Positions 1-64,000 of a stretch of DNA of 64,000 nt are shown in pieces. The DNA comes from Lachnospiraceae bacterium (GTDB taxonomy: Bacteria; Bacillota_A; Clostridia; Lachnospirales; Lachnospiraceae), in the NCBI GenBank assembly GCA_021770615.1, contig JAETQR010000002.1, forward strand, positions 1 through 64,000, in the 5' to 3' direction. The notes under the pieces were generated by a model. It saw only the letters and a program-made list of their open reading frames with translations. It searched no databases and was not told the origin of the DNA. The first letter of the stretch is position 1. Every line of letters begins with the position of its first letter. A program made the position numbers and the translations under genes.

Positions 1-938
1 TTGTTCTCCGCATTCTCCGGATCCTGTACGACGGTCATCGTCCCGGCGTTCTTGCCCCTGGATGTATACTTTGTCCACACCGTTCCCGGCGCATAGCTCT
101 CGAAGTCCTCGATCATCGTCGACTTCCTCGGGTCAGGTGTCGCAGTCGGCGCCGGCGTCTTGTCGCTCTCAAATTTCGTGACTTTCAGCTTCACCTTTGT
201 CTTTTTGCCGCTTCCGTCCATGGCTGTCGCTGTGATCGTAGCAGTCCCTTCCTTTTTCGTGGAGACTTTGCAGCTTGTACCCACTTTGCTCGCCTCCGGG
301 ATGACTGCCACGGAACCCTTGCTGGAGGTCCAGCGGTACTTCCGGTAAGTGGCTTTTTTCGGGGATGTCGATGTCTTAAGAGTTATAACCCTACCCGCCA
401 TAACCTCGAAAGTATTTTTGGAAGCAGTCAATGTCTTCTTATAAGAAGGCCATACTTTCTGCATCTGTCCGTTTTTCATCTGTAATACCCAGTTCGCACT
501 TGACCATGTACAAAGTGCTTTTTTATTAATAGATACTTTCTTTATCGGCGTACCGATCTTAACCTTGATCGTAGCCTTTTTCTTTTTGTTCTGCTGGGAT
601 GTAACTGTAATCTTAGCAGAACCTTTGCTCTTGCGTGCTTTTACCACACCTTTTGAGCTTACACTTACAACTGAACTTTTACTTGACTTGTAAGTAACTT
701 TTTTACTTGCCTTTTTAGGGGTAACAGAAACTTTAAGTTTTTTCTTCTGTCCCTTTTTCAGCACCAGTATACCAGAACTGCCCACCTTGACCCCGATCGA
801 AACTTTTTTCACTTTCTTCTTCGCCGCCTGGGAGTCAGTTGATGATACAGCCAAAGATGTGACTACCATGGCAAATGCCAGTACAAATGTCACAATCTTT
901 CTGAAATACCTGGATGACTGTGTACCAATCTGTCTCAT
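1..938 (-). CDS. Secreted protein with bacterial Ig-like (Big_2) domains, C-terminus outside window
   Basis: An open frame of 312 codons runs off the left edge. The start is set by GGAGG eight bases upstream of an ATG. The product opens with a signal peptide (basic start, hydrophobic core near residues 14-30, cleavage near SQA-AKK), followed by a very lysine-rich Ig-like repeat (about 40-115), a second Ig-like repeat (about 150-235), and a Pro/Thr linker TPAPTATPDP. A new domain then begins with DFESYAPG, a start often seen in carbohydrate-binding or glycosidase modules. The Ig-like repeats resemble those of the GH10 xylanase and the M14 carboxypeptidase in this window. It is probably a cell-surface or secreted polysaccharide-acting protein; the catalytic part, if any, is not visible. 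Confidence 0.8.
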   Translation of the reverse strand, partial: MRQIGTQSSRYFRKIVTFVLAFAMVVTSLAVSSTDSQAAKKKVKKVSIGVKVGSSGILVLKKGQKKKLKVSVTPKKASKKVTYKSSKSSVVSVSSKGVVKARKSKGSAKITVTSQQNKKKKATIKVKIGTPIKKVSINKKALCTWSSANWVLQMKNGQMQKVWPSYKKTLTASKNTFEVMAGRVITLKTSTSPKKATYRKYRWTSSKGSVAVIPEASKVGTSCKVSTKKEGTATITATAMDGSGKKTKVKLKVTKFESDKTPAPTATPDPRKSTMIEDFESYAPGTVWTKYTSRGKNAGTMTVVQDPENAEN

Positions 939-1122
939 CGAAATACCTCCTAATCTGATTTACTTCCTGTGGAAAAAACTCCAATACCTCCACAATGAAA
1001 TTTAACATCATTATAACACCACTCCACCCAATATGCAAGGCCATTTTTCATTTTTAGAACGATTGCACCCCTCCTTTTTTTTACATTTTTTCAGAAATGT
1101 ACTGCATATATCTATTTTTAAT

Positions 1123-1150
1123 TTGACGAGTTATGTTGTTTCAATATAAA
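1123..1150 (+). promoter_or_regulatory. Sigma-A-type promoter of mrnC
   Basis: TTGACG and TATAAA are separated by 16 bases and lie about 100 bases ahead of mrnC. The rest of the 312-base divergent gap (939-1250) is AT-rich, with no other clear gene or element. Confidence 0.5.
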
Positions 1151-1250
1151 ATATATAAGAACACTTTGTCATTAACATGGCATTTTCACATATCCCTGTA
1201 TCAGGCCATTTATGATGAAGAATTGTTAGAAAGGGGCATAAATATACGAT

Positions 1251-1700
1251 ATGGAAAAAAAAGAAAATCTCCTTAGACAGATACACAACCGGTTTGGTCT
1301 CCATGGAAAAGAAACAAAAAACCACCCGCCACTCACACTTGCTTATATAGGAGACGCCATCTATGAAATCATCATCCGCACGATCATCGTAGAGGGCAGC
1401 AACGGAACTGTAAACATCCTTCACAGACGCTCCAGCAGCCTGGTCAATGCAGGCACTCAGGCAGAAATCATGAATGCTATCCTGGAAGAGCTTTCCGAAG
1501 AAGAACTTACTATATATAAAAGAGGACGCAATGCAAAATCGCACACGTCCGCAAAAAATGCCAGTATTCACGATTACCGGGTAGCCACCGGCTTCGAAGC
1601 ACTGATGGGATGGCTTTACCTGAGCGGAAAAACGGATCGTTGCATAGAACTGGTCCAGCACGGCCTCCGCCTGACCCGCCCGTCACATTTTGAATCATAA
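1251..1700 (+). CDS. mrnC: Mini-ribonuclease III
   Basis: This 149-residue RNase III-like domain lacks the double-stranded RNA-binding domain, as expected for the Mini-III family that matures 23S rRNA ends. The signature LAYIGDAIYEIIIR (about residues 30-43) contains the catalytic Asp of the family, and the C-terminal helices GFEALMGWLYLSG match the second conserved block (FEA..G.LYL). In many Firmicutes mrnC lies between cysS and rlmB on one strand. Here it is alone on the plus strand, convergent with a P-type ATPase (4-base gap), and separated from rlmB by about 3 kb. An AAGGGGC Shine-Dalgarno-like run lies about 14 bases upstream, so the exact start is slightly uncertain. Confidence 0.92.
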   Translation: MEKKENLLRQIHNRFGLHGKETKNHPPLTLAYIGDAIYEIIIRTIIVEGSNGTVNILHRRSSSLVNAGTQAEIMNAILEELSEEELTIYKRGRNAKSHTSAKNASIHDYRVATGFEALMGWLYLSGKTDRCIELVQHGLRLTRPSHFES

Positions 1701-1704
1701 GAAA

Positions 1705-3840
1705 TCAGAAAATCAATTCAAAGACAGATACTGCTCCAAAAAAATGCGGGAAAAGGAATACAGCGGCGCAAAAAATACTGATAACTGTCACACACAGAGC
1801 AAAACGCATCCGGCTCATGGGGATACACACGGTAACAAGGACGCCGAAACTCACTCCGCCTCCAGCCAGAAGATTTAACGTGGAAATCCCAAGTTCCCCA
1901 ATATGAAAAACATTTCCCAGAAATGTGATCACTACCAGGCCTCCTGTAAGAATAACTGCTGCCGGCAGCGAAATACGCAGTACATTTCTCAGAAACCCCT
2001 TTGGTATCGTGTCTTCGTGTCGCTCAAGCGCCAGTATGAAACTCGGTATTCCGATCGCCGTAGCTCCGATCAGACTGAGCTGGATCGGAATAAACGGATA
2101 AGATTTTCCGATTATAATGAATATCACACACAACAGGATCGAATAAAGCGTCTTTGTCAGATACAGCGTGCTGACCCGTTCGATATTGGATATGATCGTC
2201 CTTCCTTCATTGACGATTTCTTTCATCGAAGCAAAATCAGAATCGAGCAAAACAATGTGGGCACTTTGTTTTGCTGCATCACTTCCCGACGCCATAGCAA
2301 TCCCACAGTCTGCATCCTTCAGCGCAAGCACATCATTGACCCCATCCCCTACCATTCCGGTAACTTTATCCTCTGCCTCAAACGCTTTTATGATCAACTG
2401 CTTCTTTTCCGGAGACACCCTTCCAAATACCGTATATTTAAAAACCTCTTTCCGAAGTTCTTCAATATCTTCCGGCAATTTTCTGGCATCAATATAATTT
2501 TCTGCTCCAACCAGCCCTGCCCTGCGCCCCACGATAGACACCGTCAACGGATTGTCGCCTGACAGAACCCGTATATCCACTTCTTTTTCCCTGAAAAAGC
2601 AAAATGTGTCCGCCGCATCTTCTTTTATCACATCCGAAAGGACAACAAGAGCCATCGGCCTTCTTTCTTCATCTGCCAGAAGAAGAACCCTCATCCCCTC
2701 CGAAGCGCAATCGCCCGCCTTTTTTAATGCCGTTCCATCCTCCGTGAGATATTCCGGTGCTCCAAGGAAATATTTCTTTTCAACAGAATCCTCCACCGTA
2801 GTTATCCCCATATATTTCCTTTTTGAGCTGAATGGAATCTTATCCTTCACTTCCAGTTTCTTCGTATCCTCATAAAATTTTCTAAGTGCCTCTGTCGTAT
2901 TATTTGTCTCCTCAAACGCATAAGAAATACACTCCATGATCTCATCAATCTGCCGGATCCGGAACTGCCCCATCGGAATAATCTTTTCCACTTTCAGTTC
3001 CCCCGTAGTGATCGTCCCTGTTTTGTCCAGGCAAAGCACATCTACCCTTGCCAGAGCCTCGATTGCCTCCATCTCCTGGACCAATGCATTTTTCTTAGCC
3101 AGTCTTCCCACTCCCAGGATAAAGGAAATACTTGTCAGAAGAACAAGTCCTTCCGGTATCATTCCCAGAACGCCTGCGACTGTATTGACGATAGAATCCG
3201 ATAACGAATTTATGGCCACCTGACGCTGGATATAAAAAAGGATCAAACCAATCGGGATGATCGCATAACCGACATATTTTATGATCCGTTTGATCGCGAT
3301 CTGCATTTCTGATGTGGCACGCCGTTTTGTCTTTGCCTTTTTTACAAGCTGAGTCGCATAATTTTCTTCTCCCACGTGGATCACTTTTGCGGTCGCCGTC
3401 CCCGCCACCGCACTACTTCCGGAATACAACACATCTCCTGTCTTTTTTAAGACCGCCAGCGACTCTCCTGTAAGCAGGGATTCATTAACTTCCAGTCCCT
3501 GCGACTCCAAAGTCTCACAGTCTACCGGAATCTGATCCCCCATCGATATCCGTATGACATCGCCAACCTTTAGTTCCTCGATCTGTACCTCTTTTATCTC
3601 CTGTCCACAGATCCGTTTTGCCTTAGTCGCAGTTACAACAGAGAGCGCATCGATCAGCTTCTTTACCTTGAGCTCCTGCACGATACCAATCAGGGCATTT
3701 GTTATCACGATCCCCATAAAGAGCATATTTTTATACTGTCCGGAAAAAAAGATAAGTCCGGCCAGAACCAGATTCAGAAAATTAAAGTACGTAAATGTAT
3801 GGGAAGCAATGATCTCCCCACGGCTTCTCGAAGCATTCAT
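1705..3840 (-). CDS. P-type cation-transporting ATPase (HAD-IC family, Ca/Mg-like)
   Basis: ATP-driven cation pump of 711 residues in the plasma membrane. Visible landmarks are the actuator TGES (LLTGESLAV), the TM4 ion-site motif IPEGL, the phosphorylation motif DKTGTITTG, and the hinge MVGDGVNDVLALKDAD followed by four to five C-terminal helices. The IPEGL motif places it near P2-type Ca or mixed-cation pumps rather than heavy-metal CPx pumps. The N-terminus is short: it starts at RSRGEII, just before TM1, so the usual leading cytoplasmic segment of about 40-60 residues is missing. A GGGAGGGG ribosome site and an in-frame TAA just upstream support this start. The substrate cannot be deduced. 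Confidence 0.88.
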   Translation of the reverse strand: MNASRSRGEIIASHTFTYFNFLNLVLAGLIFFSGQYKNMLFMGIVITNALIGIVQELKVKKLIDALSVVTATKAKRICGQEIKEVQIEELKVGDVIRISMGDQIPVDCETLESQGLEVNESLLTGESLAVLKKTGDVLYSGSSAVAGTATAKVIHVGEENYATQLVKKAKTKRRATSEMQIAIKRIIKYVGYAIIPIGLILFYIQRQVAINSLSDSIVNTVAGVLGMIPEGLVLLTSISFILGVGRLAKKNALVQEMEAIEALARVDVLCLDKTGTITTGELKVEKIIPMGQFRIRQIDEIMECISYAFEETNNTTEALRKFYEDTKKLEVKDKIPFSSKRKYMGITTVEDSVEKKYFLGAPEYLTEDGTALKKAGDCASEGMRVLLLADEERRPMALVVLSDVIKEDAADTFCFFREKEVDIRVLSGDNPLTVSIVGRRAGLVGAENYIDARKLPEDIEELRKEVFKYTVFGRVSPEKKQLIIKAFEAEDKVTGMVGDGVNDVLALKDADCGIAMASGSDAAKQSAHIVLLDSDFASMKEIVNEGRTIISNIERVSTLYLTKTLYSILLCVIFIIIGKSYPFIPIQLSLIGATAIGIPSFILALERHEDTIPKGFLRNVLRISLPAAVILTGGLVVITFLGNVFHIGELGISTLNLLAGGGVSFGVLVTVCIPMSRMRFALCVTVISIFCAAVFLFPHFFGAVSVFELIF

Positions 3841-3885
3841 CCTGTATCCCCTCCCGGCTTAGCAACAAAACCCACCTTTATCGCC

Positions 3886-3940
3886 AAAAAATCATGGTTC
3901 CCTTCGCTCAAGTAAACTCAGCGAAAGACACCATGATTTT
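3886..3940 (-). terminator. Terminator after tRNA-Thr
   Basis: AAAATCATGGT pairs with ACCATGATTTT, with an inner TTCGCT/AGCGAA pair, and the minus-strand transcript ends in TTTTTT. Confidence 0.75.
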
Positions 3941-3967
3941 CCTTTGCCCGTATATCCTTATCGCGAA

Positions 3968-4040
3968 AGCTAGCGACGGGAATCGAACCCGTGACCTCTT
4001 CACTACCAATGAAGTGCGCTACCGACTGTGCCACGCCAGC
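3968..4040 (-). tRNA. tRNA-Thr (anticodon GGT)
   Basis: A 73-base cloverleaf. The acceptor GCTGGCG/CGCTAGC pairs fully with one G-T, the anticodon stem CTTCA/TGAAG encloses the loop TTGGTAG (anticodon GGT), and the T arm is CACGG-TTCGATT-CCCGT. No CCA is encoded. Confidence 0.96.
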
Positions 4041-4066
4041 TTAAGTTAATAACTAACCCATGCATT

Positions 4067-4095
4067 ATTCTAGCAGAGTAGCATGCCTCTGTCAA
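4067..4095 (-). promoter_or_regulatory. Promoter of tRNA-Thr
   Basis: TTGACA and TAGAAT on the minus strand with a 17-base spacer, ending 27 bases before the tRNA. Confidence 0.8.
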
Positions 4096-4102
4096 TAAAA
4101 AA

Positions 4103-4415
4103 ATCAACACAGCACGGAAATCAATTTTCGGCGCTCGCAATTCATAAGAATAGTGACCTTTGTACAACAGGCGAAAAATATTTCCTGATGAGGACCGTAT
4201 AAACGTGTCGGTCCTTAGGCTGCGTACAAGGTGCTACGCACAAGGTGTGATTTTTACACCAGGTACGTTTGCACCTTGCAGCCTTTGTACCGCTACATGT
4301 TTATTTTAAGCGCAAGCGGGTTCTCATCAGGAAATATTTTTCGCCTGTTGTACAAAATTTAGTCAGTTTTCTATGAATTGCGAGCGCCGAAAATTGATTT
4401 CCGTATCAACACAGC
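4103..4415. mobile_element. MITE-like palindromic element with 11-bp target-site duplication
   Basis: A 291-base element (4114-4404) begins ACGGAAATCAATTTTCGG and ends with its reverse complement. The terminal arms are about 75 bases and nearly perfect, and the interior is again palindromic (for example GTACAACAGGCG near both ends, and CAAGGTG/CACCTTG). It is flanked by the direct repeat ATCAACACAGC at 4103-4113 and 4405-4415, the pattern left by transposition with an 11-bp duplication. It has no transposase gene, so any mobility must be in trans. The right copy of the duplication contains the sigH stop codon. This element fills most of the gap between tRNA-Thr and sigH. Confidence 0.75.
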
Positions 4416-5023
4416 TCCCCTAATTTTTTCTTGATACGCTGAAGCGCATTATCAATAGACTTCGGCGTTTTCTCAAGGTGTTCCGCGATCTGCTGGTAAT
4501 TCATTCCCTCTATATATAAGTTTACCACATTCTGTTCAAAATCACTCAGGCGGTTCCGGATGTAGTCCTCAATCCTGCCAACTCTTTCCCTGTCGATCAG
4601 AATATCCTCCGGATTAGAGATCCCCGCCTCTTCAAGCGTTTCCCCCAGCGTCTGACGGAACTCCTCGGAAAGCCCGTCTCCCCCTACCGGGACATCTAAT
4701 GATACGTACGAATTCAAAGGTGAATTTTTCAGACGGTTTGCACCCTTTACCGCATTATAAAGCTGTCTCTCGATACACAGATTCGCAAATCCGCAAAAAG
4801 AACTTTCTTTATCCGGCTGAAAATCGCGGATCGCCTTATAGAGACCGATCATTCCCTCCTGGATCAGATCATCGCTGTCCCCTCCGATGAGATAAAGCGC
4901 CCTGGCTTTCTTTCTCACCAGATTTTTATATTTCTCCATAAGAAAATCCACACCGGTATTATCCCCGCTGCGAATCTGTCTTACGATCTCCTCATCCTCA
5001 AGAACATGATATTTCGCTTCCAT
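4406..5023 (-). CDS. sigH: RNA polymerase sporulation/stationary sigma factor SigH
   Basis: This 205-residue sigma-70 protein has region 2 (DDLIQEGMIGLYKAIRDF, about residues 50-67) and region 4 with a helix-turn-helix (NYQQIAEHLEKTPKSIDNALQRIKKKL, about 174-200). Its length and its position directly downstream of rlmB match Firmicute sigH (Spo0H), which drives entry into sporulation and competence. It starts 15 bases after rlmB and is probably co-transcribed with it. The last bases GCTGTGTTGA are the target of the adjoining palindromic element, whose duplication preserved the stop codon, so the product is intact. Confidence 0.93.
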   Translation of the reverse strand: MEAKYHVLEDEEIVRQIRSGDNTGVDFLMEKYKNLVRKKARALYLIGGDSDDLIQEGMIGLYKAIRDFQPDKESSFCGFANLCIERQLYNAVKGANRLKNSPLNSYVSLDVPVGGDGLSEEFRQTLGETLEEAGISNPEDILIDRERVGRIEDYIRNRLSDFEQNVVNLYIEGMNYQQIAEHLEKTPKSIDNALQRIKKKLGELC

Positions 5024-5038
5024 CCTTTTCTTCCCTTA

Positions 5039-5779
5039 TCACCCAAATCTTCGTTGTCTTACGATCTCAAAGGCAAGCACGCCTGCTGCCACAGAAGCAT
5101 TCAGGGAATCAATATCCCCGCTCGTCGGGATTCCCGCTATATAATCACAATGCTCCTTTACCAGTCTGGATACCCCGGTCCCCTCGTTTCCTATGACCAA
5201 TCCGATAGAACCTGTCAGGTTATGGCGGTACATGACTTCTCCTTCCATATCCGCACACACAAACCACATCCCCCGCTGCTTCAGCTTCTCCATCTCTGCT
5301 GACAGATTTGTGACACGGGCTACCGGCGTGTAGTGGACTGCCCCGGCAGATGCCTTTACCACCGTAGCCGTGAGTCCTACCGCTCTTCTTTTTGGTATGA
5401 TGACTCCATGGGCACCCGCAAGATTCGCTGTCCGTATGATGGCCCCCAGATTATGCGGATCCTCGATCCCATCCAATATGAAAATAAACGGGCTCTCCCC
5501 TTTTCGTTCCGCCAGAGAAAGCATATCATCCACTGTACCATATTCAAAGGCTGCCAGCACCGCCAACACCCCCTGGTGCTTCCCGCTTTCGCTCATATGG
5601 TTCAGCCTGTCCCTATCCACAAAGTCTACAAGTGTACCGACTTTCTTCGCTTCCCGGAGTATATTCAGCACCGGCCCGTCTTGGCACCCCTTCAGCACAT
5701 ACAGTTTATCAATCTTTTGCCCTGCCCGGAACGCTTCCAGTACACTGTGACGTCCCTCCAGCCTGCTCTCATTCTCCAA
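5039..5779 (-). CDS. rlmB: 23S rRNA (guanosine-2'-O)-methyltransferase, SpoU/TrmH family
   Basis: This 246-residue protein has an N-terminal substrate-binding domain (about 1-80, opening LEGRHSVLEAFRAG) and a SPOUT knot domain. The SpoU motifs are visible: LDGIEDPHNLGAIIRTA (motif 1), VIGNEGTGVSRL (motif 2) and IPTSGDIDSLNASVAAGV (motif 3), which form the knotted SAM site. It methylates the ribose of a conserved guanosine in the 23S peptidyl-transferase region. The start is a TTG six bases after GGAGGG. The rlmB-sigH order is the conserved Firmicute one. Confidence 0.92.
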   Translation of the reverse strand: MENESRLEGRHSVLEAFRAGQKIDKLYVLKGCQDGPVLNILREAKKVGTLVDFVDRDRLNHMSESGKHQGVLAVLAAFEYGTVDDMLSLAERKGESPFIFILDGIEDPHNLGAIIRTANLAGAHGVIIPKRRAVGLTATVVKASAGAVHYTPVARVTNLSAEMEKLKQRGMWFVCADMEGEVMYRHNLTGSIGLVIGNEGTGVSRLVKEHCDYIAGIPTSGDIDSLNASVAAGVLAFEIVRQRRFG

Positions 5780-5837
5780 TATATACCCTCCGTCTTTCTA
5801 TCTGTTGACAACAGGATCAAACTACTTCTGCCCCGTA

Positions 5838-6713
5838 TTATGTGATGTCGTTGATATAAACTTTCAGCCCTGATATATCCTCCGTTTCATCAAGCATCTT
5901 TATCATAATATATGGCTTTTCCATCTGCCGGATGCGAATGCCCGTCCCGGTAACATCCTTAAGAAAATACCCGTCACTAAATATAACTTTACCGGTTTCT
6001 TCCTCTGCAAAATAAGCACATATCGTCTCCAGAACTTTTTGGCCATCCTCCCTGGCACAGATCACCTCTGTAACTTCGTAAACATCCTCCTCGTGGATAT
6101 AAACAACCACCGCCTTTATATATCCGCCTTCCCCGAGAACAAGAACAGAGCCATTAAGTGCCTCCACCTCTTTACATAAAAGATCATAATACCCTCTGCT
6201 TCTGCGGATATACAGATCCAGATCCGACGTATAAAGCTGCGAGTTAGAAAATTCCCCCACTCTTTTTTTTCGCTGTGTATCCAGTTCAGAATATCTTTCT
6301 GTCCCATACCACTTCATCTGGTTTCCCTCGATATACGACATCATGACCTCGATCTGCTTTCGGTAATAACCTCCCCGAAAACCAAACGGCTCATAAATCT
6401 TCTCGTCTGCCGGAGATAAGAATGCCAATTTGGCGCCGGCTTCTTTTGAGTCCATAAGCCCCTGCTCCAACAATCTGGTCATATATCCCTTATGCCGGCT
6501 CTCTTCTCTCGTAGCCACACCCACGATATACGGACAGGTGCACTCTTCCCCACGGTAAATCACCGGATATGGGGTGAAAAACGCCATACTGGCCAATTCG
6601 CCATCCTCATATTTCGAATATACAATACTTTTCTTTGCCTTTTCTTTAAAATAAAAATCGACATAGGAATCCATATCACAAAATGTTCTTTTCCAAAGTT
6701 CTTTATGATCCAT
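5838..6713 (-). CDS. GNAT N-acetyltransferase, Eis-like
   Basis: This 291-residue protein has an N-terminal GNAT fold with the acetyl-CoA loop GVATREESRHKGYMTRLLEQGL (about 65-86, R/Q-x-x-G/A-type with RHKGY) and a second degenerate GNAT-like half. The C-terminal part resembles the sterol-carrier-like domain of Eis-type acetyltransferases. The N-terminal half contains the conserved EPFGFRGGYY turn of this family. The substrate is unknown. It lies between ispF and rlmB, the position where cysS is often found in relatives. AGGAG supports the start. Confidence 0.78.
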   Translation of the reverse strand: MDHKELWKRTFCDMDSYVDFYFKEKAKKSIVYSKYEDGELASMAFFTPYPVIYRGEECTCPYIVGVATREESRHKGYMTRLLEQGLMDSKEAGAKLAFLSPADEKIYEPFGFRGGYYRKQIEVMMSYIEGNQMKWYGTERYSELDTQRKKRVGEFSNSQLYTSDLDLYIRRSRGYYDLLCKEVEALNGSVLVLGEGGYIKAVVVYIHEEDVYEVTEVICAREDGQKVLETICAYFAEEETGKVIFSDGYFLKDVTGTGIRIRQMEKPYIMIKMLDETEDISGLKVYINDIT

Positions 6714-6736
6714 CCATGCAAAACTCCTTTTTCATT

Positions 6737-7204
6737 TTATATCAGCATACAGACCGCCTGGGAAGCGATTCCCTCACCGCTTCCTGTAAACCCTAATCCT
6801 TCTTCTGTCGTTGCCTTTATGCTGACCCTTTCTGCATCTACACAAAGCGCCCTTGCCATATTTTCACGCATTGTTTCGATATAAGGCGCCATCCTGGGTT
6901 TTTGTGCCACGATGATTGCATCCACATTACCTACCTTATATCCATTTTGTTCAAGAAGCTCTGCCACATGCTCCAGAAGCTTTATACTGGATATCCCCCG
7001 GTATCTGTCATCCGTATCCGGGAAATGCTTTCCGATATCCCCAAGGCATGCTGCTCCGAGCAGGGCATCCATAACCGCATGCACAAGGACATCCGCATCG
7101 GAATGCCCCAGAAGGCCAAGGTCATGATCAATCTTCACACCACCAAGGATCAGTTCCCTCCCCTCTGCAAGCCTGTGCACGTCATAGCCAATACCAACTC
7201 TCAT
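6737..7204 (-). CDS. ispF: 2-C-methyl-D-erythritol 2,4-cyclodiphosphate synthase
   Basis: Fifth enzyme of the MEP isoprenoid pathway; forms the cyclic diphosphate from CDP-methylerythritol phosphate. The 155-residue product begins [12 protein letters not shown] and contains the zinc ligands D8, H10 and H42 ([19 protein letters not shown]), the FPDTD block and the closing [15 protein letters not shown]. The frame stays open further upstream through the tRNA-Met gene, but homology and AGGAG place the start here. Confidence 0.94.
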
Positions 7205-7274
7205 ATTCTCCTCATTCCTCCGATCTTGTGAAGCATATACAGAAAAAAGCCCTGAATAATCAAGGCTTGTGCAG

Positions 7275-7348
7275 TAGCGGGAAAGGGATTTGAACCCCCG
7301 ACACCACGGGTATGAACCGTGTGCTCTTGCCAACTGAGCTATCCCGCC
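7275..7348 (-). tRNA. tRNA-Met (elongator, anticodon CAT)
   Basis: A 74-base cloverleaf: acceptor GGCGGGA pairs with TCCCGCT including G1-U72, and the anticodon stem CACGG/CCGTG encloses TTCATAC. The G1-U72 start and the ending CGCTA match Bacillus-type elongator tRNA-Met rather than initiator tRNA. Confidence 0.92.
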
Positions 7349-7401
7349 ATATGCCATATAAATATGGCTTATATATAAAAGCTGCTGTAAAATAAGAAAA
7401 A

Positions 7402-7474
7402 TGGGACCTATAGGGCTCGAACCTATGACCCTCTGCTTGTAAGGCAGATGCTCTCCCAGCTGAGCTAAGATCCC
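7402..7474 (-). tRNA. tRNA-Val (anticodon TAC)
   Basis: A 73-base cloverleaf: acceptor GGGATCT/AGGTCCC, anticodon stem TCTGC/GCAGA with loop CTTACAA (anticodon TAC), T arm ATAGG-TTCGAGC-CCTAT. It lies 53 bases upstream of tRNA-Met and shares its promoter. Confidence 0.95.
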
Positions 7475-7504
7475 ATTTGCTACTTATCAGCAGCGCCATT
7501 GACT

Positions 7505-7533
7505 ATTATATTAGGACAAACCATGTTTGTCAA
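7505..7533 (-). promoter_or_regulatory. Promoter of the tRNA-Val/tRNA-Met (ispF) unit
   Basis: Consensus TTGACA and TATAAT with a 17-base spacer on the minus strand, about 30 bases before tRNA-Val. Confidence 0.88.
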
Positions 7534-7578
7534 GCTATTTTCTGAAAATTTTTGAAAATAATTCCATAGTTCCAATTT

Positions 7579-8070
7579 TTATAAGAACAAGGCTGTGAAA
7601 GTCTCTGCGGCAACAACGCTCAATGTATACATGATCGTACCGGCCAGAAGCACACCTCCCACACACGCCAGGATACTGGACTTAAAATCCATATCCAGAA
7701 GGCTGGCAGCAAGCGTTCCCGTCCATGCGCCCGTACCCGGAAGCGGAATCCCTACAAATAAAAGAAGTGCGACAAAAAGTCCCCTTCCTGCCTTCTCCTG
7801 AAGCTTCTTTCCGCCCTTTTCGCCTTTTTCGAGACAGAACGTAAAGAATTTTCCAATCACCGGTTTGTCTGCCCCCCATACGAGAACCTTTCTCGCGAAC
7901 AGATAAATAAACGGAACCGGCAGCATATTCCCCACCACAGCGATCACAAACGAGAGCGGCATGGATATATCATAACCTGCTGCAATATATGTGGCTGCGA
8001 TCGGGATCGCCCCCCTGAGTTCGATCAATGGTACCATAGATACTAAAAATACGATTAAATACTGTAACAT
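7579..8070 (-). CDS. Small multidrug-export-type membrane protein (COG2426)
   Basis: This 163-residue integral membrane protein has about four to five hydrophobic segments. The family signature at the N-terminus, VPLIELRGAIPI (about 14-25), and a central GIPLPGTGAWTGTLAASLL (about 107-125) identify the COG2426 small_mdr_export family. Transport of drugs is the family label only and has little experimental support. It starts 15 bases after yfcE, so the two are probably co-transcribed with rdgB. Confidence 0.8.
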   Translation of the reverse strand: MLQYLIVFLVSMVPLIELRGAIPIAATYIAAGYDISMPLSFVIAVVGNMLPVPFIYLFARKVLVWGADKPVIGKFFTFCLEKGEKGGKKLQEKAGRGLFVALLLFVGIPLPGTGAWTGTLAASLLDMDFKSSILACVGGVLLAGTIMYTLSVVAAETFTALFL

Positions 8071-8085
8071 TTTTTATTTCCTTTC

Positions 8086-8568
8086 TTATGCTTCACAAAT
8101 CCTGGCCTTAACCTCACCATTTTCCATAAAATCGAGGATGGCATAGGTAGGTTTGTGGCTGCTCTGCCTCGGTCTGGATATGCTTCCCGGATTTAATACG
8201 ATCATCTGGGAGGACTGTTCCAGAAACGGCACATGGGTATGTCCATACATAACGATGTCTGCCTCTTTTTCCTGCGCCCAGTACTTCAATATGTCAATCC
8301 CTGCATTTACATGCTGCCTGTGCCCATGAGTCATAGCCACTGTATGACCATGCAGTTTTATCACCTGAAAATCAGGCGCATCAAATGACCAGTCGCAATT
8401 ACCACGTACCATATAGGCTGGTCCCTGGACAGAATTTCTCAGCCTGTCTCCGCTATTTTCGATGTCCCCCAGAAAAAACAGGCCGTCTATCTCTTTTTGC
8501 TTTTTTATGATCTCCAGCATCCTCTCATCCCAGCCATGGGAATCACTGAACACAATATATTTAGCCAT
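8086..8568 (-). CDS. YfcE/MJ0936-type metallophosphoesterase
   Basis: This 160-residue calcineurin-like phosphoesterase has all metal motifs: SDSHG (near residue 8), GDIENSGD, GNCDW, THGH and GHTH (near residue 120), with the C-terminal NPGSISRPR. It likely hydrolyses small phosphodiesters; the natural substrate is not known for this group. It starts two bases after the rdgB stop, the common Firmicute rdgB-yfcE arrangement. The upstream extension of the frame lies inside rdgB and is rejected. Confidence 0.88.
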   Translation of the reverse strand: MAKYIVFSDSHGWDERMLEIIKKQKEIDGLFFLGDIENSGDRLRNSVQGPAYMVRGNCDWSFDAPDFQVIKLHGHTVAMTHGHRQHVNAGIDILKYWAQEKEADIVMYGHTHVPFLEQSSQMIVLNPGSISRPRQSSHKPTYAILDFMENGEVKARICEA

Positions 8569-8570
8569 CG

Positions 8571-9170
8571 TTATTCCACCACCTGCTTCTCGAGTTTTTC
8601 TACCATTTTTCTCAAGGCGATCCCCCGGTGGCTGATCCGGTTTTTTTCTTCCGGTTCCATCTCCCCGGTCGTGCATCCCCGTTCCGGCAGATAGAAAATG
8701 GGATCATAACCAAATCCATTCGTCCCTTTTGGCTCTCTGGCGAGCACTCCTTCGATGACGCCTTTTGTCGTTTCCACTCTTCCATCCGGATAAGCACAGG
8801 CGATCGCACACACGAACCTCGCTGCCCGCTCATGATCCTCTGCCTTCTCACAACGTCTGAGTATCTCTGCATTTTTTATGTCGTAAGAAGTATCCTCACC
8901 GAGATATCTGGCCGAATATATCCCCGGCTCGCCATCCAGATAATCCACTTCAAATCCGGAATCATCTGCAAGAACCATCTCATGGGTCTCCTCACAGATC
9001 GCCCTTGCCTTGATGATCGCATTTTCTTCAAATGTCTTTCCATCTTCGACGATATCTGTATGTATATCCAGATCTTTCAAAGAATATACGTCATACCCAT
9101 CTCCAAGAATCTGCTTTATCTCATTTACCTTTCCCTGATTATTCGTCGCAAATATAAGTTTTTTCGCCAT
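8571..9170 (-). CDS. rdgB: XTP/dITP (non-canonical purine NTP) pyrophosphatase
   Basis: House-cleaning enzyme that removes ITP, dITP and XTP. The 199-residue product shows the Ham1/RdgB signatures: FATNNQGKVNEIKQIL (residues 6-21), ADDSGFEVDYLDGEPGIYSARY (active site and metal acids) and FGYDPIFYLPE. GAGGAAAG ahead of the ATG sets the start; a longer upstream frame is not conserved. Confidence 0.93.
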   Translation of the reverse strand: MAKKLIFATNNQGKVNEIKQILGDGYDVYSLKDLDIHTDIVEDGKTFEENAIIKARAICEETHEMVLADDSGFEVDYLDGEPGIYSARYLGEDTSYDIKNAEILRRCEKAEDHERAARFVCAIACAYPDGRVETTKGVIEGVLAREPKGTNGFGYDPIFYLPERGCTTGEMEPEEKNRISHRGIALRKMVEKLEKQVVE

Positions 9171-9337
9171 AACTTTCCTCCAACGCCCGCATAGACACAT
9201 CCGGGTGTCCGGGCCGGGCTGCAAATGCACCGCCTCACAGATACTTTATCAGTATAAGCGTAAACGCTGAAAATAGCAAGCGGAATGTACGGGATCATTT
9301 TCCTTGGAATTCTATTCCCTGGGAATTTTATTCCCTG

Positions 9338-10495
9338 TCATCCTCTTGAGGGTCTTGGTGGTTTTACCCCCATGTACTGGTACAGATAGGTTTTCATCAT
9401 CCCATTATAGATTTTTCTATTCTTGGTCGCCTTTTTCCCGATCGCTTTCTGGGCATTCTCATAACCGCTGAGTAAGAAAAAGGACCACGTCTCATTTTCA
9501 TTTATGATATTTCCGATCGTCCGGTAAAGAATTTCCATCTCGTCTTTTGTGGACAGCCTTTCCCCATATGGCGGATTGGATATGACAAAACCATATTTTT
9601 TCGGTGAACTGAAATTAATGATATCCCGCTGCTGAAAATGAATATGCTTGTCCACCCCGGCAAGAGCAGCATTTGCCCTCGCCATCTTCAATGCGTCACC
9701 ATCAATATCATAGCCCTGTATATTTATCTCTGCATCATGGTTTATAAGATCCTCCGCCTCCTCAGCCACCTCATACCACTCCTTTTGGGGAATCAGGTTT
9801 AACCATTTTTCTGATATAAAATCACGGTTCAGACCCGGAGCGATGTTTTTAGCGATCATCGCCGCTTCGATCGGAATCGTCCCGCTCCCGCAGAACGGGT
9901 CTATCAACATTCTCTCTCCCTTCCACGGAGAGAGAAGAAGGATCGCCGCTGCAAGCGTCTCGGTAAGCGGCGCCGGCGCCGTATATTTACGGTAGCCCCT
10001 TTTATGAAGGGATACTCCTGTCGTGTCAAGTCCCACAGTCACCACATCTTTTAAAATGCTGATCCTCAGTGGGTATTCTGCCCCGTTTTCTTCAAACCAG
10101 TCCGTATGATAGACGCCTTTCAGGCTCTCGACCATCGCCTTTTTTACGATTCTCTGTATATCAGAGGGGCTGAAAAGCTTACTGTTCACGGACGAGGCCT
10201 TTGCGACCCAGAATTTTCCGTCTTTTGGTATGAATTCATCCCACCGGACCGCTTTTACATTCTCAAACAATTCATCAAATGTCTGCGCCTTAAACTCTGC
10301 CACCTTCAGCAGTATTCTTTCCGTCGTCCTCAAAAACAAATTTGCCCGGCATATCCCTTCTGCATCACCTACAAATGTCACCTTTCCATTGTCCACCGCA
10401 GATACCTCATACCCCAGATCCGTAATTTCTCTTTTCAGAACCGCTTCCATCCCAAAATGACATGGTGCGATCAGCTCATACGTTTTATTTTTCAT
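9338..10495 (-). CDS. THUMP-domain class I 23S rRNA methyltransferase (YpsC/RlmL type)
   Basis: This 385-residue protein has an N-terminal ferredoxin-like/THUMP region (about 1-155) and a Rossmann methyltransferase domain with the SAM loop DPFCGSGTIPIEAAMIA (about 198-214), GYDIDGDAL and the N6/N2-methylase motif NPPYGER (about 308-314). The family modifies the 2-amino group of a 23S guanosine. Its ATG lies inside the last codons of the rhodanese gene (11-base overlap), so translation is probably coupled. The C-terminus ends in PRPSRG. Confidence 0.85.
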   Translation of the reverse strand: MKNKTYELIAPCHFGMEAVLKREITDLGYEVSAVDNGKVTFVGDAEGICRANLFLRTTERILLKVAEFKAQTFDELFENVKAVRWDEFIPKDGKFWVAKASSVNSKLFSPSDIQRIVKKAMVESLKGVYHTDWFEENGAEYPLRISILKDVVTVGLDTTGVSLHKRGYRKYTAPAPLTETLAAAILLLSPWKGERMLIDPFCGSGTIPIEAAMIAKNIAPGLNRDFISEKWLNLIPQKEWYEVAEEAEDLINHDAEINIQGYDIDGDALKMARANAALAGVDKHIHFQQRDIINFSSPKKYGFVISNPPYGERLSTKDEMEILYRTIGNIINENETWSFFLLSGYENAQKAIGKKATKNRKIYNGMMKTYLYQYMGVKPPRPSRG

Positions 10496-10814
10496 TCCGT
10501 GCTGCTTTTCCTTTCTGTTTCCACACTTCGTACCCCTGATATCCTCCGGCTATGCTGATCGCATAGTATCCCCGCTTATTCATTTCTTTCGCCGCATACA
10601 TGCTCTGATTTCCTCTGTCACAATAAAACACCACCGTATCATAACGGTGAGTCCATGTTTCCTTCTCCACCTGCCACCGCTCATATGGTATATTTTTTGC
10701 GCCTGGTATATGCCCTTCTTCATACTCCTCTTCGTCCCGTAGATCTATGAGAATGGTTCCCGGCCTCTTCATGTACTGATCCAGGTCCCGAATCGGTATA
10801 ATAGAAAAACTCAT
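10485..10814 (-). CDS. Rhodanese-like domain protein
   Basis: This single-domain rhodanese of about 109 residues has DLRDEEEYEEGHIPGAKNIPYE and the active-site loop FYCDRGNQS, whose Cys would carry the persulfide. Single-domain rhodaneses transfer sulfane sulfur; the acceptor here is unknown. The loop CDRGNQS is longer on the G side than a classic CxxGxR loop. The start is uncertain: ATG at 10814 or an in-frame GTG at 10823, neither with a strong ribosome site. It is followed by, and overlaps, the rRNA methylase gene. Confidence 0.82.
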   Translation of the reverse strand: MSFSIIPIRDLDQYMKRPGTILIDLRDEEEYEEGHIPGAKNIPYERWQVEKETWTHRYDTVVFYCDRGNQSMYAAKEMNKRGYYAISIAGGYQGYEVWKQKGKAARNEK

Positions 10815-10848
10815 GCTTATCACGTTCTTTTTTATTACATTATATGAC

Positions 10849-10985
10849 CTGTTTATGTAAAATGTGACATCAAACAGGCATGCAAACTACCGTCAGGTTA
10901 GCCGGGTACCCCTTCATGCCGGGGCTGGTGCCGTTGAGTTATGTAAGAATCAAGCCGCCCCCAAACGGTGACGGCCTGATGTGCT
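10849..10985. ncRNA. Candidate structured non-coding RNA (class not identified)
   Basis: A GC-rich block between the rhodanese gene and the Asn/Ser-rich gene stands out from its AT-rich surroundings and has no open frame of note. It can fold. CCGTCA (10890-10895) pairs with TGACGG (10969-10974), enclosing CCCC/GGGG around TTCATGCC and a GCACC/GGTGC-rich middle, and CCTGTTTATGT pairs with ACATCAAACAGG at the left end (10849-10879). Strand is undecided; the minus orientation would place it directly behind the Asn/Ser-rich gene. The raiA-motif family of Firmicutes is one class worth testing, but I cannot confirm a match by eye. Confidence 0.45.
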
Positions 10986-10994
10986 CGTTTCAAA

Positions 10995-11201
10995 CTACTT
11001 CGTGCTGTTCTGAGAATCATTGGCATTCTTACTCGTGTTCTTGCTAGCATTTTTGCTTGTATTCTTCGTGCTGTTTTTGCTGCTGTTGTTTGAAGAATTC
11101 CGGCAGTTCGAACAGTTTGACCTCGTGCTGTTCTTAGAACTGTCATTTGAGTTATTCTTGCTGCTGTTCTCATTGTAGTCATCTAAAAAATTCTTTGCCA
11201 T
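10995..11201 (-). CDS. Asn/Ser/Lys-rich low-complexity small protein
   Basis: A 68-residue protein begins MAKNFLDDYNEN and then consists almost entirely of Asn, Ser, Lys and Thr in a degenerate SKN/SKNT repeat, with two cysteines in NCSNCRN. AGGAGGAATT ahead of the ATG is a strong ribosome site, so it is probably expressed. No folded domain is visible. Similar Asn-rich mini-proteins occur in spore-forming clostridia, where a spore or coat role is plausible but unproven. It is preceded by fba and followed by the candidate structured RNA. Confidence 0.7.
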   Translation of the reverse strand: MAKNFLDDYNENSSKNNSNDSSKNSTRSNCSNCRNSSNNSSKNSTKNTSKNASKNTSKNANDSQNSTK

Positions 11202-11274
11202 TTGTAATTCCTCCTGTCTGATAACATTTTACGTTACAGGATTAGTATGGCATCGAAACCGATCGTTATACAAC

Positions 11275-12138
11275 TCAAGCTTTTCCAACAGAGCCAAATA
11301 ATTCCATTTTTTCTTTTACAGTCGCTTTGATCGCATCTGCTCCCGGAGCAAGAAGTTTACGGGGATCAAATCCTTTTCCTTCAAGATCTTTCCCTGCCTC
11401 TATGTATTTGCGCGTCGCATCTGCGAAAGAAAGCTGACACTCTGTATTTACGTTAATCTTTGACACACCAAGACTGATCGCTTTCTGGATCATATCTTCC
11501 GGAATTCCTGTCCCGCCATGAAGTACGAGCGGCATCTCACCGGTAAGCTTCTGAACAGCATCCAATGTTTCAAAACTGAGGCCTGCCCAATTTTCCGGAT
11601 ATTTCCCATGGATATTTCCGATTCCTGCCGCGAGCATTGTAACACCCAGGTCTGCGATCATTTTACATTCCTGCGGATCTGCACACTCACCAGCACCTAC
11701 TACTCCATCCTCTTCACCGCCGATGGAACCTACCTCTGCCTCGATCGACATTCCCTTGTCGTTGCATATCGCCACAAGCTCTTTCGTCTTTGCCACGTTC
11801 TCTTCGATCGGATAATGGGAACCATCAAACATGATCGATGAAAATCCTGCCTCGATACATGCCTTTGCTCCCTCATAGCTGCCGTGATCAAGATGAAGGG
11901 CAACCGGAACGGTAATGTTAAGCTCTTCAAGCATTCCATTTACCATACCTACAACCGTCTTATAACCGCACATATACTTTCCTGCACCCTCAGACACACC
12001 GAGGATAACCGGCGAACGGAGCTCCTCTGCGGTCAAAAGGATCGACTTTGTCCACTCTAAGTTATTGATATTAAACTGCCCTACTGCGTATTTCCCTGCT
12101 TTTGCTTTTGTAAGCATCTCTTTTGCTGAAACTAACAT
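11275..12138 (-). CDS. fba: Class II fructose-1,6-bisphosphate aldolase
   Basis: Glycolytic aldolase of 287 residues that cleaves fructose-1,6-bisphosphate with a catalytic zinc. Visible are HLDHGS (zinc and catalytic region, about 81-86), the active-site block EAEVGSIGGEEDG (about 132-144), the zinc ligand in GIGNIHGKYP, and the phosphate loop LHGGTGIPEDMIQKAI followed by KINVNTE. Its length is normal. AGGTATC-type spacing precedes the ATG. It appears to be a single-gene unit, with the Asn-rich gene 73 bases downstream. Confidence 0.95.
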   Translation of the reverse strand: MLVSAKEMLTKAKAGKYAVGQFNINNLEWTKSILLTAEELRSPVILGVSEGAGKYMCGYKTVVGMVNGMLEELNITVPVALHLDHGSYEGAKACIEAGFSSIMFDGSHYPIEENVAKTKELVAICNDKGMSIEAEVGSIGGEEDGVVGAGECADPQECKMIADLGVTMLAAGIGNIHGKYPENWAGLSFETLDAVQKLTGEMPLVLHGGTGIPEDMIQKAISLGVSKINVNTECQLSFADATRKYIEAGKDLEGKGFDPRKLLAPGADAIKATVKEKMELFGSVGKA

Positions 12139-12194
12139 TTACTGATACCTCCATTTTCTTTTTTCTATGATAACTGTACGTATAACAGGCTTCC

Positions 12195-12704
12195 TTAACC
12201 TCTTCCGCAACAGTGTTTATACTTCTTCCCGCTGCCACACGGGCACGGATCATTCCGTCCTACCTTAGGTCCCTCATTCCGTATCGTACCGGAAGCTTTC
12301 TGCTTGCGGTACAGCTCCTTCTGACGTTCCTTTGTGAGAATAACATCCCACTGCGGAAGCGTATAGAGCCACTCGGCATTGCAGGCTACCATATTATAAT
12401 AAAGTTTTTCACAATCAATCTCGATTTTTACAACGGTATCTTTTTCCATCGTATCGATCGGATTCTGCTCTTTCAAACTGTCATTGATCCCATCAAGAAA
12501 TCCTACCATCATGGAAAGCGGCACCTGATATTTTTCTGCCAGTTCCTCTACCGTTCCCTCAACGATCTCCTCCGGTTTCTCAAGAAGCTGCTCATAAATG
12601 CCCTTTTCCAGTTGAAAATAGTTATTCCAGAGCTCCTCACCCTTTTTTGAATTCTGCATCTCTTCCCCGTATGCATAATCACGCCATTCCTGTAATAGTG
12701 CCAT
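12195..12704 (-). CDS. SEC-C zinc-motif protein
   Basis: This 169-residue protein ends with the SEC-C motif [19 protein letters not shown] (about 149-167), the zinc-binding module shared with the SecA C-terminus. The rest is an acidic helical region with no recognised domain. Such proteins are common and uncharacterised; binding to nucleic acid or translation components has been proposed for the motif. The ATG at 12704 is followed by [13 protein letters not shown] and preceded by GAGG-type bases. Confidence 0.75.
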
Positions 12705-12810
12705 CTCTTGTTTCCTCCCCGGTTCTTGTTCTTGATTTTTGTATTTTTATCCCTAAAGTATAGAACTTATTTTATCATACTTTCTATGCACAGGCAATCC
12801 CTGTTTTCCG

Positions 12811-13542
12811 TCATTTCAGATAGGCATCGATTCCATCTGCGATCCCTTTTACCATTTTTTTCTGATATGACGCCGTAGACATTTTCCGATCCTCTGCCGG
12901 ATTACTCATAAATCCCATCTCAATAATAGTTACCGGCACTGTACACCAGTTTATCCCTGTCATCGTATCCGTATACATAACTCCTCTGTTTTTTGCGCCT
13001 GTGGCCTGACAAAATTTCTGGATGACCTTCTGGGACAATTTCCTGCTCTCTTTTCGTATTTTTGCACTCAGATATTTATTGCTGTTTGTCGGCCCCATGG
13101 AAAGAGCTCCGTTAATGGAAGAATCCGAGGCAGAATTTGCATGGATCCGGATAAAAGCATCTGCTTTCGCCTCATTTGCGATCTGGGCACGTTTGACATT
13201 GGATATATTCACATTGTGTTTTGTACGTATCATCACGACCTCATAGCCCCGGCTTTTAAGCTCTTTTTGTAATTTTTTTGCCACCTGGAGATTTAATTTA
13301 TACTCAGGAACTCTGGTCGCACTGCCAGATGTCCCCGACGTTACCTTTGCCTTTTTCACAGACGATCCCGGGCCGTTTGGCTCAGTCGAGCTGTTCCCCT
13401 TCAACTGATGCCCCGCATCGATCGCAACAACTTTCTTTTTCCCCGCCGCTTCTGCCTCCTTCGCTGTCCCTAGCAAAGAAACACCAAGCGCTATCATAAA
13501 CACCATACATAAAACTTTTTTCATTCCTGATCTTAACCTCAA
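12811..13542 (-). CDS. Secreted N-acetylmuramoyl-L-alanine amidase (Amidase_3)
   Basis: A 243-residue exported peptidoglycan amidase. A signal peptide (MKKVLCMVFMIALGVSLLGTAKEAEA) is followed by the zinc-amidase fold: AIDAGHQ (first zinc ligand), an internal Glu in VPEYKLNLQVAKKL, FIRIHANSA (zinc ligand) and the catalytic TIIEMGFMSNPAED. It cleaves the bond between muramic acid and the stem peptide. The best ribosome site (GGGGG) serves a TTG at 13542; an internal ATG seven codons in is an alternative that still leaves the signal peptide. Confidence 0.9.
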   Translation of the reverse strand: MRLRSGMKKVLCMVFMIALGVSLLGTAKEAEAAGKKKVVAIDAGHQLKGNSSTEPNGPGSSVKKAKVTSGTSGSATRVPEYKLNLQVAKKLQKELKSRGYEVVMIRTKHNVNISNVKRAQIANEAKADAFIRIHANSASDSSINGALSMGPTNSNKYLSAKIRKESRKLSQKVIQKFCQATGAKNRGVMYTDTMTGINWCTVPVTIIEMGFMSNPAEDRKMSTASYQKKMVKGIADGIDAYLK

Positions 13543-13575
13543 TTTAGAATCCCCCTTACAAGAACGTTCTTATTC

Positions 13576-13614
13576 AAAAAAAGAATGCTTTCATGTGCGA
13601 GCATAAAAGCATTC
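13576..13614 (-). terminator. Terminator of tRNA-Leu
   Basis: GAATGCTTT pairs with AAAGCATTC and is followed by TTTTTTT on the minus strand. Confidence 0.85.
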
Positions 13615-13627
13615 CCTTAACTGTCAA

Positions 13628-13710
13628 TGCGGAGTATGGGACTTGAACCCACACGTCTCAGAGACACATGATCCTTAGTCATGCCTGTCTGCCAATTCCA
13701 GCAACTCCGC
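13628..13710 (-). tRNA. tRNA-Leu (anticodon AAG)
   Basis: An 83-base class II tRNA with a long variable arm (TGTCTC/GAGACG). The acceptor GCGGAGT/ACTCCGC pairs fully, and the anticodon stem CATGA/TCATG encloses CTAAGGA, giving AAG (codon CTT). Confidence 0.93.
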
Positions 13711-13733
13711 ATGCAATGAAACACTGCTTGACT

Positions 13734-13762
13734 ATAATACCAAATTTTTTTTGTGTTGTCAA
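13734..13762 (-). promoter_or_regulatory. Promoter of tRNA-Leu
   Basis: TTGACA and TATTAT separated by 17 bases on the minus strand, 24 bases before the tRNA. Confidence 0.85.
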
Positions 13763-13848
13763 ATATTTTTTTCTTTTTGTGTTTGTAAAAAGAAAGACGA
13801 TGCTGGCTCCAACAGTATCTGAGCGCACCAGAGATTTTCACTCGTTTG

Positions 13849-14247
13849 CTACTTTTTACAAATAAAATTATCCACCAGATCAATAAGAAGCCTTGCCGTC
13901 TGAATCTGACTTTTCGTTTCCTCTTTACCTGCTATATAAAAATCATCATAATCACTCGCATGTCTGACCTTTGCCGCTTTTGATATACTTCTTCCTATTT
14001 CTTTAGGAAATATACCAGTATGAACATAATTTTTATTAAAATACCCAATCGTATCTTTATGTTTTTTAAAAGCAATTGGTTCTAAACATAATACCGCTGT
14101 CAATGAATAATAAATCGAATAATATGCCCTGTTATTTGCCGCCTTTAACTTATCATTATTAAAAAGAAGTTCCGCAGTACTAAATTCCTCTTTGGCCCTC
14201 TCTAATTTATACTTTGCCAAATCCCTTCCATAAAACTCCTGCTTCAT
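13849..14247 (-). CDS. HEPN-domain protein of a HEPN/MNT toxin-antitoxin pair
   Basis: This 132-residue all-helical HEPN protein of the COG1895/DUF86-like type has NNRAYYSIYYSLTAVL (about 39-54), the internal helix FKKHKDTIGYFNKNYV, and RHASDYDDFY near 95-104, the charged helix of this family. In known pairs the HEPN partner is an RNase toxin that the nucleotidyltransferase inactivates by AMP addition near the HEPN site. Its ATG overlaps the MNT stop by four bases. The region is AT-rich compared with neighbours, which suggests acquisition. Confidence 0.82.
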   Translation of the reverse strand: MKQEFYGRDLAKYKLERAKEEFSTAELLFNNDKLKAANNRAYYSIYYSLTAVLCLEPIAFKKHKDTIGYFNKNYVHTGIFPKEIGRSISKAAKVRHASDYDDFYIAGKEETKSQIQTARLLIDLVDNFICKK

Positions 14248-14573
14248 ACCGCCACCCCGTCTTTTTCAATATCCATAAAGAAAGGATATACTTTCTTCCA
14301 CTGATCGTAAATCTGTATACTTTGAACAGCGGGATTTATCACTATTTCATACCGCATTTCAAAATCATATGTGATATCATAAATTTTGTCTGCATAGGCG
14401 CTTACCTCTTCCGGTTGTATCTCCGCCAGTATCATGATATCTATATCTGATTCCTGTGTAAAATCTCCTCTGGCATAAGAACCATACAAAATTATTCTTT
14501 TTAACCGCTTATCTAAAATCTGCGTAACAGCCTCCCGGTATTTCTCCAATAAACGAGATAAATCACTTGACAT
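14244..14573 (-). CDS. MNT-type nucleotidyltransferase (antitoxin of HEPN/MNT pair)
   Basis: This 109-residue minimal nucleotidyltransferase has the catalytic motif LYGSYARGDFTQESDIDIMIL (about 30-50): GS-x10-D-x-D, with a third acidic residue farther on. It precedes and overlaps the HEPN gene. By analogy with MntA/HepT it would adenylylate the HEPN partner and act as antitoxin. It is complete. The upstream side is bordered by the first of two large palindromes. Confidence 0.85.
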   Translation of the reverse strand: MSSDLSRLLEKYREAVTQILDKRLKRIILYGSYARGDFTQESDIDIMILAEIQPEEVSAYADKIYDITYDFEMRYEIVINPAVQSIQIYDQWKKVYPFFMDIEKDGVAV

Positions 14574-14629
14574 TTTATATCACCACCTTTTGAATATTGT
14601 ATCATATTCCTTTTTGAATATCCATAATT

Positions 14630-14880
14630 TCCTTTTCGTTTGTGTTCAGAATGAGAATACTGATGTCGATTCCATATTTCCGGAGAGCGGATTTTCACGC
14701 ATGGGCGCTTACGCTCAATAAATACGCAACGGTATGGGTGCGCAAAAGTGCAAAAACACGCACTGTATACGCGCACCTCATACCGGCGCATTTATAACCC
14801 ATGCTTTGAAAATCCGCTCTCCGGAAATACTACAATCGACAAATCAGTCTTCTTTGCCTCTGATACGAAAGGACGATTTA
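14630..14880. repeat. Large nested palindromic repeat, family P copy 1
   Basis: A near-complete inverted repeat. CCGGAGAGCGGATTTTC (14680-14696) pairs with its exact complement at 14808-14824. Inside it nest GCATGGG/CCCATGC, ATAAATACGC/GCGCATTTAT, GGTATG/CATACC and AAGTGC/GCACT. Weaker pairing continues outward to about 14630 and 14880. The core is shared with the element near 43.8 kb, while the 17-bp outer stem differs. It has no coding frame of note. Confidence 0.8.
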
Positions 14881-14910
14881 CAGCAGGTGATCCAGCGGCA
14901 CCTTTCCAGG

Positions 14911-15066
14911 CTTGCAGTATTTCAGAAAGAAAGGCTCTCAGCGCATGGAGTTGTAAGTACGCTGGTAAGAGGCGCGGGGATGTGCATACTTTGCACATCC
15001 CCACGCCCTTACCACTGCGTAACTTACATAGCGCAAGCGCTCCATGCACGAGAGCCTTTCTTTCTT
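14911..15066. repeat. Large nested palindromic repeat, family P copy 2, at carboxypeptidase stop
   Basis: The arm AAGAAAGGCTCTC pairs with GAGAGCCTTTCTT, then GCATGGAG/CTCCATGC, GTAAGT/ACTTAC, GGTAAG/CTTACC and an apical GGGGATGTGCA/TGCACATCCCC hairpin. It begins CTTGCAGTATTTC, the end motif also seen in the element near 43.8 kb. The right arm touches the stop codon of the M14 carboxypeptidase, and the T-rich end could terminate that transcript. With copy 1 it fills the 490-base gap 14574-15064. Confidence 0.78.
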
Positions 15067-16777
15067 ACCTTGCATACTCCCCCACAAACCACGTCAAAAG
15101 CTCCGTATTCTCTCTGGTGATCTTTTTTAATTGGGAGTGCGGAAGCGGGCACATGACAGACCCTGTCTCTACTGTCACATTCGGAATCTTTTTATTATAG
15201 ATCAGCCAGTCACCAAAGCCCCCATTGGGATCCGTACTGATGGATTTCGGCATCAGACGGTATCTGGTAAACGAATTCACTTTTGCGGCAAGCTGTCTCT
15301 GCCTTTCATACAGAGCAGGCGTCCCCTCTACATTATAATTCCAGTAAAGGATACTCCCGGTCGAGTGGTAATTTAATGCCCCCCTGACACCAGACAGGCT
15401 GTTGATAAAGGACATCATGACCTTTGTTTCTTTTTCTGACGCTGCTTTTTTCCCGGGATAAGAACTCCCATCCGGTTTCTTGGATTTATTATCCTGATTC
15501 CATCCTCCCGGAAAATTAAAGTTCAGATTAACCCCCCTCGCATTTGCTTTCCATGTACGGGCGGAAGCCTTCGTTTTCTGACATAATTTCCTCAACTTCT
15601 CAGAACGGATCGCATCAAAACCATACTGGGAGATTGTAACTCCATCCGGATTGATCATCGGCACAACATAAAGGCACGTACTCTTTAGTGTCCCCTTATA
15701 CTCTGTATACTGACGAAGTATTTCCTCACATTTGTGTACGATCATAAGCGGATTCATCCACTCTCTTGCATGAATCCCTGCATCGATCACAATTTTCTTT
15801 CCCGCAGACGGATTCCCTACACGCAGGCACCAGATCGTCCTTCCATCTTCACTGCTTCCGAGGCTTTTCAGCGAAGCCTTCCCTCTGTATTTCCATGCAA
15901 TATTTTTCAAATCCCTTGTCAAATCCTCATAGCTGTAAATACGATCCTTCTCATTTACGATCCATGGCTCCTCCTTCACGGTAACTCTCGCCTTGACAAT
16001 ATTACGACTCGACTTTTTCACCTGTGCAAGTATAACCGCTGTTCCTTTTTTTCTGGCAGTGACCACCCCGTTTTTATTTACTTTAGCCACCTTGGGATTT
16101 GAGGAGACAAAACGGATATTTTTATATGGATAATTATATTTCAATCTCGTACTTTTTCCCTGATAAACCACCTGCGAGGACGGGCTTTTGGTATAGAGCC
16201 CGGGGGCAAAATACACATACACATAAATCCTCTCTCCCGTGTCCTTTGCTGTGATCTGAACGATCGCATACTGTTTTTTATCTCTGGCCTTGTCAGTACA
16301 GGTTATTGTACCATTTGCAGATACTTTGATCTTCCCCGATGAAATATCTTTTTTGCTGACTCCTCCTGTTATTTTAAATGTAGAACGTTTTGTAGGAAGA
16401 AGCCTGACCGGGTCAGACACATAAGTATTGATGTGGTATAATTTCCCCTTTTTTACCTTTCCATACCGGATTCCCTTTTGTCCCCCGGAAAAAAAACGTG
16501 CCCCTTTGTTTTTGATCGTCAGAGGAGCTTCTTTCTTTCTGCTTTCCGGTTGATCCGTCTGCATTGGCTGCTGTAAGAATGCCGGAACCTGCGTCTGCAA
16601 AGGGTTTCCTGTCTGTCCCGGATCCTGCAGAACGCCAGAAGCTCCTCCCGACACAGCTGCCCCCGTCATCCCGGATATCCTTGCTGAATCATCCTGCATC
16701 TTCCCATCGGCTTCCACGCAGACAACATAAAATAAACTGAAACAGATAAGAACAACACTAATACATTTTTTCTTCAA
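15065..16777 (-). CDS. Secreted M14 zinc carboxypeptidase with Ig-like domain
   Basis: An exported peptidase of about 570 residues. Order: a signal peptide (KKKCISVVLICFSLFYVVCVEA), a low-complexity Gln/Pro/Ser region, Ig-like Big_2 repeats (about 90-280, ending VSSNPKVAKVNKNGVVTARKKGTAVILA), then an M14 domain. Zinc ligands are visible in IDAGIHAREWM (HxxE) and LNYHSTGS, the substrate site in NPDG, and the catalytic Glu in NVTVETGS. It would release C-terminal residues from peptides, possibly cell-wall peptides, outside the cell. The GGGGGG ribosome site favours a TTG at 16777; a GTG at 16795 is the alternative. Confidence 0.87.
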   Translation of the reverse strand: MKKKCISVVLICFSLFYVVCVEADGKMQDDSARISGMTGAAVSGGASGVLQDPGQTGNPLQTQVPAFLQQPMQTDQPESRKKEAPLTIKNKGARFFSGGQKGIRYGKVKKGKLYHINTYVSDPVRLLPTKRSTFKITGGVSKKDISSGKIKVSANGTITCTDKARDKKQYAIVQITAKDTGERIYVYVYFAPGLYTKSPSSQVVYQGKSTRLKYNYPYKNIRFVSSNPKVAKVNKNGVVTARKKGTAVILAQVKKSSRNIVKARVTVKEEPWIVNEKDRIYSYEDLTRDLKNIAWKYRGKASLKSLGSSEDGRTIWCLRVGNPSAGKKIVIDAGIHAREWMNPLMIVHKCEEILRQYTEYKGTLKSTCLYVVPMINPDGVTISQYGFDAIRSEKLRKLCQKTKASARTWKANARGVNLNFNFPGGWNQDNKSKKPDGSSYPGKKAASEKETKVMMSFINSLSGVRGALNYHSTGSILYWNYNVEGTPALYERQRQLAAKVNSFTRYRLMPKSISTDPNGGFGDWLIYNKKIPNVTVETGSVMCPLPHSQLKKITRENTELLTWFVGEYAR

Positions 16778-16832
16778 TGTAACCAATCCCCCCACATTTC
16801 TATATATATGTCCTTAATATCCTCATTATCCC

Positions 16833-16868
16833 AAAAAGGGTACCTCTCGATCCGGAAGTACCCTTTTT
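16833..16868 (-). terminator. Terminator of the infC-rpmI-rplT operon
   Basis: AAAAAGGGTAC and GTACCCTTTTT form an 11-bp stem with a 14-base loop, directly after rplT. Confidence 0.88.
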
Positions 16869-16905
16869 CAATCTTGTTTAATTATAATACAAATTCATGT
16901 CAAAA

Positions 16906-17262
16906 TTATGCAAGCTTACTCTTGGCAACATCTACCAGCGTCGCAAACCCTTCCGGATCGCTGATCGCCATTTCGGAAAGCATCTTACGGTTTACATCAA
17001 CCTCTGCAAGCTTCAAGCCATACATAAACCTGCTGTAAGAAAGCCCATTGATACGTGCTGCGGCATTAATACGTGCGATCCAAAGACGTCTGAACTGTCT
17101 TTTTCTCTGCTTCCTGCCTGTATAAGAAGTCTCAAGTGCACGCATAACAGACTGTTTCGCTACGCGGTACTGTTTGGATCTTGCTCCTCTGTATCCCTTT
17201 GCTAATTTCAAAACTCTTTTATGTTTTTTCTTTGCGTTTAAACCGCCTTTAATTCTAGCCAT
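16906..17262 (-). CDS. rplT: 50S ribosomal protein L20
   Basis: 118 residues, normal length. It has the family start [25 protein letters not shown] and the C-terminal rRNA-binding domain with [16 protein letters not shown]20 is an early assembly protein and the usual translational or attenuation repressor of this operon in bacteria. Third gene of infC-rpmI-rplT. Confidence 0.97.
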
Positions 17263-17289
17263 TTGTCATTTCCCTCCTTTGATAAACCA

Positions 17290-17493
17290 TCAGCTGTATG
17301 GCATGATCTTTTTCATCGTCTTTACATTCGTAGCATCCACTTCTGTCTGCTTTCTGAGATTTCTTTTTCTCTTTGTCGTCTTCTTTGTCAGAATATGGCT
17401 TTTATTTGCTTTATTCCGAATCAGTTTTCCGGTTCCGGTTACTTTGAATCGCTTTGCAGCGGCTCTTTTTGTTTTCATTTTCTGATTTGCCAT
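17290..17493 (-). CDS. rpmI: 50S ribosomal protein L35
   Basis: 67 residues, basic, with the family pattern [19 protein letters not shown] and a conserved middle region ([17 protein letters not shown]). It sits 27 bases ahead of rplT and 46 behind infC, the conserved bacterial order. Confidence 0.96.
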
Positions 17494-17539
17494 GATTATT
17501 TCCTCCGTTTATATTTTGATAGACTTCAGATCTCTATCC

Positions 17540-18046
17540 CTACTTTGTGGCTGTTAAAAACATGATCATGCTTCTTCCTTCCATTTTAGCTTCTTTGTCA
17601 ATCGCTGCGACATCCTCGAGTTTCTCAAAAAATGTGTTCAGCACTTCACGCCCCACATCTTTATGAGCCATCTCACGACCACGAAAACGAAGCGTCACTT
17701 TAACCTTGTCACCCTTGGACAGGAATTTGCGAGCCTGATTTGCTTTTGTATTCAGATCATTGGTATCAATGTTGGGAGACAAACGAATCTCCTTCACATC
17801 GATCGTTTTCTGTTTCTTTCTGGCCTCTTTTTCCTTCCTCGCCTGCTCGTAACGGTATTTGCCATAGTCGATGATCTTACACACCGGCGGCTTTGCCGTA
17901 GGAGCAATCTTCACCAGATCAAGATTGGCATCCTTTGCCTTAAAGTAAGCCTCTTTGGCTGACATAATCCCAAGCTGTTCCCCGTCTGGGCCGATCACAC
18001 GAACTTCCCTGTCGCGGATCTGCTCATTAATCATTAAATCGCTGAT
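17540..18046 (-). CDS. infC: Translation initiation factor IF-3, probable AUC start
   Basis: About 169 residues: the N-domain (INEQIRDREVRVIGPDGEQLG, then AYFKAKDANLDLVKIAP) and the C-domain (KEIRLSPNIDTNDLNTKANQARKFL...VTLRFRGREM) of IF-3. GGAGG (18056-18060) is followed eight bases later by an in-frame ATC (18044-18046), and the residues after it (SDLMINEQIR) align with the Bacillus protein, which starts at AUU. A TTG at 18061 lies inside the ribosome site, and the first ATG (18034) is too far downstream. A rare start codon allows IF-3 to repress its own synthesis. Confidence 0.9.
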   Translation of the reverse strand: MSDLMINEQIRDREVRVIGPDGEQLGIMSAKEAYFKAKDANLDLVKIAPTAKPPVCKIIDYGKYRYEQARKEKEARKKQKTIDVKEIRLSPNIDTNDLNTKANQARKFLSKGDKVKVTLRFRGREMAHKDVGREVLNTFFEKLEDVAAIDKEAKMEGRSMIMFLTATK

Positions 18047-18250
18047 AACTCGCACCTCCAAAATGAAATAAAAAAAGATAACTGTTTTTAAAGCCAGCTA
18101 TCCACAAAAATTCACGATTCCCCACTACGGGAAATCTCCTATTCCATAAAAAATGGCTGACCATTGACGTGTGATAACAAAGATTCCTTATCGGATATTC
18201 CTCGTTATACGGCAAGGTGAGAGTGGATAACTCTGCTTTTTGCACCTTTG
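18047..18250 (-). promoter_or_regulatory. infC operon leader (possible L20/IF-3 control region)
   Basis: About 200 untranslated bases separate the promoter from infC. The leader holds several short complementary segments, for example CCATTTTTTATGG and GATTTCCCGTAGTGGGGAATC. In Firmicutes this leader binds L20 and controls premature termination. I see no clean terminator-antiterminator pair, so the mechanism is inferred from position only. Confidence 0.5.
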
Positions 18251-18252
18251 CC

Positions 18253-18282
18253 ATCTTATCACACATCCGGTCAGCCTGTCAA
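18253..18282 (-). promoter_or_regulatory. Promoter of infC-rpmI-rplT
   Basis: TTGACA and TAAGAT on the minus strand with an 18-base spacer. Confidence 0.75.
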
Positions 18283-18326
18283 GTGTTTTTTCACTCCAAC
18301 TTCATACATCCAACTTCATACAATGG

Positions 18327-20495
18327 TTAGTTAGACTTCGTATAATGACAGTTCACCCATTCCTGCTCGTTTTTAATCAGAGTAATATGATAGTCTTCGA
18401 TTCCTTTTACAATCCTTCCTTCCGCTTTATAACCGCCCTCCGAAAGATAATACAAATTATCCTTGCCCGCACTGGCTATCGTAGTAAACTCATCCCCGCC
18501 GTATTCTGCCTCAGCAATCCCTTTCTCTGTCGCTATTATGATACTGTTTCCCTTTGTTCCCAGGGCAATCCCCGCGAGTTCTCCTTCTTTGTATGGCACA
18601 CCAGCATCCAGCACATACCCGTTTTGCCCGCTCTCATCGAACACCTTTACCTCGATCCTTCCACTATCCTGATTCGCCTCTGCCCAGCACACAAAATCAT
18701 CCCCTGACTCGATCCTCGTAAATGCGCTCTTTGGGACTTTGATCTCAGCCACTTCCTCTCCGGTAGAACCACTATACACAGCAGAAATGCCGCCATAATT
18801 ATAGATAAGATAATTCCCATCGGCAAACACCACATAATCATTAAAAACAAGCCCCTTTTCATATCCTGTTTCAGAATCATCCGGAAACACCTTATCCCAG
18901 TCCTCCGATGGGACTTTTAAGTCAGTCACCTCACCTGTCTCCTCATTTACCCGGAAAAAGTACTGCGCAGTGAGATACAGATTATCCTCATCAAAGGCCT
19001 CTTCATAGTATTTATCAGGAAACTCATGGATCACAAGATACAAAAAGCCATCCGGGCCATAAAATCCATCTGCCAGTTCCAGCTTTTTGCCTTTCAATAA
19101 TTTCTCACATTCCTTTTCCCACGTTATCTCTGCCTTCTGCCACTCACCATCCACAAATTCTACTTTGACCCAGGAGTCAATACTTCTTTTTCCATTTTCA
19201 CCAAATGCATACAATGTGCCAAACTGCACAAGCTTTCCTTCCGGATCCACCGTCGTGTTCTGCAAGTTGACAGTTGTATCCACATCTTTCCCCCAGTCGA
19301 TCTTCTCTTCCGGCATCGTCTGCTCCACATAGACAGCTTCTTCCTCTTTTTCCGGCTGCGGTTTTGCTGTCTCTTCCGGCACAGATGAAATCCCACACCC
19401 GCAAAGAGCCACTGCTAAAACTGCCAGCGCTGTTATGATTTTTGTCGGTTTTTTATATTTCATGACACCACGTATCCTTTCATTCACTGCCCCCGCTCCA
19501 AATGCGGCATTGGAACATAGGATATGATTTTCACCACTCGCCATCGCCAAAAGAAGATACGAATACCTCTTTTTGGCTTTGTTCCCTAACTTCCGGACAA
19601 CTGCCTCATCGCAGGAAACCTCCATATCCCTCATCATGAGCCGGTATGCCACCCACACTAACGGGTTAAACCACAATATCGAGAGCACAAGAAATACAAA
19701 CGGTTTTACCCTGTAATCCCGACGTTTTATATGAGTCCTCTCATGAACAAGAATACATTCCAGATCCGCCTCGCTCATTCCCTTTGGTACATATATTTTA
19801 GGGGAAATAATACCACCCACAAACGAACTGCATACATAGGGATGTTCATACACGTTTTCAAACAAAGGGACCGCATGACGGAACATTTTTTGGTTCATCC
19901 GGAGGGAGCAGACCAGATAAAGAACACAAAACAATACCCCGGCAAGCCAGATCATAAAAATGATGTCACCGGCACCGACTATCCTGCTTCCTTTTTCCAC
20001 TGCGCTCGCTACATTTCCCTGTGAATTCTGTAACGCACTGGCCTGTCCGCTTCCTGATGTCATCCCAGAGACCGTTCCCGACAGCGTTTCCTCCGTCCCT
20101 GCTTTTCCTGCATCGCTCTGTTTCTCCAGCAGAACTTTTCCCGTTTTCAGGCGGTAGGCATTCTGAATGCCCCCATATTTCCCGTCTTCTGTCAGCTTCG
20201 CCAACCGTTTACTAAGCTGCTCCGGCCGGATACTCTGTCTGGTCTGTGCCACCGTCTGTCCGACACGCTCCGGAAACAATTCGTAGATTCCACTCACAGA
20301 AAACGGACAGATCATCCTGACCACCATAAAAAGCCATAGCAGATACATCCCGATCCTTGGCAGGCGTTTCATAAACGGACGGATCAGAAGAAAGAACACG
20401 ATCACTGCTGATACAGACAGGCAAAGTCCCCATAGGTAATCCAGTACGGTATGCTCTGAAATGATCTTCACTGCGTTTCCGATCCATTCTCTCAT
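18327..20495 (-). CDS. M56 (BlaR1/MecR1-like) membrane metalloprotease sensor, copy 1
   Basis: 722 residues. The N-terminal half has transmembrane helices (about 22-40, 48-64, 178-198, 262-286) and the protease site ILVHERTHIKRRDY (HExxH at 251-255), with ...RDMEVSCDEAVVRKLG as third-ligand region. After KPTKIITALAVLAVALCGCG (about 353-372) the C-terminal 350 residues are outside the cell. They are not the penicillin-binding domain of BlaR1 (no SxxK) but a repeated Trp/Tyr/Gly-rich beta fold resembling a propeller, with blades ending FADGNYLIYNYGG and the like. It likely senses an external signal and cleaves the BlaI repressor. It starts one base after the blaI-like stop, so it is translationally coupled. 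Confidence 0.85.
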   Translation of the reverse strand: MREWIGNAVKIISEHTVLDYLWGLCLSVSAVIVFFLLIRPFMKRLPRIGMYLLWLFMVVRMICPFSVSGIYELFPERVGQTVAQTRQSIRPEQLSKRLAKLTEDGKYGGIQNAYRLKTGKVLLEKQSDAGKAGTEETLSGTVSGMTSGSGQASALQNSQGNVASAVEKGSRIVGAGDIIFMIWLAGVLFCVLYLVCSLRMNQKMFRHAVPLFENVYEHPYVCSSFVGGIISPKIYVPKGMSEADLECILVHERTHIKRRDYRVKPFVFLVLSILWFNPLVWVAYRLMMRDMEVSCDEAVVRKLGNKAKKRYSYLLLAMASGENHILCSNAAFGAGAVNERIRGVMKYKKPTKIITALAVLAVALCGCGISSVPEETAKPQPEKEEEAVYVEQTMPEEKIDWGKDVDTTVNLQNTTVDPEGKLVQFGTLYAFGENGKRSIDSWVKVEFVDGEWQKAEITWEKECEKLLKGKKLELADGFYGPDGFLYLVIHEFPDKYYEEAFDEDNLYLTAQYFFRVNEETGEVTDLKVPSEDWDKVFPDDSETGYEKGLVFNDYVVFADGNYLIYNYGGISAVYSGSTGEEVAEIKVPKSAFTRIESGDDFVCWAEANQDSGRIEVKVFDESGQNGYVLDAGVPYKEGELAGIALGTKGNSIIIATEKGIAEAEYGGDEFTTIASAGKDNLYYLSEGGYKAEGRIVKGIEDYHITLIKNEQEWVNCHYTKSN

Positions 20496-20852
20496 TTACT
20501 CACACTCCTCGATAAACTTTTTGAGTTCTTCGATCTGGGCCCGGCTCAGTTTCGATTTATCCGCAAAAGCAGTGACAAACCGTGCGATTGAACCGTCAAA
20601 CCGGTCATTGACGATCTTATTGCTCTCCTGCGCCAGATACTCGTCATAGGTAATGACCGCAGACACGACCGCATCCTCATTTTTAAAAATCCCCGCCTGG
20701 CACAAATTCCGAAGTACGGTATACGTCGTCGGCTTTTTCCAGCCGAGCTTCTCGCTGCAAAGCCTGACAAGCTCTCCGGAGCGTACCGGCTCATTTTCCC
20801 ATACGATACGCGCAAACGCCATTTCACTTTCTGATAACATATTGTCTCTCAT
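20496..20852 (-). CDS. BlaI/MecI/CopY family winged-helix repressor
   Basis: 118 residues with the penicillinase-repressor fold: LSESEMAFARIVWENEPVRSGELVRL, the recognition region WKKPTTYTVLRNLCQAGI (about 38-55) and a C-terminal dimerisation helix DKSKLSRAQIEELKKFIEE. It lies between two M56 sensor genes, overlapping the end of the upstream one by 29 bases. It probably represses the operon through the inverted repeats at 23172-23222 and is released when an M56 partner cleaves it. Confidence 0.9.
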   Translation of the reverse strand: MRDNMLSESEMAFARIVWENEPVRSGELVRLCSEKLGWKKPTTYTVLRNLCQAGIFKNEDAVVSAVITYDEYLAQESNKIVNDRFDGSIARFVTAFADKSKLSRAQIEELKKFIEECE

Positions 20853-23133
20853 TTTCTATCCCGCCTTTCTTGTTCTTTTCTGCTTCGCTTTTCTTGTTTT
20901 TTTCTGCTTCACTGGTCTTCTCCCGTTTGTTACTATAATAACACCACATGCCTTCTCCCGTATTGCTATTCTCAACATACAGGTAATAATCCTGTTCTTC
21001 TCCCTTAAACATACGGCTTATCGGTTCATAATTCCCCGGTGCAAGATAATACAGATTGTCCGTCTCATATCCGGCTATATGCTGGAACTCATCTTCCCCG
21101 TATTCTGCTTCAAAAATACCTTCCTCCGTAGCCATAAGGATCGTACTTCCCTTCGCACCGAGCGTGATATATGGCCGTTTTTCCCCGCCGCTATACTCTA
21201 CTCCGGTGTCAAACACATATGTTTCCTTCAATGTTTCGTCACACACATGTACCTCTATTTGTTTTGTCTGCTGGTTGTGTTCCCACCAGCAGATGAAATC
21301 ATCACCGGTCAATATCATTCCGATTGATTGTTTATGATCCGGTGACCAAACCTCCATCTTCTCCCCGGTAACTCCATTGTAAACCCATCGTCCATCGAAG
21401 GCAATATAGTTTCCATCCGCAAAGATACCATAAGAGTTTGTCAGGATACCTTCCTGATCTGTATCCATGGCTTCTTTCAAGGGAGTCTGGGGCACATTAA
21501 GTTCTGTATACTCTCCTGTCTCCTCATTTATCCGGTAAAGAAACTGTTTGATCAGATAATAATCGTCTACGTTTTGTTCCTGGGCTTTTTCTGACTTTTT
21601 GAAAAACTCCTGCTCTGACATCGACATCTGCCCGACAGCCACATACAGGAAGCCATCAGCTCCATAAAATACATCAGAAATTTCTGCATTTTTCTTTTTT
21701 CCCAGAACCTTTTTATCCCATTTTACTTCTTCTGTCTGCCACTCACCATCCTGAAGCAGCGCTTTGACCATACAAATATACCCGGATTCTTCTGTATCCA
21801 CTTCACAAAAACTAAACATATTTCCCTGTGCATCCAACGCATTTGCAATAACACCGACCATTGCTTCCCCGCCTTCAGGGACATATTTGTTCCAATTTTC
21901 CTCTATCGCCGGCACCGTCTGTTCCACATAGACCGCTTCTTTTTCTTTTGGAATCGTCGTACTTCCTGTCCCTGCTTCCCCCGCATCCGGTGTTGAGGAT
22001 ATGCCGCATCCACACAGTACGACGGCCAGAGCTGCCAGCATGGTTACGATTTTGGTAGGCTTTTTATATTTCATCACAGTATGTATCCTTTCATTGACTG
22101 CTCCCGCTCCGAATGCCGTATTGGGACAGAGGATTCCGTTTTCACCGCTTGCCATCGCTAAAAGCAGATAGGAATACCGTTTTCTGGCACTGCTTCCGAG
22201 TTTCCGCACGACCATCTCATCACAGGAGATTTCCATATCCCTCATCATAAGCCGGTATGCGGCCCACACCAGCGGATTAAACCACAAAAGTGAAAATACA
22301 AGAAATGCAAGTGGCTTGATCCGGTAATCCTGACGCCGGATATGTGTTTTTTCATGGAGCAGAATACATTCCATATCCTCCCCACGGATCCCTTTTGGAA
22401 CATAAATCTTCGGGGAAATGATCCCTCCCACAAAAGAACTGCAGGCATAGGGATGTTCATATACATTGTTAAATAAATGCATCGCATGGCGGAACATCTT
22501 CCGGTTCATAAGCAGGGAACAAATCAGATAGAGAACACAGAACAGAACTCCCGTAAGCCAGACAACGATAATGACTACCGCCGTCCAGTCCTTCTCTTCC
22601 CCTTCCACATCCACAAAAATGTGTCCGTTTTCCTGGCTATAGTCCACACTGGATTTTTCTTCCTGTTGTCCTGCCTGCACCACAGCGTCTGCTGTCTTCC
22701 CGGCAGTGTTTTTTTCCATTCCCTTGGGTACGCTTACACTTTCGTTCGCATTGCCCGGACTTCCCATCTTACTGCCCTCCGGCTTCAAGCGATATGAATT
22801 TTTGATCCCCCCGATGTGTTCTTCCGCCAATGTATGCGTCAGCCGGCTGCTGATCGTCTCCGGCATTACGCTGTGTCTGGTCTGCGCCACTGTTTTTCCC
22901 ACATATTCCGGAAATAATCCGTATATCCCGTTCACGGAAAACGGGCATACCATCCGGACCACCACGAAGATCCATAAGAGATACATGGCAATCCTTGGCA
23001 GGCGTTTCATCAACGGACGGATCAAAAGCAAAAATAGGATCATCACTGATGCCGACAGACACAGCTCCCAGATATAACCCAGCAAAACATGTTCTGAAAT
23101 AACAGCTGCGATATTCCCGATCCACTCTTTCAT
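20824..23133 (-). CDS. M56 (BlaR1/MecR1-like) membrane metalloprotease sensor, copy 2
   Basis: 769 residues, a clear paralogue of copy 1 throughout (for example MKRLPRIAMYLLWIFVVVRM, ILLHEKTHIRRQDY with HExxH, and KPTKIVTMLAALAVVLCGCG). The extracellular C-terminal part is again a beta-rich repeat without penicillin-binding motifs, but it has diverged more than the protease half. A lysine-rich tail repeats KTSEAEKNKKSEAEKNKK before the stop, and it overlaps the repressor gene. This is the first gene of the operon, with AGGAG ahead of the ATG. Two sensors for one repressor suggests two input signals. Confidence 0.85.
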   Translation of the reverse strand: MKEWIGNIAAVISEHVLLGYIWELCLSASVMILFLLLIRPLMKRLPRIAMYLLWIFVVVRMVCPFSVNGIYGLFPEYVGKTVAQTRHSVMPETISSRLTHTLAEEHIGGIKNSYRLKPEGSKMGSPGNANESVSVPKGMEKNTAGKTADAVVQAGQQEEKSSVDYSQENGHIFVDVEGEEKDWTAVVIIVVWLTGVLFCVLYLICSLLMNRKMFRHAMHLFNNVYEHPYACSSFVGGIISPKIYVPKGIRGEDMECILLHEKTHIRRQDYRIKPLAFLVFSLLWFNPLVWAAYRLMMRDMEISCDEMVVRKLGSSARKRYSYLLLAMASGENGILCPNTAFGAGAVNERIHTVMKYKKPTKIVTMLAALAVVLCGCGISSTPDAGEAGTGSTTIPKEKEAVYVEQTVPAIEENWNKYVPEGGEAMVGVIANALDAQGNMFSFCEVDTEESGYICMVKALLQDGEWQTEEVKWDKKVLGKKKNAEISDVFYGADGFLYVAVGQMSMSEQEFFKKSEKAQEQNVDDYYLIKQFLYRINEETGEYTELNVPQTPLKEAMDTDQEGILTNSYGIFADGNYIAFDGRWVYNGVTGEKMEVWSPDHKQSIGMILTGDDFICWWEHNQQTKQIEVHVCDETLKETYVFDTGVEYSGGEKRPYITLGAKGSTILMATEEGIFEAEYGEDEFQHIAGYETDNLYYLAPGNYEPISRMFKGEEQDYYLYVENSNTGEGMWCYYSNKREKTSEAEKNKKSEAEKNKKGGIENERQYVIRK

Positions 23134-23171
23134 CTGATCACACTCCTCTCCAACATCTCTCTCCGCATATC

Positions 23172-23222
23172 GGTTTATCGATGATAAACCACTTCCTGTT
23201 TATAAGTTTATCATCTATAAAC
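23172..23222 (-). promoter_or_regulatory. Two operator-like inverted repeats for the BlaI-type repressor
   Basis: GTTTATCGATGATAAAC (23173-23189) and GTTTATCATCTATAAAC (23206-23222) are two 17-base dyads with the consensus GTTTAT-N5-ATAAAC. The second lies between the -35 and -10 boxes of the operon promoter, and the first lies just downstream of the -10, an arrangement suited to repression. Confidence 0.8.
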
Positions 23223-23233
23223 CACATTGTCAA
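23205..23233 (-). promoter_or_regulatory. Promoter of the M56-BlaI-M56 operon
   Basis: TTGACA and TAAACT with a 17-base spacer on the minus strand; the spacer is occupied by an operator dyad. Confidence 0.7.
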
Positions 23234-23294
23234 CCAGAAAAATCTGTGATATGATGTTTTTTCAGAGTATAGGTCAGAAAGGCAGGTGGTACAT

Positions 23295-23789
23295 TTGGTA
23301 AACAGCATATTCTATCGGCTCGGAATCATTCTTTTTATTGCAGCTTCCGCTGCTGCCATTTTGCAAAATACCGGTGCGATCGATCTCACCACATTTTTAT
23401 ACCCCTGTCTGTTCCATCAGTTATCCGGCCTGTACTGCCCGGGATGCGGCGGCACACGAGCGGTAAAAGCCCTTTTGGAGGGACATTTTATCTCTTGTTT
23501 TTTGTATCATCCATTTGTCTTTTATTGTTTTATCCTGTATCTTCTGTTCATGGGCAGCCATACGCTCGAGCGTATACAGAAAAAGGTGCGCCTGAAAACC
23601 GCGCACCTCTCAAGTTTGCCTATTGGCAAACTTGCTTCGCATATGAAGAACTTTCCTAATAAACCCCAAAAATCCCCCCACAAAAAACCTCTTGTGAGGG
23701 GAATGGATTTTAAAGTTACCTATGTCTATATTGGAATCCTTGTCATTCTCATCCAGTGGATGATAAAAAATATTACCTTGCTGCTCTGA
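23295..23789 (+). CDS. DUF2752 membrane protein with in-frame hairpin insertion
   Basis: About 164 residues. The N-terminal part is a normal DUF2752: one helix (about 5-25), CLFHQLSGLYCPGCGGTRA with the conserved CPGCGxTRA motif, and a second helix. Around residues 95-140 a basic, poorly structured stretch (KKVRLKTAHLSSLPIGKLASHMKNFPNKPQKSPHKK) is encoded by consecutive DNA hairpins, and the expected last helix (YVYIGILVILIQWMI) follows in frame. The function of DUF2752 is unknown. AGGTGG best fits a TTG start at 23295; a GTG at 23286 is possible. It is divergent from the M56 operon and converges on the DUF4190 gene with a 17-base tail overlap. Confidence 0.8.
   Translation: MVNSIFYRLGIILFIAASAAAILQNTGAIDLTTFLYPCLFHQLSGLYCPGCGGTRAVKALLEGHFISCFLYHPFVFYCFILYLLFMGSHTLERIQKKVRLKTAHLSSLPIGKLASHMKNFPNKPQKSPHKKPLVRGMDFKVTYVYIGILVILIQWMIKNITLLL
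23584..23700. repeat. Hairpin cluster inserted inside the DUF2752 frame
   Basis: Three consecutive dyads: AGGTGCGC/GCGCACCT (23584-23608), CAAGTTTGCC/GGCAAACTTG with a 4-base loop (23611-23634) and CCCCCCACAA/TTGTGAGGGG (about 23674-23701). Together they keep the reading frame open. The style matches the intergenic hairpin clusters at 24.2 and 31.4 kb. Confidence 0.75.
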
Positions 23790-24186
23790 AATAACTGCTG
23801 ATATCCACTTTGAAAAACTGCTGCAACCACTGCTGCAGGGCCTCTTCATCATTCGGATCGATCTTATTTAACTGATTCCACGTCTCTGCATTGACATTTG
23901 ACCAATCGATCATCATAGCGACCGAGATCAGAATATACATTCCAAGGAGTATGCCGATCCCGTTCAGGATCACGCCGATGATACCAAATGTTTTTCCCGA
24001 ACCGGTGCCCGTTATGATACATATGATCGAAAGAATGACTCCAATCGCCCCGAATATAAGTCCCAATCCCAGACAAGAGCAACAAAGGATTGACAAACCG
24101 CCTAAAATCATCGAGACGATCCCCATGCCCTTTCTTGCATCCAGATCAATATAGTTATTTTCCTCTGTATATATATTTTCTTCCAT
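23773..24186 (-). CDS. DUF4190-like small membrane protein
   Basis: 137 residues: an acidic N-terminal segment, two hydrophobic helices (about 25-55 and 65-95; GLSILCCSCLGLGLIFGAIGVIL and GIIGVILNGIGILLGMYIL) and a soluble C-terminal tail rich in Asp, Asn and Gln. The paired glycine-rich helices match DUF4190-type proteins of unknown function. GGAGAATTCGT sets the ATG. It follows a similar gene and thrS on the same strand, with a hairpin cluster between. Confidence 0.7.
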   Translation of the reverse strand: MEENIYTEENNYIDLDARKGMGIVSMILGGLSILCCSCLGLGLIFGAIGVILSIICIITGTGSGKTFGIIGVILNGIGILLGMYILISVAMMIDWSNVNAETWNQLNKIDPNDEEALQQWLQQFFKVDISSYFRAAR

Positions 24187-24197
24187 ACGAATTCTCC

Positions 24198-24333
24198 GTT
24201 TCTGAGCGACTTGTCGCGAAGAGGCGATGAGAAAACTGCGAATGCAGTTTCTCATCTGCCATCAGAGCTATTTGTTTTCGCTCAGAAACAAATAGCCGTG
24301 TGAAAAATAAGCTATCAAGCTTATTTTTCACAC
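24198..24333. repeat. Cluster of strong, partly mutually exclusive hairpins
   Basis: Within 136 bases: GTTTCTGAGCG (24198-24208) pairs with CGCTCAGAAAC (24279-24289); GATGAGAAAACTGC pairs with GCAGTTTCTCATC (24226-24256); GCTATTTGTTT pairs with AAACAAATAGC (24267-24296), using the same strand as the first stem; and a perfect 16-bp stem GTGTGAAAAATAAGCT/AGCTTATTTTTCACAC (24298-24333) has a 4-base loop. No U-tract follows on the transcribed strand, so these are not plain terminators. Confidence 0.85.
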
Positions 24334-24358
24334 TAATCCTCCATTTCTACCTGATGCG

Positions 24359-24694
24359 TTACCCCTGCCCCAAAATACTTTTTACTGCCATCAGAACTGT
24401 ATCCGTGCCGTCAGGCCCGCCGCCCGGCATGCCGTCCCCTGATGCAGACATGATCATGATCGTAAGCACAGCGATCACGACCCCAAGAGCAAGACCCACG
24501 CCGCCAACTACAATACCAGCCACCGCCAGATCCTGCTGTTTCTTACTTCCATCCCGCAGTGCAAGCACACCGAGGACAATGCCGATCACCGCACACAGTA
24601 TCGCCAGATACCATATACAGCAGTTTATAACGGATATGCACGACACGATCAGCGACGCGACTGCTTTTCCATTTAATCTGTTTCCTGTCTCCAT
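24359..24694 (-). CDS. DUF4190-like small membrane protein
   Basis: 111 residues with two hydrophobic helices (SLIVSCISVINCCIWYLAILCAVIGIVLGVLAL and VAGIVVGGVGLALGVVIAVLTIMIM) around a short cytoplasmic loop RDGSKKQQDL, and a Gly/Asp-rich C-terminal tail. It is the same family as its downstream neighbour. GGAGGAAAAGC precedes the ATG chosen here; the frame is open seven codons further. It starts 27 bases after thrS and is probably read from the T-box promoter. Confidence 0.72.
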   Translation of the reverse strand: METGNRLNGKAVASLIVSCISVINCCIWYLAILCAVIGIVLGVLALRDGSKKQQDLAVAGIVVGGVGLALGVVIAVLTIMIMSASGDGMPGGGPDGTDTVLMAVKSILGQG

Positions 24695-24721
24695 GCTTTT
24701 CCTCCATCTGCGCACATCTTA

Positions 24722-26704
24722 TTACTTATTTCCTGCTTTCCGGGAATCCTGTTCCTCTGCCTCGATCTGGCGGATTTCCTTTGTCCGGATCTCCTCCGTG
24801 ATCTCTTTAATAAACGCCTCCAATGATACCTGCCCTTCATCCCCTTTATAGCGGCTTCTGAGCGATACCACATTCTCTTCCTGCTCCTTTTGTCCCACGA
24901 TGAGCATATAAGGAACTTTCTTAAGCCTTGCCTCCCGGATCTTAAATCCAATCTTTTCTGAGCGGTTATCAACGGTCACATCTACGCCATTCCCAGCCAG
25001 TTCAGCCCTGACTTTTTCCGCATAATCCGCATATTTCTCTGAAATCGGAAGAACGCGTACCTGCTCCGGGCAAAGCCATGTCGGGAACAGCCCCGCATAT
25101 TTTTCAATGAGCCACGCCAGTGTTCTCTCATAACATCCGATTGAAGTCCTGTGGATGATATATGGGCGGACTTTATCTCCGTTTTCATCAATGTAATACA
25201 TATCGAACTGCTCGGCAAGAAGTGCATCCCACTGAATGGTTATCATCGTATCTTCTTTTCCGTATACATTCTTTGCGTTGATATCGACTTTCGGCCCGTA
25301 AAAAGCCGCCTCGCCCACATCTTCTGTGAACGGTATGCCCAATTCCTCCAGAACCGTCCGGATGTGCTGCTCTGTCTCTTCCCACACTTTAGGTTCTCCG
25401 ATATATTTCTCCGGATTTTCCGGATCCCATTTGGACAAGTGATAGGTCACATCCTCTTCCAGACCGAGCGTCTGAAGGCAATACTGCGCCAGAGCAATAC
25501 AGTCCTTAAATTCCTGAACCATCTGGTCCGGACGGACGATCAGGTGTCCCTCGGAAATCGTAAACTGCCTCACCCTTGTCAGACCGTGCATTTCCCCGGA
25601 TTCCTCATTTCTAAAAAGTGTAGAGGTTTCCCCATAACGGAACGGAAGATCACGGTATGATCTCTGGCTCGACTTATATACATAATATTGGAACGGGCAG
25701 GTCATCGGACGAAGTGCAAATACTTCTTTGTCTTTGTCCTCATCCCCGAGGACAAACATGCCCTCTTTGTAGTGATCCCAATGCCCGGAGATCTTATACA
25801 GATCAGACTTTGCCATGAGAGGTGTCTTCGTGCGGACATAACCTCTCCGTTCCTCCTCGTCCTCGATCCAGCGTTGGAGCTTCTGGATCATCTTCACGCC
25901 ATTTGGCATAATGAGTGGCAGCCCCTGGCCGATAACATCGACCGTCGTAAAGAGTTCCATCTCACGCCCGAGCTTATTGTGATCCCGTTTTTTGATATCT
26001 GCCAGATGCTCCATATAGGCATCCAGATCTGCTTTCTTCGTATATGCCGTTCCATACACACGGGTGAGCATCTTATTTTTTTCATTTCCTCTCCAGTAAG
26101 CGCCCGAAGATGAAATAAGCTTCATTGCCTTCAGTGGCTTTGTCGTCATAAGATGCGGCCCGGCACACAGATCGACATATTCTCCCTGCTGATAAAAGGA
26201 AATTTCGGCATCCTCCGGAAGATCCCTGATCAACTCTACTTTATAAGGCTCATCTCGTTTCTCCATGAACTCGATCGCTTCCTGTCTCGGCAGGGTAAAT
26301 CGCTCAAGAGCTGCTCCCTCCTTGACAATCTTCTTCATTTCCTTTTCAATCTGATCTAACGATTCCCGATCCAGCGATTCCATATCAAAATCATAATAAA
26401 ACCCGTCTGCGATCGAAGGGCCGATCGCACATTTCGCATCAGGATACAGTCTCTTGATCGCCTGTGCCAGCACATGGGACGCCGTATGGCGGTATGCCGC
26501 CTTTCCCTCCTCACTGTCAAATGTCAGTATATTCAGTTCGTGTTCTCCCTCGTCCACAACAGTCCTAAGATCCACAACCTCTCCATCCAGTTCAGCGACA
26601 CATGCCACCCGGGCCAGCCCCTCACTGATATCTTTTGCGATATCGATCACTGCCATCGGCTCTGCATATTGTTTTACCGAACCATCCTTAAGCACAATCT
26701 TCAT
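24722..26704 (-). CDS. thrS: Threonyl-tRNA synthetase
   Basis: 660 residues, full length for the bacterial enzyme. In order: a TGS domain (about 1-60), an editing domain with HTASHVLAQAIKRLYP (about 70-85; HxxxH) and the SAD motif CAGPH, a class II catalytic core with motif 2 (RYGETSTLFRNEESGEMHGLTRVRQF) and motif 3 (HRTSIGCYERTLAWLIEKY), and the anticodon-binding domain at the C-terminus. It charges tRNA-Thr. Expression is controlled by the upstream T-box. Confidence 0.97.
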   Translation of the reverse strand: MKIVLKDGSVKQYAEPMAVIDIAKDISEGLARVACVAELDGEVVDLRTVVDEGEHELNILTFDSEEGKAAYRHTASHVLAQAIKRLYPDAKCAIGPSIADGFYYDFDMESLDRESLDQIEKEMKKIVKEGAALERFTLPRQEAIEFMEKRDEPYKVELIRDLPEDAEISFYQQGEYVDLCAGPHLMTTKPLKAMKLISSSGAYWRGNEKNKMLTRVYGTAYTKKADLDAYMEHLADIKKRDHNKLGREMELFTTVDVIGQGLPLIMPNGVKMIQKLQRWIEDEEERRGYVRTKTPLMAKSDLYKISGHWDHYKEGMFVLGDEDKDKEVFALRPMTCPFQYYVYKSSQRSYRDLPFRYGETSTLFRNEESGEMHGLTRVRQFTISEGHLIVRPDQMVQEFKDCIALAQYCLQTLGLEEDVTYHLSKWDPENPEKYIGEPKVWEETEQHIRTVLEELGIPFTEDVGEAAFYGPKVDINAKNVYGKEDTMITIQWDALLAEQFDMYYIDENGDKVRPYIIHRTSIGCYERTLAWLIEKYAGLFPTWLCPEQVRVLPISEKYADYAEKVRAELAGNGVDVTVDNRSEKIGFKIREARLKKVPYMLIVGQKEQEENVVSLRSRYKGDEGQVSLEAFIKEITEEIRTKEIRQIEAEEQDSRKAGNK

Positions 26705-26740
26705 TTCTGCACCGTCCTCTCTGAAAAAATTTACTATAAG

Positions 26741-27050
26741 AAAAATCCCGTCCCTATAAACACTAATCGTTTACAGGGACGGGATATTATACTCAAAATA
26801 TTCCCGCGGTTCCACCCTAATTGGCATCCACTCACATATTTCTTTTTAGAAGAAAATATGCTCCTGCAGATACCCGGCTTCATTTTGACGATAACGGAGT
26901 CACCGGACCGGATGAGGGCCACTCAGAGGTAGTTTTCAAATGTTTCCCATGCAGGTGCTTCCAGCCTGATACATCAGGATAAATCCCTCTGCATTCTGGC
27001 ACCTTTCTCTGTCATGTTATCGCATTTTACTCGTCTCTTCAACGTGTTAA
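26741..27050 (-). promoter_or_regulatory. T-box riboswitch, threonine-specific
   Basis: The T-box core AGGGTGGAACCGCGGGAA lies at 26801-26818 (minus strand). The intrinsic terminator ATCCCGTCCCTATAAAC/GTTTACAGGGACGGGAT (26745-26785) has a U-run towards thrS. The stem I specifier region ACTACCTCTGAGTGG contains ACC (26938-26940), a threonine codon. Uncharged tRNA-Thr pairing would favour the antiterminator and thrS expression. This fills the gap 26705-27050. Confidence 0.95.
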
Positions 27051-27055
27051 AGATT

Positions 27056-27084
27056 ATTATACGCATTGAATCTGTAAATGTCAA
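27056..27084 (-). promoter_or_regulatory. Promoter of T-box-thrS
   Basis: Exact consensus TTGACA and TATAAT with a 17-base spacer on the minus strand. Confidence 0.92.
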
Positions 27085-27095
27085 TGAAATTTTAA

Positions 27096-27143
27096 AAAGA
27101 GCAGATCACGTCTCCCGGAAAAGGATGCGTACCATCTGCTCTT
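27096..27143 (-). terminator. Terminator of the flagellin gene
   Basis: AAAGAGCAGAT and ATCTGCTCTTT pair around a 26-base loop, followed by TT(T)AAAATTT on the minus strand. Confidence 0.8.
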
Positions 27144-27166
27144 TCTCATACCATCATAACATTTGC

Positions 27167-27934
27167 TTAGAAAAATAAACCAAAACGCTGTCTTTCCTGC
27201 TCCTGCTGCTTTTTCTGCATGATAAGCTGATAGGTCTGCAGGAGATTCTGCTTATCCATCTCAGATGCTGCTTCGGCAATATCTGTATCCTGTAATCTGC
27301 TGGCCGCAGAATTCAGGTTGATGATCGCCTGCGAATTATATGAAATCGTATAATCAAGAGAATTGCTCTGAGCACCGACAACGCTGCGATTGGAAGATAC
27401 CATACCCAGTGCTTTATCAATCGTCTGAATAGAGAAGTTTCCGGTTACATCAAAGTCCTCGATACCAAGCGCTTTTAAGGTGGAATCTCCGATATCCAGT
27501 GTAAGTCCGGAACCATTCGGCCCTGACATGATATACCCATCGGAGTAGGAACCATCTAAAAGTTTCTTTTTATTAAATTCTGTATTGTTTGCAATGTCGG
27601 AAATCCCCTGTTTCAACTGATCAATCTCATCCTGGATCATGCTTCGGTCTTCCTTGGATAATATAGCAGTATTCGATGCCTGTACGGCAAGTTCACGAAT
27701 TCTCACGAGATTATCCGCAATGCCACTCATCGCTCCATCCGCTACATTCAAAAGCGATTTCCCATCCTCTGCATTTCTCTGGCCCATCTGAAGACCATTG
27801 ATCTGGGCATTTTCTTTTTCTGCAATCGCCAATTCGGATGCCCCGTCTGCCGCATGCTGCAATTTTGTACCACTTGCGATGTGGCTGATCGTATTCTGAT
27901 AACTGTTTCCTGCTGCCCCTGATATACTACTCAT
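27167..27934 (-). CDS. Solitary short flagellin homologue
   Basis: 255 residues. The N-terminal half carries the flagellin D0/D1 coiled helices (IASGTKLQHAADGASELAIAEKENAQINGLQMGQRNAEDGKSLLNVADGAM) and the NLVRIRELAVQASN motif. The C-terminal helix has INLNSAASRLQDTDIAEAASEM. Two ends are unusual: the first about 15 residues of normal flagellin (MxINxNxxAxxA) are replaced by MSSISGAAGNSYQN, and the C-terminus reads KKQQEQERQRFGLFF instead of the usual Leu-rich ending. No other flagellar gene lies in the window. It might be a filament protein of a distant flagellar system or an adapted secreted protein. Confidence 0.85.
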   Translation of the reverse strand: MSSISGAAGNSYQNTISHIASGTKLQHAADGASELAIAEKENAQINGLQMGQRNAEDGKSLLNVADGAMSGIADNLVRIRELAVQASNTAILSKEDRSMIQDEIDQLKQGISDIANNTEFNKKKLLDGSYSDGYIMSGPNGSGLTLDIGDSTLKALGIEDFDVTGNFSIQTIDKALGMVSSNRSVVGAQSNSLDYTISYNSQAIINLNSAASRLQDTDIAEAASEMDKQNLLQTYQLIMQKKQQEQERQRFGLFF

Positions 27935-28081
27935 ATCGCATTCCTCCTTTCCCTGCTTAGTTATAATAAATATACCATGTTTTTCCTAAAATGTGAAGTA
28001 CAAATCTAAAAAAATTACAGAAATGTATTCCACATTGTTATTTTTATTTACCCCAATTCTTAACGTCACTAAAGATTTATC

Positions 28082-28390
28082 TTATTTCAATCGCTGTTCA
28101 ATATCTGATGGTGTATATAACACATTTGTCACTTCAACCTGACCACCCATAATTCTATAAAAAATCGTGTAATTATCAACAAACTTTCTTCTAATACCTA
28201 AAGAATGTTCTGGTTCAAAATCTACTATCCTAAAACTTTCCGGAAATGTATCCAGATTTAATATCGCTTCTGCAATTCTATTATATTGTCCCAAAGCATT
28301 TTCCGGTGACTGCAACTCGAAAGCAATGTGTTCATATAAATCATTCATATCCTTCTCTGCAGCTTCTGTAATTACTATGTTGTATGTCAT
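28082..28390 (-). CDS. RelE/ParE-family toxin
   Basis: 102 residues with the ParE/RelE fold: YNIVITEAAEKDMNDLYEHIAFEL at the start, the central NRIAEAILNLDTFPESFR, and the terminal strand-rich YTIFYRIMGGQVEVTNVLYT. The family includes ribosome-dependent mRNA interferases and gyrase inhibitors; which applies is not visible. It follows the antitoxin by one base. This 28-29.6 kb stretch is AT-rich compared with the neighbouring core genes. Confidence 0.85.
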   Translation of the reverse strand: MTYNIVITEAAEKDMNDLYEHIAFELQSPENALGQYNRIAEAILNLDTFPESFRIVDFEPEHSLGIRRKFVDNYTIFYRIMGGQVEVTNVLYTPSDIEQRLK

Positions 28391-28391
28391 A

Positions 28392-28694
28392 CTAATGATT
28401 CTCCCTAAATCTTGTAAAAACCTCCTCTGCATTTTTCACATTGCCTGCCTCAGCATCTGCATAGCCCTTTCGTAACTTTGCATGAATTTCTTCATCCGTC
28501 ATCATCGCCGTATTAATTGAAGATGAAGCTTTAGGCAGTGTTACTGCAAATGGAATTCCCCCGGTAAGAGAAATCTGATTTAAGTACATATCAATCGCTG
28601 TAGACATCGGAATACCTAATTTTGATAATACTGATTCAGCACTCTGCTTTACAGCCGGGTTTACTCTCAAATTCAATGTTGCTGTTTTTTCCAT
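28392..28694 (-). CDS. RelB/DinJ-family antitoxin
   Basis: 100 residues. The N-terminal ribbon-helix-helix (TATLNLRVNPAVKQSAESVLSKLGIPMSTAIDMYLNQI) matches RelB/DinJ. The C-terminal acidic helix (EEIHAKLRKGYADAEAGNVKNAEEVFTRF) would wrap the toxin. GGAGGTG ahead of the ATG sets the start. The pair would be autoregulated by binding of the RHH domain to its own promoter. Confidence 0.88.
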   Translation of the reverse strand: MEKTATLNLRVNPAVKQSAESVLSKLGIPMSTAIDMYLNQISLTGGIPFAVTLPKASSSINTAMMTDEEIHAKLRKGYADAEAGNVKNAEEVFTRFRENH

Positions 28695-28801
28695 TTTCAA
28701 CACCTCCGTTATGTATCTATTGTAACGCAATTGTCGTCACTTTGCAATATCTGATATTTTGACCGCTATCCAAACTTCAATCATAATCGCAACAATATTT
28801 T

Positions 28802-29353
28802 CTATTCTCCGGAAAAGAATCCTACAACACTTCTTACCCCTGCAATAGTCTCTTTATCTTTCATTGCTGGTGTCTCATTTGTATTAAAGCTATACACTAC
28901 TTCATGAATATCCTCACAATTCATATGATACAAAAGCGTACACGCTGTACTATATGGTTTATTTATATTTCCATCACCAGCACCAACTAAAATAACTGCC
29001 CCTTTTTTCTTCTTAAGAATAGGCTCTTCTTTACGAAAAAATCTACCACAAAAATAAGTTTGTAATCTACTTCCTACATCTAATAATTTTCCTGTTAATT
29101 CAGAAAAATAAATCGGTGACGCAATTAATATATTGTCACATTCTTGAATATACTCATAAACTTCCTGCATTTCATCATCTATAACACATCCTGGTTTTTC
29201 CCAACAATATCTACAATCTACACATGGCGAGATTTTACATCTATAAGCCTCTACAATTTTATAATCCCCTTTAATCCTTTCCGTTACTATATCAATAAGA
29301 CCTGCTGTATCACCTGCCACTCTGGGCGAGCCATTAAAGATCAATGTTTTCAT
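28802..29353 (-). CDS. Flavodoxin-fold NAD(P)H-dependent FMN oxidoreductase
   Basis: 183 residues with a flavodoxin-like fold: FNGSPRVAGDTAGLIDIV (phosphate loop for FMN, about 5-22), a cysteine-rich CKISPCVDCRYCWEKPGCVIDDEM that resembles the iron-sulfur flavoprotein spacing (CxxCxxC), and the flavin loop SPIYFSELTGKLLDVGSR. The product is a redox protein of the NADPH-dependent FMN reductase or iron-sulfur flavoprotein group. Substrate unknown. GGAGTG precedes the ATG. Single gene, AT-rich. Confidence 0.82.
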   Translation of the reverse strand: MKTLIFNGSPRVAGDTAGLIDIVTERIKGDYKIVEAYRCKISPCVDCRYCWEKPGCVIDDEMQEVYEYIQECDNILIASPIYFSELTGKLLDVGSRLQTYFCGRFFRKEEPILKKKKGAVILVGAGDGNINKPYSTACTLLYHMNCEDIHEVVYSFNTNETPAMKDKETIAGVRSVVGFFSGE

Positions 29354-29419
29354 TTATATCACTCCAAACCAATCACTAAAAGACTTGTCCCATTCTTTTG
29401 TAGCATTATTGAGACACTT

Positions 29420-29764
29420 CTACCACCTCGGAAGAAAGTATAAAAATGCTTTCTGTTTTTGCTCATATCGTTTCCGCATTTCAGGATATTCTTTATTCTT
29501 TTCATTTCCTTTTAAAAACCGGATTGCCTTTGCCAAACGGTACCCCTGTTCATCTGCCTTTGAAAATTCATACTCCCTCTTTTGGGCAATGTAAGTAAAC
29601 AAAATGTCACAAAGTACGATAAGAAACAAAACCACAAATGGAATCGAAAATACCAGATTTCACTTTGCCTGGTCTGCTGTTAGTCTGACTCCTGTCCGTG
29701 TCGCACCCCAGACAGCCAGTAGAGCGCCTATCGCCAACACTACCCATTTAAGTTTCTGTTCCAT
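29420..29764 (-). pseudogene. Small two-helix membrane protein split by an in-frame TGA
   Basis: A 113-residue reading frame is interrupted by one TGA at 29660-29662. The part before it (MEQKLKWVVLAIGALLAVWG...ADQAK, 34 residues, preceded by GGGAG) holds one hydrophobic helix. The part after, in the same frame, holds a second helix (NLVFSIPFVVLFLIVLCDILF) and a charged tail ending FLYFLPRW. TGG to TGA at a Trp codon would explain it. It overlaps the end of the upstream membrane gene and is probably its operon partner. A sequencing error cannot be excluded. Function unknown. Confidence 0.72.
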
Positions 29765-30821
29765 CAGCATCTCCCTTCATATCAAAACCGGGCTTCCCCA
29801 ACAAACGGTCCTGCAGCTCATAAAAAACAATCCTCTCCTTTACAACACCCGCCATACAGCGGTTTGCAAGGAAGCGTATCCCCTTTTCCTCTAACATCTG
29901 CATTACAAACTCCTGCGATGCATTCTCTTTAAATCCCTGAGCCAGAAGAATTAATTTAAGATTATCTAAAAGTGTCAATTCTGCAATAAAGATGCGCATC
30001 ACATCGTCCCGGCCAAATGCTTCTTCTGCTGCATTTCCCCTGTTCCACCTTTTACAGTTCAATCTATAAATCAAAAATACCATCACTCCGCCAGTTAAAA
30101 ACATAACAACAGCAAACACGGGATAAATCCTCCAAAAAACGGAAGTTGTAAAACGATCCGGCTCTGGCAGAAAAACTGCACAAAAGGAAAACAGCCACGC
30201 ACCAGAGACACCCCATGCAAAGCAGGAACAAAACCACCTTTTCAGCTTCTTCGGGGGATTTCCGACATACGCCAGATATCGCTGTTCCTCCTGGCTTTTC
30301 CCCAGAGTGCGGCAAAACCAGAATACACCGCTTCCCACCGCCAGTACCCATATAAACAGCAAAATAAATACAGGCAGAGTTCCCGGCACACGGAAAAAGT
30401 CACATTCCTTTTCTATGATCGTCGATACCGGTATTGCCCTTCCGGCCTCCGCAAAATCTTTCTTTACCTTTTCCCACATATCAGCAGTCGCAGAGAAGAT
30501 GACCCCGGTTGCATATTTGTCATCCCAACCGATGTCATCCGCATCCACATAAGAACAATTCGCTTTCCGAAAATCAATCACGTACATTCCATCCTGATGT
30601 TCTAACAGATATGTCTCGAATTCATCGGGGTCAAACATCTCATCTGAGTAATAATACCAGTTCTCATCCAGCTCCTTCATGGGTTCCCATCGATAATGAA
30701 CGGACAGGATATTCAGCAAAATGTATGCCGTATAGATACCAGCTATTGCAAAGAGAAGGAGAAATAAAATAAGGCATCCTTTCTCTTTGGAATAAAATAA
30801 TCGCAGAAGTTTCTTTTTCAT
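29748..30821 (-). CDS. Unrecognised membrane protein, 357 residues
   Basis: I do not recognise a family. The protein has an N-terminal helix (CLILFLLLFAIAGIYTAYILL, about 15-36), an outside loop of about 110 acidic residues with many Asp/Tyr, three further helices (about 150-172, 195-215, 230-250) and a C-terminal soluble region of about 100 residues with KLILLAQGFKENASQEF. GGAGGACG ahead of the ATG is a strong ribosome site. It overlaps the start of the TGA-interrupted small membrane gene, and the pair probably worked together. Confidence 0.7.
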   Translation of the reverse strand: MKKKLLRLFYSKEKGCLILFLLLFAIAGIYTAYILLNILSVHYRWEPMKELDENWYYYSDEMFDPDEFETYLLEHQDGMYVIDFRKANCSYVDADDIGWDDKYATGVIFSATADMWEKVKKDFAEAGRAIPVSTIIEKECDFFRVPGTLPVFILLFIWVLAVGSGVFWFCRTLGKSQEEQRYLAYVGNPPKKLKRWFCSCFAWGVSGAWLFSFCAVFLPEPDRFTTSVFWRIYPVFAVVMFLTGGVMVFLIYRLNCKRWNRGNAAEEAFGRDDVMRIFIAELTLLDNLKLILLAQGFKENASQEFVMQMLEEKGIRFLANRCMAGVVKERIVFYELQDRLLGKPGFDMKGDADGTET

Positions 30822-30840
30822 CTTTTACGTCCTCCGATGC

Positions 30841-30892
30841 AAAAAAGACCACCTTCCCTCTGCCCCAAAAGCATCTGTTCCGGTGATCTTTT
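30841..30892 (-). terminator. Terminator of the ATP synthase operon
   Basis: AAAAGATCACC and GGTGGTCTTTTTT on the minus strand pair across a 28-base loop directly after atpC. Confidence 0.8.
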
Positions 30893-30899
30893 CCATTCT

Positions 30900-31328
30900 C
30901 TATTTACCTTGGTTTTTTCCCGCCAGATTGATCCTGACCAGTGACTTACGAAGAGCCAGTTCTGCCCTTGCCATATTCACATTGCCATCCGTACTCTTTA
31001 TACGCCGCTCTGCACGGGTCCTCGCCTCGATCGCACGGTTCATGTCGATCTCATCAGGCCATTCACAGGACTGGGCAAGGATTGTCACCTTATCCGGGAG
31101 GATTTCCAGAAACCCCTCTAAAACCGCAGCTTCCCGAATTCCATTGTCACCGGAAGATTCCGTGATCGTAAGGATACCCGGGGCCACGATCGAGGTAAGA
31201 GGTATATGGTCAGCATAAACACCGATATCACCCTCTGTCGTCGTAAGCTCCACCATTTCCACATCTCCTGTATAGAAAACCCGCTCAGGTGAGATCACTT
31301 CTAATTGAAATTTTTTCAACTCTGCCAT
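30900..31328 (-). CDS. atpC: F-type ATP synthase subunit epsilon
   Basis: 142 residues: an N-terminal beta sandwich (FQLEVISPERVFYTGDVEMVELTTTEGDIGVYADHIPLTS) and a C-terminal helical hairpin (AIEARTRAERRIKS...MARAELALRKSLVRI) of the F1 epsilon subunit, which couples gamma to the c ring and restrains ATP hydrolysis. Last gene of the operon, separated from atpD by an unusual hairpin cluster. Confidence 0.95.
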   Translation of the reverse strand: MAELKKFQLEVISPERVFYTGDVEMVELTTTEGDIGVYADHIPLTSIVAPGILTITESSGDNGIREAAVLEGFLEILPDKVTILAQSCEWPDEIDMNRAIEARTRAERRIKSTDGNVNMARAELALRKSLVRINLAGKNQGK

Positions 31329-31372
31329 ATCTCATTCCTTTCTTACACTCTGCAATGCATCATCCCTTGTTT

Positions 31373-33819
<2,447 letters not shown>

Positions 33820-33834
33820 TTTATATCACCTCTT

Positions 33835-35349
33835 TCACGCTTCATGGATAAACTGCTTCTTATATTCTTCAATCGCCTGAATCAGTTTCTTCTCCGTCGC
33901 ATCGCTGATTTCTTTCTCGTCGCGGATTGCTGCCGGAACCTCTGGATATTTTGTATCCATAAACTCAAAGAGTCCTTTTTCAAAGTTCAAAATATCATCC
34001 ACAGCAATATCTAACAGATATTTATTCGTAGCTGCATAAATAATGATAACCTGATACCACACCGGCAATGGTGCATACTGCCCCTGTTTCAGTATCTCAC
34101 GTATTCTTTCACCCTGATCCAGCTTCTGCTTCGTATCTGCATCCAGATCCGAACCAAACTGTGAAAACGCTGCCAGCTCGCGGTACTGTGCAAGCTCGAT
34201 ACGGATCGGCCCTGCAATCTTCTTCATCGCCTTGATCTGTGCCGAACCACCTACACGGGATACACTAAGTCCCGGATTTACCGCCGGACGGAATCCCGAG
34301 TTGAACATTTCCGTCTCCAGATAAATCTGACCGTCTGTGATCGAAATCACATTTGTCGGGATGTACGCCGATACGTCGCCTGCCTGTGTCTCAATAATCG
34401 GAAGGGCTGTGAGTGAACCGCCTCCCAATTTATCTGAAAGCTTGGCTGCACGCTCCAGAAGTCTTGAGTGAAGGTAAAATACATCTCCAGGATAAGCCTC
34501 ACGTCCCGGTGGACGACGGAGCAAAAGGGCAAGTGTACGGTAAGCCGCCGCATGTTTCGTCAAATCATCATATATGATAAGAACATCCTTTCCGGCCTCC
34601 ATCCACTCTTCCCCGATCGCACACCCGGCATATGGAGCAATATACTGAAGCGGTGCCAGCTCACTTGCTGTCGATGCCACGACTGTCGTGTAATCCATCG
34701 CTCCATTATCCTCTAATGTCTTCACGATATTTGCCACTGTCGATGCCTTCTGTCCGATTGCCACATAGATACAGAGAACATTCTGATCTTTCTGGTTCAG
34801 GATCGTATCTACTGCAATGGCTGTCTTACCAGTCTGTCTGTCACCGATGATCAACTCACGCTGACCTCTTCCGATCGGCACCATGGAGTCGATTGCCTTA
34901 ATACCGGTCTGAAGCGGAGTGTCTACGGATTTACGGGAAATAACACCGCTGGCCACACGCTCTACCGGACGTACCTTCGTCGTATTGATCGGCCCTTTCC
35001 CATCGATCGGCTGTCCCAGCGCATTCACGACACGTCCTAACATCGCATCACCGACCGGCACCGTTGTTACACGCCCTGTCGTCTTTACCGTGTCACCTTC
35101 ATTTATGTTTGATGCATCTCCAAGAAGAACTGCTCCGACATTGTCTTCTTCAAGATTCAGTACCATTCCGTAAATCTCATTCGGGAACTCCAAAAGTTCT
35201 CCCTGCATCGCCTTTTCCAAGCCATGGATACGGGCGATACCGTCTGCGACCTGTATTACAGTTCCCACATCAGATACTTCAAATTCAGTACTGTATTTCT
35301 TAATCTCTTCTTTTATCACTGAACTAATTTCTTCAGGTCTTAAATTCAT
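33835..35349 (-). CDS. atpA: F-type ATP synthase subunit alpha
   Basis: 504 residues. Non-catalytic nucleotide subunit with Walker [17 protein letters not shown] (about 169-184), Walker [13 protein letters not shown] and the [34 protein letters not shown] block that contacts the catalytic site (arginine finger in SVSRVG). Length and order (atpH-atpA-atpG) are standard. Confidence 0.97.
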
Positions 35350-35377
35350 GTTTTACAAACACCTTCTTTCCCGGAAG

Positions 35378-35923
35378 TTATACCCTGACCTTACTTAAAC
35401 TTCTCGTCATTTCTTCTAACTTAGTCTGAATACTATTGTCTACAACCCTGTCTCCGATCCGGATACGGATTCCTCCAAGCAGACTCCCGTCTACGAGATA
35501 GTTCATCTCAAGGCTCTCATATCCTGACGTCTGGGTAAGTTTTTCCTCAATACTGGATTTCTGTACCCCACTAAGTTCCCCCGGTGTCGTCACATAGACA
35601 ACCCCGATCTTCTTATATTCTTTCGTTTCCCTCTGAAAATGATCCAATACGGACAAAATCTCGCCAAAACGTCCCTTTTTTACTAAAATCTGGAGAAATC
35701 CCAGCATAATGTCAGACAGCTTACCTCCAAACACTTCTTCAACCAAGGCAAGACTTTTTTCCTGAGTCATCTCAGGGTGTGCCATAATATCCGTAAATTC
35801 TCCATTCTCCCTCAGTGCTGAGTCTAAAAACTTCACTTCTTCCCATGTCTCGTCAAGTTTTCCTTCCTCAAGGGCGAGAGAAAACAAAGCATCTCCATAA
35901 ACTTTAGAAACTAATTTTGCCAT
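35378..35923 (-). CDS. atpH: F-type ATP synthase subunit delta
   Basis: 181 residues. OSCP/delta fold: N-terminal helical domain (VSKVYGDALFSLALEEGKLDETWEEVKFL) and C-terminal LVDGSLLGGIRIRIGDRVVDNSIQTKLEEM. It links alpha to the b stalk. Its start overlaps the end of atpF by 13 bases. Confidence 0.94.
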   Translation of the reverse strand: MAKLVSKVYGDALFSLALEEGKLDETWEEVKFLDSALRENGEFTDIMAHPEMTQEKSLALVEEVFGGKLSDIMLGFLQILVKKGRFGEILSVLDHFQRETKEYKKIGVVYVTTPGELSGVQKSSIEEKLTQTSGYESLEMNYLVDGSLLGGIRIRIGDRVVDNSIQTKLEEMTRSLSKVRV

Positions 35924-36429
35924 GTATCATCACCCATTTCCTTCAAAGTCTCGTCAATGAGCTGCGCCTGTTTATCCTCATCCATAGATGCCGCTACAAA
36001 CCTTCCGGCCATAGCCGATGCCACCTGGACCATCTCCTGTTTCATCTCGTCACGCACTTTATTTTTCTCAAGCTCTACTTCCTTCTCAGCGCGCGCCTTG
36101 ATCAGATGAGCCTCTTCCGATGCCTGATCCACGATCTCTTTCTCTTTATCAAGAGCCCTGCGTCTTGCATCTGCCAGCATATCTGCCGCCTCTGCATCTA
36201 CTCCGGAAAGCTTCTCATCATACTTCGCTTTCATTTCCATCGCATCCGACTGCGCTTTTGATGCCTCGTCGAGCTGCCCCTGAATGAAGTCCTTACGTTT
36301 CTGGATCAGCTTTCTGGCAGGATTAAAAAGCAAATATGAAAGTAAGATAAACAAAACCAACATGGCGATCAGTGTAATTCCCGTATCAACGAGTAGCTGC
36401 GGGTCTAGTCCTAAGATTTTATCACCCAT
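35911..36429 (-). CDS. atpF: F-type ATP synthase subunit b
   Basis: 172 residues: one N-terminal helix (LLVDTGITLIAMLVLFILLSYLLF, about 11-34), then a long charged coiled coil forming the peripheral stalk, ending in a short segment that meets delta. AGGAAAGGTG precedes the ATG. Confidence 0.94.
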   Translation of the reverse strand: MGDKILGLDPQLLVDTGITLIAMLVLFILLSYLLFNPARKLIQKRKDFIQGQLDEASKAQSDAMEMKAKYDEKLSGVDAEAADMLADARRRALDKEKEIVDQASEEAHLIKARAEKEVELEKNKVRDEMKQEMVQVASAMAGRFVAASMDEDKQAQLIDETLKEMGDDTWQN

Positions 36430-36521
36430 GTCTTCTCACCTTTCCTGCACACAGTTGCTGTGCATTATTTTCTTTGTTACACCGGTGCGTCGCCGCCCCG
36501 TGCATTGACTTACCCGCTCTC

Positions 36522-36818
<297 letters not shown>

Positions 36819-36825
36819 TTACCTT

Positions 36826-36876
36826 CAAGAAATGCTCCGCATTTCTTGCTAAGCACAAGAGTTTACTCTTGTGCTT
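36826..36876. repeat. Two strong hairpins at the atpB stop codon
   Basis: CAAGAAATGC/GCATTTCTTG with loop TCC (36826-36848) and AAGCACAAGAGT/ACTCTTGTGCTT with a 2-base loop (36851-36876). The second stem is made of the last four codons of atpB mirrored behind its TAA stop. No U-tract follows, so they sit in the atpB-atpE gap as RNA processing or translation-boundary structures. Confidence 0.88.
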
Positions 36877-37579
36877 TGTCACCCGCCGCATTCGCGACAA
36901 ATACCATCGTCAACATTGTGAACACATAAGCCTGCAAGGCACCGGAAAATACATCCATATAGGCATGTAGTGCTGCCGGCCAGGCAATCGTCACAAACGA
37001 TGGGAGCAATCCGTAGATCAATGCCATCATCATCGTTCCCGACAAAATATTGGCAAACAAACGCAGTGACATCGAAATCGGCGTTGCAAACTCACTGATG
37101 ATATTTACCGGAAGGAATAAGAATACCGGCTCAAACAAACCTTTGATCTTGCCCATTTTCTGCCACTTAAAGCCCTGATACTGTATCATAAAGAACGTGA
37201 TCAGTGCCAGTGGAAGGGTAACGCCAAAATCCGCTGTCGGCGGTCTGAGCCCGAACAGCCCGGACAAATTACAGGTAAGGATCAGCAAAAACAACGTACT
37301 GACATAATTCCTGAATACCGGCGCCAGTTTTCTTCCCATGTTATCAAGGATCAGCTTATCCAGTGTCTCCACTGCCAGTTCGACCACATTGAGAAAACCG
37401 GTCGGTGCCTTGCGGTAATCGGCTTTTTTGATCTTACGGTTTGCCACGACCGCAAATACGATCAGCACCACCATAACAATCGCCAGACATACATGGCTGG
37501 TCGTGATCCAAAAGGAAAAGTCACCGATGTGTATCTCTTTATAGCCATGTATATAAAAATCTACTTTATTGTCACCCAA
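36863..37579 (-). CDS. atpB: F-type ATP synthase subunit a
   Basis: About 239 residues with five to six helices. The ion-channel helix contains SMSLRLFANILSGTMMMALIYGLLP with the essential Arg, and the C-terminal helix holds AYVFTMLTMVFVANAAGD. The most likely start is a TTG at 37579, seven bases after GGAG; upstream codons to 37597 are open but lack a ribosome site. The gene end is embedded in a hairpin. Confidence 0.93.
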   Translation of the reverse strand: MGDNKVDFYIHGYKEIHIGDFSFWITTSHVCLAIVMVVLIVFAVVANRKIKKADYRKAPTGFLNVVELAVETLDKLILDNMGRKLAPVFRNYVSTLFLLILTCNLSGLFGLRPPTADFGVTLPLALITFFMIQYQGFKWQKMGKIKGLFEPVFLFLPVNIISEFATPISMSLRLFANILSGTMMMALIYGLLPSFVTIAWPAALHAYMDVFSGALQAYVFTMLTMVFVANAAGDKAQE

Positions 37580-37637
37580 TTCTCTTCTCCTTTCCAAGAC
37601 AAAAGTCTTTTAATTTTACTTTCAAACAGAAACCTGT

Positions 37638-38030
37638 CTAAAGTTCTCTCTTTCTGAAAACGGCCGGATACAAGAGAGCCGCCGCCTTCTGCCCAAATAA
37701 TCCGGCAAAAACTGTGACCGGATAAAATAAATGCGAAAAATAAAAACCACACATAAGTGCTGCCAATGCGATCAGGGTCCGGAGGGACGCCATGAGCTTT
37801 AAATGATTTGCCGCACTTTTTTTATTCATATCAAGTTCCACATCCAGCGTCGAATAACGGTGCAGCATCAAAAGTGCAGACACTGCGCTTCCCAGTATCT
37901 CTCCCAATACATAAGGTAAAATAGGGAACGGCCGGATCATATAAATCACGACCCCGGCTACAGTCACAATGGCCGCAAGTATCCAGATCAAAACAATCAC
38001 CCTAATGAGTGTCTTTCTCGCTTCCCTCAT
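37638..38030 (-). CDS. ATP synthase subunit I-like membrane protein
   Basis: 130 residues with four hydrophobic helices (two pairs: VIVLIWILAAIVTVAGVVIYMI and VLGEILGSAVSALLMLHRY; then SLRTLIALAALMCGFYF and LFYPVTVFAGLFGQKAAALLY). It lies between atpZ and atpB, where AtpI-type proteins help assemble the c ring. Sequence conservation is low, so the call rests on position and topology. GGAGGGG ahead of an ATG at 38030 sets the start, overlapping atpZ by 29 bases. Confidence 0.75.
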   Translation of the reverse strand: MREARKTLIRVIVLIWILAAIVTVAGVVIYMIRPFPILPYVLGEILGSAVSALLMLHRYSTLDVELDMNKKSAANHLKLMASLRTLIALAALMCGFYFSHLFYPVTVFAGLFGQKAAALLYPAVFRKREL

Positions 38031-38304
38031 CCGGCCCCTCCTTCGCAGAAAACTCCATATCTCCTCCACCAGACTCCGGAGCATGTATCCTCCCTGTGAG
38101 GATAAACAGACTTCTGATCGACGCCATGATTCCGATAAGAAGCATGATCATCACCCAGAATTTCGTACCAAAAAGCCTGTCAATATAAAGACCGATGACA
38201 AAACTAAGTCCCATGCATGTCATCATCGCCAGTCCGATCTGGGTGATCATGGCCAGCGCACTCAAAATCTCTTTTTTTTCTTTTTCTTTATCTCTCTTTC
38301 TCAT
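38002..38304 (-). CDS. AtpZ/AtpI-type accessory membrane protein
   Basis: 100 residues: a charged start, two helices (ILSALAMITQIGLAMMTCMGLSFVIGLYID and FWVMIMLLIGIMASIRSLFIL) with the family motif GLYIDRLFGTKFWV between them, and a charged C-terminal tail. Such proteins precede Fo genes and take part in c-ring assembly or Mg2+/Ca2+ entry. First gene of the atp operon, 14 bases after proC. Confidence 0.83.
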   Translation of the reverse strand: MRKRDKEKEKKEILSALAMITQIGLAMMTCMGLSFVIGLYIDRLFGTKFWVMIMLLIGIMASIRSLFILTGRIHAPESGGGDMEFSAKEGPDEGSEKDTH

Positions 38305-38318
38305 AATCCCCGACTTTT

Positions 38319-39110
38319 CTACATCTCCCCGGCCTTTTTCACACAGGCCTTCATCGCCTCGATCACCGCACTTCGAAATCCCTCTTTTTCAAGCACTCTC
38401 ACTGCTTCGATCGTTGTTCCTCCCGGAGAACACACCATATCTTTCAGCTCTCCCGGGTGTTTCCCTGTCTCAAGAACCATTTTAGCACTTCCAAGTACAC
38501 TCTGGGCCGCCAGTTCATATGCCTGTGCCCTCGGCATCCCATCCGCCACGGCAGCATCTGCCATCGCCTCAATAAATAAAAAGACATACGCTGGAGAACT
38601 GCCGCTCACCCCGATCACTGTATCGATCATGCCCTCTGAAACCTCATGGGCGATGCCGAAACTGGAAAAAATACTCTGTGCCTTCTCCTTTTCTTCCTCT
38701 GTAACATTTTCATTAAAACAAACACCCGCTGCCCCCTCCAGGACAAGTGCGGGAGTATTGGGCATACTCCTTACCAATTTGATATTCTTGCCAAAAAGGC
38801 GTTCGATATTCGCAATCGTCTGACCGGCTGCGATCGATATGATAATAACATCCTCTTTTACAACATCTCGGATCTCCCGGATCACGGTTTCAAACTGAAA
38901 TGGTTTGACAGCGAGAACAAGTACATCCGCCGCTTCTGCAACCTTTTTATTATCCATTGTGACATTTACCGAAAACTGCTCACGGATCCCTTCCAGCGCT
39001 TCCCTGCTTCTTCTGGAAACGATGATATCTCCGGGGGCATACAATCCCTTCTTAAGAATCCCCCTCAACATAGCCTGTGCCATATTCCCACAGCCGATAA
39101 AACCCAACAT
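38319..39110 (-). CDS. proC: Pyrroline-5-carboxylate reductase
   Basis: 263 residues; final step of proline synthesis. The N-terminal Rossmann motif GFIGCGNMAQAMLRGIL (3-19), LAVKPFQF, the central SMPNTPALV and the C-terminal signature LVCSPGGTTIEAVRVLEKEGFRSAVIEAM are intact. Same direction and close spacing with rpiB and the atp genes. Confidence 0.95.
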   Translation of the reverse strand: MLGFIGCGNMAQAMLRGILKKGLYAPGDIIVSRRSREALEGIREQFSVNVTMDNKKVAEAADVLVLAVKPFQFETVIREIRDVVKEDVIIISIAAGQTIANIERLFGKNIKLVRSMPNTPALVLEGAAGVCFNENVTEEEKEKAQSIFSSFGIAHEVSEGMIDTVIGVSGSSPAYVFLFIEAMADAAVADGMPRAQAYELAAQSVLGSAKMVLETGKHPGELKDMVCSPGGTTIEAVRVLEKEGFRSAVIEAMKACVKKAGEM

Positions 39111-39133
39111 TTCTTTTCCTGCCTCTCTGTCCC

Positions 39134-39565
39134 TTATTCTTCCTCGATCATGGCAACACGCCTTGCATGACGTTCTGCCCCGGAAAATTCTGTATTTAAA
39201 AATGTATCTACGATCTTTACAGCAAGCCCTGCGCCCACTACCCTTGCACCAAACGCCACGATGTTTGCATCATTGTGAAGTCTCGTCGCTTCCGCGCTGA
39301 AACAGTCGCTGCAGAGTGCGGCACGAACTCCTTTTACTTTATTGGCAGCAATCGAAATACCAATACCTGTCCCACAGATCAGGATTCCTTTTTCACATTC
39401 TCCATCCGCGACAGCATGTGCCACCTTTTTTCCATAGACAGGATAATCTACCGGATCCGCACTGTAGCTTCCGTAATCTTTATATTCAAGTCCCTTTTCC
39501 TCAAGATATTTTATCACTTCTTGTTTCAATTCGTAACCCGCCTGGTCACTTCCCAATGCGATCAT
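39134..39565 (-). CDS. rpiB: Ribose-5-phosphate isomerase B
   Basis: 143 residues; interconverts ribose-5-phosphate and ribulose-5-phosphate. Family motifs ALGSDQAGYELKQ (start), ILICGTGIGISIAANK (active-site Cys) and RLHNDANIVAFGARVVG are present. It is in the Bacillus-like order ywlC-ywlE-rpiB, with proC next. Confidence 0.95.
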   Translation of the reverse strand: MIALGSDQAGYELKQEVIKYLEEKGLEYKDYGSYSADPVDYPVYGKKVAHAVADGECEKGILICGTGIGISIAANKVKGVRAALCSDCFSAEATRLHNDANIVAFGARVVGAGLAVKIVDTFLNTEFSGAERHARRVAMIEEE

Positions 39566-39587
39566 CCTTTTCCTCCTTCACGTTGCT

Positions 39588-40034
39588 TCAACTCCAATGA
39601 AGCTTTTTCTTTATCTTATAAAGAAGATCTTTGATCTCCACATAACTTGCGTCATACGTGCTGTCATCCCCGCCATATGGTTCTGTGATCTCACCATCTT
39701 CACCGGCAAATTCTTTGATCGTATATACATTTTCCAGTGGTCCGGTCTCCTCCAACACCTTAACCTTCTGCGCAAAATTCATCGTGATGATAAGGGTATC
39801 CTCTGTCACTTCATCAACAGAAAATTCCTGTGAGATCTGCTCTTCACACGGTATGGAATGAGCAATGAGAATGTCCGTCACTTTCATACTCCGCGGTTCC
39901 GGAAACAACACCACAAGCCCTCTGGATATGATCTCCTTATCCTTATCCATCAATATGCTCTTAAATATCCACTCCGCCATAGGGCTGAGAGTAATATTCT
40001 CTTTCCCTACAAAAATCACTTTTCTAAAATCCAT
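39588..40034 (-). CDS. YwlE/low-molecular-weight phosphatase homologue lacking the catalytic loop
   Basis: 148 residues with the LMW-PTP fold by alignment and position. The catalytic P-loop normally reads C-x5-R-S-P-M-A; here it is VGKENITLSPMAEW (about 9-22): the Cys position is Gly and the Arg is Leu. The acidic residue of DPY is Glu in ITEPYGGDDSTYDASYVEI. It therefore cannot work as a Cys phosphatase. It sits exactly where the arginine phosphatase ywlE sits in Bacillus, between tsaC/ywlC and rpiB. A binding or regulatory role is possible. Confidence 0.8.
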   Translation of the reverse strand: MDFRKVIFVGKENITLSPMAEWIFKSILMDKDKEIISRGLVVLFPEPRSMKVTDILIAHSIPCEEQISQEFSVDEVTEDTLIITMNFAQKVKVLEETGPLENVYTIKEFAGEDGEITEPYGGDDSTYDASYVEIKDLLYKIKKKLHWS

Positions 40035-40036
40035 GT

Positions 40037-41098
40037 TTACACATCCTCGGTCTGCTGTCCTGCCGCCTTTAAAAGCCGGTTCATGATGGCTTCGCTCTGA
40101 TCGGATTCATAAAAGCTTTCCGATAAGATTATCTTTACATGAAGTTCATCGAACGCACGAAGAACTCCATACATATATCTTCCTATCGTATCCTCTTTTC
40201 TGGAACCGGCCGCAATAACCTGTCCCACCGGATACTTCCCTTTCGACTCCTCTGTGGCAAGAATACCAATATCTTCCGCCTTGTATGTAGAAGAATCTAT
40301 ATATTTTTTAATCACATGATTGATCCGGGCTGTCACAGCTTCCTGCTCTCCCCGGAACACTGTCATCTTGGCCTCTGGTGCATAATGCCTGTATTTCATG
40401 CCGGGGGCGCGCGGTTTTTCATCCGTACCAGCCGACATCAGAGCCGGATCCATGATCACCTCTCCTGCCGCTTCCCTGAGCATCCGGCATGTAATATATC
40501 CCGGGCGCAGAATAACAGGCACCTCCCCTGTCACATCCACGATCGTAGATTCCAGACCGATGCCTACTTCTCCGCCATCAATGATCATATCGATCTTCCC
40601 ATCCAGATCCTGTTTCACATGTTCTGCCCTCGTCGGGCTCGGCCTCCCCGAAGTATTTGCACTTGGAGCCGCCACCGGAACACCAGCCTGATCTAAAAAT
40701 TCCAATGCACCTGCATGCTGTGGCATCCGTACTGCTACTGTGTCCAGCCCTCCCGTAGTTTCATAGGGAACACACTCTGCTTTCTCGAAAATCATAGTCA
40801 GTGGTCCGGGCCAAAAAGCCTCTGCCATTTTCTCTGCTATATCCGGCACATACCGCACGATCTCCCGTAGCTGCCTCATATGTCCGATATGAAGGATGAG
40901 CGGATTGTCCGAAGGCCTTCCTTTCGCCTCATAAATCCGTTTTGATGCTTCCTTCAAAAGACCGTTTCCACCAAGGCCGTAGACGGTCTCTGTCGGAAAT
41001 GCAACCAGTCCGCCCTGCCTGATCCTGTGTACTGCCTCATGGAGTTCTTCCCTGATAAATCCATATCGAGGGCTCCATGCGATATATTTCGTATTCAT
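40037..41098 (-). CDS. tsaC: Threonylcarbamoyl-AMP synthase (Sua5/YwlC type)
   Basis: 353 residues; makes threonylcarbamoyl-AMP for tRNA t6A37. The N-terminal YrdC domain holds GGLVAFPTETVYGLGG (about 27-42) and KGRPSDNPLILHI, and the middle has SANTSGRPSPT. A Sua5-type C-terminal domain of about 120 residues (from about 225) is present, so this is the long form. The ATG at 41098 has a weak ribosome site; no better one is seen. Confidence 0.93.
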   Translation of the reverse strand: MNTKYIAWSPRYGFIREELHEAVHRIRQGGLVAFPTETVYGLGGNGLLKEASKRIYEAKGRPSDNPLILHIGHMRQLREIVRYVPDIAEKMAEAFWPGPLTMIFEKAECVPYETTGGLDTVAVRMPQHAGALEFLDQAGVPVAAPSANTSGRPSPTRAEHVKQDLDGKIDMIIDGGEVGIGLESTIVDVTGEVPVILRPGYITCRMLREAAGEVIMDPALMSAGTDEKPRAPGMKYRHYAPEAKMTVFRGEQEAVTARINHVIKKYIDSSTYKAEDIGILATEESKGKYPVGQVIAAGSRKEDTIGRYMYGVLRAFDELHVKIILSESFYESDQSEAIMNRLLKAAGQQTEDV

Positions 41099-41153
41099 GG
41101 CGTGTTCACCGCTTCCAATCCATAAAATCCCTATAGCATATTTTACCACAAAA

Positions 41154-41852
41154 TCATTGGTTATACAAGAAATTTTCTATCCCTTCTGCAATCGCTTCCG
41201 CCATACTTTGTTGATACGTGTCAGTTTTTAAAAGCTGTTCCTCCTCCGGATTGGAAAGAAAACCACACTCAATGATAGCAAATATCCCTTCTGATTTTTT
41301 CAGCATATAATAACTCTCATTTCCCTTTTCCACTCTGTGGTTCCCATCTGCCAGCTTCTCTTTTACCGTATTCTGGAGCACATTGGCAAACTCCTTGCTT
41401 TCTTCCGAACGGGTGTAATAAAAAACCTGTGCCCCCTTTGTTCCCGCAGAATAACTGTTTTGGTGTATACTCACCGTGAGCGCCGGATCATTTTCATTGA
41501 TAATACTGACACGGGATTTCAGATCGGACATTTTTTTCCCTCCCGCCTTCTCGTGGCAAAGTGCCTGATCTTCCTCTCTCGTCATGATCACCTGATAACC
41601 GCTGTCTACGAGAATCTTTTTTAACTTCAGGGCAATGCTCAGATTAATGTCCTTCTCAAGAACTCCTGTGACGCCAACCTTTCCAGGATCAAACCCTCCG
41701 TGTCCCGCATCCACAATGATCAGTTCTTTCGTATTCCGGCCTGTCATATTTAAAACTTCCATATCGTTTACTTTCATGGTCGCCGCTACCATGACCGCAA
41801 ACATAACGATAACCACTGCCCATATCTTCCCTGTCCCTTTTTGCCTTTTCAT
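41154..41852 (-). CDS. cwlD: N-acetylmuramoyl-L-alanine amidase, CwlD-like (spore cortex)
   Basis: About 232 residues: one N-terminal membrane anchor (IWAVVIVMFAVMVAATM) and an Amidase_3 domain with IVDAGHGGFDPG (zinc), an internal Glu in EKDINLSIAL, TVSIHQNSYS (zinc) and IIECGFLSNPEEE. Length, anchor and SHIHQNS-like motif fit CwlD, which makes muramic-delta-lactam in the spore cortex. The start (41852) follows a run of seven T and a hairpin that contains its GGAG site; an alternative ATG at 41873 lies inside the hairpin. Confidence 0.85.
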   Translation of the reverse strand: MKRQKGTGKIWAVVIVMFAVMVAATMKVNDMEVLNMTGRNTKELIIVDAGHGGFDPGKVGVTGVLEKDINLSIALKLKKILVDSGYQVIMTREEDQALCHEKAGGKKMSDLKSRVSIINENDPALTVSIHQNSYSAGTKGAQVFYYTRSEESKEFANVLQNTVKEKLADGNHRVEKGNESYYMLKKSEGIFAIIECGFLSNPEEEQLLKTDTYQQSMAEAIAEGIENFLYNQ

Positions 41853-41860
41853 AAAAAAAT

Positions 41861-41897
41861 CCACTCCATACATCTCTCATTATAATGTACGGAGTGG
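41861..41897 (-). terminator. Terminator hairpin overlapping the cwlD ribosome site
   Basis: CCACTCCGTACAT and ATGTATGGAGTGG pair on the minus strand and are followed by ATTTTTTT and then the cwlD ATG. It would stop most transcripts from the upstream GH18 gene and hide the GGAG of any that pass. Confidence 0.75.
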
Positions 41898-41912
41898 ACA
41901 AAACTTGTATAC

Positions 41913-43622
41913 CTATTTTTGAACATATTTTGCGACCGTGGTCCATGTAACCGGACGCTCAAAACCAAGTTTCCAGAATGCGACTCCCGCTACATCCATG
42001 GAAAATACCGTCTCTAATTTTTTATCGAGGGAAGTCTCCTCCTCAAGCCAGATCTTATACGTACCGCCGTCTGCTTTAAATTCCGCATAATATTGTCCGG
42101 TCGTATCATCCCAGTTTGGTGAAACCTGATTAGACTGTAATACACTTTCTGCCGAACTCATCCCATAAGCACCGGAAGTAACTTCAACCCCATCCCCTTT
42201 TTTGGTCTCCTTCCACAACCTGGTGAAAAAAGGAAGCGCTGCCACAACTCTTTCCTTCGGAATATTCGCAACTCCCCGCTCAATACCCTCTTTGACAAAA
42301 GGAAGCGAGGATACCGAACCGCTCTCACCGCCACCGGCATAATGCTCGTCATATGCCATAAAGATCACATAATCCACAACCTTTCCCTGTTCCTCCCAAT
42401 TATAAAAGGCAGAACTCTCCGTAGGAATGTAATCATCAACCGACACAACGATATCATTGGCATGACAGCGCAGAACCAGTTCTCTCAAAAACTCAAGATA
42501 TCCGGGGGCAGACGCCTTCGTTATCTTTTCAAAATCAATATTGATACCATCCAGATCGTACTTCATCGCTGTAGTCACCAGATTGTTGATCAGATTAGCA
42601 CGTATGGAAGTACGTCCCATGATCTTCTTAAGAGAAATTTTTTCATTAAAGTCATTGACAAGGCCCCAGACTTTCAATCCCCTGGCATGTGCAGCCGCCA
42701 CATACTCCGAACTGGCAAGGGAAGTGAAATTTCCTTTATTGTCACTGAGAGCAAACCACGTCGGCGAAATCACATTCAGGCTTCCCGCCTGTGAAACCTT
42801 CATTTCCAGCTCCCCGCTGCCGACGATCCCCGTCATCTGATGCCAGCCAAGACATACCTTCCCATCCATTGCGATCTGAGGAAAAATATCTTCTTCTTTT
42901 TCCGTCGTCCAAGCCTTGTCCGCTTTTTCAGTCAGATATTCCTGTGGTACATAACCCTCGATTCCATCCAGTGTCAGGATCTTCTGATATTCATTCTCTG
43001 CCTTTTCCGCCGTATCAATGATCACCTCCTGTCCCTCTGCCAGTTCAAGCAGATAATCATATTTTTTATTTGGTCCCACACGAAGCCTCACATCATCTGC
43101 CAGTTTTGCACATGTATGAGGGCTCTCAAAATCAGACTGCACAATGATACGGTTCGGCTCCTTCTTTTCCTCGTAATTGATCCTTGAATACTGGTTCACA
43201 AATTCCATCGAAATGTAAAGCGTCTCCCCATCCAGAAAGATTACCTGGTTGTCCGCATTTACAGTTTCCCTTCCCACTGTATAAGACGCACTGTCCGGAC
43301 TGGCGCTGATCAGGCCGCCCGAAGTAGCCAATGACAATATATTCTCCTTCTTATCCCAGTAGATTCGTTCATTCATCCGCTCTGTCGCCACAGAGACAGG
43401 TACGTACATCTTCCCATTTATGATCTTTCCCTTTTCCTCTGCCGGTTTCCCATTGATAATGAGCAGTGCCTCATCCTCCCCCAGCTTATACTGCTCGCTC
43501 ATCGGTCTCTGGGTGAAACTCGGCGCAAATTTTTTAAAGATCAGCGCTCCCGTCCCCGCCAGCACCGCCAGTATTATAAATATAATAACTGCCACTGTTA
43601 TTTTTCTCTTCATCTGCATCAT
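41913..43622 (-). CDS. Secreted GH18-like protein with stalk and SH3 domains
   Basis: About 569 residues. An N-terminal anchor (VAVIIFIILAVLAGTGALIF), a copper-amine-oxidase-like stalk domain (IINGKPAEEKGKIINGKMYVPVS, about 55-175), an SH3-like segment (DDVRLRVGPNKKYDYLLELAEGQEV, about 180-245) and a GH18 TIM barrel with the catalytic signature LDGINIDFE (DxxDxDxE). It resembles spore or cell-wall GH18 hydrolases (YaaH/SleL-like) that act on N-acetylglucosaminyl bonds. Neighbouring cwlD supports a spore-wall context. The start is one of three close Met codons; AGGACAGGG favours 43622. Confidence 0.83.
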   Translation of the reverse strand: MMQMKRKITVAVIIFIILAVLAGTGALIFKKFAPSFTQRPMSEQYKLGEDEALLIINGKPAEEKGKIINGKMYVPVSVATERMNERIYWDKKENILSLATSGGLISASPDSASYTVGRETVNADNQVIFLDGETLYISMEFVNQYSRINYEEKKEPNRIIVQSDFESPHTCAKLADDVRLRVGPNKKYDYLLELAEGQEVIIDTAEKAENEYQKILTLDGIEGYVPQEYLTEKADKAWTTEKEEDIFPQIAMDGKVCLGWHQMTGIVGSGELEMKVSQAGSLNVISPTWFALSDNKGNFTSLASSEYVAAAHARGLKVWGLVNDFNEKISLKKIMGRTSIRANLINNLVTTAMKYDLDGINIDFEKITKASAPGYLEFLRELVLRCHANDIVVSVDDYIPTESSAFYNWEEQGKVVDYVIFMAYDEHYAGGGESGSVSSLPFVKEGIERGVANIPKERVVAALPFFTRLWKETKKGDGVEVTSGAYGMSSAESVLQSNQVSPNWDDTTGQYYAEFKADGGTYKIWLEEETSLDKKLETVFSMDVAGVAFWKLGFERPVTWTTVAKYVQK

Positions 43623-43769
43623 CCCTGTCCTTGTCCTTTCCGTGAAAGCTTTCCATCTTTCAGGTACTTCTCCCATAAAGGCTTTTTACCATTGTTGCTT
43701 TTAGATAATTTATTATACCATTTTTGGACGTGGGGCTCAACTAAAATCTTTTGCGAATTGTTTGATTGA

Positions 43770-43960
43770 ATTGTTTGATCGGTTCCGTATTTCAGAAAAA
43801 ATGGTTTTCACGCATGGGCGCTCCCGCTTTATAAATACGCAGCGGTATGGGCATGGAAAAGTGCAAAAACATGCACTTCTCCACACCTCATACCGGCGCA
43901 TTTATAACCCATGCTTTGAAAACCATTTCTTCTGAAATACTGCAAGCGATAAAACTGATG
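43770..43960. repeat. Large nested palindromic repeat, family P copy 3
   Basis: TCAGAAAAAATGGTTTTC (43792-43809) pairs with GAAAACCATTTCTTCTGA (43918-43935). Inside are the same nested core pairs as in the 14.7 kb copy: GCATGGG/CCCATGC, ATAAATACGC/GCGCATTTAT, GGTATG/CATACC and AAGTGC/GCACTT. The right end carries CTTGCAGTATTTC (reverse strand). It separates the GH18 gene start from the 3' end of the restriction-modification operon and fills most of the gap 43623-44007. Confidence 0.82.
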
Positions 43961-44007
43961 CTTCAAATATAAAAACGAACATTTTTAACACTTTGCAACG
44001 TCAGCTA

Positions 44008-44730
44008 TTATATCTTATAACACCCTTGTTCTATGTATTCTCCAACACCATCTATCAATTCCTGCAAAAATGATATGATAAATGTTGAATACTTTTCAAA
44101 ATCCTGTATGCCATCATCTCTCACTGCATCTGTAAACGACACCGCACCATGCGCAAGACTATTTCTGTTGTTTTTTATATTATCTAAAATATCAGGTCTA
44201 AAATTAGGGCTGCTCGTTTTTATACGAAATCCATGCGATTCAAACGTCTCTTTTATAGAGTGACCATCTAAATTCCCCGCCGGCAAAGATTCCCTGGCTT
44301 TAATAACCAGTGTACCTTTTGATAGTATACAATTAATTATTTCCTCATTTTTCTTGAGAAATGTGTTAAAATTTGCTCCCGGATCCCTTGCCGCCTTTAA
44401 AACAGTTTTTCTCCACAGTGTCCTAATTGATTCGTTGACATCAACATATGATAAGCCTTGCACTTTAATCTCATCATATATGCAATCTATAAGCCCTGAG
44501 ACTGTATATTCAATAATATTATACATCATCAAAGACAAATTTGACTTGAGTATATTTATTAACTCTTGATATGATAAACTTACCTTTTTATCACCACAAT
44601 GAAAAAATTCTTCAAAGGAAATTTCATCCTCATCAACTGCCATTTCTTTTTGTTCTAAAAACTTCATTAATTGGATAAATTTTTGAATTTCTATTTTTCT
44701 ATTTTCATATGTGTCTTTTAATGCAATCAT
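44008..44730 (-). CDS. HEPN-type protein of the MAE_28990/MAE_18760 kind
   Basis: 240 residues, mostly helical. Near the C-terminal end RNSLAH (189-194) is the RxxxxH motif of HEPN ribonucleases, in the context KNNRNSLAHGAVSF typical of the MAE_28990 group that is often encoded next to DUF262 proteins in restriction islands. The gene directly follows the DUF262 gene (no gap) at the end of the operon. A role as an RNase effector of defence is inferred. Confidence 0.72.
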   Translation of the reverse strand: MIALKDTYENRKIEIQKFIQLMKFLEQKEMAVDEDEISFEEFFHCGDKKVSLSYQELINILKSNLSLMMYNIIEYTVSGLIDCIYDEIKVQGLSYVDVNESIRTLWRKTVLKAARDPGANFNTFLKKNEEIINCILSKGTLVIKARESLPAGNLDGHSIKETFESHGFRIKTSSPNFRPDILDNIKNNRNSLAHGAVSFTDAVRDDGIQDFEKYSTFIISFLQELIDGVGEYIEQGCYKI

Positions 44731-45804
44731 TTACTCTCCCAACAATTTATTTTTCACAAAATCAATACGTTTTTTCAACTTTGTCTTATTATTAGCGGCA
44801 TCTGATTTAGTGATAGCCGAAAATTCCTCTTCGTCTATCCATGTTGTATCAGACACTTCTAAATCAGGTCGTATTTGCAATGCTAACGATATACCAACTG
44901 CAATTGCTTCAAAACGAGCCCTTGGTGTAAATTTTGATTGTGGTTTCTTTCTAAATCCCTTCTTACCTAAACAACGCTCTGCAAAATTTAACATATCTTG
45001 AAAACGTTTTTCATATTCCTTTTCCAAATTTTCTTCTTCCCAGCGCTTATTCATCATTTCAATATATTTATCAATATATTTGGCAACCTCACCAGAATAT
45101 CCAGGAAAATCATCATGATAATTATCTGAATACGCAAAAAATCGTGATACTAATTCAAACCCCTCATATCGTTTCTCCGTTTGCTCACTTCTAGGGGCTA
45201 ATTCATTAAATCGGGAGTTTTTTGTACAAGCTGTTAAAAACGTCATAAAAGGTCCATTTATAGATCCTCTCCTCGTCTCAGCAGGCAATGCCATTCGCCC
45301 TCCTGTATTTATTCTTTTAAAAATCTCTTGTCTGACATTTTCTGTTGTTCCTTCTTCCAAAAACACAACTCTAATATTGGTATTTTCAAATTTTCTTTGA
45401 ATCGCAGGATCTAGTTGTCCAAAGGAAAATCCATTAGAGGCTGTTAACATTTCTAACCCCTGCAACACTAAATCCCCCTGCAAAAATTCTATTAACGTCT
45501 GTGTTCTCTGTGCTCCATCCACAATTTCAATTCTTCCATCCTTCGTATCCGAAAAAAACATAAATGGAATTGGCAAGCCCATTAATACCGATTCAATAAA
45601 AAAACACTTATCTGTATCACTCCATATAAAATTTCTTTGATAATCCAAGGGAACATACAGATTACCGTTTTCGAACATTTGCTTTAAATAACCAATTACA
45701 TAATCACGTGTATCGTACTTTATATCTTGTTTCTTTTCAGTTATCTGCTGTGAAGATTCCAAAATCTCCTCTTCCACTTTTTTTACATTTCCTTTCTTTG
45801 TCAT
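44731..45804 (-). CDS. DUF262 (GmrS/ParB-like) domain protein
   Basis: About 357 residues. The N-terminal DUF262 domain is clear: LYVPLDYQRNFIWS (about 50-63), then the nucleotide-binding-type IVDGAQRTQTLIEFL (about 92-106; DGxQR) and later KRINTGG. The C-terminal part is helical and without a visible DUF1524 HNH nuclease domain, so it is not a full GmrSD. The ATG at 45804 has GGAAGGTGG upstream; the gene start overlaps the end of the methylase by 68 bases in another frame. With the HEPN gene it may form the restriction or sensing part of a defence module. Confidence 0.82.
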   Translation of the reverse strand: MTKKGNVKKVEEEILESSQQITEKKQDIKYDTRDYVIGYLKQMFENGNLYVPLDYQRNFIWSDTDKCFFIESVLMGLPIPFMFFSDTKDGRIEIVDGAQRTQTLIEFLQGDLVLQGLEMLTASNGFSFGQLDPAIQRKFENTNIRVVFLEEGTTENVRQEIFKRINTGGRMALPAETRRGSINGPFMTFLTACTKNSRFNELAPRSEQTEKRYEGFELVSRFFAYSDNYHDDFPGYSGEVAKYIDKYIEMMNKRWEEENLEKEYEKRFQDMLNFAERCLGKKGFRKKPQSKFTPRARFEAIAVGISLALQIRPDLEVSDTTWIDEEEFSAITKSDAANNKTKLKKRIDFVKNKLLGE

Positions 45805-46864
45805 AATTGCCACCTTCCGTATTTTCTATGTGCTTCTGTATACTAATTCCTATAGCGTACCCTAACTCAACAGGAACCGCATTTCCTATATGAATACCCA
45901 ATTCCCGTTTTTGAAATGGATGTTCATCATCCGCAAATATATAATCATCAGGAAAAGACTGCAAAATGGCTCCCTCTCGAAGAGAAAGAGCTCTATTTTG
46001 CTCCGGATGCCCAAACCGTCCGTTTCCGTAACCATAAAATTGCGTCGTAATCGTCGGAGACGGCTCATCCCATTTCATTCTTCCATATACCGATGGATAT
46101 GTAGTTCCCGTTCTTTTGCTATGACACATTAACCTTAACTCTTCATCCCAATCCCTCCAAGTTCCACCAGGAACTGATTGTTCAATTCTTTTTTTATTCA
46201 AATCAGATAACTTACTAGCTCTATGCAAACTATCCGTTTTACACACCTGTCCATCAGTTATAGGAGGTAATTCACCAATCGCCATCCTTACCGTTTTATA
46301 TTCCTTTTTTTTATATAATGGTGGGATAAGCTGGATTGACCCAAGTCTAGATGCCAACAAAACCAATCTTTTTCTTTTTTGCGGAACCCCATAATCTGGG
46401 CAAAAAACAACTTTCCAATCCACATGATAATCCAATGCTCTTAATTGCTGAACAAAATCATCAAAAACTTTCTCATTCGCTAAACTCGGGACATTTTCCA
46501 TTGATACAATGTCCGGAACACATTCTCTCACTATTCTTGAAAAAGAATATAACAACTTCCATTTATCATCTTTTCTTCCATGCTTTCTATATCTTAATGA
46601 ATATCTGGAAAATGGCTGGCATGGTGCACAGCCAACAATCATTCTTATTGCATCCTTAGGGAAAAAACGAATGATTTCTTCTGCTGTAACATCGCTAACA
46701 TCCTTAGCAATAAATTTTGCATCATTGTTACTTTCATAAGCAAATTTACAACCTTCATCAATATCAAATCCAGCGGCAACATCTATACCTGAAAGTGAAA
46801 GTCCCTTTGTAAGTCCCCCGATTCCACAAAACAAATCTACAGCAACATTAGGCACAACACTCAC
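45737..46864 (-). CDS. DNA (cytosine-5) methyltransferase 1
   Basis: 375 residues. Motif I DLFCGIGGLTKGL (10-22), motif IV GCAPCQPFSRYS with the catalytic Cys82, motif VI ENVPSL, motif VIII PQKRKRLVLLAS and motif X GNAVP near the C-terminus are all present. The end extends about 30 residues past the family norm over the DUF262 start (GGNYDKERKCKKSGRGDFG). Its ATG overlaps the vsr stop by four bases. Target sequence cannot be read from the motifs. Confidence 0.95.
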   Translation of the reverse strand: MSVVPNVAVDLFCGIGGLTKGLSLSGIDVAAGFDIDEGCKFAYESNNDAKFIAKDVSDVTAEEIIRFFPKDAIRMIVGCAPCQPFSRYSLRYRKHGRKDDKWKLLYSFSRIVRECVPDIVSMENVPSLANEKVFDDFVQQLRALDYHVDWKVVFCPDYGVPQKRKRLVLLASRLGSIQLIPPLYKKKEYKTVRMAIGELPPITDGQVCKTDSLHRASKLSDLNKKRIEQSVPGGTWRDWDEELRLMCHSKRTGTTYPSVYGRMKWDEPSPTITTQFYGYGNGRFGHPEQNRALSLREGAILQSFPDDYIFADDEHPFQKRELGIHIGNAVPVELGYAIGISIQKHIENTEGGNYDKERKCKKSGRGDFGIFTADN

Positions 46865-47295
46865 CTCTCTTCCATTTTACATTCAAAAACAGCTTCTTCT
46901 ATCGTTTGAATACATATATCCGTATGTTTCCTAATATCTTCTTCCCAAAAACGCAGTACAGTAAAACCTTGAAACAATAGTTGCTTATTTACCTCATCAT
47001 CATGCTCTCTGTTTCGTTCAATCTTCTTAATCCAGTATTCTCCATTATCTCCCCTTTCAAGCCTTCTTCTTAATTTTTCCCAATCTTTTCCATGAAAGAA
47101 ATCACCATCACAAAATATAGCTATCTTATATTTTGTTAAAACAATATCAGGAGACCCCGGGAGTTTTTTATAATTTTTCCTATAGTGATATCCTTTTTTC
47201 CACAAAGACTTTCGTAGCAACTGCTCAATAGATGTATTCTTTCCTTTAATTCTTTGCATATTTTTTCTTCTTTGCTCCTTTGTCAAGACATCCAT
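46861..47295 (-). CDS. vsr: Very short patch repair (Vsr) endonuclease
   Basis: 144 residues. The Vsr pattern is clear: TKEQRRKNMQRIKGKNTSIE (start), PGSPDIVLTKYKIAIFCDGDFFHGKDW (metal-binding Asp and His) and the later FQGFTVLRFWEEDI. It nicks at T:G mismatches created when 5-methylcytosine deaminates, so it protects against mutations caused by the partner methylases. GGAGGTG and ATG at 47295 set the start. Between methylase 1 and the putative endonuclease. Confidence 0.93.
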   Translation of the reverse strand: MDVLTKEQRRKNMQRIKGKNTSIEQLLRKSLWKKGYHYRKNYKKLPGSPDIVLTKYKIAIFCDGDFFHGKDWEKLRRRLERGDNGEYWIKKIERNREHDDEVNKQLLFQGFTVLRFWEEDIRKHTDICIQTIEEAVFECKMEER

Positions 47296-47322
47296 CAGCA
47301 ATCACCTCCATAATGTACTAAT

Positions 47323-48219
47323 TCATTTCGTCAACTGCACATTATCTATGTGAACAGCCTTCCAATATTTATCAAAACGTTGACGGGCTGATATAAACTT
47401 TTGCGCCGCCTGCTTAGAATCTTCAATAAGCAATTCTAACTTTTTGTCATAATATATCCTATCATTACTTGTTACATTCGACATCACATACATTCCATGC
47501 CATCCATTCTCCTCATACTGCGTATCCCCACCACCATTAACCATATGTTGAAATTTAGGCATAGACAAGTACTCTCCATCCAAAGCCACTGCTACAGACC
47601 AAAAATGCTTTTCCATGATAGGGATTGAAAAATCCCTGTCACGTCCAACTCTGTCTCGAATACTCGTTTTAGCCTGTATACATCCAAAAACATAATTCAC
47701 CCCATTAAAATCAACTAATGCATAAATATCAAAATCGTCGCTTTTTGCCAATCCCTCCAACTGATCCTCGCTCTCATTGCCGATTTTTTCTTCCTTTAAC
47801 ATCTTAGTCAACTCTTTTTGCAAAACAAATCGTATATGATATTCCCTCAATCTTTTAATTGTCGATTGAACAATATAGTCCTCAAACACATGGCCACTAC
47901 ATTTCTTCCAACTCTGTGCGCCAGATATAATACTGTCAATTACATCCTCATTTAATTCAGATAAATCTTCAATTTTTGCCTTGCGACGCAAATGAACATT
48001 ATATATTGCATTCCATACTTGTGCCGCATTAACGATACTCCCATATTTATCATAAGCCTCTTGAAAAGTCACCAACATAGCATCATGTTGTGCAGACCTT
48101 TCACTTTCCTTTTTAGCACCAACTGAATCCCTTCCATGCAAGTATTCATCATACTTTTGCATGTATACATCAGAATATCTAGTTTTACAAAATGATTTGT
48201 AATCAACATTAACATCCAT
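47323..48219 (-). CDS. Probable type II restriction endonuclease, BsaWI-like
   Basis: 298 residues. SGHVFEDYI (about 108-116, with a conserved Glu), DDFDIYALVDF (about 161-171) and IQAKTSIRDRVGRDRD (about 181-196) form a PD-(D/E)xK-type active site in the arrangement of the BsaWI/Cfr10I-like group (D...xKxSxRxR). That group cuts around CCGG, so a CCGG-containing target is a hypothesis. AGGAG sets the ATG one base after the methylase 2 stop. It lies between methylase 2 and vsr in a single transcription direction. Confidence 0.75.
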   Translation of the reverse strand: MDVNVDYKSFCKTRYSDVYMQKYDEYLHGRDSVGAKKESERSAQHDAMLVTFQEAYDKYGSIVNAAQVWNAIYNVHLRRKAKIEDLSELNEDVIDSIISGAQSWKKCSGHVFEDYIVQSTIKRLREYHIRFVLQKELTKMLKEEKIGNESEDQLEGLAKSDDFDIYALVDFNGVNYVFGCIQAKTSIRDRVGRDRDFSIPIMEKHFWSVAVALDGEYLSMPKFQHMVNGGGDTQYEENGWHGMYVMSNVTSNDRIYYDKKLELLIEDSKQAAQKFISARQRFDKYWKAVHIDNVQLTK

Positions 48220-48220
48220 A

Positions 48221-49402
48221 TCAGTTCTCCTTTTTAGCACTTTCAAAGATATTTATTATCTGTTTTCCCCACGCATATGCCAACAACGGAGGAACTGCAT
48301 CTCCAATTTGTTCATACTTATCCTGCACAGCTCGATCCAAATGCGGAACTAAATAAGGACCTCCTACAAAATCATACGAATCAGGAAAACTCTGTAATCT
48401 GGCACATTCTCGAACCGTAAGTGCACGATTATATTTAGGATGAACAAACTCATCTAAACAATGCGAGGTTACAGTTGGTGAAGGTTCTTTTTCAATCATT
48501 CTGTAATTTCTTTTAATAAACATTTTTTTAGGTAAAACATGCCTCTTTTGCAACTCTTCTCGTTCACTTCCTTGATATCTCTCAAATAAATCTTTTAAAC
48601 TCTCCCCCTGTCTCAACAAAGAAAACCGTTCAAGTGTCGCTTCTCTATGTTTCATTGGCATATGATAAGTAAGCCCACCATTATCTGTTTGTCTCTTCCA
48701 AAATTCATCATTTCGCATTAGTTCCGCATATGTGCTTATTCCCTTTAAATATCTTTTTCCCTGTTTCCCAGAGTTTGCAACAACATTGGGTAAATCAATA
48801 AATGCATCCCTTACATTTACCATTGGAAATTCATTTGGCAAAGGGGGGGCTAATTCGCGTTCGTCTCTTGATGCCAATACAAAAAAGCGTTTGCGTCTTT
48901 GTGGCACACCATACTCCACCGCATCCAAAATAAAACTCCTATGATTTTTATATCCAGCCTCCTCTAATTCCCTTATTAACACATCAATAATCAATTTTTT
49001 ACTACTTTTTGCTACTGTTTTTGTTGTAATTCCCGGAACATTTTCGAACAGAATCATCTTCGCCTTTGTCAATTCTGCAATGCGAAGTCCCTCTCTAAAC
49101 AAAAATTGTCTATCATCATAAAAAGACCTAGATGTGTTACCAGCGGTTGAAAATGTTTCACATGGCATACCAGAGGTTACTAAATCTACCCCTTCTTCAG
49201 GGATGTAATCACACAAATCTTCATAACAAACATTTCGTATGTCATTATTTATCACATGTACCTCTGGATGATTTCTGCTATAAGTTTCACAACAACTCTT
49301 TATATATTCTATAGCCACTAATGTTTCAAACCCAGCAGCATGCAAACCTGTACATATTCCACCCGGTCCACTAAAGCAATCTATATGTGTATATGTTCTC
49401 AT
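48221..49402 (-). CDS. DNA (cytosine-5) methyltransferase 2
   Basis: 393 residues. Motif I IDCFSGPGGICTGL (7-20), motif IV SGMPCETFSTAGN with the catalytic Cys81, ENVPGI, PQRRKRFFVLAS and GDAVPPLLAY near the C-terminus. It is only distantly related to methylase 1 and probably has another or strand-specific target. First gene of the island operon, GGAGAG before the ATG, and preceded by an inverted repeat in the promoter region. Confidence 0.95.
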   Translation of the reverse strand: MRTYTHIDCFSGPGGICTGLHAAGFETLVAIEYIKSCCETYSRNHPEVHVINNDIRNVCYEDLCDYIPEEGVDLVTSGMPCETFSTAGNTSRSFYDDRQFLFREGLRIAELTKAKMILFENVPGITTKTVAKSSKKLIIDVLIRELEEAGYKNHRSFILDAVEYGVPQRRKRFFVLASRDERELAPPLPNEFPMVNVRDAFIDLPNVVANSGKQGKRYLKGISTYAELMRNDEFWKRQTDNGGLTYHMPMKHREATLERFSLLRQGESLKDLFERYQGSEREELQKRHVLPKKMFIKRNYRMIEKEPSPTVTSHCLDEFVHPKYNRALTVRECARLQSFPDSYDFVGGPYLVPHLDRAVQDKYEQIGDAVPPLLAYAWGKQIINIFESAKKEN

Positions 49403-49421
49403 GCTTATCTCTCCTAATTCT

Positions 49422-49460
49422 TATACTTTCGTACATTACAACTCAACATCCGAAAGTATA
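49422..49460 (-). promoter_or_regulatory. Inverted repeat in the promoter of the restriction-modification operon
   Basis: TATACTTTCG (49422-49431) and CGAAAGTATA (49451-49460) are perfect complements separated by 19 bases. On the minus strand a TTGAGT and TATAAG pair overlap the dyad. It is a plausible operator for methylase autoregulation. No C-protein gene is present. The rest of the 332-base gap 49403-49734 is AT-rich and empty apart from the repeat near 49.65 kb. Confidence 0.6.
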
Positions 49461-49635
49461 CATACTCATTTAATATTTTAGCACATTCTTCATCCATTTT
49501 CCACTGCTATTTCATTGCAAAATATTCACAAAATGTCCTTGCATCATATTTCACCATTTTTATTCTACTCCTCACTCCTCTCACATCCCGTCCAAAAGCC
49601 AACTTTTGATAATAACCACCCGCTTTACAGCATCG

Positions 49636-49712
49636 CAGTATCAAAAAAAGTTCTCCTGCATACCTCACCAAGCGCAACCGCTCCATGCAAGAGAACTTTC
49701 TTCTAAAATTAC
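49636..49712 (-). terminator. Short family P repeat acting as terminator of the rnf operon
   Basis: AAAGTTCTC (minus strand) pairs with GAGAACTTT and runs into TTTTTTT; inside, TGCAT/ATGCA pair. The sequence AGCGCAACCGCTCCATGCA closely matches AGCGCAAGCGCTCCATGCA in the 15.0 kb palindrome, and GCAGTAT lies at its end. It looks like an internally deleted copy reused as a terminator. Confidence 0.72.
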
Positions 49713-49734
49713 ATTAACTATAAAACCACTTCTG

Positions 49735-50520
49735 CTACATGATCACTTTCTTCGGACATTTCTCAGCACACTTGCCGCATGCCTGACATTTTTCCGGATC
49801 GATCACAGCAAGGTTATTCTCCAGTTTCACCGCATCGAATTCACACTGTTTTACACAGATACCGCAACCGATACATCCGGCTTTACAAACGCTCATGACG
49901 TCTTTGCCCTTATCGTTTGAATTACACTGAACCTGATATGCCGTATCGTATGGCTCAAGTGAGATTACATTGTTTGGACAGGTCTCCACACATTTACCGC
50001 AGGCCACACATTTTTCTTTATCGACTACTGCAATACCATCTTTTATGGAAAGGGCGTCAAACTGGCAGGCTGCCACACAGGAACCAAGTCCCAGACACCC
50101 ATAGGTACAGGCCTTGTCACCACGCCCCGGAACCATCACCGCCTGACGGCAGTCCATCGTACCCACATAGTTATATTTTACAGAAGCCTGCTCACAGGTT
50201 CCGGCGCATCTTACTCTTGCCACCATTTTTGTTCCTGCCCCGGCTTCCACACCAAGGATCGCACCAATCTTTTCTGCCACCGGTGCGCCGCCGACAGGAC
50301 AGCCGTTTACCTCTGCACTTCCCGCCACGATCGCCTCTGCGAGACCATCACAGCCCGGGAATCCACATCCTCCGCAGTTATTCCCCGGAAGGCATTCCCT
50401 GACCTGATCCACCCGCTCATCCACTTCTACGGCAAAGAACTTTCCAGCCACACCTAAGAGAAGTCCGATCGCGATACCAAGTACTCCAAGGAGTACCACT
50501 GATATAATTATCGTATTCAT
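49735..50520 (-). CDS. rnfB: Rnf complex subunit B (ferredoxin-interacting)
   Basis: 261 residues. One N-terminal helix, a CGGCGFPGCDGLAEAI four-cysteine cluster (about 50-65), then a series of CxxCxxCxxxCP 4Fe-4S motifs (CVACGKCVETCP, CIGCGICVKQC, CQACGKCAEKCP). RnfB takes electrons from reduced ferredoxin. Last gene of rnfCDGEAB. Confidence 0.96.
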   Translation of the reverse strand: MNTIIISVVLLGVLGIAIGLLLGVAGKFFAVEVDERVDQVRECLPGNNCGGCGFPGCDGLAEAIVAGSAEVNGCPVGGAPVAEKIGAILGVEAGAGTKMVARVRCAGTCEQASVKYNYVGTMDCRQAVMVPGRGDKACTYGCLGLGSCVAACQFDALSIKDGIAVVDKEKCVACGKCVETCPNNVISLEPYDTAYQVQCNSNDKGKDVMSVCKAGCIGCGICVKQCEFDAVKLENNLAVIDPEKCQACGKCAEKCPKKVIM

Positions 50521-50538
50521 ACAAGTGTCCTCCTTTTA

Positions 50539-51114
50539 TCAAAATCCGACGCCGCCAAAGCCACAAAATGCGATCGCCATCAAACCGGCTGTGATCAGCA
50601 CGATCGGTGTGCCTTTGAAGACCTCTGGAATATTGCTGTTTTCAAGTTTCTCACGGATTCCTGCCATCAGAACGATTGCAATCAAAAATCCAATCGAAGC
50701 GCCGATTCCGTTTACGACGCTCTCAAGTACATTGTACTCATTCTGTACGCTCAAAAGCGCCACACCAAGTACTGCACAGTTTGTTGTGATCAACGGAAGA
50801 TACACACCCAGTGATTTGTAAAGCGCAGGCATCATCTTCTTGAGGACCATTTCCACGAACTGCACAAGCGCTGCGATCACAAGGATAAATACGATCGTAT
50901 TCAGGTATTCAAGCTCAAACGGAACGAGCAGATAATTGTATAACAGACTGGTACAAAGGGATGCAATGGTGATTACGAAAAGCACCGCACCTCCCATGCC
51001 TGCCGCTGTCTCCACCTTCTTGCTGACGCCAAGGAACGGGCAGATACCCAGAAACTGACTGAGCACGAAGTTGTTTACGAGAGCAGCTGTAAAAAGAATT
51101 GTAAATAAACTCAT
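50539..51114 (-). CDS. rnfA: Rnf complex subunit A
   Basis: 191 residues with six transmembrane helices. [29 protein letters not shown] and the symmetric [16 protein letters not shown] each carry the conserved Cys that holds the intramembrane Fe-S cluster shared with RnfE. Start overlaps the rnfE stop. Confidence 0.96.
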
Positions 51115-51836
51115 TATTTATCATCCTCCCTTCTGTCCGCAGAAGCTTCCTCTGCAGGAGTTTTCCCGCATGTCTCCACATGACTTGCACATGCCGCACA
51201 GTTTCCGGTACAGGATGCCTCTTCTGCCTCTGGTGTATTTGTTGCACACGGCATTTTCAGCTTGTTCTGGATCGCTGTCAGTCCCGCAAGTACAAAGAAT
51301 GCACCCGGAGCCATGACAAACATCGCAATGTGGAACGTATCCGGTATGAACTGGAATCCGAATACCGCACCACTTCCAAGAATTTCACGGAAGATACCGA
51401 TCAGAGTAAGGCCTACGGTAAATCCAAGTCCCATTCCAACACCATCCAGTGCCGATAAAAGCACCGGGTTTTTGGAAGCATAGGACTCCGCACGGCCAAG
51501 GATGATACAGTTTACCACAATCAGCGGGATATATACACCCAATGCGCTGTCAAGGAACGGCAGATACGCTTTCAAAAGAAGCTGCACGATCGTTACAAAA
51601 GAAGCAACGACCACGATGAAAGCAGGAATACGAACTCTGTCCGGAATAATCTTGCGCAGCGCAGAAATCATCATATTGGACAGTATTAATACTACACTTG
51701 TAGACAGCCCCATCCCGATCGCATTTGTGGCACTCGATGTCACGGCAAGCGTCGGACACATACCAAGCATCATAACAAAGGTAGGGTTTTCTTTGATAAT
51801 ACCATTTTGAAGTCGTTCTGTGTATTTATTCATCAT
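51114..51836 (-). CDS. rnfE: Rnf complex subunit E
   Basis: 240 residues, a paralogue of RnfA with six helices: [29 protein letters not shown] and [23 protein letters not shown] Cys-rich soluble tail ([28 protein letters not shown]) extends beyond the usual end; its six cysteines are not typical of RnfE. Overlaps rnfG by four bases. Confidence 0.95.
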
Positions 51837-52546
51837 TCAGCCCCCCTTACTGTCTTATCATATAAAAGGATACCTTTCACCGCATTCGTGATCGCACGGG
51901 AAGTGACGGTAGCACCGGACATCGCCTCAATCTGGCCTTTTTCATCCTTCGGCGTCGTCCCCGGTTTAAAGTACATCGGATAGCTGTCATCGGACGGATA
52001 CTGGAGGCCTTTCTCAAAAGCGAACTTAGACTTGAAGTCATCGCTCTCACAATTTGCACCAAGGCCTGCTGTCTCAGACTGGGATGTGATCTCGATCCCT
52101 GTCACAACTCCCCCGCTCACACCGAGCACAAATGAAATACTTCCGCCATAACCCTTCCTGGCATTTGCGATATAAACGTTTCCGGCATCTGCCCCGTTTA
52201 TCTGAAGCTTCTTTACTGTTGTAACCGTGACATATTTGGAATAAGACTCCGAAGCCTCTTCTGCCACTTCACCCTCTTTGGAAGATGGTGATTTATGAAT
52301 AATATGCTTTTGCAGAAATTCATTGATCTGATCCACCACACCTTCTTCTGCTTCTGTGACAGATGCCCCGTCAACGGAAGAAATAACGACTTCACACGCT
52401 TCATTATCTGTCTTTACCTGTGCCTGTTCGATCGGGCTCTTCGTGATCGTATATACTCCGGCAAGAATACCGCCAAGCACAAGCGTTATCACACAAAGAA
52501 TGATCGCATCTATGACAAATGATCTTTCTTTCTTTTCACTACTCAT
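51833..52546 (-). CDS. rnfG: Rnf complex subunit G
   Basis: 237 residues. One membrane anchor and an FMN-binding domain; the covalent-flavin motif SGATVTSRAITNAV (Thr in S/TGAT) lies near the C-terminus, with FVLGVSGGVVTGIEI before it. ATG chosen at 52546 after GGAGGG; it overlaps the rnfD end by eight bases. Confidence 0.95.
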   Translation of the reverse strand: MSSEKKERSFVIDAIILCVITLVLGGILAGVYTITKSPIEQAQVKTDNEACEVVISSVDGASVTEAEEGVVDQINEFLQKHIIHKSPSSKEGEVAEEASESYSKYVTVTTVKKLQINGADAGNVYIANARKGYGGSISFVLGVSGGVVTGIEITSQSETAGLGANCESDDFKSKFAFEKGLQYPSDDSYPMYFKPGTTPKDEKGQIEAMSGATVTSRAITNAVKGILLYDKTVRGAE

Positions 52547-53537
52547 TCGCTTTGCCCTCCTTTCCAAATGCCTTTGGAATGGTGACCATCTCGATCAGCG
52601 GAACAAACAGGTTGCCGATGATGATGGCAAATGATACTCCCTCGGCAGATTCTCCGAAGAAACGGAACAGTCCGGTCAAAAGACCAAGCAACACCGCATA
52701 GATGATCTTTCCTTTGTTCGTGATCGGACTGGTGACATAGTCGGTCGCCATAAAGAATGCCCCGAGCATAAGTCCGCCGCCGCATACCTCATAAAAAACC
52801 GGTACATAAACATCCGTAGCAGCAAAGGAATATATAAGGTTAAATACAACAAATGTCAAAATATAGATCACCGGGATCTTCCAGTCAATGATCTTTCTTA
52901 CGATCAGGTAAATTCCTCCGATCAAAAGAGCAAGCGCAGAAGTCTCTCCGATCGTTCCCCATGTCGTACCGAGGAACATATCTTTTAATGTAGTAGCAAG
53001 ATCCGCCTGGCATGTCGCCTCTTTCACCTGCATGAGCGGCGTCGCGCTGGACGCAGCATCTAACGTCGCCTGATATCCACCCCAGAAAGAATTTCCTTTC
53101 GGGATCAAAAAGTTATTGGTCATGGCACCGCTGAATGAAAGCATGAGAAAACATCTCGCTCCCAACGCAGGATTCATAAAGTTCTGGCCAAGACCACCAA
53201 ATAACTGCTTCACAATGATGATTGCAAACACCCCACCCAGTACACACATCCAGAGAGGAAGTGTCGCCGGCAGGTTAAGTGCTAACAAAAGTCCGGTAAG
53301 CAATGCACTAAAGTCATATGTCGTAACCGGCTGTTTCATACATTTCTGCCATACATACTCTGCCAGTATGGCGCTGACACATGTAGTCAGTATTACGAGG
53401 ACCGCCCTCATACCAAAGTTGCCGACACCGACAAGCGTGGCCGGTATCAATGCGATCACAACATCCCTCATGATGGATTTTGTCGATGATTTATCACGAA
53501 CATGAGGAGATGACGATACATTTAATAATTTATCCAT
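52539..53537 (-). CDS. rnfD: Rnf complex subunit D
   Basis: 332 residues, nine or ten helices, with the second covalent FMN site near SATPLMQVKEAT. GGAGG then ATG at 53537 sets the start. Second gene of the operon. Confidence 0.95.
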   Translation of the reverse strand: MDKLLNVSSSPHVRDKSSTKSIMRDVVIALIPATLVGVGNFGMRAVLVILTTCVSAILAEYVWQKCMKQPVTTYDFSALLTGLLLALNLPATLPLWMCVLGGVFAIIIVKQLFGGLGQNFMNPALGARCFLMLSFSGAMTNNFLIPKGNSFWGGYQATLDAASSATPLMQVKEATCQADLATTLKDMFLGTTWGTIGETSALALLIGGIYLIVRKIIDWKIPVIYILTFVVFNLIYSFAATDVYVPVFYEVCGGGLMLGAFFMATDYVTSPITNKGKIIYAVLLGLLTGLFRFFGESAEGVSFAIIIGNLFVPLIEMVTIPKAFGKEGKANE

Positions 53538-53560
53538 TTTTTCCTCCATTCTCGATGCCT

Positions 53561-54889
53561 TTATTTATTTTTACGGGCATTGTCCATCACAGCTCTTCTC
53601 GCCTGTTTAAACGCCTGGGTAAGCCGTCTCTTCGCCGGGCACACATACGTACATGTACCGCACTCATAGCACTCCATACCATTTAGCTTTTCAAACAGGG
53701 CCAGATCCTGGCGATCCGCCGCCTCTGCCATTTTCTGTGGTACGAGATGGCTTGGACAAACAGAAGCGCAGCGTCCGCAACGGATACAGTTCGTCGGTTC
53801 ATTGACAGCTGCCTCGTCTTTTGTCATCGCAAGGATCGACGAGCTGGTCTTTGTGATCGGTACATTCAGATTGTACATTGCCATACCCATCATCGGGCCG
53901 CCGGATATGATCTTCTCTGCCCCTTCTTCAACAAGTCCCCCCGCTTCTTCTAAGAGTTCTGCGTGACTCATGCCAAACTTAACTTCATAATTCTGTGGCT
54001 CTGCCATAGCACTTCCCGTCAATGTCATGACCCTGCTCATCGAAGGAGTACTCTTGCAGACAGCATCGTACACAGCGAGCACAGTCTGAACGTTATCTAC
54101 CACACATCCTGCATCGGCAGGAAGCATTTTGGAATAGATCTTCCTTCCCGTGGTGACATAGATCACCTGACGCTCTGCGCCCTGAGGATATTTTGTCTTA
54201 AGTGTTTTTACTGTGATCTTATCCTCATCCTGGGTGAGATACTCGAGCTTAGCGATCGCCTCCGGCTTATTGTCTTCAATCGCAATGATTCCCTCTGCAT
54301 TGTCAAAAAGACTTAAGAGAACTTTAAGCCCCATGATCAACTGCTCAGGTTTTTCAAGCATCAGACGGTAATCGGAAGTCAGATACGGCTCACACTCCGC
54401 ACCATTGATGATGACATATTCGATCTCATCTTCATTTTTCGGTGTGACCTTGACGTTCGTCGGGAATCCGGCGCCACCCATACCGACGATACCGGCATCT
54501 TTGATGATCTGCCGGATCTCATCCTTGGAAAGCGAGGTGTAATCCCGGTCGTCGCCCAGACCTTCGATCCCCTCATACTGACCGTCGTTTTCGATCACTA
54601 CACAGGTTGCCTTGGCGCCTGAGACAGTAAGTCTCGGCTCGATCTTTGTTACTTTTCCGGAAACAGAACTTACGATATTGGCAGATATAAATCCACTCGC
54701 CTCACCGATGATCTGTCCCATTTTCACCGTATCTCCTACTGACACAGTGGGTGATGCGGGAGCTCCGATATGCTGGCTCATTGGAAATACCAGTTCTTCC
54801 TTTGGTTCCATGACCTTGATCGGAAAATCCATACTGAGTTCTTTGCCCTCATATGGATGGGTTCCCCCCTTAAAGGTTGAATTTCCCAA
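53561..54889 (-). CDS. rnfC: Rnf complex subunit C (NADH side)
   Basis: 442 residues, TTG start seven bases after GGAGG. N-terminal barrel-sandwich region, the Rossmann-like FMN/NAD part (GIVGMGGAGFPTNVKVTP and INGAECEPYLTSDYRLM), and two 4Fe-4S motifs CIRCGRCASVCP and CYECGTCTYVCP. It passes electrons to NAD+. First gene of the operon, led by its own promoter. Confidence 0.96.
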   Translation of the reverse strand: MGNSTFKGGTHPYEGKELSMDFPIKVMEPKEELVFPMSQHIGAPASPTVSVGDTVKMGQIIGEASGFISANIVSSVSGKVTKIEPRLTVSGAKATCVVIENDGQYEGIEGLGDDRDYTSLSKDEIRQIIKDAGIVGMGGAGFPTNVKVTPKNEDEIEYVIINGAECEPYLTSDYRLMLEKPEQLIMGLKVLLSLFDNAEGIIAIEDNKPEAIAKLEYLTQDEDKITVKTLKTKYPQGAERQVIYVTTGRKIYSKMLPADAGCVVDNVQTVLAVYDAVCKSTPSMSRVMTLTGSAMAEPQNYEVKFGMSHAELLEEAGGLVEEGAEKIISGGPMMGMAMYNLNVPITKTSSSILAMTKDEAAVNEPTNCIRCGRCASVCPSHLVPQKMAEAADRQDLALFEKLNGMECYECGTCTYVCPAKRRLTQAFKQARRAVMDNARKNK

Positions 54890-54945
54890 GTAAATCCTCC
54901 TCCTTTATAAAATATTTAATAATTTTAATCATGAATACGCTTTTT

Positions 54946-54974
54946 ATCATACCACTTTTTGCGACAAAAAACAA
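54946..54974 (-). promoter_or_regulatory. Promoter of rnfCDGEAB
   Basis: TTGTTT and TATGAT with a 17-base spacer on the minus strand, about 55 bases before rnfC. Confidence 0.6.
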
Positions 54975-54990
54975 GTATTCACGACAACCG

Positions 54991-55040
54991 AAAAAGAGTA
55001 ACGGCGCCAATAAATTTCTTCCGACTGACGCCGTCACTCT
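54991..55040 (-). terminator. Terminator of spoIIID
   Basis: AGAGTGACGGCG pairs with CGCCGTTACTCT and is followed by TTTTTC on the minus strand, one base after the spoIIID stop. Confidence 0.85.
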
Positions 55041-55041
55041 G

Positions 55042-55323
55042 TCAAATCCTCTTATTTTCTCCATGCATATGTTCATGCAGCTGATGATACTTCTCTTTTG
55101 TAGCCATTCCACCCCGGATATGCCTTTCCGATTTGTTTATATCAAGTATTTTTCTCGCCTGTGCCGCCAGCGCCGGATTGATCTGCAACATTCTCTCTGT
55201 GGCATCTTTATGTACCGTGCTTTTTGACACTCCGAATTTCTTCGCCGTCTGTCTGACCGTGGCACCATTTTCCACAATATAATTTCCAATCTCAATGGCA
55301 CGCTGCTCGATATATGATTTCAA
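55042..55323 (-). CDS. spoIIID: Sporulation transcription factor SpoIIID
   Basis: 93 residues, the usual length. MKSYIEQRAIEIGNYIVENGATVRQTAKKFGVSKSTVHKD contains the helix-turn-helix that is highly conserved in spore formers, followed by a basic C-terminal region NKSERHIRGGMATKEKY. It directs the mother-cell programme after engulfment. Own transcription unit between xylanase and rnf. The gap 55324-55453 holds a G-run and no gene. Confidence 0.96.
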   Translation of the reverse strand: MKSYIEQRAIEIGNYIVENGATVRQTAKKFGVSKSTVHKDATERMLQINPALAAQARKILDINKSERHIRGGMATKEKYHQLHEHMHGENKRI

Positions 55324-55453
55324 AAAACTACCCCCTGAATACTCGTTGATTCATTGTATGCAGGGGGGGAGGGAAATATTCAATTTCCCCGGAAATATTC
55401 TGTTTCGCCGGAACATGCTAGAATTCACTTCTATTCGTATGCTACAACCTCAA

Positions 55454-58132
55454 TTATCCGGCTACCTGTGTATTGTAGTCTGACACTGCCTGTATCGCCT
55501 TAAAATACTCTTCTTTTGCCTGCCAGTATTCGCTGAACAAAAGCGGCACTCCGCTTGAACGCCAGGACGTCATATCTCCCGGTCCCCACCACGTTATTCC
55601 CGTGATCTTTGCACCACTGTCCTTTTCTTCTGCAAACATCCGCATCAGGTCGTACCACATCTGTACCTGCTCCGCATGGGTCGTCTCATTCTTTGTATAA
55701 TCTGTCAGGTCGATCTCTGTGATCTGGATCTCGAAACCGGCATCTTTAAACTTTTCAATCGCTCTGGTCTTCACGCCGTCCACTCCCGGATAACCAACAT
55801 CCAGATGGCTCTGCATGCCAATCCCGTCACAGATGATCTCCGCCTCCGGATTTATCTCATCTCTTGTATTAAAATAATTTATCATTGTAATGATCTTACT
55901 TGCTTCCTGGTAAGTATTAAAATCATTAAAAAACAAACCAACTGAATCTGTGAGACCATAATCCTCCCGAATCGAATACGCCAGGGCAAATGCCTCCTTG
56001 ATGTAATATGGTGTCAGGATACCGCTATGCTTTTTACTGGAATATGTGTACTCCGGATAATACACCTCATCCCAGTAAGATTTATGCCCTTCATTATTAT
56101 TATGAAAATACTCATTGGCAATATCCCAGCTATCGATCACCTCTCTGCCGATATAAGTTCCACTTTCATCCTGAAGATCATAGATATGTGTCATGACATT
56201 GCGGATCAGATATTCAAGACGCCCATTCATTACTTCCGGGGATACAAACTTACTTGCACTGTCCGTACTGTAATTTTCCTTGAAAAACCACTGCGGGGAC
56301 TGTGCGTGCCAGATAAACACATGATAACGCATTTTCATTCCATTATCATAAGCTGTCTTAATATAAGAATCGATCGCATCCATATCGATCTCCGGATACT
56401 TTGTATCTTTATAGGGATATTTAAACTTCCCGGTATCCACATAACCCGACGGATTACTGTCTGACAATTTAGGCTGCCAGCCAAGAATATAATCCGGCTT
56501 CATCTCATTTCCCATCGTCAGGCTGTTATACTGGCTCTTTGCAAAGTCCACAATATTTTTGCTGTTTATCTCTCTCCCCTCAATCGCTACTCCTATTTTC
56601 CCGAAAATATCTCCATATGCACTCTTCAGGCTGCTTCCATCCAGTACATTCGACGTCTTTTTCACGTTCAGTGTTATGGAAGTGACCTCGATATAACCGA
56701 TATCGGCACTTGTATTCTGCACAACGAGATTCAGCGGGCCGCCGGAATACTTATCCAGTGACAGTGCCGCCTTATCTGTCGTCCATACTTCCACAAATGG
56801 CATCGTCCAGTCTGTGGTCTCTGTCAGTTTGCAGAGCACCGATCCCTTTCCGCTCGTCGTGATCTGCTTATTTGACGTATCATACATCTTGACAGTAACT
56901 GTGATCCTTTCATACTGACTCAGGTCGACCCCCTCTACATAAGGTGTCAGTTCATAGAAGTTTCCAGCCCATGCACGTCCATAGGACTCCTCATTTTTCC
57001 ATGTCTTATCAGAAATATCGATCACTTTATCTTTTAATGTGCTTCCGACCGCCGTCCCTGTTACGTTCACATCAACATAACAAACTGTGCGTCTGTATTT
57101 CACTGTGTCCTCCGGAACAAAAGTTACGCTGCACGCCTTTACCCCCGTCCCGGCCGGCACTGCTGTCTCATCCGTCCACACAAAAGTTCCTGCAACTGTA
57201 TTCCCCTCTGTATCTTTCGCACTTCCCCCCTGTAATACGGAATTCTTCAGCGCCTGCCCTGCCACGATCGAACCGGCCTCCGGAGCCTCCAGGATAACCC
57301 TTTGCTTCGATACAATGACCGGAATACGGATCCCTGTTATTTTCTCTTCCTCACTGTTCTCCGGTACAAACTCTGCCTCACAGGAGATCTTTCCCTCCTT
57401 TGACATCACCTGTTCCGGATCTGTCCACTGATAACTCCCCGGTACTTCCTCACCGTCACGATCCAGTATGCTTCCACCACGGATTGCAATATTGGACAGA
57501 CTGTCACCAACCGAGGCGCTTTCTGAAAATGGTTTGCGGGAAAGGAAAATACGTTCCTCCTGCCCCGGTGTTTCCGATGGTTCTGTCGGAACTGCCGGAC
57601 TCACATCCGGTGCCCCTGACGGTTCCAAAGACGTGGACGGGCCCGGCATTCCCGATGCGCCCGGCGCTGCGGATGGATTCCAGGATGGTGTGCCGGATAC
57701 ACCTGGTACACCCGGCGTCACAGACGGGGTATCCGGATCATTGTCTTTCCCCGATCCCCCTGTCACTTTGACACGGATCACCATCTTTTTCTTTTTATTC
57801 TGCCTGGATATGATCGATATCTTTGCTGTTCCTTTTTTCTTCGCTTTGATCTTTCCCTTAGAAGATACCGATGCGATCTTTTTGTTTGAAGAAACAAACT
57901 TTACCTTTTTATATTTCTTTTTATTTGGTGTTACCTTAACTTTTACCTTTAACTGAAAACTCTTTCCTTTTTTCAGTGTCAATTTTTTGTTTTTCACATT
58001 TGTTACTTTAACCTGCTTTACCCTCACCCCGGCAGCCGCCTGTGCCAGCTGTGGCATTCCCGCCGTCAGCACGGAAACAGTTATTGCCATCGCCAGGATC
58101 AATGACAATACATTTTTCAAATTACGTTTCAT
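55454..58132 (-). CDS. Secreted endo-1,4-beta-xylanase (GH10) with Ig-like and CBM22-like domains
   Basis: 892 residues. Signal peptide (1-33), a lysine-rich Big_2 domain (about 38-124), a Pro/Ser/Thr linker (about 128-190), two Ig-like beta repeats (about 195-360), a CBM22-like region (about 365-495), and the GH10 barrel (about 500-890). Catalytic acid/base Glu674 is in SWDIANEYF and the nucleophile Glu806 in EIQITEIDL; WWGPGDMTSWR is the conserved substrate block. It hydrolyses xylan outside the cell. The ATG at 58132 follows GGAGG at a rather long distance. A KKKKM-rich Ig-like domain is shared in style with the left-edge protein. Confidence 0.93.
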   Translation of the reverse strand: MKRNLKNVLSLILAMAITVSVLTAGMPQLAQAAAGVRVKQVKVTNVKNKKLTLKKGKSFQLKVKVKVTPNKKKYKKVKFVSSNKKIASVSSKGKIKAKKKGTAKISIISRQNKKKKMVIRVKVTGGSGKDNDPDTPSVTPGVPGVSGTPSWNPSAAPGASGMPGPSTSLEPSGAPDVSPAVPTEPSETPGQEERIFLSRKPFSESASVGDSLSNIAIRGGSILDRDGEEVPGSYQWTDPEQVMSKEGKISCEAEFVPENSEEEKITGIRIPVIVSKQRVILEAPEAGSIVAGQALKNSVLQGGSAKDTEGNTVAGTFVWTDETAVPAGTGVKACSVTFVPEDTVKYRRTVCYVDVNVTGTAVGSTLKDKVIDISDKTWKNEESYGRAWAGNFYELTPYVEGVDLSQYERITVTVKMYDTSNKQITTSGKGSVLCKLTETTDWTMPFVEVWTTDKAALSLDKYSGGPLNLVVQNTSADIGYIEVTSITLNVKKTSNVLDGSSLKSAYGDIFGKIGVAIEGREINSKNIVDFAKSQYNSLTMGNEMKPDYILGWQPKLSDSNPSGYVDTGKFKYPYKDTKYPEIDMDAIDSYIKTAYDNGMKMRYHVFIWHAQSPQWFFKENYSTDSASKFVSPEVMNGRLEYLIRNVMTHIYDLQDESGTYIGREVIDSWDIANEYFHNNNEGHKSYWDEVYYPEYTYSSKKHSGILTPYYIKEAFALAYSIREDYGLTDSVGLFFNDFNTYQEASKIITMINYFNTRDEINPEAEIICDGIGMQSHLDVGYPGVDGVKTRAIEKFKDAGFEIQITEIDLTDYTKNETTHAEQVQMWYDLMRMFAEEKDSGAKITGITWWGPGDMTSWRSSGVPLLFSEYWQAKEEYFKAIQAVSDYNTQVAG

Positions 58133-58210
58133 AATAACACATTGCCTCCTTTCATCTGTCGCACGATCTCTTTCGTCCATTGACAAATCTGATACTTTGG
58201 GATTACTTTA

Positions 58211-58239
58211 ATAATACAACGGATTTTCGGGCATGACAA
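58211..58239 (-). promoter_or_regulatory. Promoter of the xylanase gene
   Basis: TTGTCA and TATTAT with a 17-base spacer on the minus strand. Confidence 0.6.
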
Positions 58240-58292
58240 TGATATTATACGCAAAGCGATTGATCTATCTGGCATTTTAAACAAAGCTTTTC

Positions 58293-60983
58293 CTACTCAG
58301 AAGCAATAAAAATATTCCTGAGATAAAACAGCACCGGAATCACAAATAAAACAATGATAAATATAGTGAAGACCGCAGCAAACACAGCATAAGCCACATG
58401 GCCCGCTATATACGCCGTCTTTTCTGTTTTAATCTCTTTTTTTCTCCTGACTGCCACTAATGTGGTCAGCAGGATCAGCGTAACAGCGGATAAAATCCCT
58501 CCTGTCGTCCGTCCCGGCGCCACATAACTCAGTTTGATCTCATTCTTTCCCGCTTCTACAGGTATTGACAGCATCCCGTCCATATTCCCGATGCCCTCAA
58601 CCTTTTTTCCATTTACTTTGCACTCCCAGCCCTCATTATATGAAACCGGCAGAAAAACATTTGACTTCGTCACATGATCCAGTTCAAGACTGAGTCCCTC
58701 TCTTTTCTGTTCCAGTGATTTGATCTCAGGATTCTGACTCTTTACAAGTTCAATGCCCCTTTGGAAGACGTTCATATCTAATACGCCCAAATGAATTCCG
58801 GCATTTCCACTAAACACCACATTTATCTGCTCATTCCGGAAGCATCCGAGACAGATCAGCCCATTTCCAAAGTCAGCCGGATACTGCTGATTAGTAACAG
58901 AAAAGGACGACGGTATCACAACCGGTTCTCCGTTTACCGTTATACTGACCGGATTTTCCCCACTGTTCGTCCCATAAAAATACAGAACTTTTTCCTCATC
59001 TCCTATTTCCATCTCAAACGCATTACTGCGGATCTGATCCGATACATCCTCAATGAGCATCTCCCCGCTTCCGGTCACTGCTGCAAACAGCTCATTCTGT
59101 GTCTCAAACTTGTCCTCTCTGGGTGAAAGATCGGATATATCCGTATTGATAGCAAAAGGAAGTTCAAACTTATTTTTATACATCTCTAATTCATTTGAAT
59201 TACCGGTCTCCACATCCCCGCAGTACTCATACAGCTCATCCGGAAGTCCATCTCCAAGATAATATTTTGTATTGAACAACGTATCTGTAAACACCGTTCC
59301 GCCGGTATCCAGAAGCTGGGTCCAGTTTACCGAATAGCCGAGCGCCGAAAACACCGGCTGCAGGGACTGATCGATCACGTGCCAGTAATTCGAGATCGCC
59401 TCTTCTCCGAGCACCAGAGAATATTCGATATGATCCACCTGATAATCTGTATTTTTTATCCGTTCAAAATCATCCGGCGTCTCCTCCATACTCATAGCCA
59501 CATGATTCGCCGCATCCAGATATTCTGCCGAAAACACCGTAGCGTTATCTTTATTTGGCGCAAAACTCATAACCGACGTACACATGATCTCGACACATAA
59601 CAACGCAAAAACAAGTCCTTTTGCCCTCGACTTTAATATATACCAGTATACACTAAGAAACATGAGTCCGGTCACAATGCACAGGAAACCATCCCCTAAT
59701 TCCGAATATACTGCATTTCCACAATATACGGTATAGATTTTATGAAAGATCCAGCCGGATAAAAGTACGGCAGCCGCCAACACTCCGATCACTACTTTTT
59801 TTCTGAGCCAGCTGACTGTGCTCATAATACTGTCTTTATTCTCCTGATATAATACGACCGCAAGATCGATCAAAACAAACGAAATAATATAGATAAAACG
59901 CACCGGCCAGCTCGCCCTGCTCCCACCATGCCATAATGTTTCAATCCCTGAGACAAGAACGGAAAGGATCATACATGCGATAACAAAGATACGTCCTTTA
60001 TGTCTTTTTATACTTTCTGCAACCGTGTCTTTCCCGTGTAACAGAAAAAATACGATACCCGAGCATGGCAAAGCAAGGTTCACAAACATCCGCTCGATCG
60101 TTTTCCAGTCATACAGTCTCCAACTGCTCCGGATCGCTGTCATATACGTATTCAGAAAATTATCACCCGTATTCCTTGATGTCTCTGACACGCAGATCAG
60201 CGCCGGTATGCTCACGACAGCACTTAATAAGAGCGCCGCTCCAACCGATACACCAAGCCACAGGGCACACCGCCTCTTCTCTTCCCTGTCCTCCAGATTC
60301 CAGAAAATCCTTGCGCCACATGACAGGAATAAAAACATCAATGTAATGCAGGCTGTATACACGTTTACGATCATGCACAGCGCAAATATAACGATAAAAA
60401 ACTTGCACCCTTTTTTGTCAAAGATCCGGTCGAGCCCGATCATAAGAAGCGGAAGCAAAAAAGCAATATCCATCACGAGCATGATCTGGAAATGGACAAG
60501 CGTGGCAGCGCCAAACGCATACAGGATACCACCCGCAATATGCACGCTGTTCTTTACATCATATTTCCTGAGGTAAAAATACATGGAAAATGCGATCGCT
60601 ATCATTTTCAGTATCAAAAAAATGTTTACAAAGTCGACTAAATTTTCTCTTGCTGATAAAAACAAGAACAGATTTAACGGACTCAGGAACGCTCCCAGCG
60701 AAGAAGCACCGGATATATTTATTCCAAATGCTGAATTCCATGTAAAAAACGGACTCGCTTTTCCATGCAGAACATCCCAGACATAATACATCCCCGCCGG
60801 TATCGTCTGCTGAACCATATCTCCCCGGGCGATCGTCGCATCCCCAAAAGGATATATGCCATTTACCATATAAGCAACAAGAACAACTACACTGATGACC
60901 AATGCGATAATGGACAGGTCTATGATCCGTTCCTTCCTATTTACAATCAGTGAAGACCAGTTAAACTTTTTTTTCGTTCCCAT
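58293..60983 (-). CDS. YfhO-family membrane protein
   Basis: 896 residues. About 12 helices in the first 470 residues with the family motif GDATIARGDMVQQTIP (about 47-62), which holds the acidic residues of the first outside loop, then an outside domain of about 350 residues with beta structure, and a final helix pair. YfhO proteins are GT-C-like glycosyltransferases linked to glycolipid or teichoic-acid sugar transfer; the exact reaction here is unknown. It is divergent from fabF across a giant palindrome. Confidence 0.87.
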   Translation of the reverse strand: MGTKKKFNWSSLIVNRKERIIDLSIIALVISVVVLVAYMVNGIYPFGDATIARGDMVQQTIPAGMYYVWDVLHGKASPFFTWNSAFGINISGASSLGAFLSPLNLFLFLSARENLVDFVNIFLILKMIAIAFSMYFYLRKYDVKNSVHIAGGILYAFGAATLVHFQIMLVMDIAFLLPLLMIGLDRIFDKKGCKFFIVIFALCMIVNVYTACITLMFLFLSCGARIFWNLEDREEKRRCALWLGVSVGAALLLSAVVSIPALICVSETSRNTGDNFLNTYMTAIRSSWRLYDWKTIERMFVNLALPCSGIVFFLLHGKDTVAESIKRHKGRIFVIACMILSVLVSGIETLWHGGSRASWPVRFIYIISFVLIDLAVVLYQENKDSIMSTVSWLRKKVVIGVLAAAVLLSGWIFHKIYTVYCGNAVYSELGDGFLCIVTGLMFLSVYWYILKSRAKGLVFALLCVEIMCTSVMSFAPNKDNATVFSAEYLDAANHVAMSMEETPDDFERIKNTDYQVDHIEYSLVLGEEAISNYWHVIDQSLQPVFSALGYSVNWTQLLDTGGTVFTDTLFNTKYYLGDGLPDELYEYCGDVETGNSNELEMYKNKFELPFAINTDISDLSPREDKFETQNELFAAVTGSGEMLIEDVSDQIRSNAFEMEIGDEEKVLYFYGTNSGENPVSITVNGEPVVIPSSFSVTNQQYPADFGNGLICLGCFRNEQINVVFSGNAGIHLGVLDMNVFQRGIELVKSQNPEIKSLEQKREGLSLELDHVTKSNVFLPVSYNEGWECKVNGKKVEGIGNMDGMLSIPVEAGKNEIKLSYVAPGRTTGGILSAVTLILLTTLVAVRRKKEIKTEKTAYIAGHVAYAVFAAVFTIFIIVLFVIPVLFYLRNIFIASE

Positions 60984-61009
60984 TATTTCTCTCCTATCTG
61001 TCCTGGATT

Positions 61010-61270
61010 CGTAATATCATGATACCGGGGGCAAAAGCCCTTTTTATCAAAGAGTCTGGCAATATGCACAAAAAACAATAAGATGAGCAGCATTATGCAC
61101 AATGAAACTGAGACTCAGAGAATCGTGGAAGCCTTTGCTGAACACGATTCCCACGTTTGAGGCTCAGTGGAATGGTTCGTGCATCCGGCTGCGAAGATAT
61201 TGTTTTTTGTGCATATTGCCAATACATGAAAAAACAAAGGGCTTTTGCCCCCGGCATCATATCATTTGGG
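61010..61270. repeat. Giant nested palindrome in a divergent promoter region
   Basis: CCGGGGGCAAAAGCCCTTT (61025-61043) is exactly mirrored at 61236-61254. Inside, GGCAATATGCACAAAAAACA pairs with its complement near 61200-61220, and then a central part with ACTGAG/CTCAGT-type pairing and CGTGGGAATCGTG/CACGATTCCCACG. Pairing extends outwards to about 61010 and 61270. It is not followed by a gene end, since YfhO and fabF both start beside it. With the fabF leader it fills the gap 60984-61438. Confidence 0.82.
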
Positions 61271-61438
61271 TAAGACACCTTTTGACCCAACATCATTTTA
61301 CAACAAACCCCCGTCAGTTGAAAAGGGTTTTTTATCTCTTGACCGGATTTTCTTCTTTATGATACAATCAAAAGGGTTTTCCCTTTGAAGAATCAGCCTG
61401 GCAGATCCCGGGTTTTTATAGAAAGGATACATAATATT

Positions 61439-62674
61439 ATGAAAGAAAATTTAGTGATAACCGGTATGGGTGCTGTCACCCCGATCGGGATCGGCGTAGA
61501 AAATTACTGGAACAATCTGATCGCAGGAAAATGCGGTGTCGGACGCATCACACGTTTTGACCCGGAGGATTCTCCGGTAAAGATCGCCGCTCAGGTTAAA
61601 GATTTTAACCCGGATGACTTTATGAGTAAAAAACAAAGCCGGGAAATGGATCTTTTTATGCAGTATGGCTATGCTGCCTCGGAAGAAGCCCTCACTGACG
61701 CCGGAATAAAAGAAGACACCGTGCCCGCAGAACGTATGGGTATCGTCGTGGGAACCGCCATGGCAGGTGTCTCCATCATATCAGAAACACAGGACGGTCT
61801 GAGCACCGGTGCACATAAAAAAGTAAGTCCGCGTTTTGTGCCGAAATTCATCGGCAACATTGCTGCTGCCCAGATTGCGATCGCAAAGGGCTATCGCGGG
61901 CCAAGCCTCACCGTGAGCACTGCCTGCTCCTCTGGCGCAGACGCCATTGGAACCGCTGCCATGCTGCTTTTGGCCGGAGAGGCCGATGCAATCCTCGCCG
62001 TAGGAGCAGAAGCAAGTCTTTGCCCGGTCGTAGTCGCAGGCCTTGCATCCGCTCATGCGCTCAGCACAAACAATGAAAATCCACAGACAGCAAGTCGTCC
62101 CTTTGATAAGACCAGAGACGGTTTTGTATTCGGAGAGGGCGGAGGAGCCGTCCTGCTTGAAACCGAAGAACATGCAAAAAAACGTGGGGCTGATATAAAA
62201 GCAAGGCTTCTTGGGTTTGCCAACTGTACAGACGGGTATCATGTCACGGCCCCTCATCCGGATGGGATCGGAGCGATTGCATGTATGGCAGACGCCATAA
62301 AAAAAGCCGGTATCTCCACAAATGATATCGACTACATAAACACTCACGGAACTTCCACTCCGATGGGCGACACGATTGAGACAAATGCCATTAAGACTTT
62401 ATTTGGCCCACATGCTTATGAGATGGCTGTCACCTCTACCAAGGGCGCTACCGGCCACATGATGGGCGCCGGCGGCATCACCGAGACGATCGCCTGTATC
62501 AAAGCAGTACAGGAAGGAATCATCCCTCCCACACTGAACTTAAACACCCCGGATGAAGAATGCGACTTAAATTATGTGCCAAACAAGGCAGTCCAGCGGG
62601 AAGTCAAATATGCAATGACCAATGCGTTTGGTTTTGGCGGACAAAATTCAAGCCTGATCGTAGGAACCCCATGA
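61439..62674 (+). CDS. fabF: Beta-ketoacyl-ACP synthase II
   Basis: 411 residues; elongates acyl-ACP in fatty acid synthesis. The catalytic triad is visible: Cys in SLTVSTACSSGADAIG, His in INTHGTSTPMGD and His in TKGATGHMMGAGG. Full length and normal. The ATG at 61439 matches the family start (ENLVITGMGAVTPIG). Stands apart from a fab cluster and leads a two-gene unit with the methyltransferase. Confidence 0.95.
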   Translation: MKENLVITGMGAVTPIGIGVENYWNNLIAGKCGVGRITRFDPEDSPVKIAAQVKDFNPDDFMSKKQSREMDLFMQYGYAASEEALTDAGIKEDTVPAERMGIVVGTAMAGVSIISETQDGLSTGAHKKVSPRFVPKFIGNIAAAQIAIAKGYRGPSLTVSTACSSGADAIGTAAMLLLAGEADAILAVGAEASLCPVVVAGLASAHALSTNNENPQTASRPFDKTRDGFVFGEGGGAVLLETEEHAKKRGADIKARLLGFANCTDGYHVTAPHPDGIGAIACMADAIKKAGISTNDIDYINTHGTSTPMGDTIETNAIKTLFGPHAYEMAVTSTKGATGHMMGAGGITETIACIKAVQEGIIPPTLNLNTPDEECDLNYVPNKAVQREVKYAMTNAFGFGGQNSSLIVGTP

Positions 62675-63411
62675 ATACTCTGAAAAAACTGATCACAGAG
62701 TCCTCCCATCTGAGTGATGAGGCCCTTGCCCAAAAAGCAGATTCACTTCTGCATATTCACACGGAAGAAATCCAGACGGACGGGAAGGATACCTTTCATT
62801 TCCACCGGTATGAGCCAACACCTTACCGGGTTTTACAGATTCTTTTTGATCATCTGGATATCCGCGAAACGGATACCCTGTTAGATTATGGCAGCGGTCT
62901 CGGCCGATCAGCTTTTTATGCAAATTACTTGTTTCAATGCCGGGGAATCGGCATAGAACAGTCAGAAGAATTTCACCGCATGGCACTAAAAAACCGGAAC
63001 GGATACCGGGGGATATACCGGGATCGTCTTTGCTTTATCCATGCATCGGCAGAAGAATATGATCTTCCTGGCGAAGTAAATTACATTTACTGCTTCAATC
63101 CGTTTTCTACGGCCATCTTCCGATCTGTCATGACAAAGATTGAGACGTCCTTTGAACAGCGTGAACGCGACATCACACTTATACTATACTATCCGGAAGA
63201 CGACACCATCTTTTATATCGAGAGGCATACTCCTTTTCAGCTTCTCTGTGAGATCCCCGTCCCTGATCTGATCGAAAAGGATCGTAGGGAGCGTTTCTGT
63301 CTGTACCGCCTTTGTGCCTCAGGCGAAACTTCTATAGAGTCAAATACCCCGCGGCAGTCGCCAAATGGACATGCAAGCATGTCCGCTTGGCTCGTTGCTT
63401 CGCGAGAATAA
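62671..63411 (+). CDS. SAM-dependent methyltransferase with repeat-derived tail
   Basis: 246 residues. Class I methyltransferase fold: LLDYGSGLGRSAFYANYLF (motif I, about 69-87), GIGIEQSEEFHRMAL (motif II) and NYIYCFNPFSTAIF (motif IV-like). Substrate unknown. The ATG overlaps the fabF stop (ATGA), so translation is coupled. The last about 30 residues (from SGETSIESN) do not belong to the fold: they are encoded by a hairpin-rich segment with GGACATGC/GCATGTCC, so the natural end was probably near CLYRLC. Confidence 0.8.
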   Translation: MNTLKKLITESSHLSDEALAQKADSLLHIHTEEIQTDGKDTFHFHRYEPTPYRVLQILFDHLDIRETDTLLDYGSGLGRSAFYANYLFQCRGIGIEQSEEFHRMALKNRNGYRGIYRDRLCFIHASAEEYDLPGEVNYIYCFNPFSTAIFRSVMTKIETSFEQRERDITLILYYPEDDTIFYIERHTPFQLLCEIPVPDLIEKDRRERFCLYRLCASGETSIESNTPRQSPNGHASMSAWLVASRE

Positions 63412-63412
63412 A
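63330..63412 (+). repeat. Palindromic repeat translated as the methyltransferase tail
   Basis: GCCAAATGGACATGC and GCATGTCCGCTTGGC form a strong stem with a 2-base loop, after GCGGCAGTCGCC, and the segment ends at GCGAGAATAA. It supplies the stop codon of the methyltransferase. Confidence 0.7.
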
Positions 63413-63516
63413 TGACCGATGATTTTTTTACAAAACCATTGCGAATTTAGGAATTTTGCATTATACTGTTAGTAGGCCGTTGATACACGGGCAGAGAAAC
63501 GAAAGGGAGTGAAGAT

Positions 63517-63729
63517 GTGTACAATGAAGAATTATTCCGGAAAATGCTGATGACTTTTGATCACAAGTACGAATCTTCTACTGTATTTTATGACAATCTT
63601 CCATATATAAGGGATTATGATCTGTGCAACTGGACTCCGCTTCGTCTTATGAGCGGAAACATCATAAAATTTTATCAGTATAAACTTGATAAACCCGTCA
63701 TCATACAGACCGATCCGGACGGCATGTAA
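63517..63729 (+). CDS. Hypothetical protein, 70 residues
   Basis: GTG start eight bases after GGGAG. The product has no signal peptide or helix pair and reads as a small soluble protein with many Tyr and Asp residues (FYDNLPYIRDYDLCNW). I do not recognise a family. It is followed by a good terminator, so it is probably a real single-gene unit. Confidence 0.6.
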   Translation: MYNEELFRKMLMTFDHKYESSTVFYDNLPYIRDYDLCNWTPLRLMSGNIIKFYQYKLDKPVIIQTDPDGM

Positions 63730-63749
63730 TATTTATTTTTGAATATGAT

Positions 63750-63795
63750 AAGAGTATCCACATGCTCCTGTAATGGAGCCGGGATACTCTTTTTT
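63750..63795 (+). terminator. Terminator after the 70-residue gene
   Basis: AGAGTATCC pairs with GGGATACTCT, inner GCTCC/GGAGC, followed by TTTTT. Confidence 0.82.
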
Positions 63796-63845
63796 ATCAA
63801 TAATGCTGGATCTTCGTTGTTACCAGACATTAACATAGCTCTGTA

Positions 63846-64000
63846 TTAATCAAAAATTTTTTCCAGTTCACTGATTATCTCATGATCAAATCCCGTTTCC
63901 GGACAGATAATCTCCTCACCGTCCACCGGCTCATAACCAAGCGGGCCATAGTAGAATTTTTTTGTCATGATGCACTGCTTTCCTTCCAAATCCGTAACTC
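63846..64000 (-). CDS. Partial CDS, C-terminal 51 codons of an unrecognised protein
   Basis: The minus frame enters from the right edge and reads VTDLEGKQCIMTKKFYYGPL, then YEPVDGEEIICPETGFDHE and ends ISELEKIFD. One Cys in ICPETGFD might belong to a metal site. No family is recognised. A short gene starting at the internal ATG cannot be excluded, but no ribosome site precedes it. Confidence 0.5.
   Translation of the reverse strand, partial: VTDLEGKQCIMTKKFYYGPLGYEPVDGEEIICPETGFDHEIISELEKIFD

Follow-up and report, generated by a model that had tools for sequence, protein, structure and literature searches.

A palindromic repeat with copy-specific, self-complementary arms around a conserved three-way-junction core in gut bacteria

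Results

Copies in the Window

The window analyzed here, 64,000 nucleotides of contig JAETQR010000002.1, contains copies of a long palindromic repeat, designated H1 to H4, and a possible further copy, H5. The copies were scored with two covariance models. R1 was built from 18 copies and has 35 pairs, 19 of them with two-sided changes. R2 is broader and was built from the 78 copies of alignment A2, chosen by hand out of 131 core candidates, with spurious and near-duplicate ones omitted. The strand given for each copy below is the one with the GNRA side hairpin, and z refers to RNA folding.

4104..4112, left 9-bp target duplication of H1, identical to 4406-4414
4113..4405, (+) strand, copy H1 of subfamily A, 293 bp long with its terminal inverted repeats; fold z -21.2
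4406..4414, right 9-bp target duplication of H1, identical to 4104-4112
14665..14840, (-) strand, copy H2; -99.7 kcal/mol, fold z -14.8; R1 E 6.7e-28, R2 E 6.2e-21 (in both training sets)
14681..14691, variable outer-stem block of H2, left arm; partner 14813-14823, 11/11 complementary
14697..14806, (-) strand, conserved core of H2, with the side hairpin at 14705-14714 and a variable apical stem; alignments A1 and A2
14813..14823, variable outer-stem block of H2, right arm; partner 14681-14691
14910..15085, (+) strand, copy H3; fold z -14.0; R1 E 6.3e-24, R2 E 3.6e-16 (in both training sets)
43776..43951, (-) strand, copy H4; -84.6 kcal/mol, fold z -12.7; R1 E 3e-31, R2 E 1.8e-20 (in both training sets)
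43794..43804, variable outer-stem block of H4, left arm; partner 43923-43933, 10/11 complementary
43923..43933, variable outer-stem block of H4, right arm; partner 43794-43804
49640..49715, (+) strand, H5, possible degenerate or deleted copy, a short hairpin with a GNRA-like side hairpin, recognized by eye

Since 0/200 shuffles folded as well as H2 or H4, and given their z values, these two hairpins are not chance structures. H1 lies outside both training alignments and was still matched by both models (R1 E 1.2e-9, R2 E 3.5e-16). H5 reached an E value of only 1.8 with R1, which is not significant, and is absent from the R2 matches.

H3 is inverted relative to H2, lies 100 bases away from it, and is located at the stop codon of a carboxypeptidase-like ORF (15065-16795). 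Two small ORFs at 13849-14573 resemble, by eye, a nucleotidyltransferase/HEPN toxin-antitoxin pair. These ORFs, H2 and H3 occupy a segment next to tRNA-Leu of which the relatives aligned there have almost nothing (about 50 bp in G285, the sole relative measured). The ORFs at 44008-47301, adjoining H4, may form a defence island; by eye, they resemble a very-short-patch-repair-type endonuclease, a C5 methylase and a DUF262-like protein.

The original prediction compared the copies near 14.7 and 43.8 kb, and the inner core pairs that it described as common to both (GCATGGG/CCCATGC, GGTATG/CATACC) are borne out by direct reading. A gapless alignment of H2 and H4 gives 81% over the left 99 nt and 87% over the right 70 nt. 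The outer stems had been called unrelated, which is overstated, as identical segments (TATTTC / TTTTCACGCATGGG and TTTGAAAA / GAAATACT) flank the variable block; an 11-nt block in each arm does differ. The outer stem was also said to pair with its own partner, and it does so at 11/11 positions of the H2 block and 10/11 of the H4 block. Between the two copies, six pairs of this block are changed on both sides, one on one side, and four are unchanged. The observation on these two copies is confirmed; its scope had been understated.

Architecture of the Repeat

The outermost part of the repeat is a variable outer stem. It leads to a three-way junction, from which a side hairpin of 2 bp branches off, and on through a helix to an apical stem, likewise variable, that ends in a small loop. 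The matched outer arm has a median length of 43 bp, and the inner helix of the core carries a two-base bulge and a 1x1 mismatch. On one strand, the side hairpin reads GC-GNRA-GC in 104/105 distinct copies, a count to be read with the copy finder in mind, which favored that pattern and a pyrimidine there, and on whose output R2, scoring the position loosely, was trained. Among the 104, the third GNRA base is A in 49 and G in 55, and in a few copies covariation extends to the pairs closing the GNRA loop. Of the two strands, the GNRA strand has the more stable fold in 105/126 copies, by a mean of 5.3 kcal/mol, to which the tetraloop bonus of the energy model contributes. Because the GNRA-loop columns share only weak mutual information with other columns (at most 0.14 bits), we claim no tertiary loop-receptor contact.

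A GTAG/GCAG motif at the foot of the inner hairpin is conserved but variable, with C as its third base in 33/105 copies and A as its last base in 19/105. In one subfamily-A copy (L148), a repeat of about 14 bp has expanded several times inside the apical part, which suggests slippage in the apical stem.

Distribution

The exact core 20-mer was found in six contig stretches of two metagenome-assembled genomes, labelled Roseburia sp. and Eubacterium sp., and BLAST gave 17 and 3 matches in them, respectively. Window DNA is 81-85% identical to the Roseburia sp. genome over parts of one region. As Roseburia belongs to the Lachnospiraceae, the family searched is presumably this one. With R1, 62 matches were obtained at E 0.1 in the Roseburia sp. 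genome, at least 8 of which are opposite-strand echoes of places already counted, and 43/250 genomes of the family were matched. The original prediction was to fall if other copies were absent, and many were found: at E 0.001, R2 detected the core in 154/397 sampled genomes of this one family. Copy numbers per genome are lower bounds, to be read as "at least". In the phylum sample, R2 at the same threshold detected the core in 4/398 genomes. These four include the reference genome G209 and a genome that the family sample had already yielded, and a third is likewise present in the family sample. As judged from these sampled sequences, the repeat appears to be mainly confined to one family of gut bacteria.

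Against Rfam 15, only tRNAs in the window exceeded the gathering score, and the element matched no family. Lax scans of window positions 14600-15100 and seven loci gave below-threshold matches only, nearly all to miRNA families. A literature search by titles and abstracts found no description of this repeat, and a plasmid search with the H2 core gave no match. A viral origin was also considered. Three exact-pattern scans of viral contigs returned 0, 7 and 3 contigs; the 10 loci of the latter two had no R2 match, and four of them, when folded, formed no such hairpin. A viral origin was rejected on this basis, within the scope of these three scans.

Covariation of the Arms

The arm symmetry described for the window copies is real in other genomes as well: each copy's arms pair with each other and not with the arms of other copies. 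In G209 (n = 11), a copy's own arms are 85% complementary (minimum 75%), whereas between copies the left arms are 56% alike, compared with 53% for shuffled letters and 77% for the cores. This comparison covers 11 of the 12 copies, the one at C13:162320 not having been recovered by the arm finder. The corresponding values in G237 (n = 7) are 82% for own arms, 57% for arms between copies, 51% for shuffled letters and 81% for cores. Arms in the young subfamily A of G001 (n = 16) are still 72-76% alike between copies, so their divergence is graded and depends on age.

Across A2, 93.5% of the cells are paired, compared with 72.3% after shuffling, and 314 cells are changed on both sides, compared with 98.1 in the shuffles. 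Slid structures gave at most 42.1% paired cells, and their covariation score did not exceed 0.161 (0.596 for the unslid structure). Unsupervised mutual information placed 24 of the 25 top column pairs on one nested hairpin, 11 of them in the given structure and 13 outside it.

RNA-level selection should favor G.U over A.C, an expectation drawn from ordinary RNAs rather than from control RNAs of the same genomes. Read on the GNRA strand, 17 helix pairs in 105 copies comprise 1675 Watson-Crick pairs, 14 G.U, 35 A.C and 61 others. The arms, read on the same strand, contain 122 G.U and 159 A.C, i.e., no preference for G.U; these counts come from 110 distinct arms of 126 after five spurious ones had been dropped, with duplicates and poor arm alignments omitted.

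Covariation is usually taken as proof of a selected RNA structure, and in covariation scans a palindromic repeat can be mistaken for a conserved RNA structure. Because the stems here show strong covariation and hardly any wobble intermediates, orthologous copies allow a mutational copying process to be separated from selection.

Orthologous Copies

Over an 18-kb stretch, G288 and G209 share about 94% identity, and 9/12 of the G209 copies have an orthologous copy in G288. At L292/L283, flanks and core correspond, the core differing by three substitutions and one single-base indel in about 80 bases, while both arms are different yet self-complementary, at about 5% flank divergence. Both arms have been rewritten here around a conserved core. 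In three further pairs (L057/L275, L276/L277 and L295/L293) parts of both arms have changed together, and the remaining five pairs differ little.

Over the hairpin pairs of all nine orthologous copies, 412 are unchanged, 27 are changed on both sides and still paired, and 4 are changed on both sides and broken; one-sided changes number 49 (21 still paired, 28 broken), and 9 positions are gapped. About 11.4 two-sided changes of any kind are expected if the arms change independently. Thus, paired double change is enriched and one-sided change is common. The original prediction had named copies with one arm changed and the other unchanged as contrary evidence, and such changes do occur; since they exceed the paired two-sided ones (49 vs 27), the arms drift out of register. 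Compared with the flanks, a 112-nt core window has diverged less in 6/9 orthologous pairs and more in 3/9.

The original prediction offered two sources for the symmetry, selection on a long hairpin or a process that copies one arm from the other. The conserved core, the GNRA rule and the column correlations support the former. The rewriting of both arms at L292/L283 and the small number of wobble intermediates support the latter.

Mobility and Deletion Derivatives

H1 is absent at the orthologous site in 8/8 relatives, and the loci fetched there contain no model match. The matches to the two flanks overlap in seven of them, by 9-14 bp; the eighth has a gap of 74 bp between them, corresponding to about 350 bp of the window. 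In subfamily A, 16-bp terminal inverted repeats can be paired in 12 copies, with up to 4 mismatches. Among 13 rows, the flanking 9-mers are at least 7/9 identical in 7/12 copies with both ends, three of them exactly, compared with a mean of 0.6 and a maximum of 5 in a shuffled control, and the duplication is unclear in 6/13 rows. The empty H1 sites and the 9-bp duplications together indicate that subfamily A inserts as a unit with both arms. Movement of the whole unit with 9-bp target duplications is therefore supported as a reading of these sequences, and the figures concern subfamily A, not the subfamily of H2 and H4. In G001, the subfamily-A end matches 119 places with at most 3 mismatches (control 19). 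No transposase with matching ends was recognized by eye among the ORFs of nine loci.

Core-less derivatives that retain the ends occur as 136-bp and 47-bp copies (L186, L195). At L262/L296, 287 bp present in G209 are absent from G288, without a duplication, through either an insertion or a loss. In the ilvN-ilvC spacer, the element is present in G209 only, among 30 fetched loci, and the spacer of G288 contains a mini-hairpin that corresponds to the outermost arm ends of the element. This mini-hairpin is best read as a putative deletion remnant.

Genomic Surroundings

Surroundings were counted at 57 loci; 8 gave no element with the finder used. With respect to called genes, 47/57 loci are intergenic, and several lie directly at stop codons. 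The strand relative to neighboring genes shows no preference (30 vs 26 of 57), and a T5 run occurs within 12 nt of 6/192 arm ends, compared with 7 at as many random positions. Close non-tandem pairs, H2/H3 included, are inverted in one relative orientation in 14/15 cases (sign test p about 0.001, for copies that are not independent). In one genome, G112 (L065, L236, L241), tandem head-to-tail arrays with a spacing of 148-187 bp occur, unlike the usual inverted pairs.

The 442 ORFs of at least 120 aa around the elements were clustered, and no recurrent neighbor of the element was found among them. The largest cluster, ABC-transporter-like by eye, covers seven loci; it was considered as a partner protein and set aside, as it looks like ordinary paralogy.

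Discussion

We propose that the element is a non-autonomous mobile palindromic repeat with an RNA-like three-way-junction core, the arms of which are kept symmetric by template switching together with selection for the hairpin. We assign this account a probability of about 0.5. Subfamily A inserts as a whole, and a DDE-type transposase supplied in trans would presumably move it; the duplications are seen directly, and the transposase is postulated. After insertion, the arms would change fast. A mutation in one arm would tend to reach the opposite arm as well, and the simplest route would be a template switch inside the hairpin as it is replicated. The asymmetric core would be preserved by selection for a complete hairpin with an RNA-like core, as the GNRA rule and the conserved unpaired bases suggest, whatever function the hairpin may have. 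Several observations stand against this account: no transposase with matching ends was recognized at the nine loci, 6/13 rows lack a clear duplication, G.U is not favored in the arms, the core is more diverged than the flanks in 3/9 orthologous pairs, one-sided changes outnumber paired two-sided ones (49 vs 27), and there is no preference for a gene strand.

The element shares with MITEs its short, non-coding, intergenic and multi-copy nature, and subfamily A has terminal inverted repeats, 9-bp duplications and internal-deletion derivatives. It is unlike them in being palindromic as a whole, with copy-specific arms, and in having a conserved internal asymmetric three-way-junction core common to subfamilies with different ends. 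It could be that the copies are functionless MITE relics whose arms are corrected by intra-hairpin template switching and whose cores are alike because the copies are young. The deletion derivatives (136 bp, 47 bp and the arm ends in the G288 spacer), the lack of a recurrent neighbor or orientation, and the missing G.U preference fit such relics. We nevertheless regard this as unlikely, since correction alone should erase conserved asymmetric bulges and should not enforce GNRA in 104/105 copies; the core window is also less diverged than the flanks in 6/9 pairs, and 9/12 of the G209 copies have a G288 orthologue. A structured RNA under ordinary selection would change by stepwise compensatory substitution and need no copying process. 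The GNRA rule, the covarying helices and the greater stability of the GNRA strand (105/126 copies, mean 5.3 kcal/mol, partly the tetraloop bonus) are what such an RNA would display, but G.U intermediates are nearly absent (14 cells), the arms have no G.U excess, whole arms are rewritten at about 5% flank divergence at L292/L283, and the orientation to genes is unbiased, which makes this reading quite improbable.

REP and BIME repeats, palindromes tagged with GTAG or CGTC, resemble the element in their covarying stems, inverted pairs, intergenic location and GTAG-like foot, as far as the portion of PMC3733652 drawn on here describes them. The same portion gives REP sub-families with alternative complementary stem residues, and stems of mostly 6-9 bp. 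The outer arm here has a median of 43 bp, there is a side hairpin of GNRA type, and one subfamily has target duplications; the invariant GTAG or CGTC tag of REP/BIME is lacking, as the motif varies. Transposition of a REP/BIME-like repeat by a Y1 tyrosine transposase (RAYT), with single-stranded hairpins as the moving form, would account for the conserved GTAG/GCAG foot, the covarying stems and the single relative orientation of 14/15 non-tandem inverted pairs, which BIMEs share according to that portion of PMC3733652. Such an origin is nonetheless very doubtful: the tag varies (third base C in 33/105, last base A in 19/105), the elements are several times longer, and subfamily A has 9-bp target duplications. 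To our knowledge, Y1 transposition makes no target duplications.

Insertion of a conserved core into the loops of existing hairpins, with outer stems that are pre-existing target arms, would explain why arms differ by copy and why a small hairpin occupies the G288 ilvN-ilvC spacer where G209 has the element. We consider this highly improbable. H1 entered with both arms, 8/8 relatives having no palindromic element at the site; the G288 hairpin consists of the outermost arm ends, as after a deletion, and the other 28 fetched spacer loci have no element; and in H2 and H4 conserved termini lie outside the variable block. Hardly any weight can be given to intrinsic transcription terminators, which the intergenic position of 47/57 loci, several directly at stop codons, might suggest, but which the T5 count at arm ends (6/192 vs 7 at random) disfavors.

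In the best account, a carrier of a familiar kind, the MITE-like repeat, bears an RNA-like core and is subject to a known mutational process at an unusual scale. The original prediction held that no described element has this property, which is not supported in that form, and two precedents limit the novelty: the REP stem sub-families (PMC3733652) and compensatory stem changes by template switching (PMC8794818), each as far as the part of the source used here goes. In that part of Monttinen and Loytynoja (2022, PMC8794818), template switching makes and repairs stems, with multi-base compensatory changes in single events. Their hairpins resemble the present ones in that one copying event explains such changes; they lie in microRNA and rRNA genes, whereas here a bacterial mobile repeat would be affected at the scale of whole arms, by a copying step that we infer. 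Fremin and Bhatt (2021, PMC8040213), in the portion considered, report 250 palindromic RNA candidates on both strands in the human microbiome, 20 of them not terminator-like; the examples named there are from Bacteroidetes.

A more far-reaching view, that the repeat represents a new class of mobile structured-RNA element in which stems are rewritten as a unit, arm from arm, around a constant GNRA three-way junction, is put forward tentatively, as something we find possible rather than probable. If it is true, hairpin symmetry would be made by replication and only then used by selection, and template-switch stem evolution would become directly measurable. The repeat itself adds a widespread, apparently undescribed component to common gut-bacterial genomes.

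Two other features of the window were observed. A further long hairpin with AT-rich arms lies at 61058-61220 (H6; -95.6 to -103.8 kcal/mol in the scanned pieces), and it is a different type of palindrome, as neither R1 nor R2 matches it. The segments at 18327-20495 and about 21-23.1 kb are diverged tandem paralogues, BlaR1/M56-like by eye, with 74-77% DNA identity.
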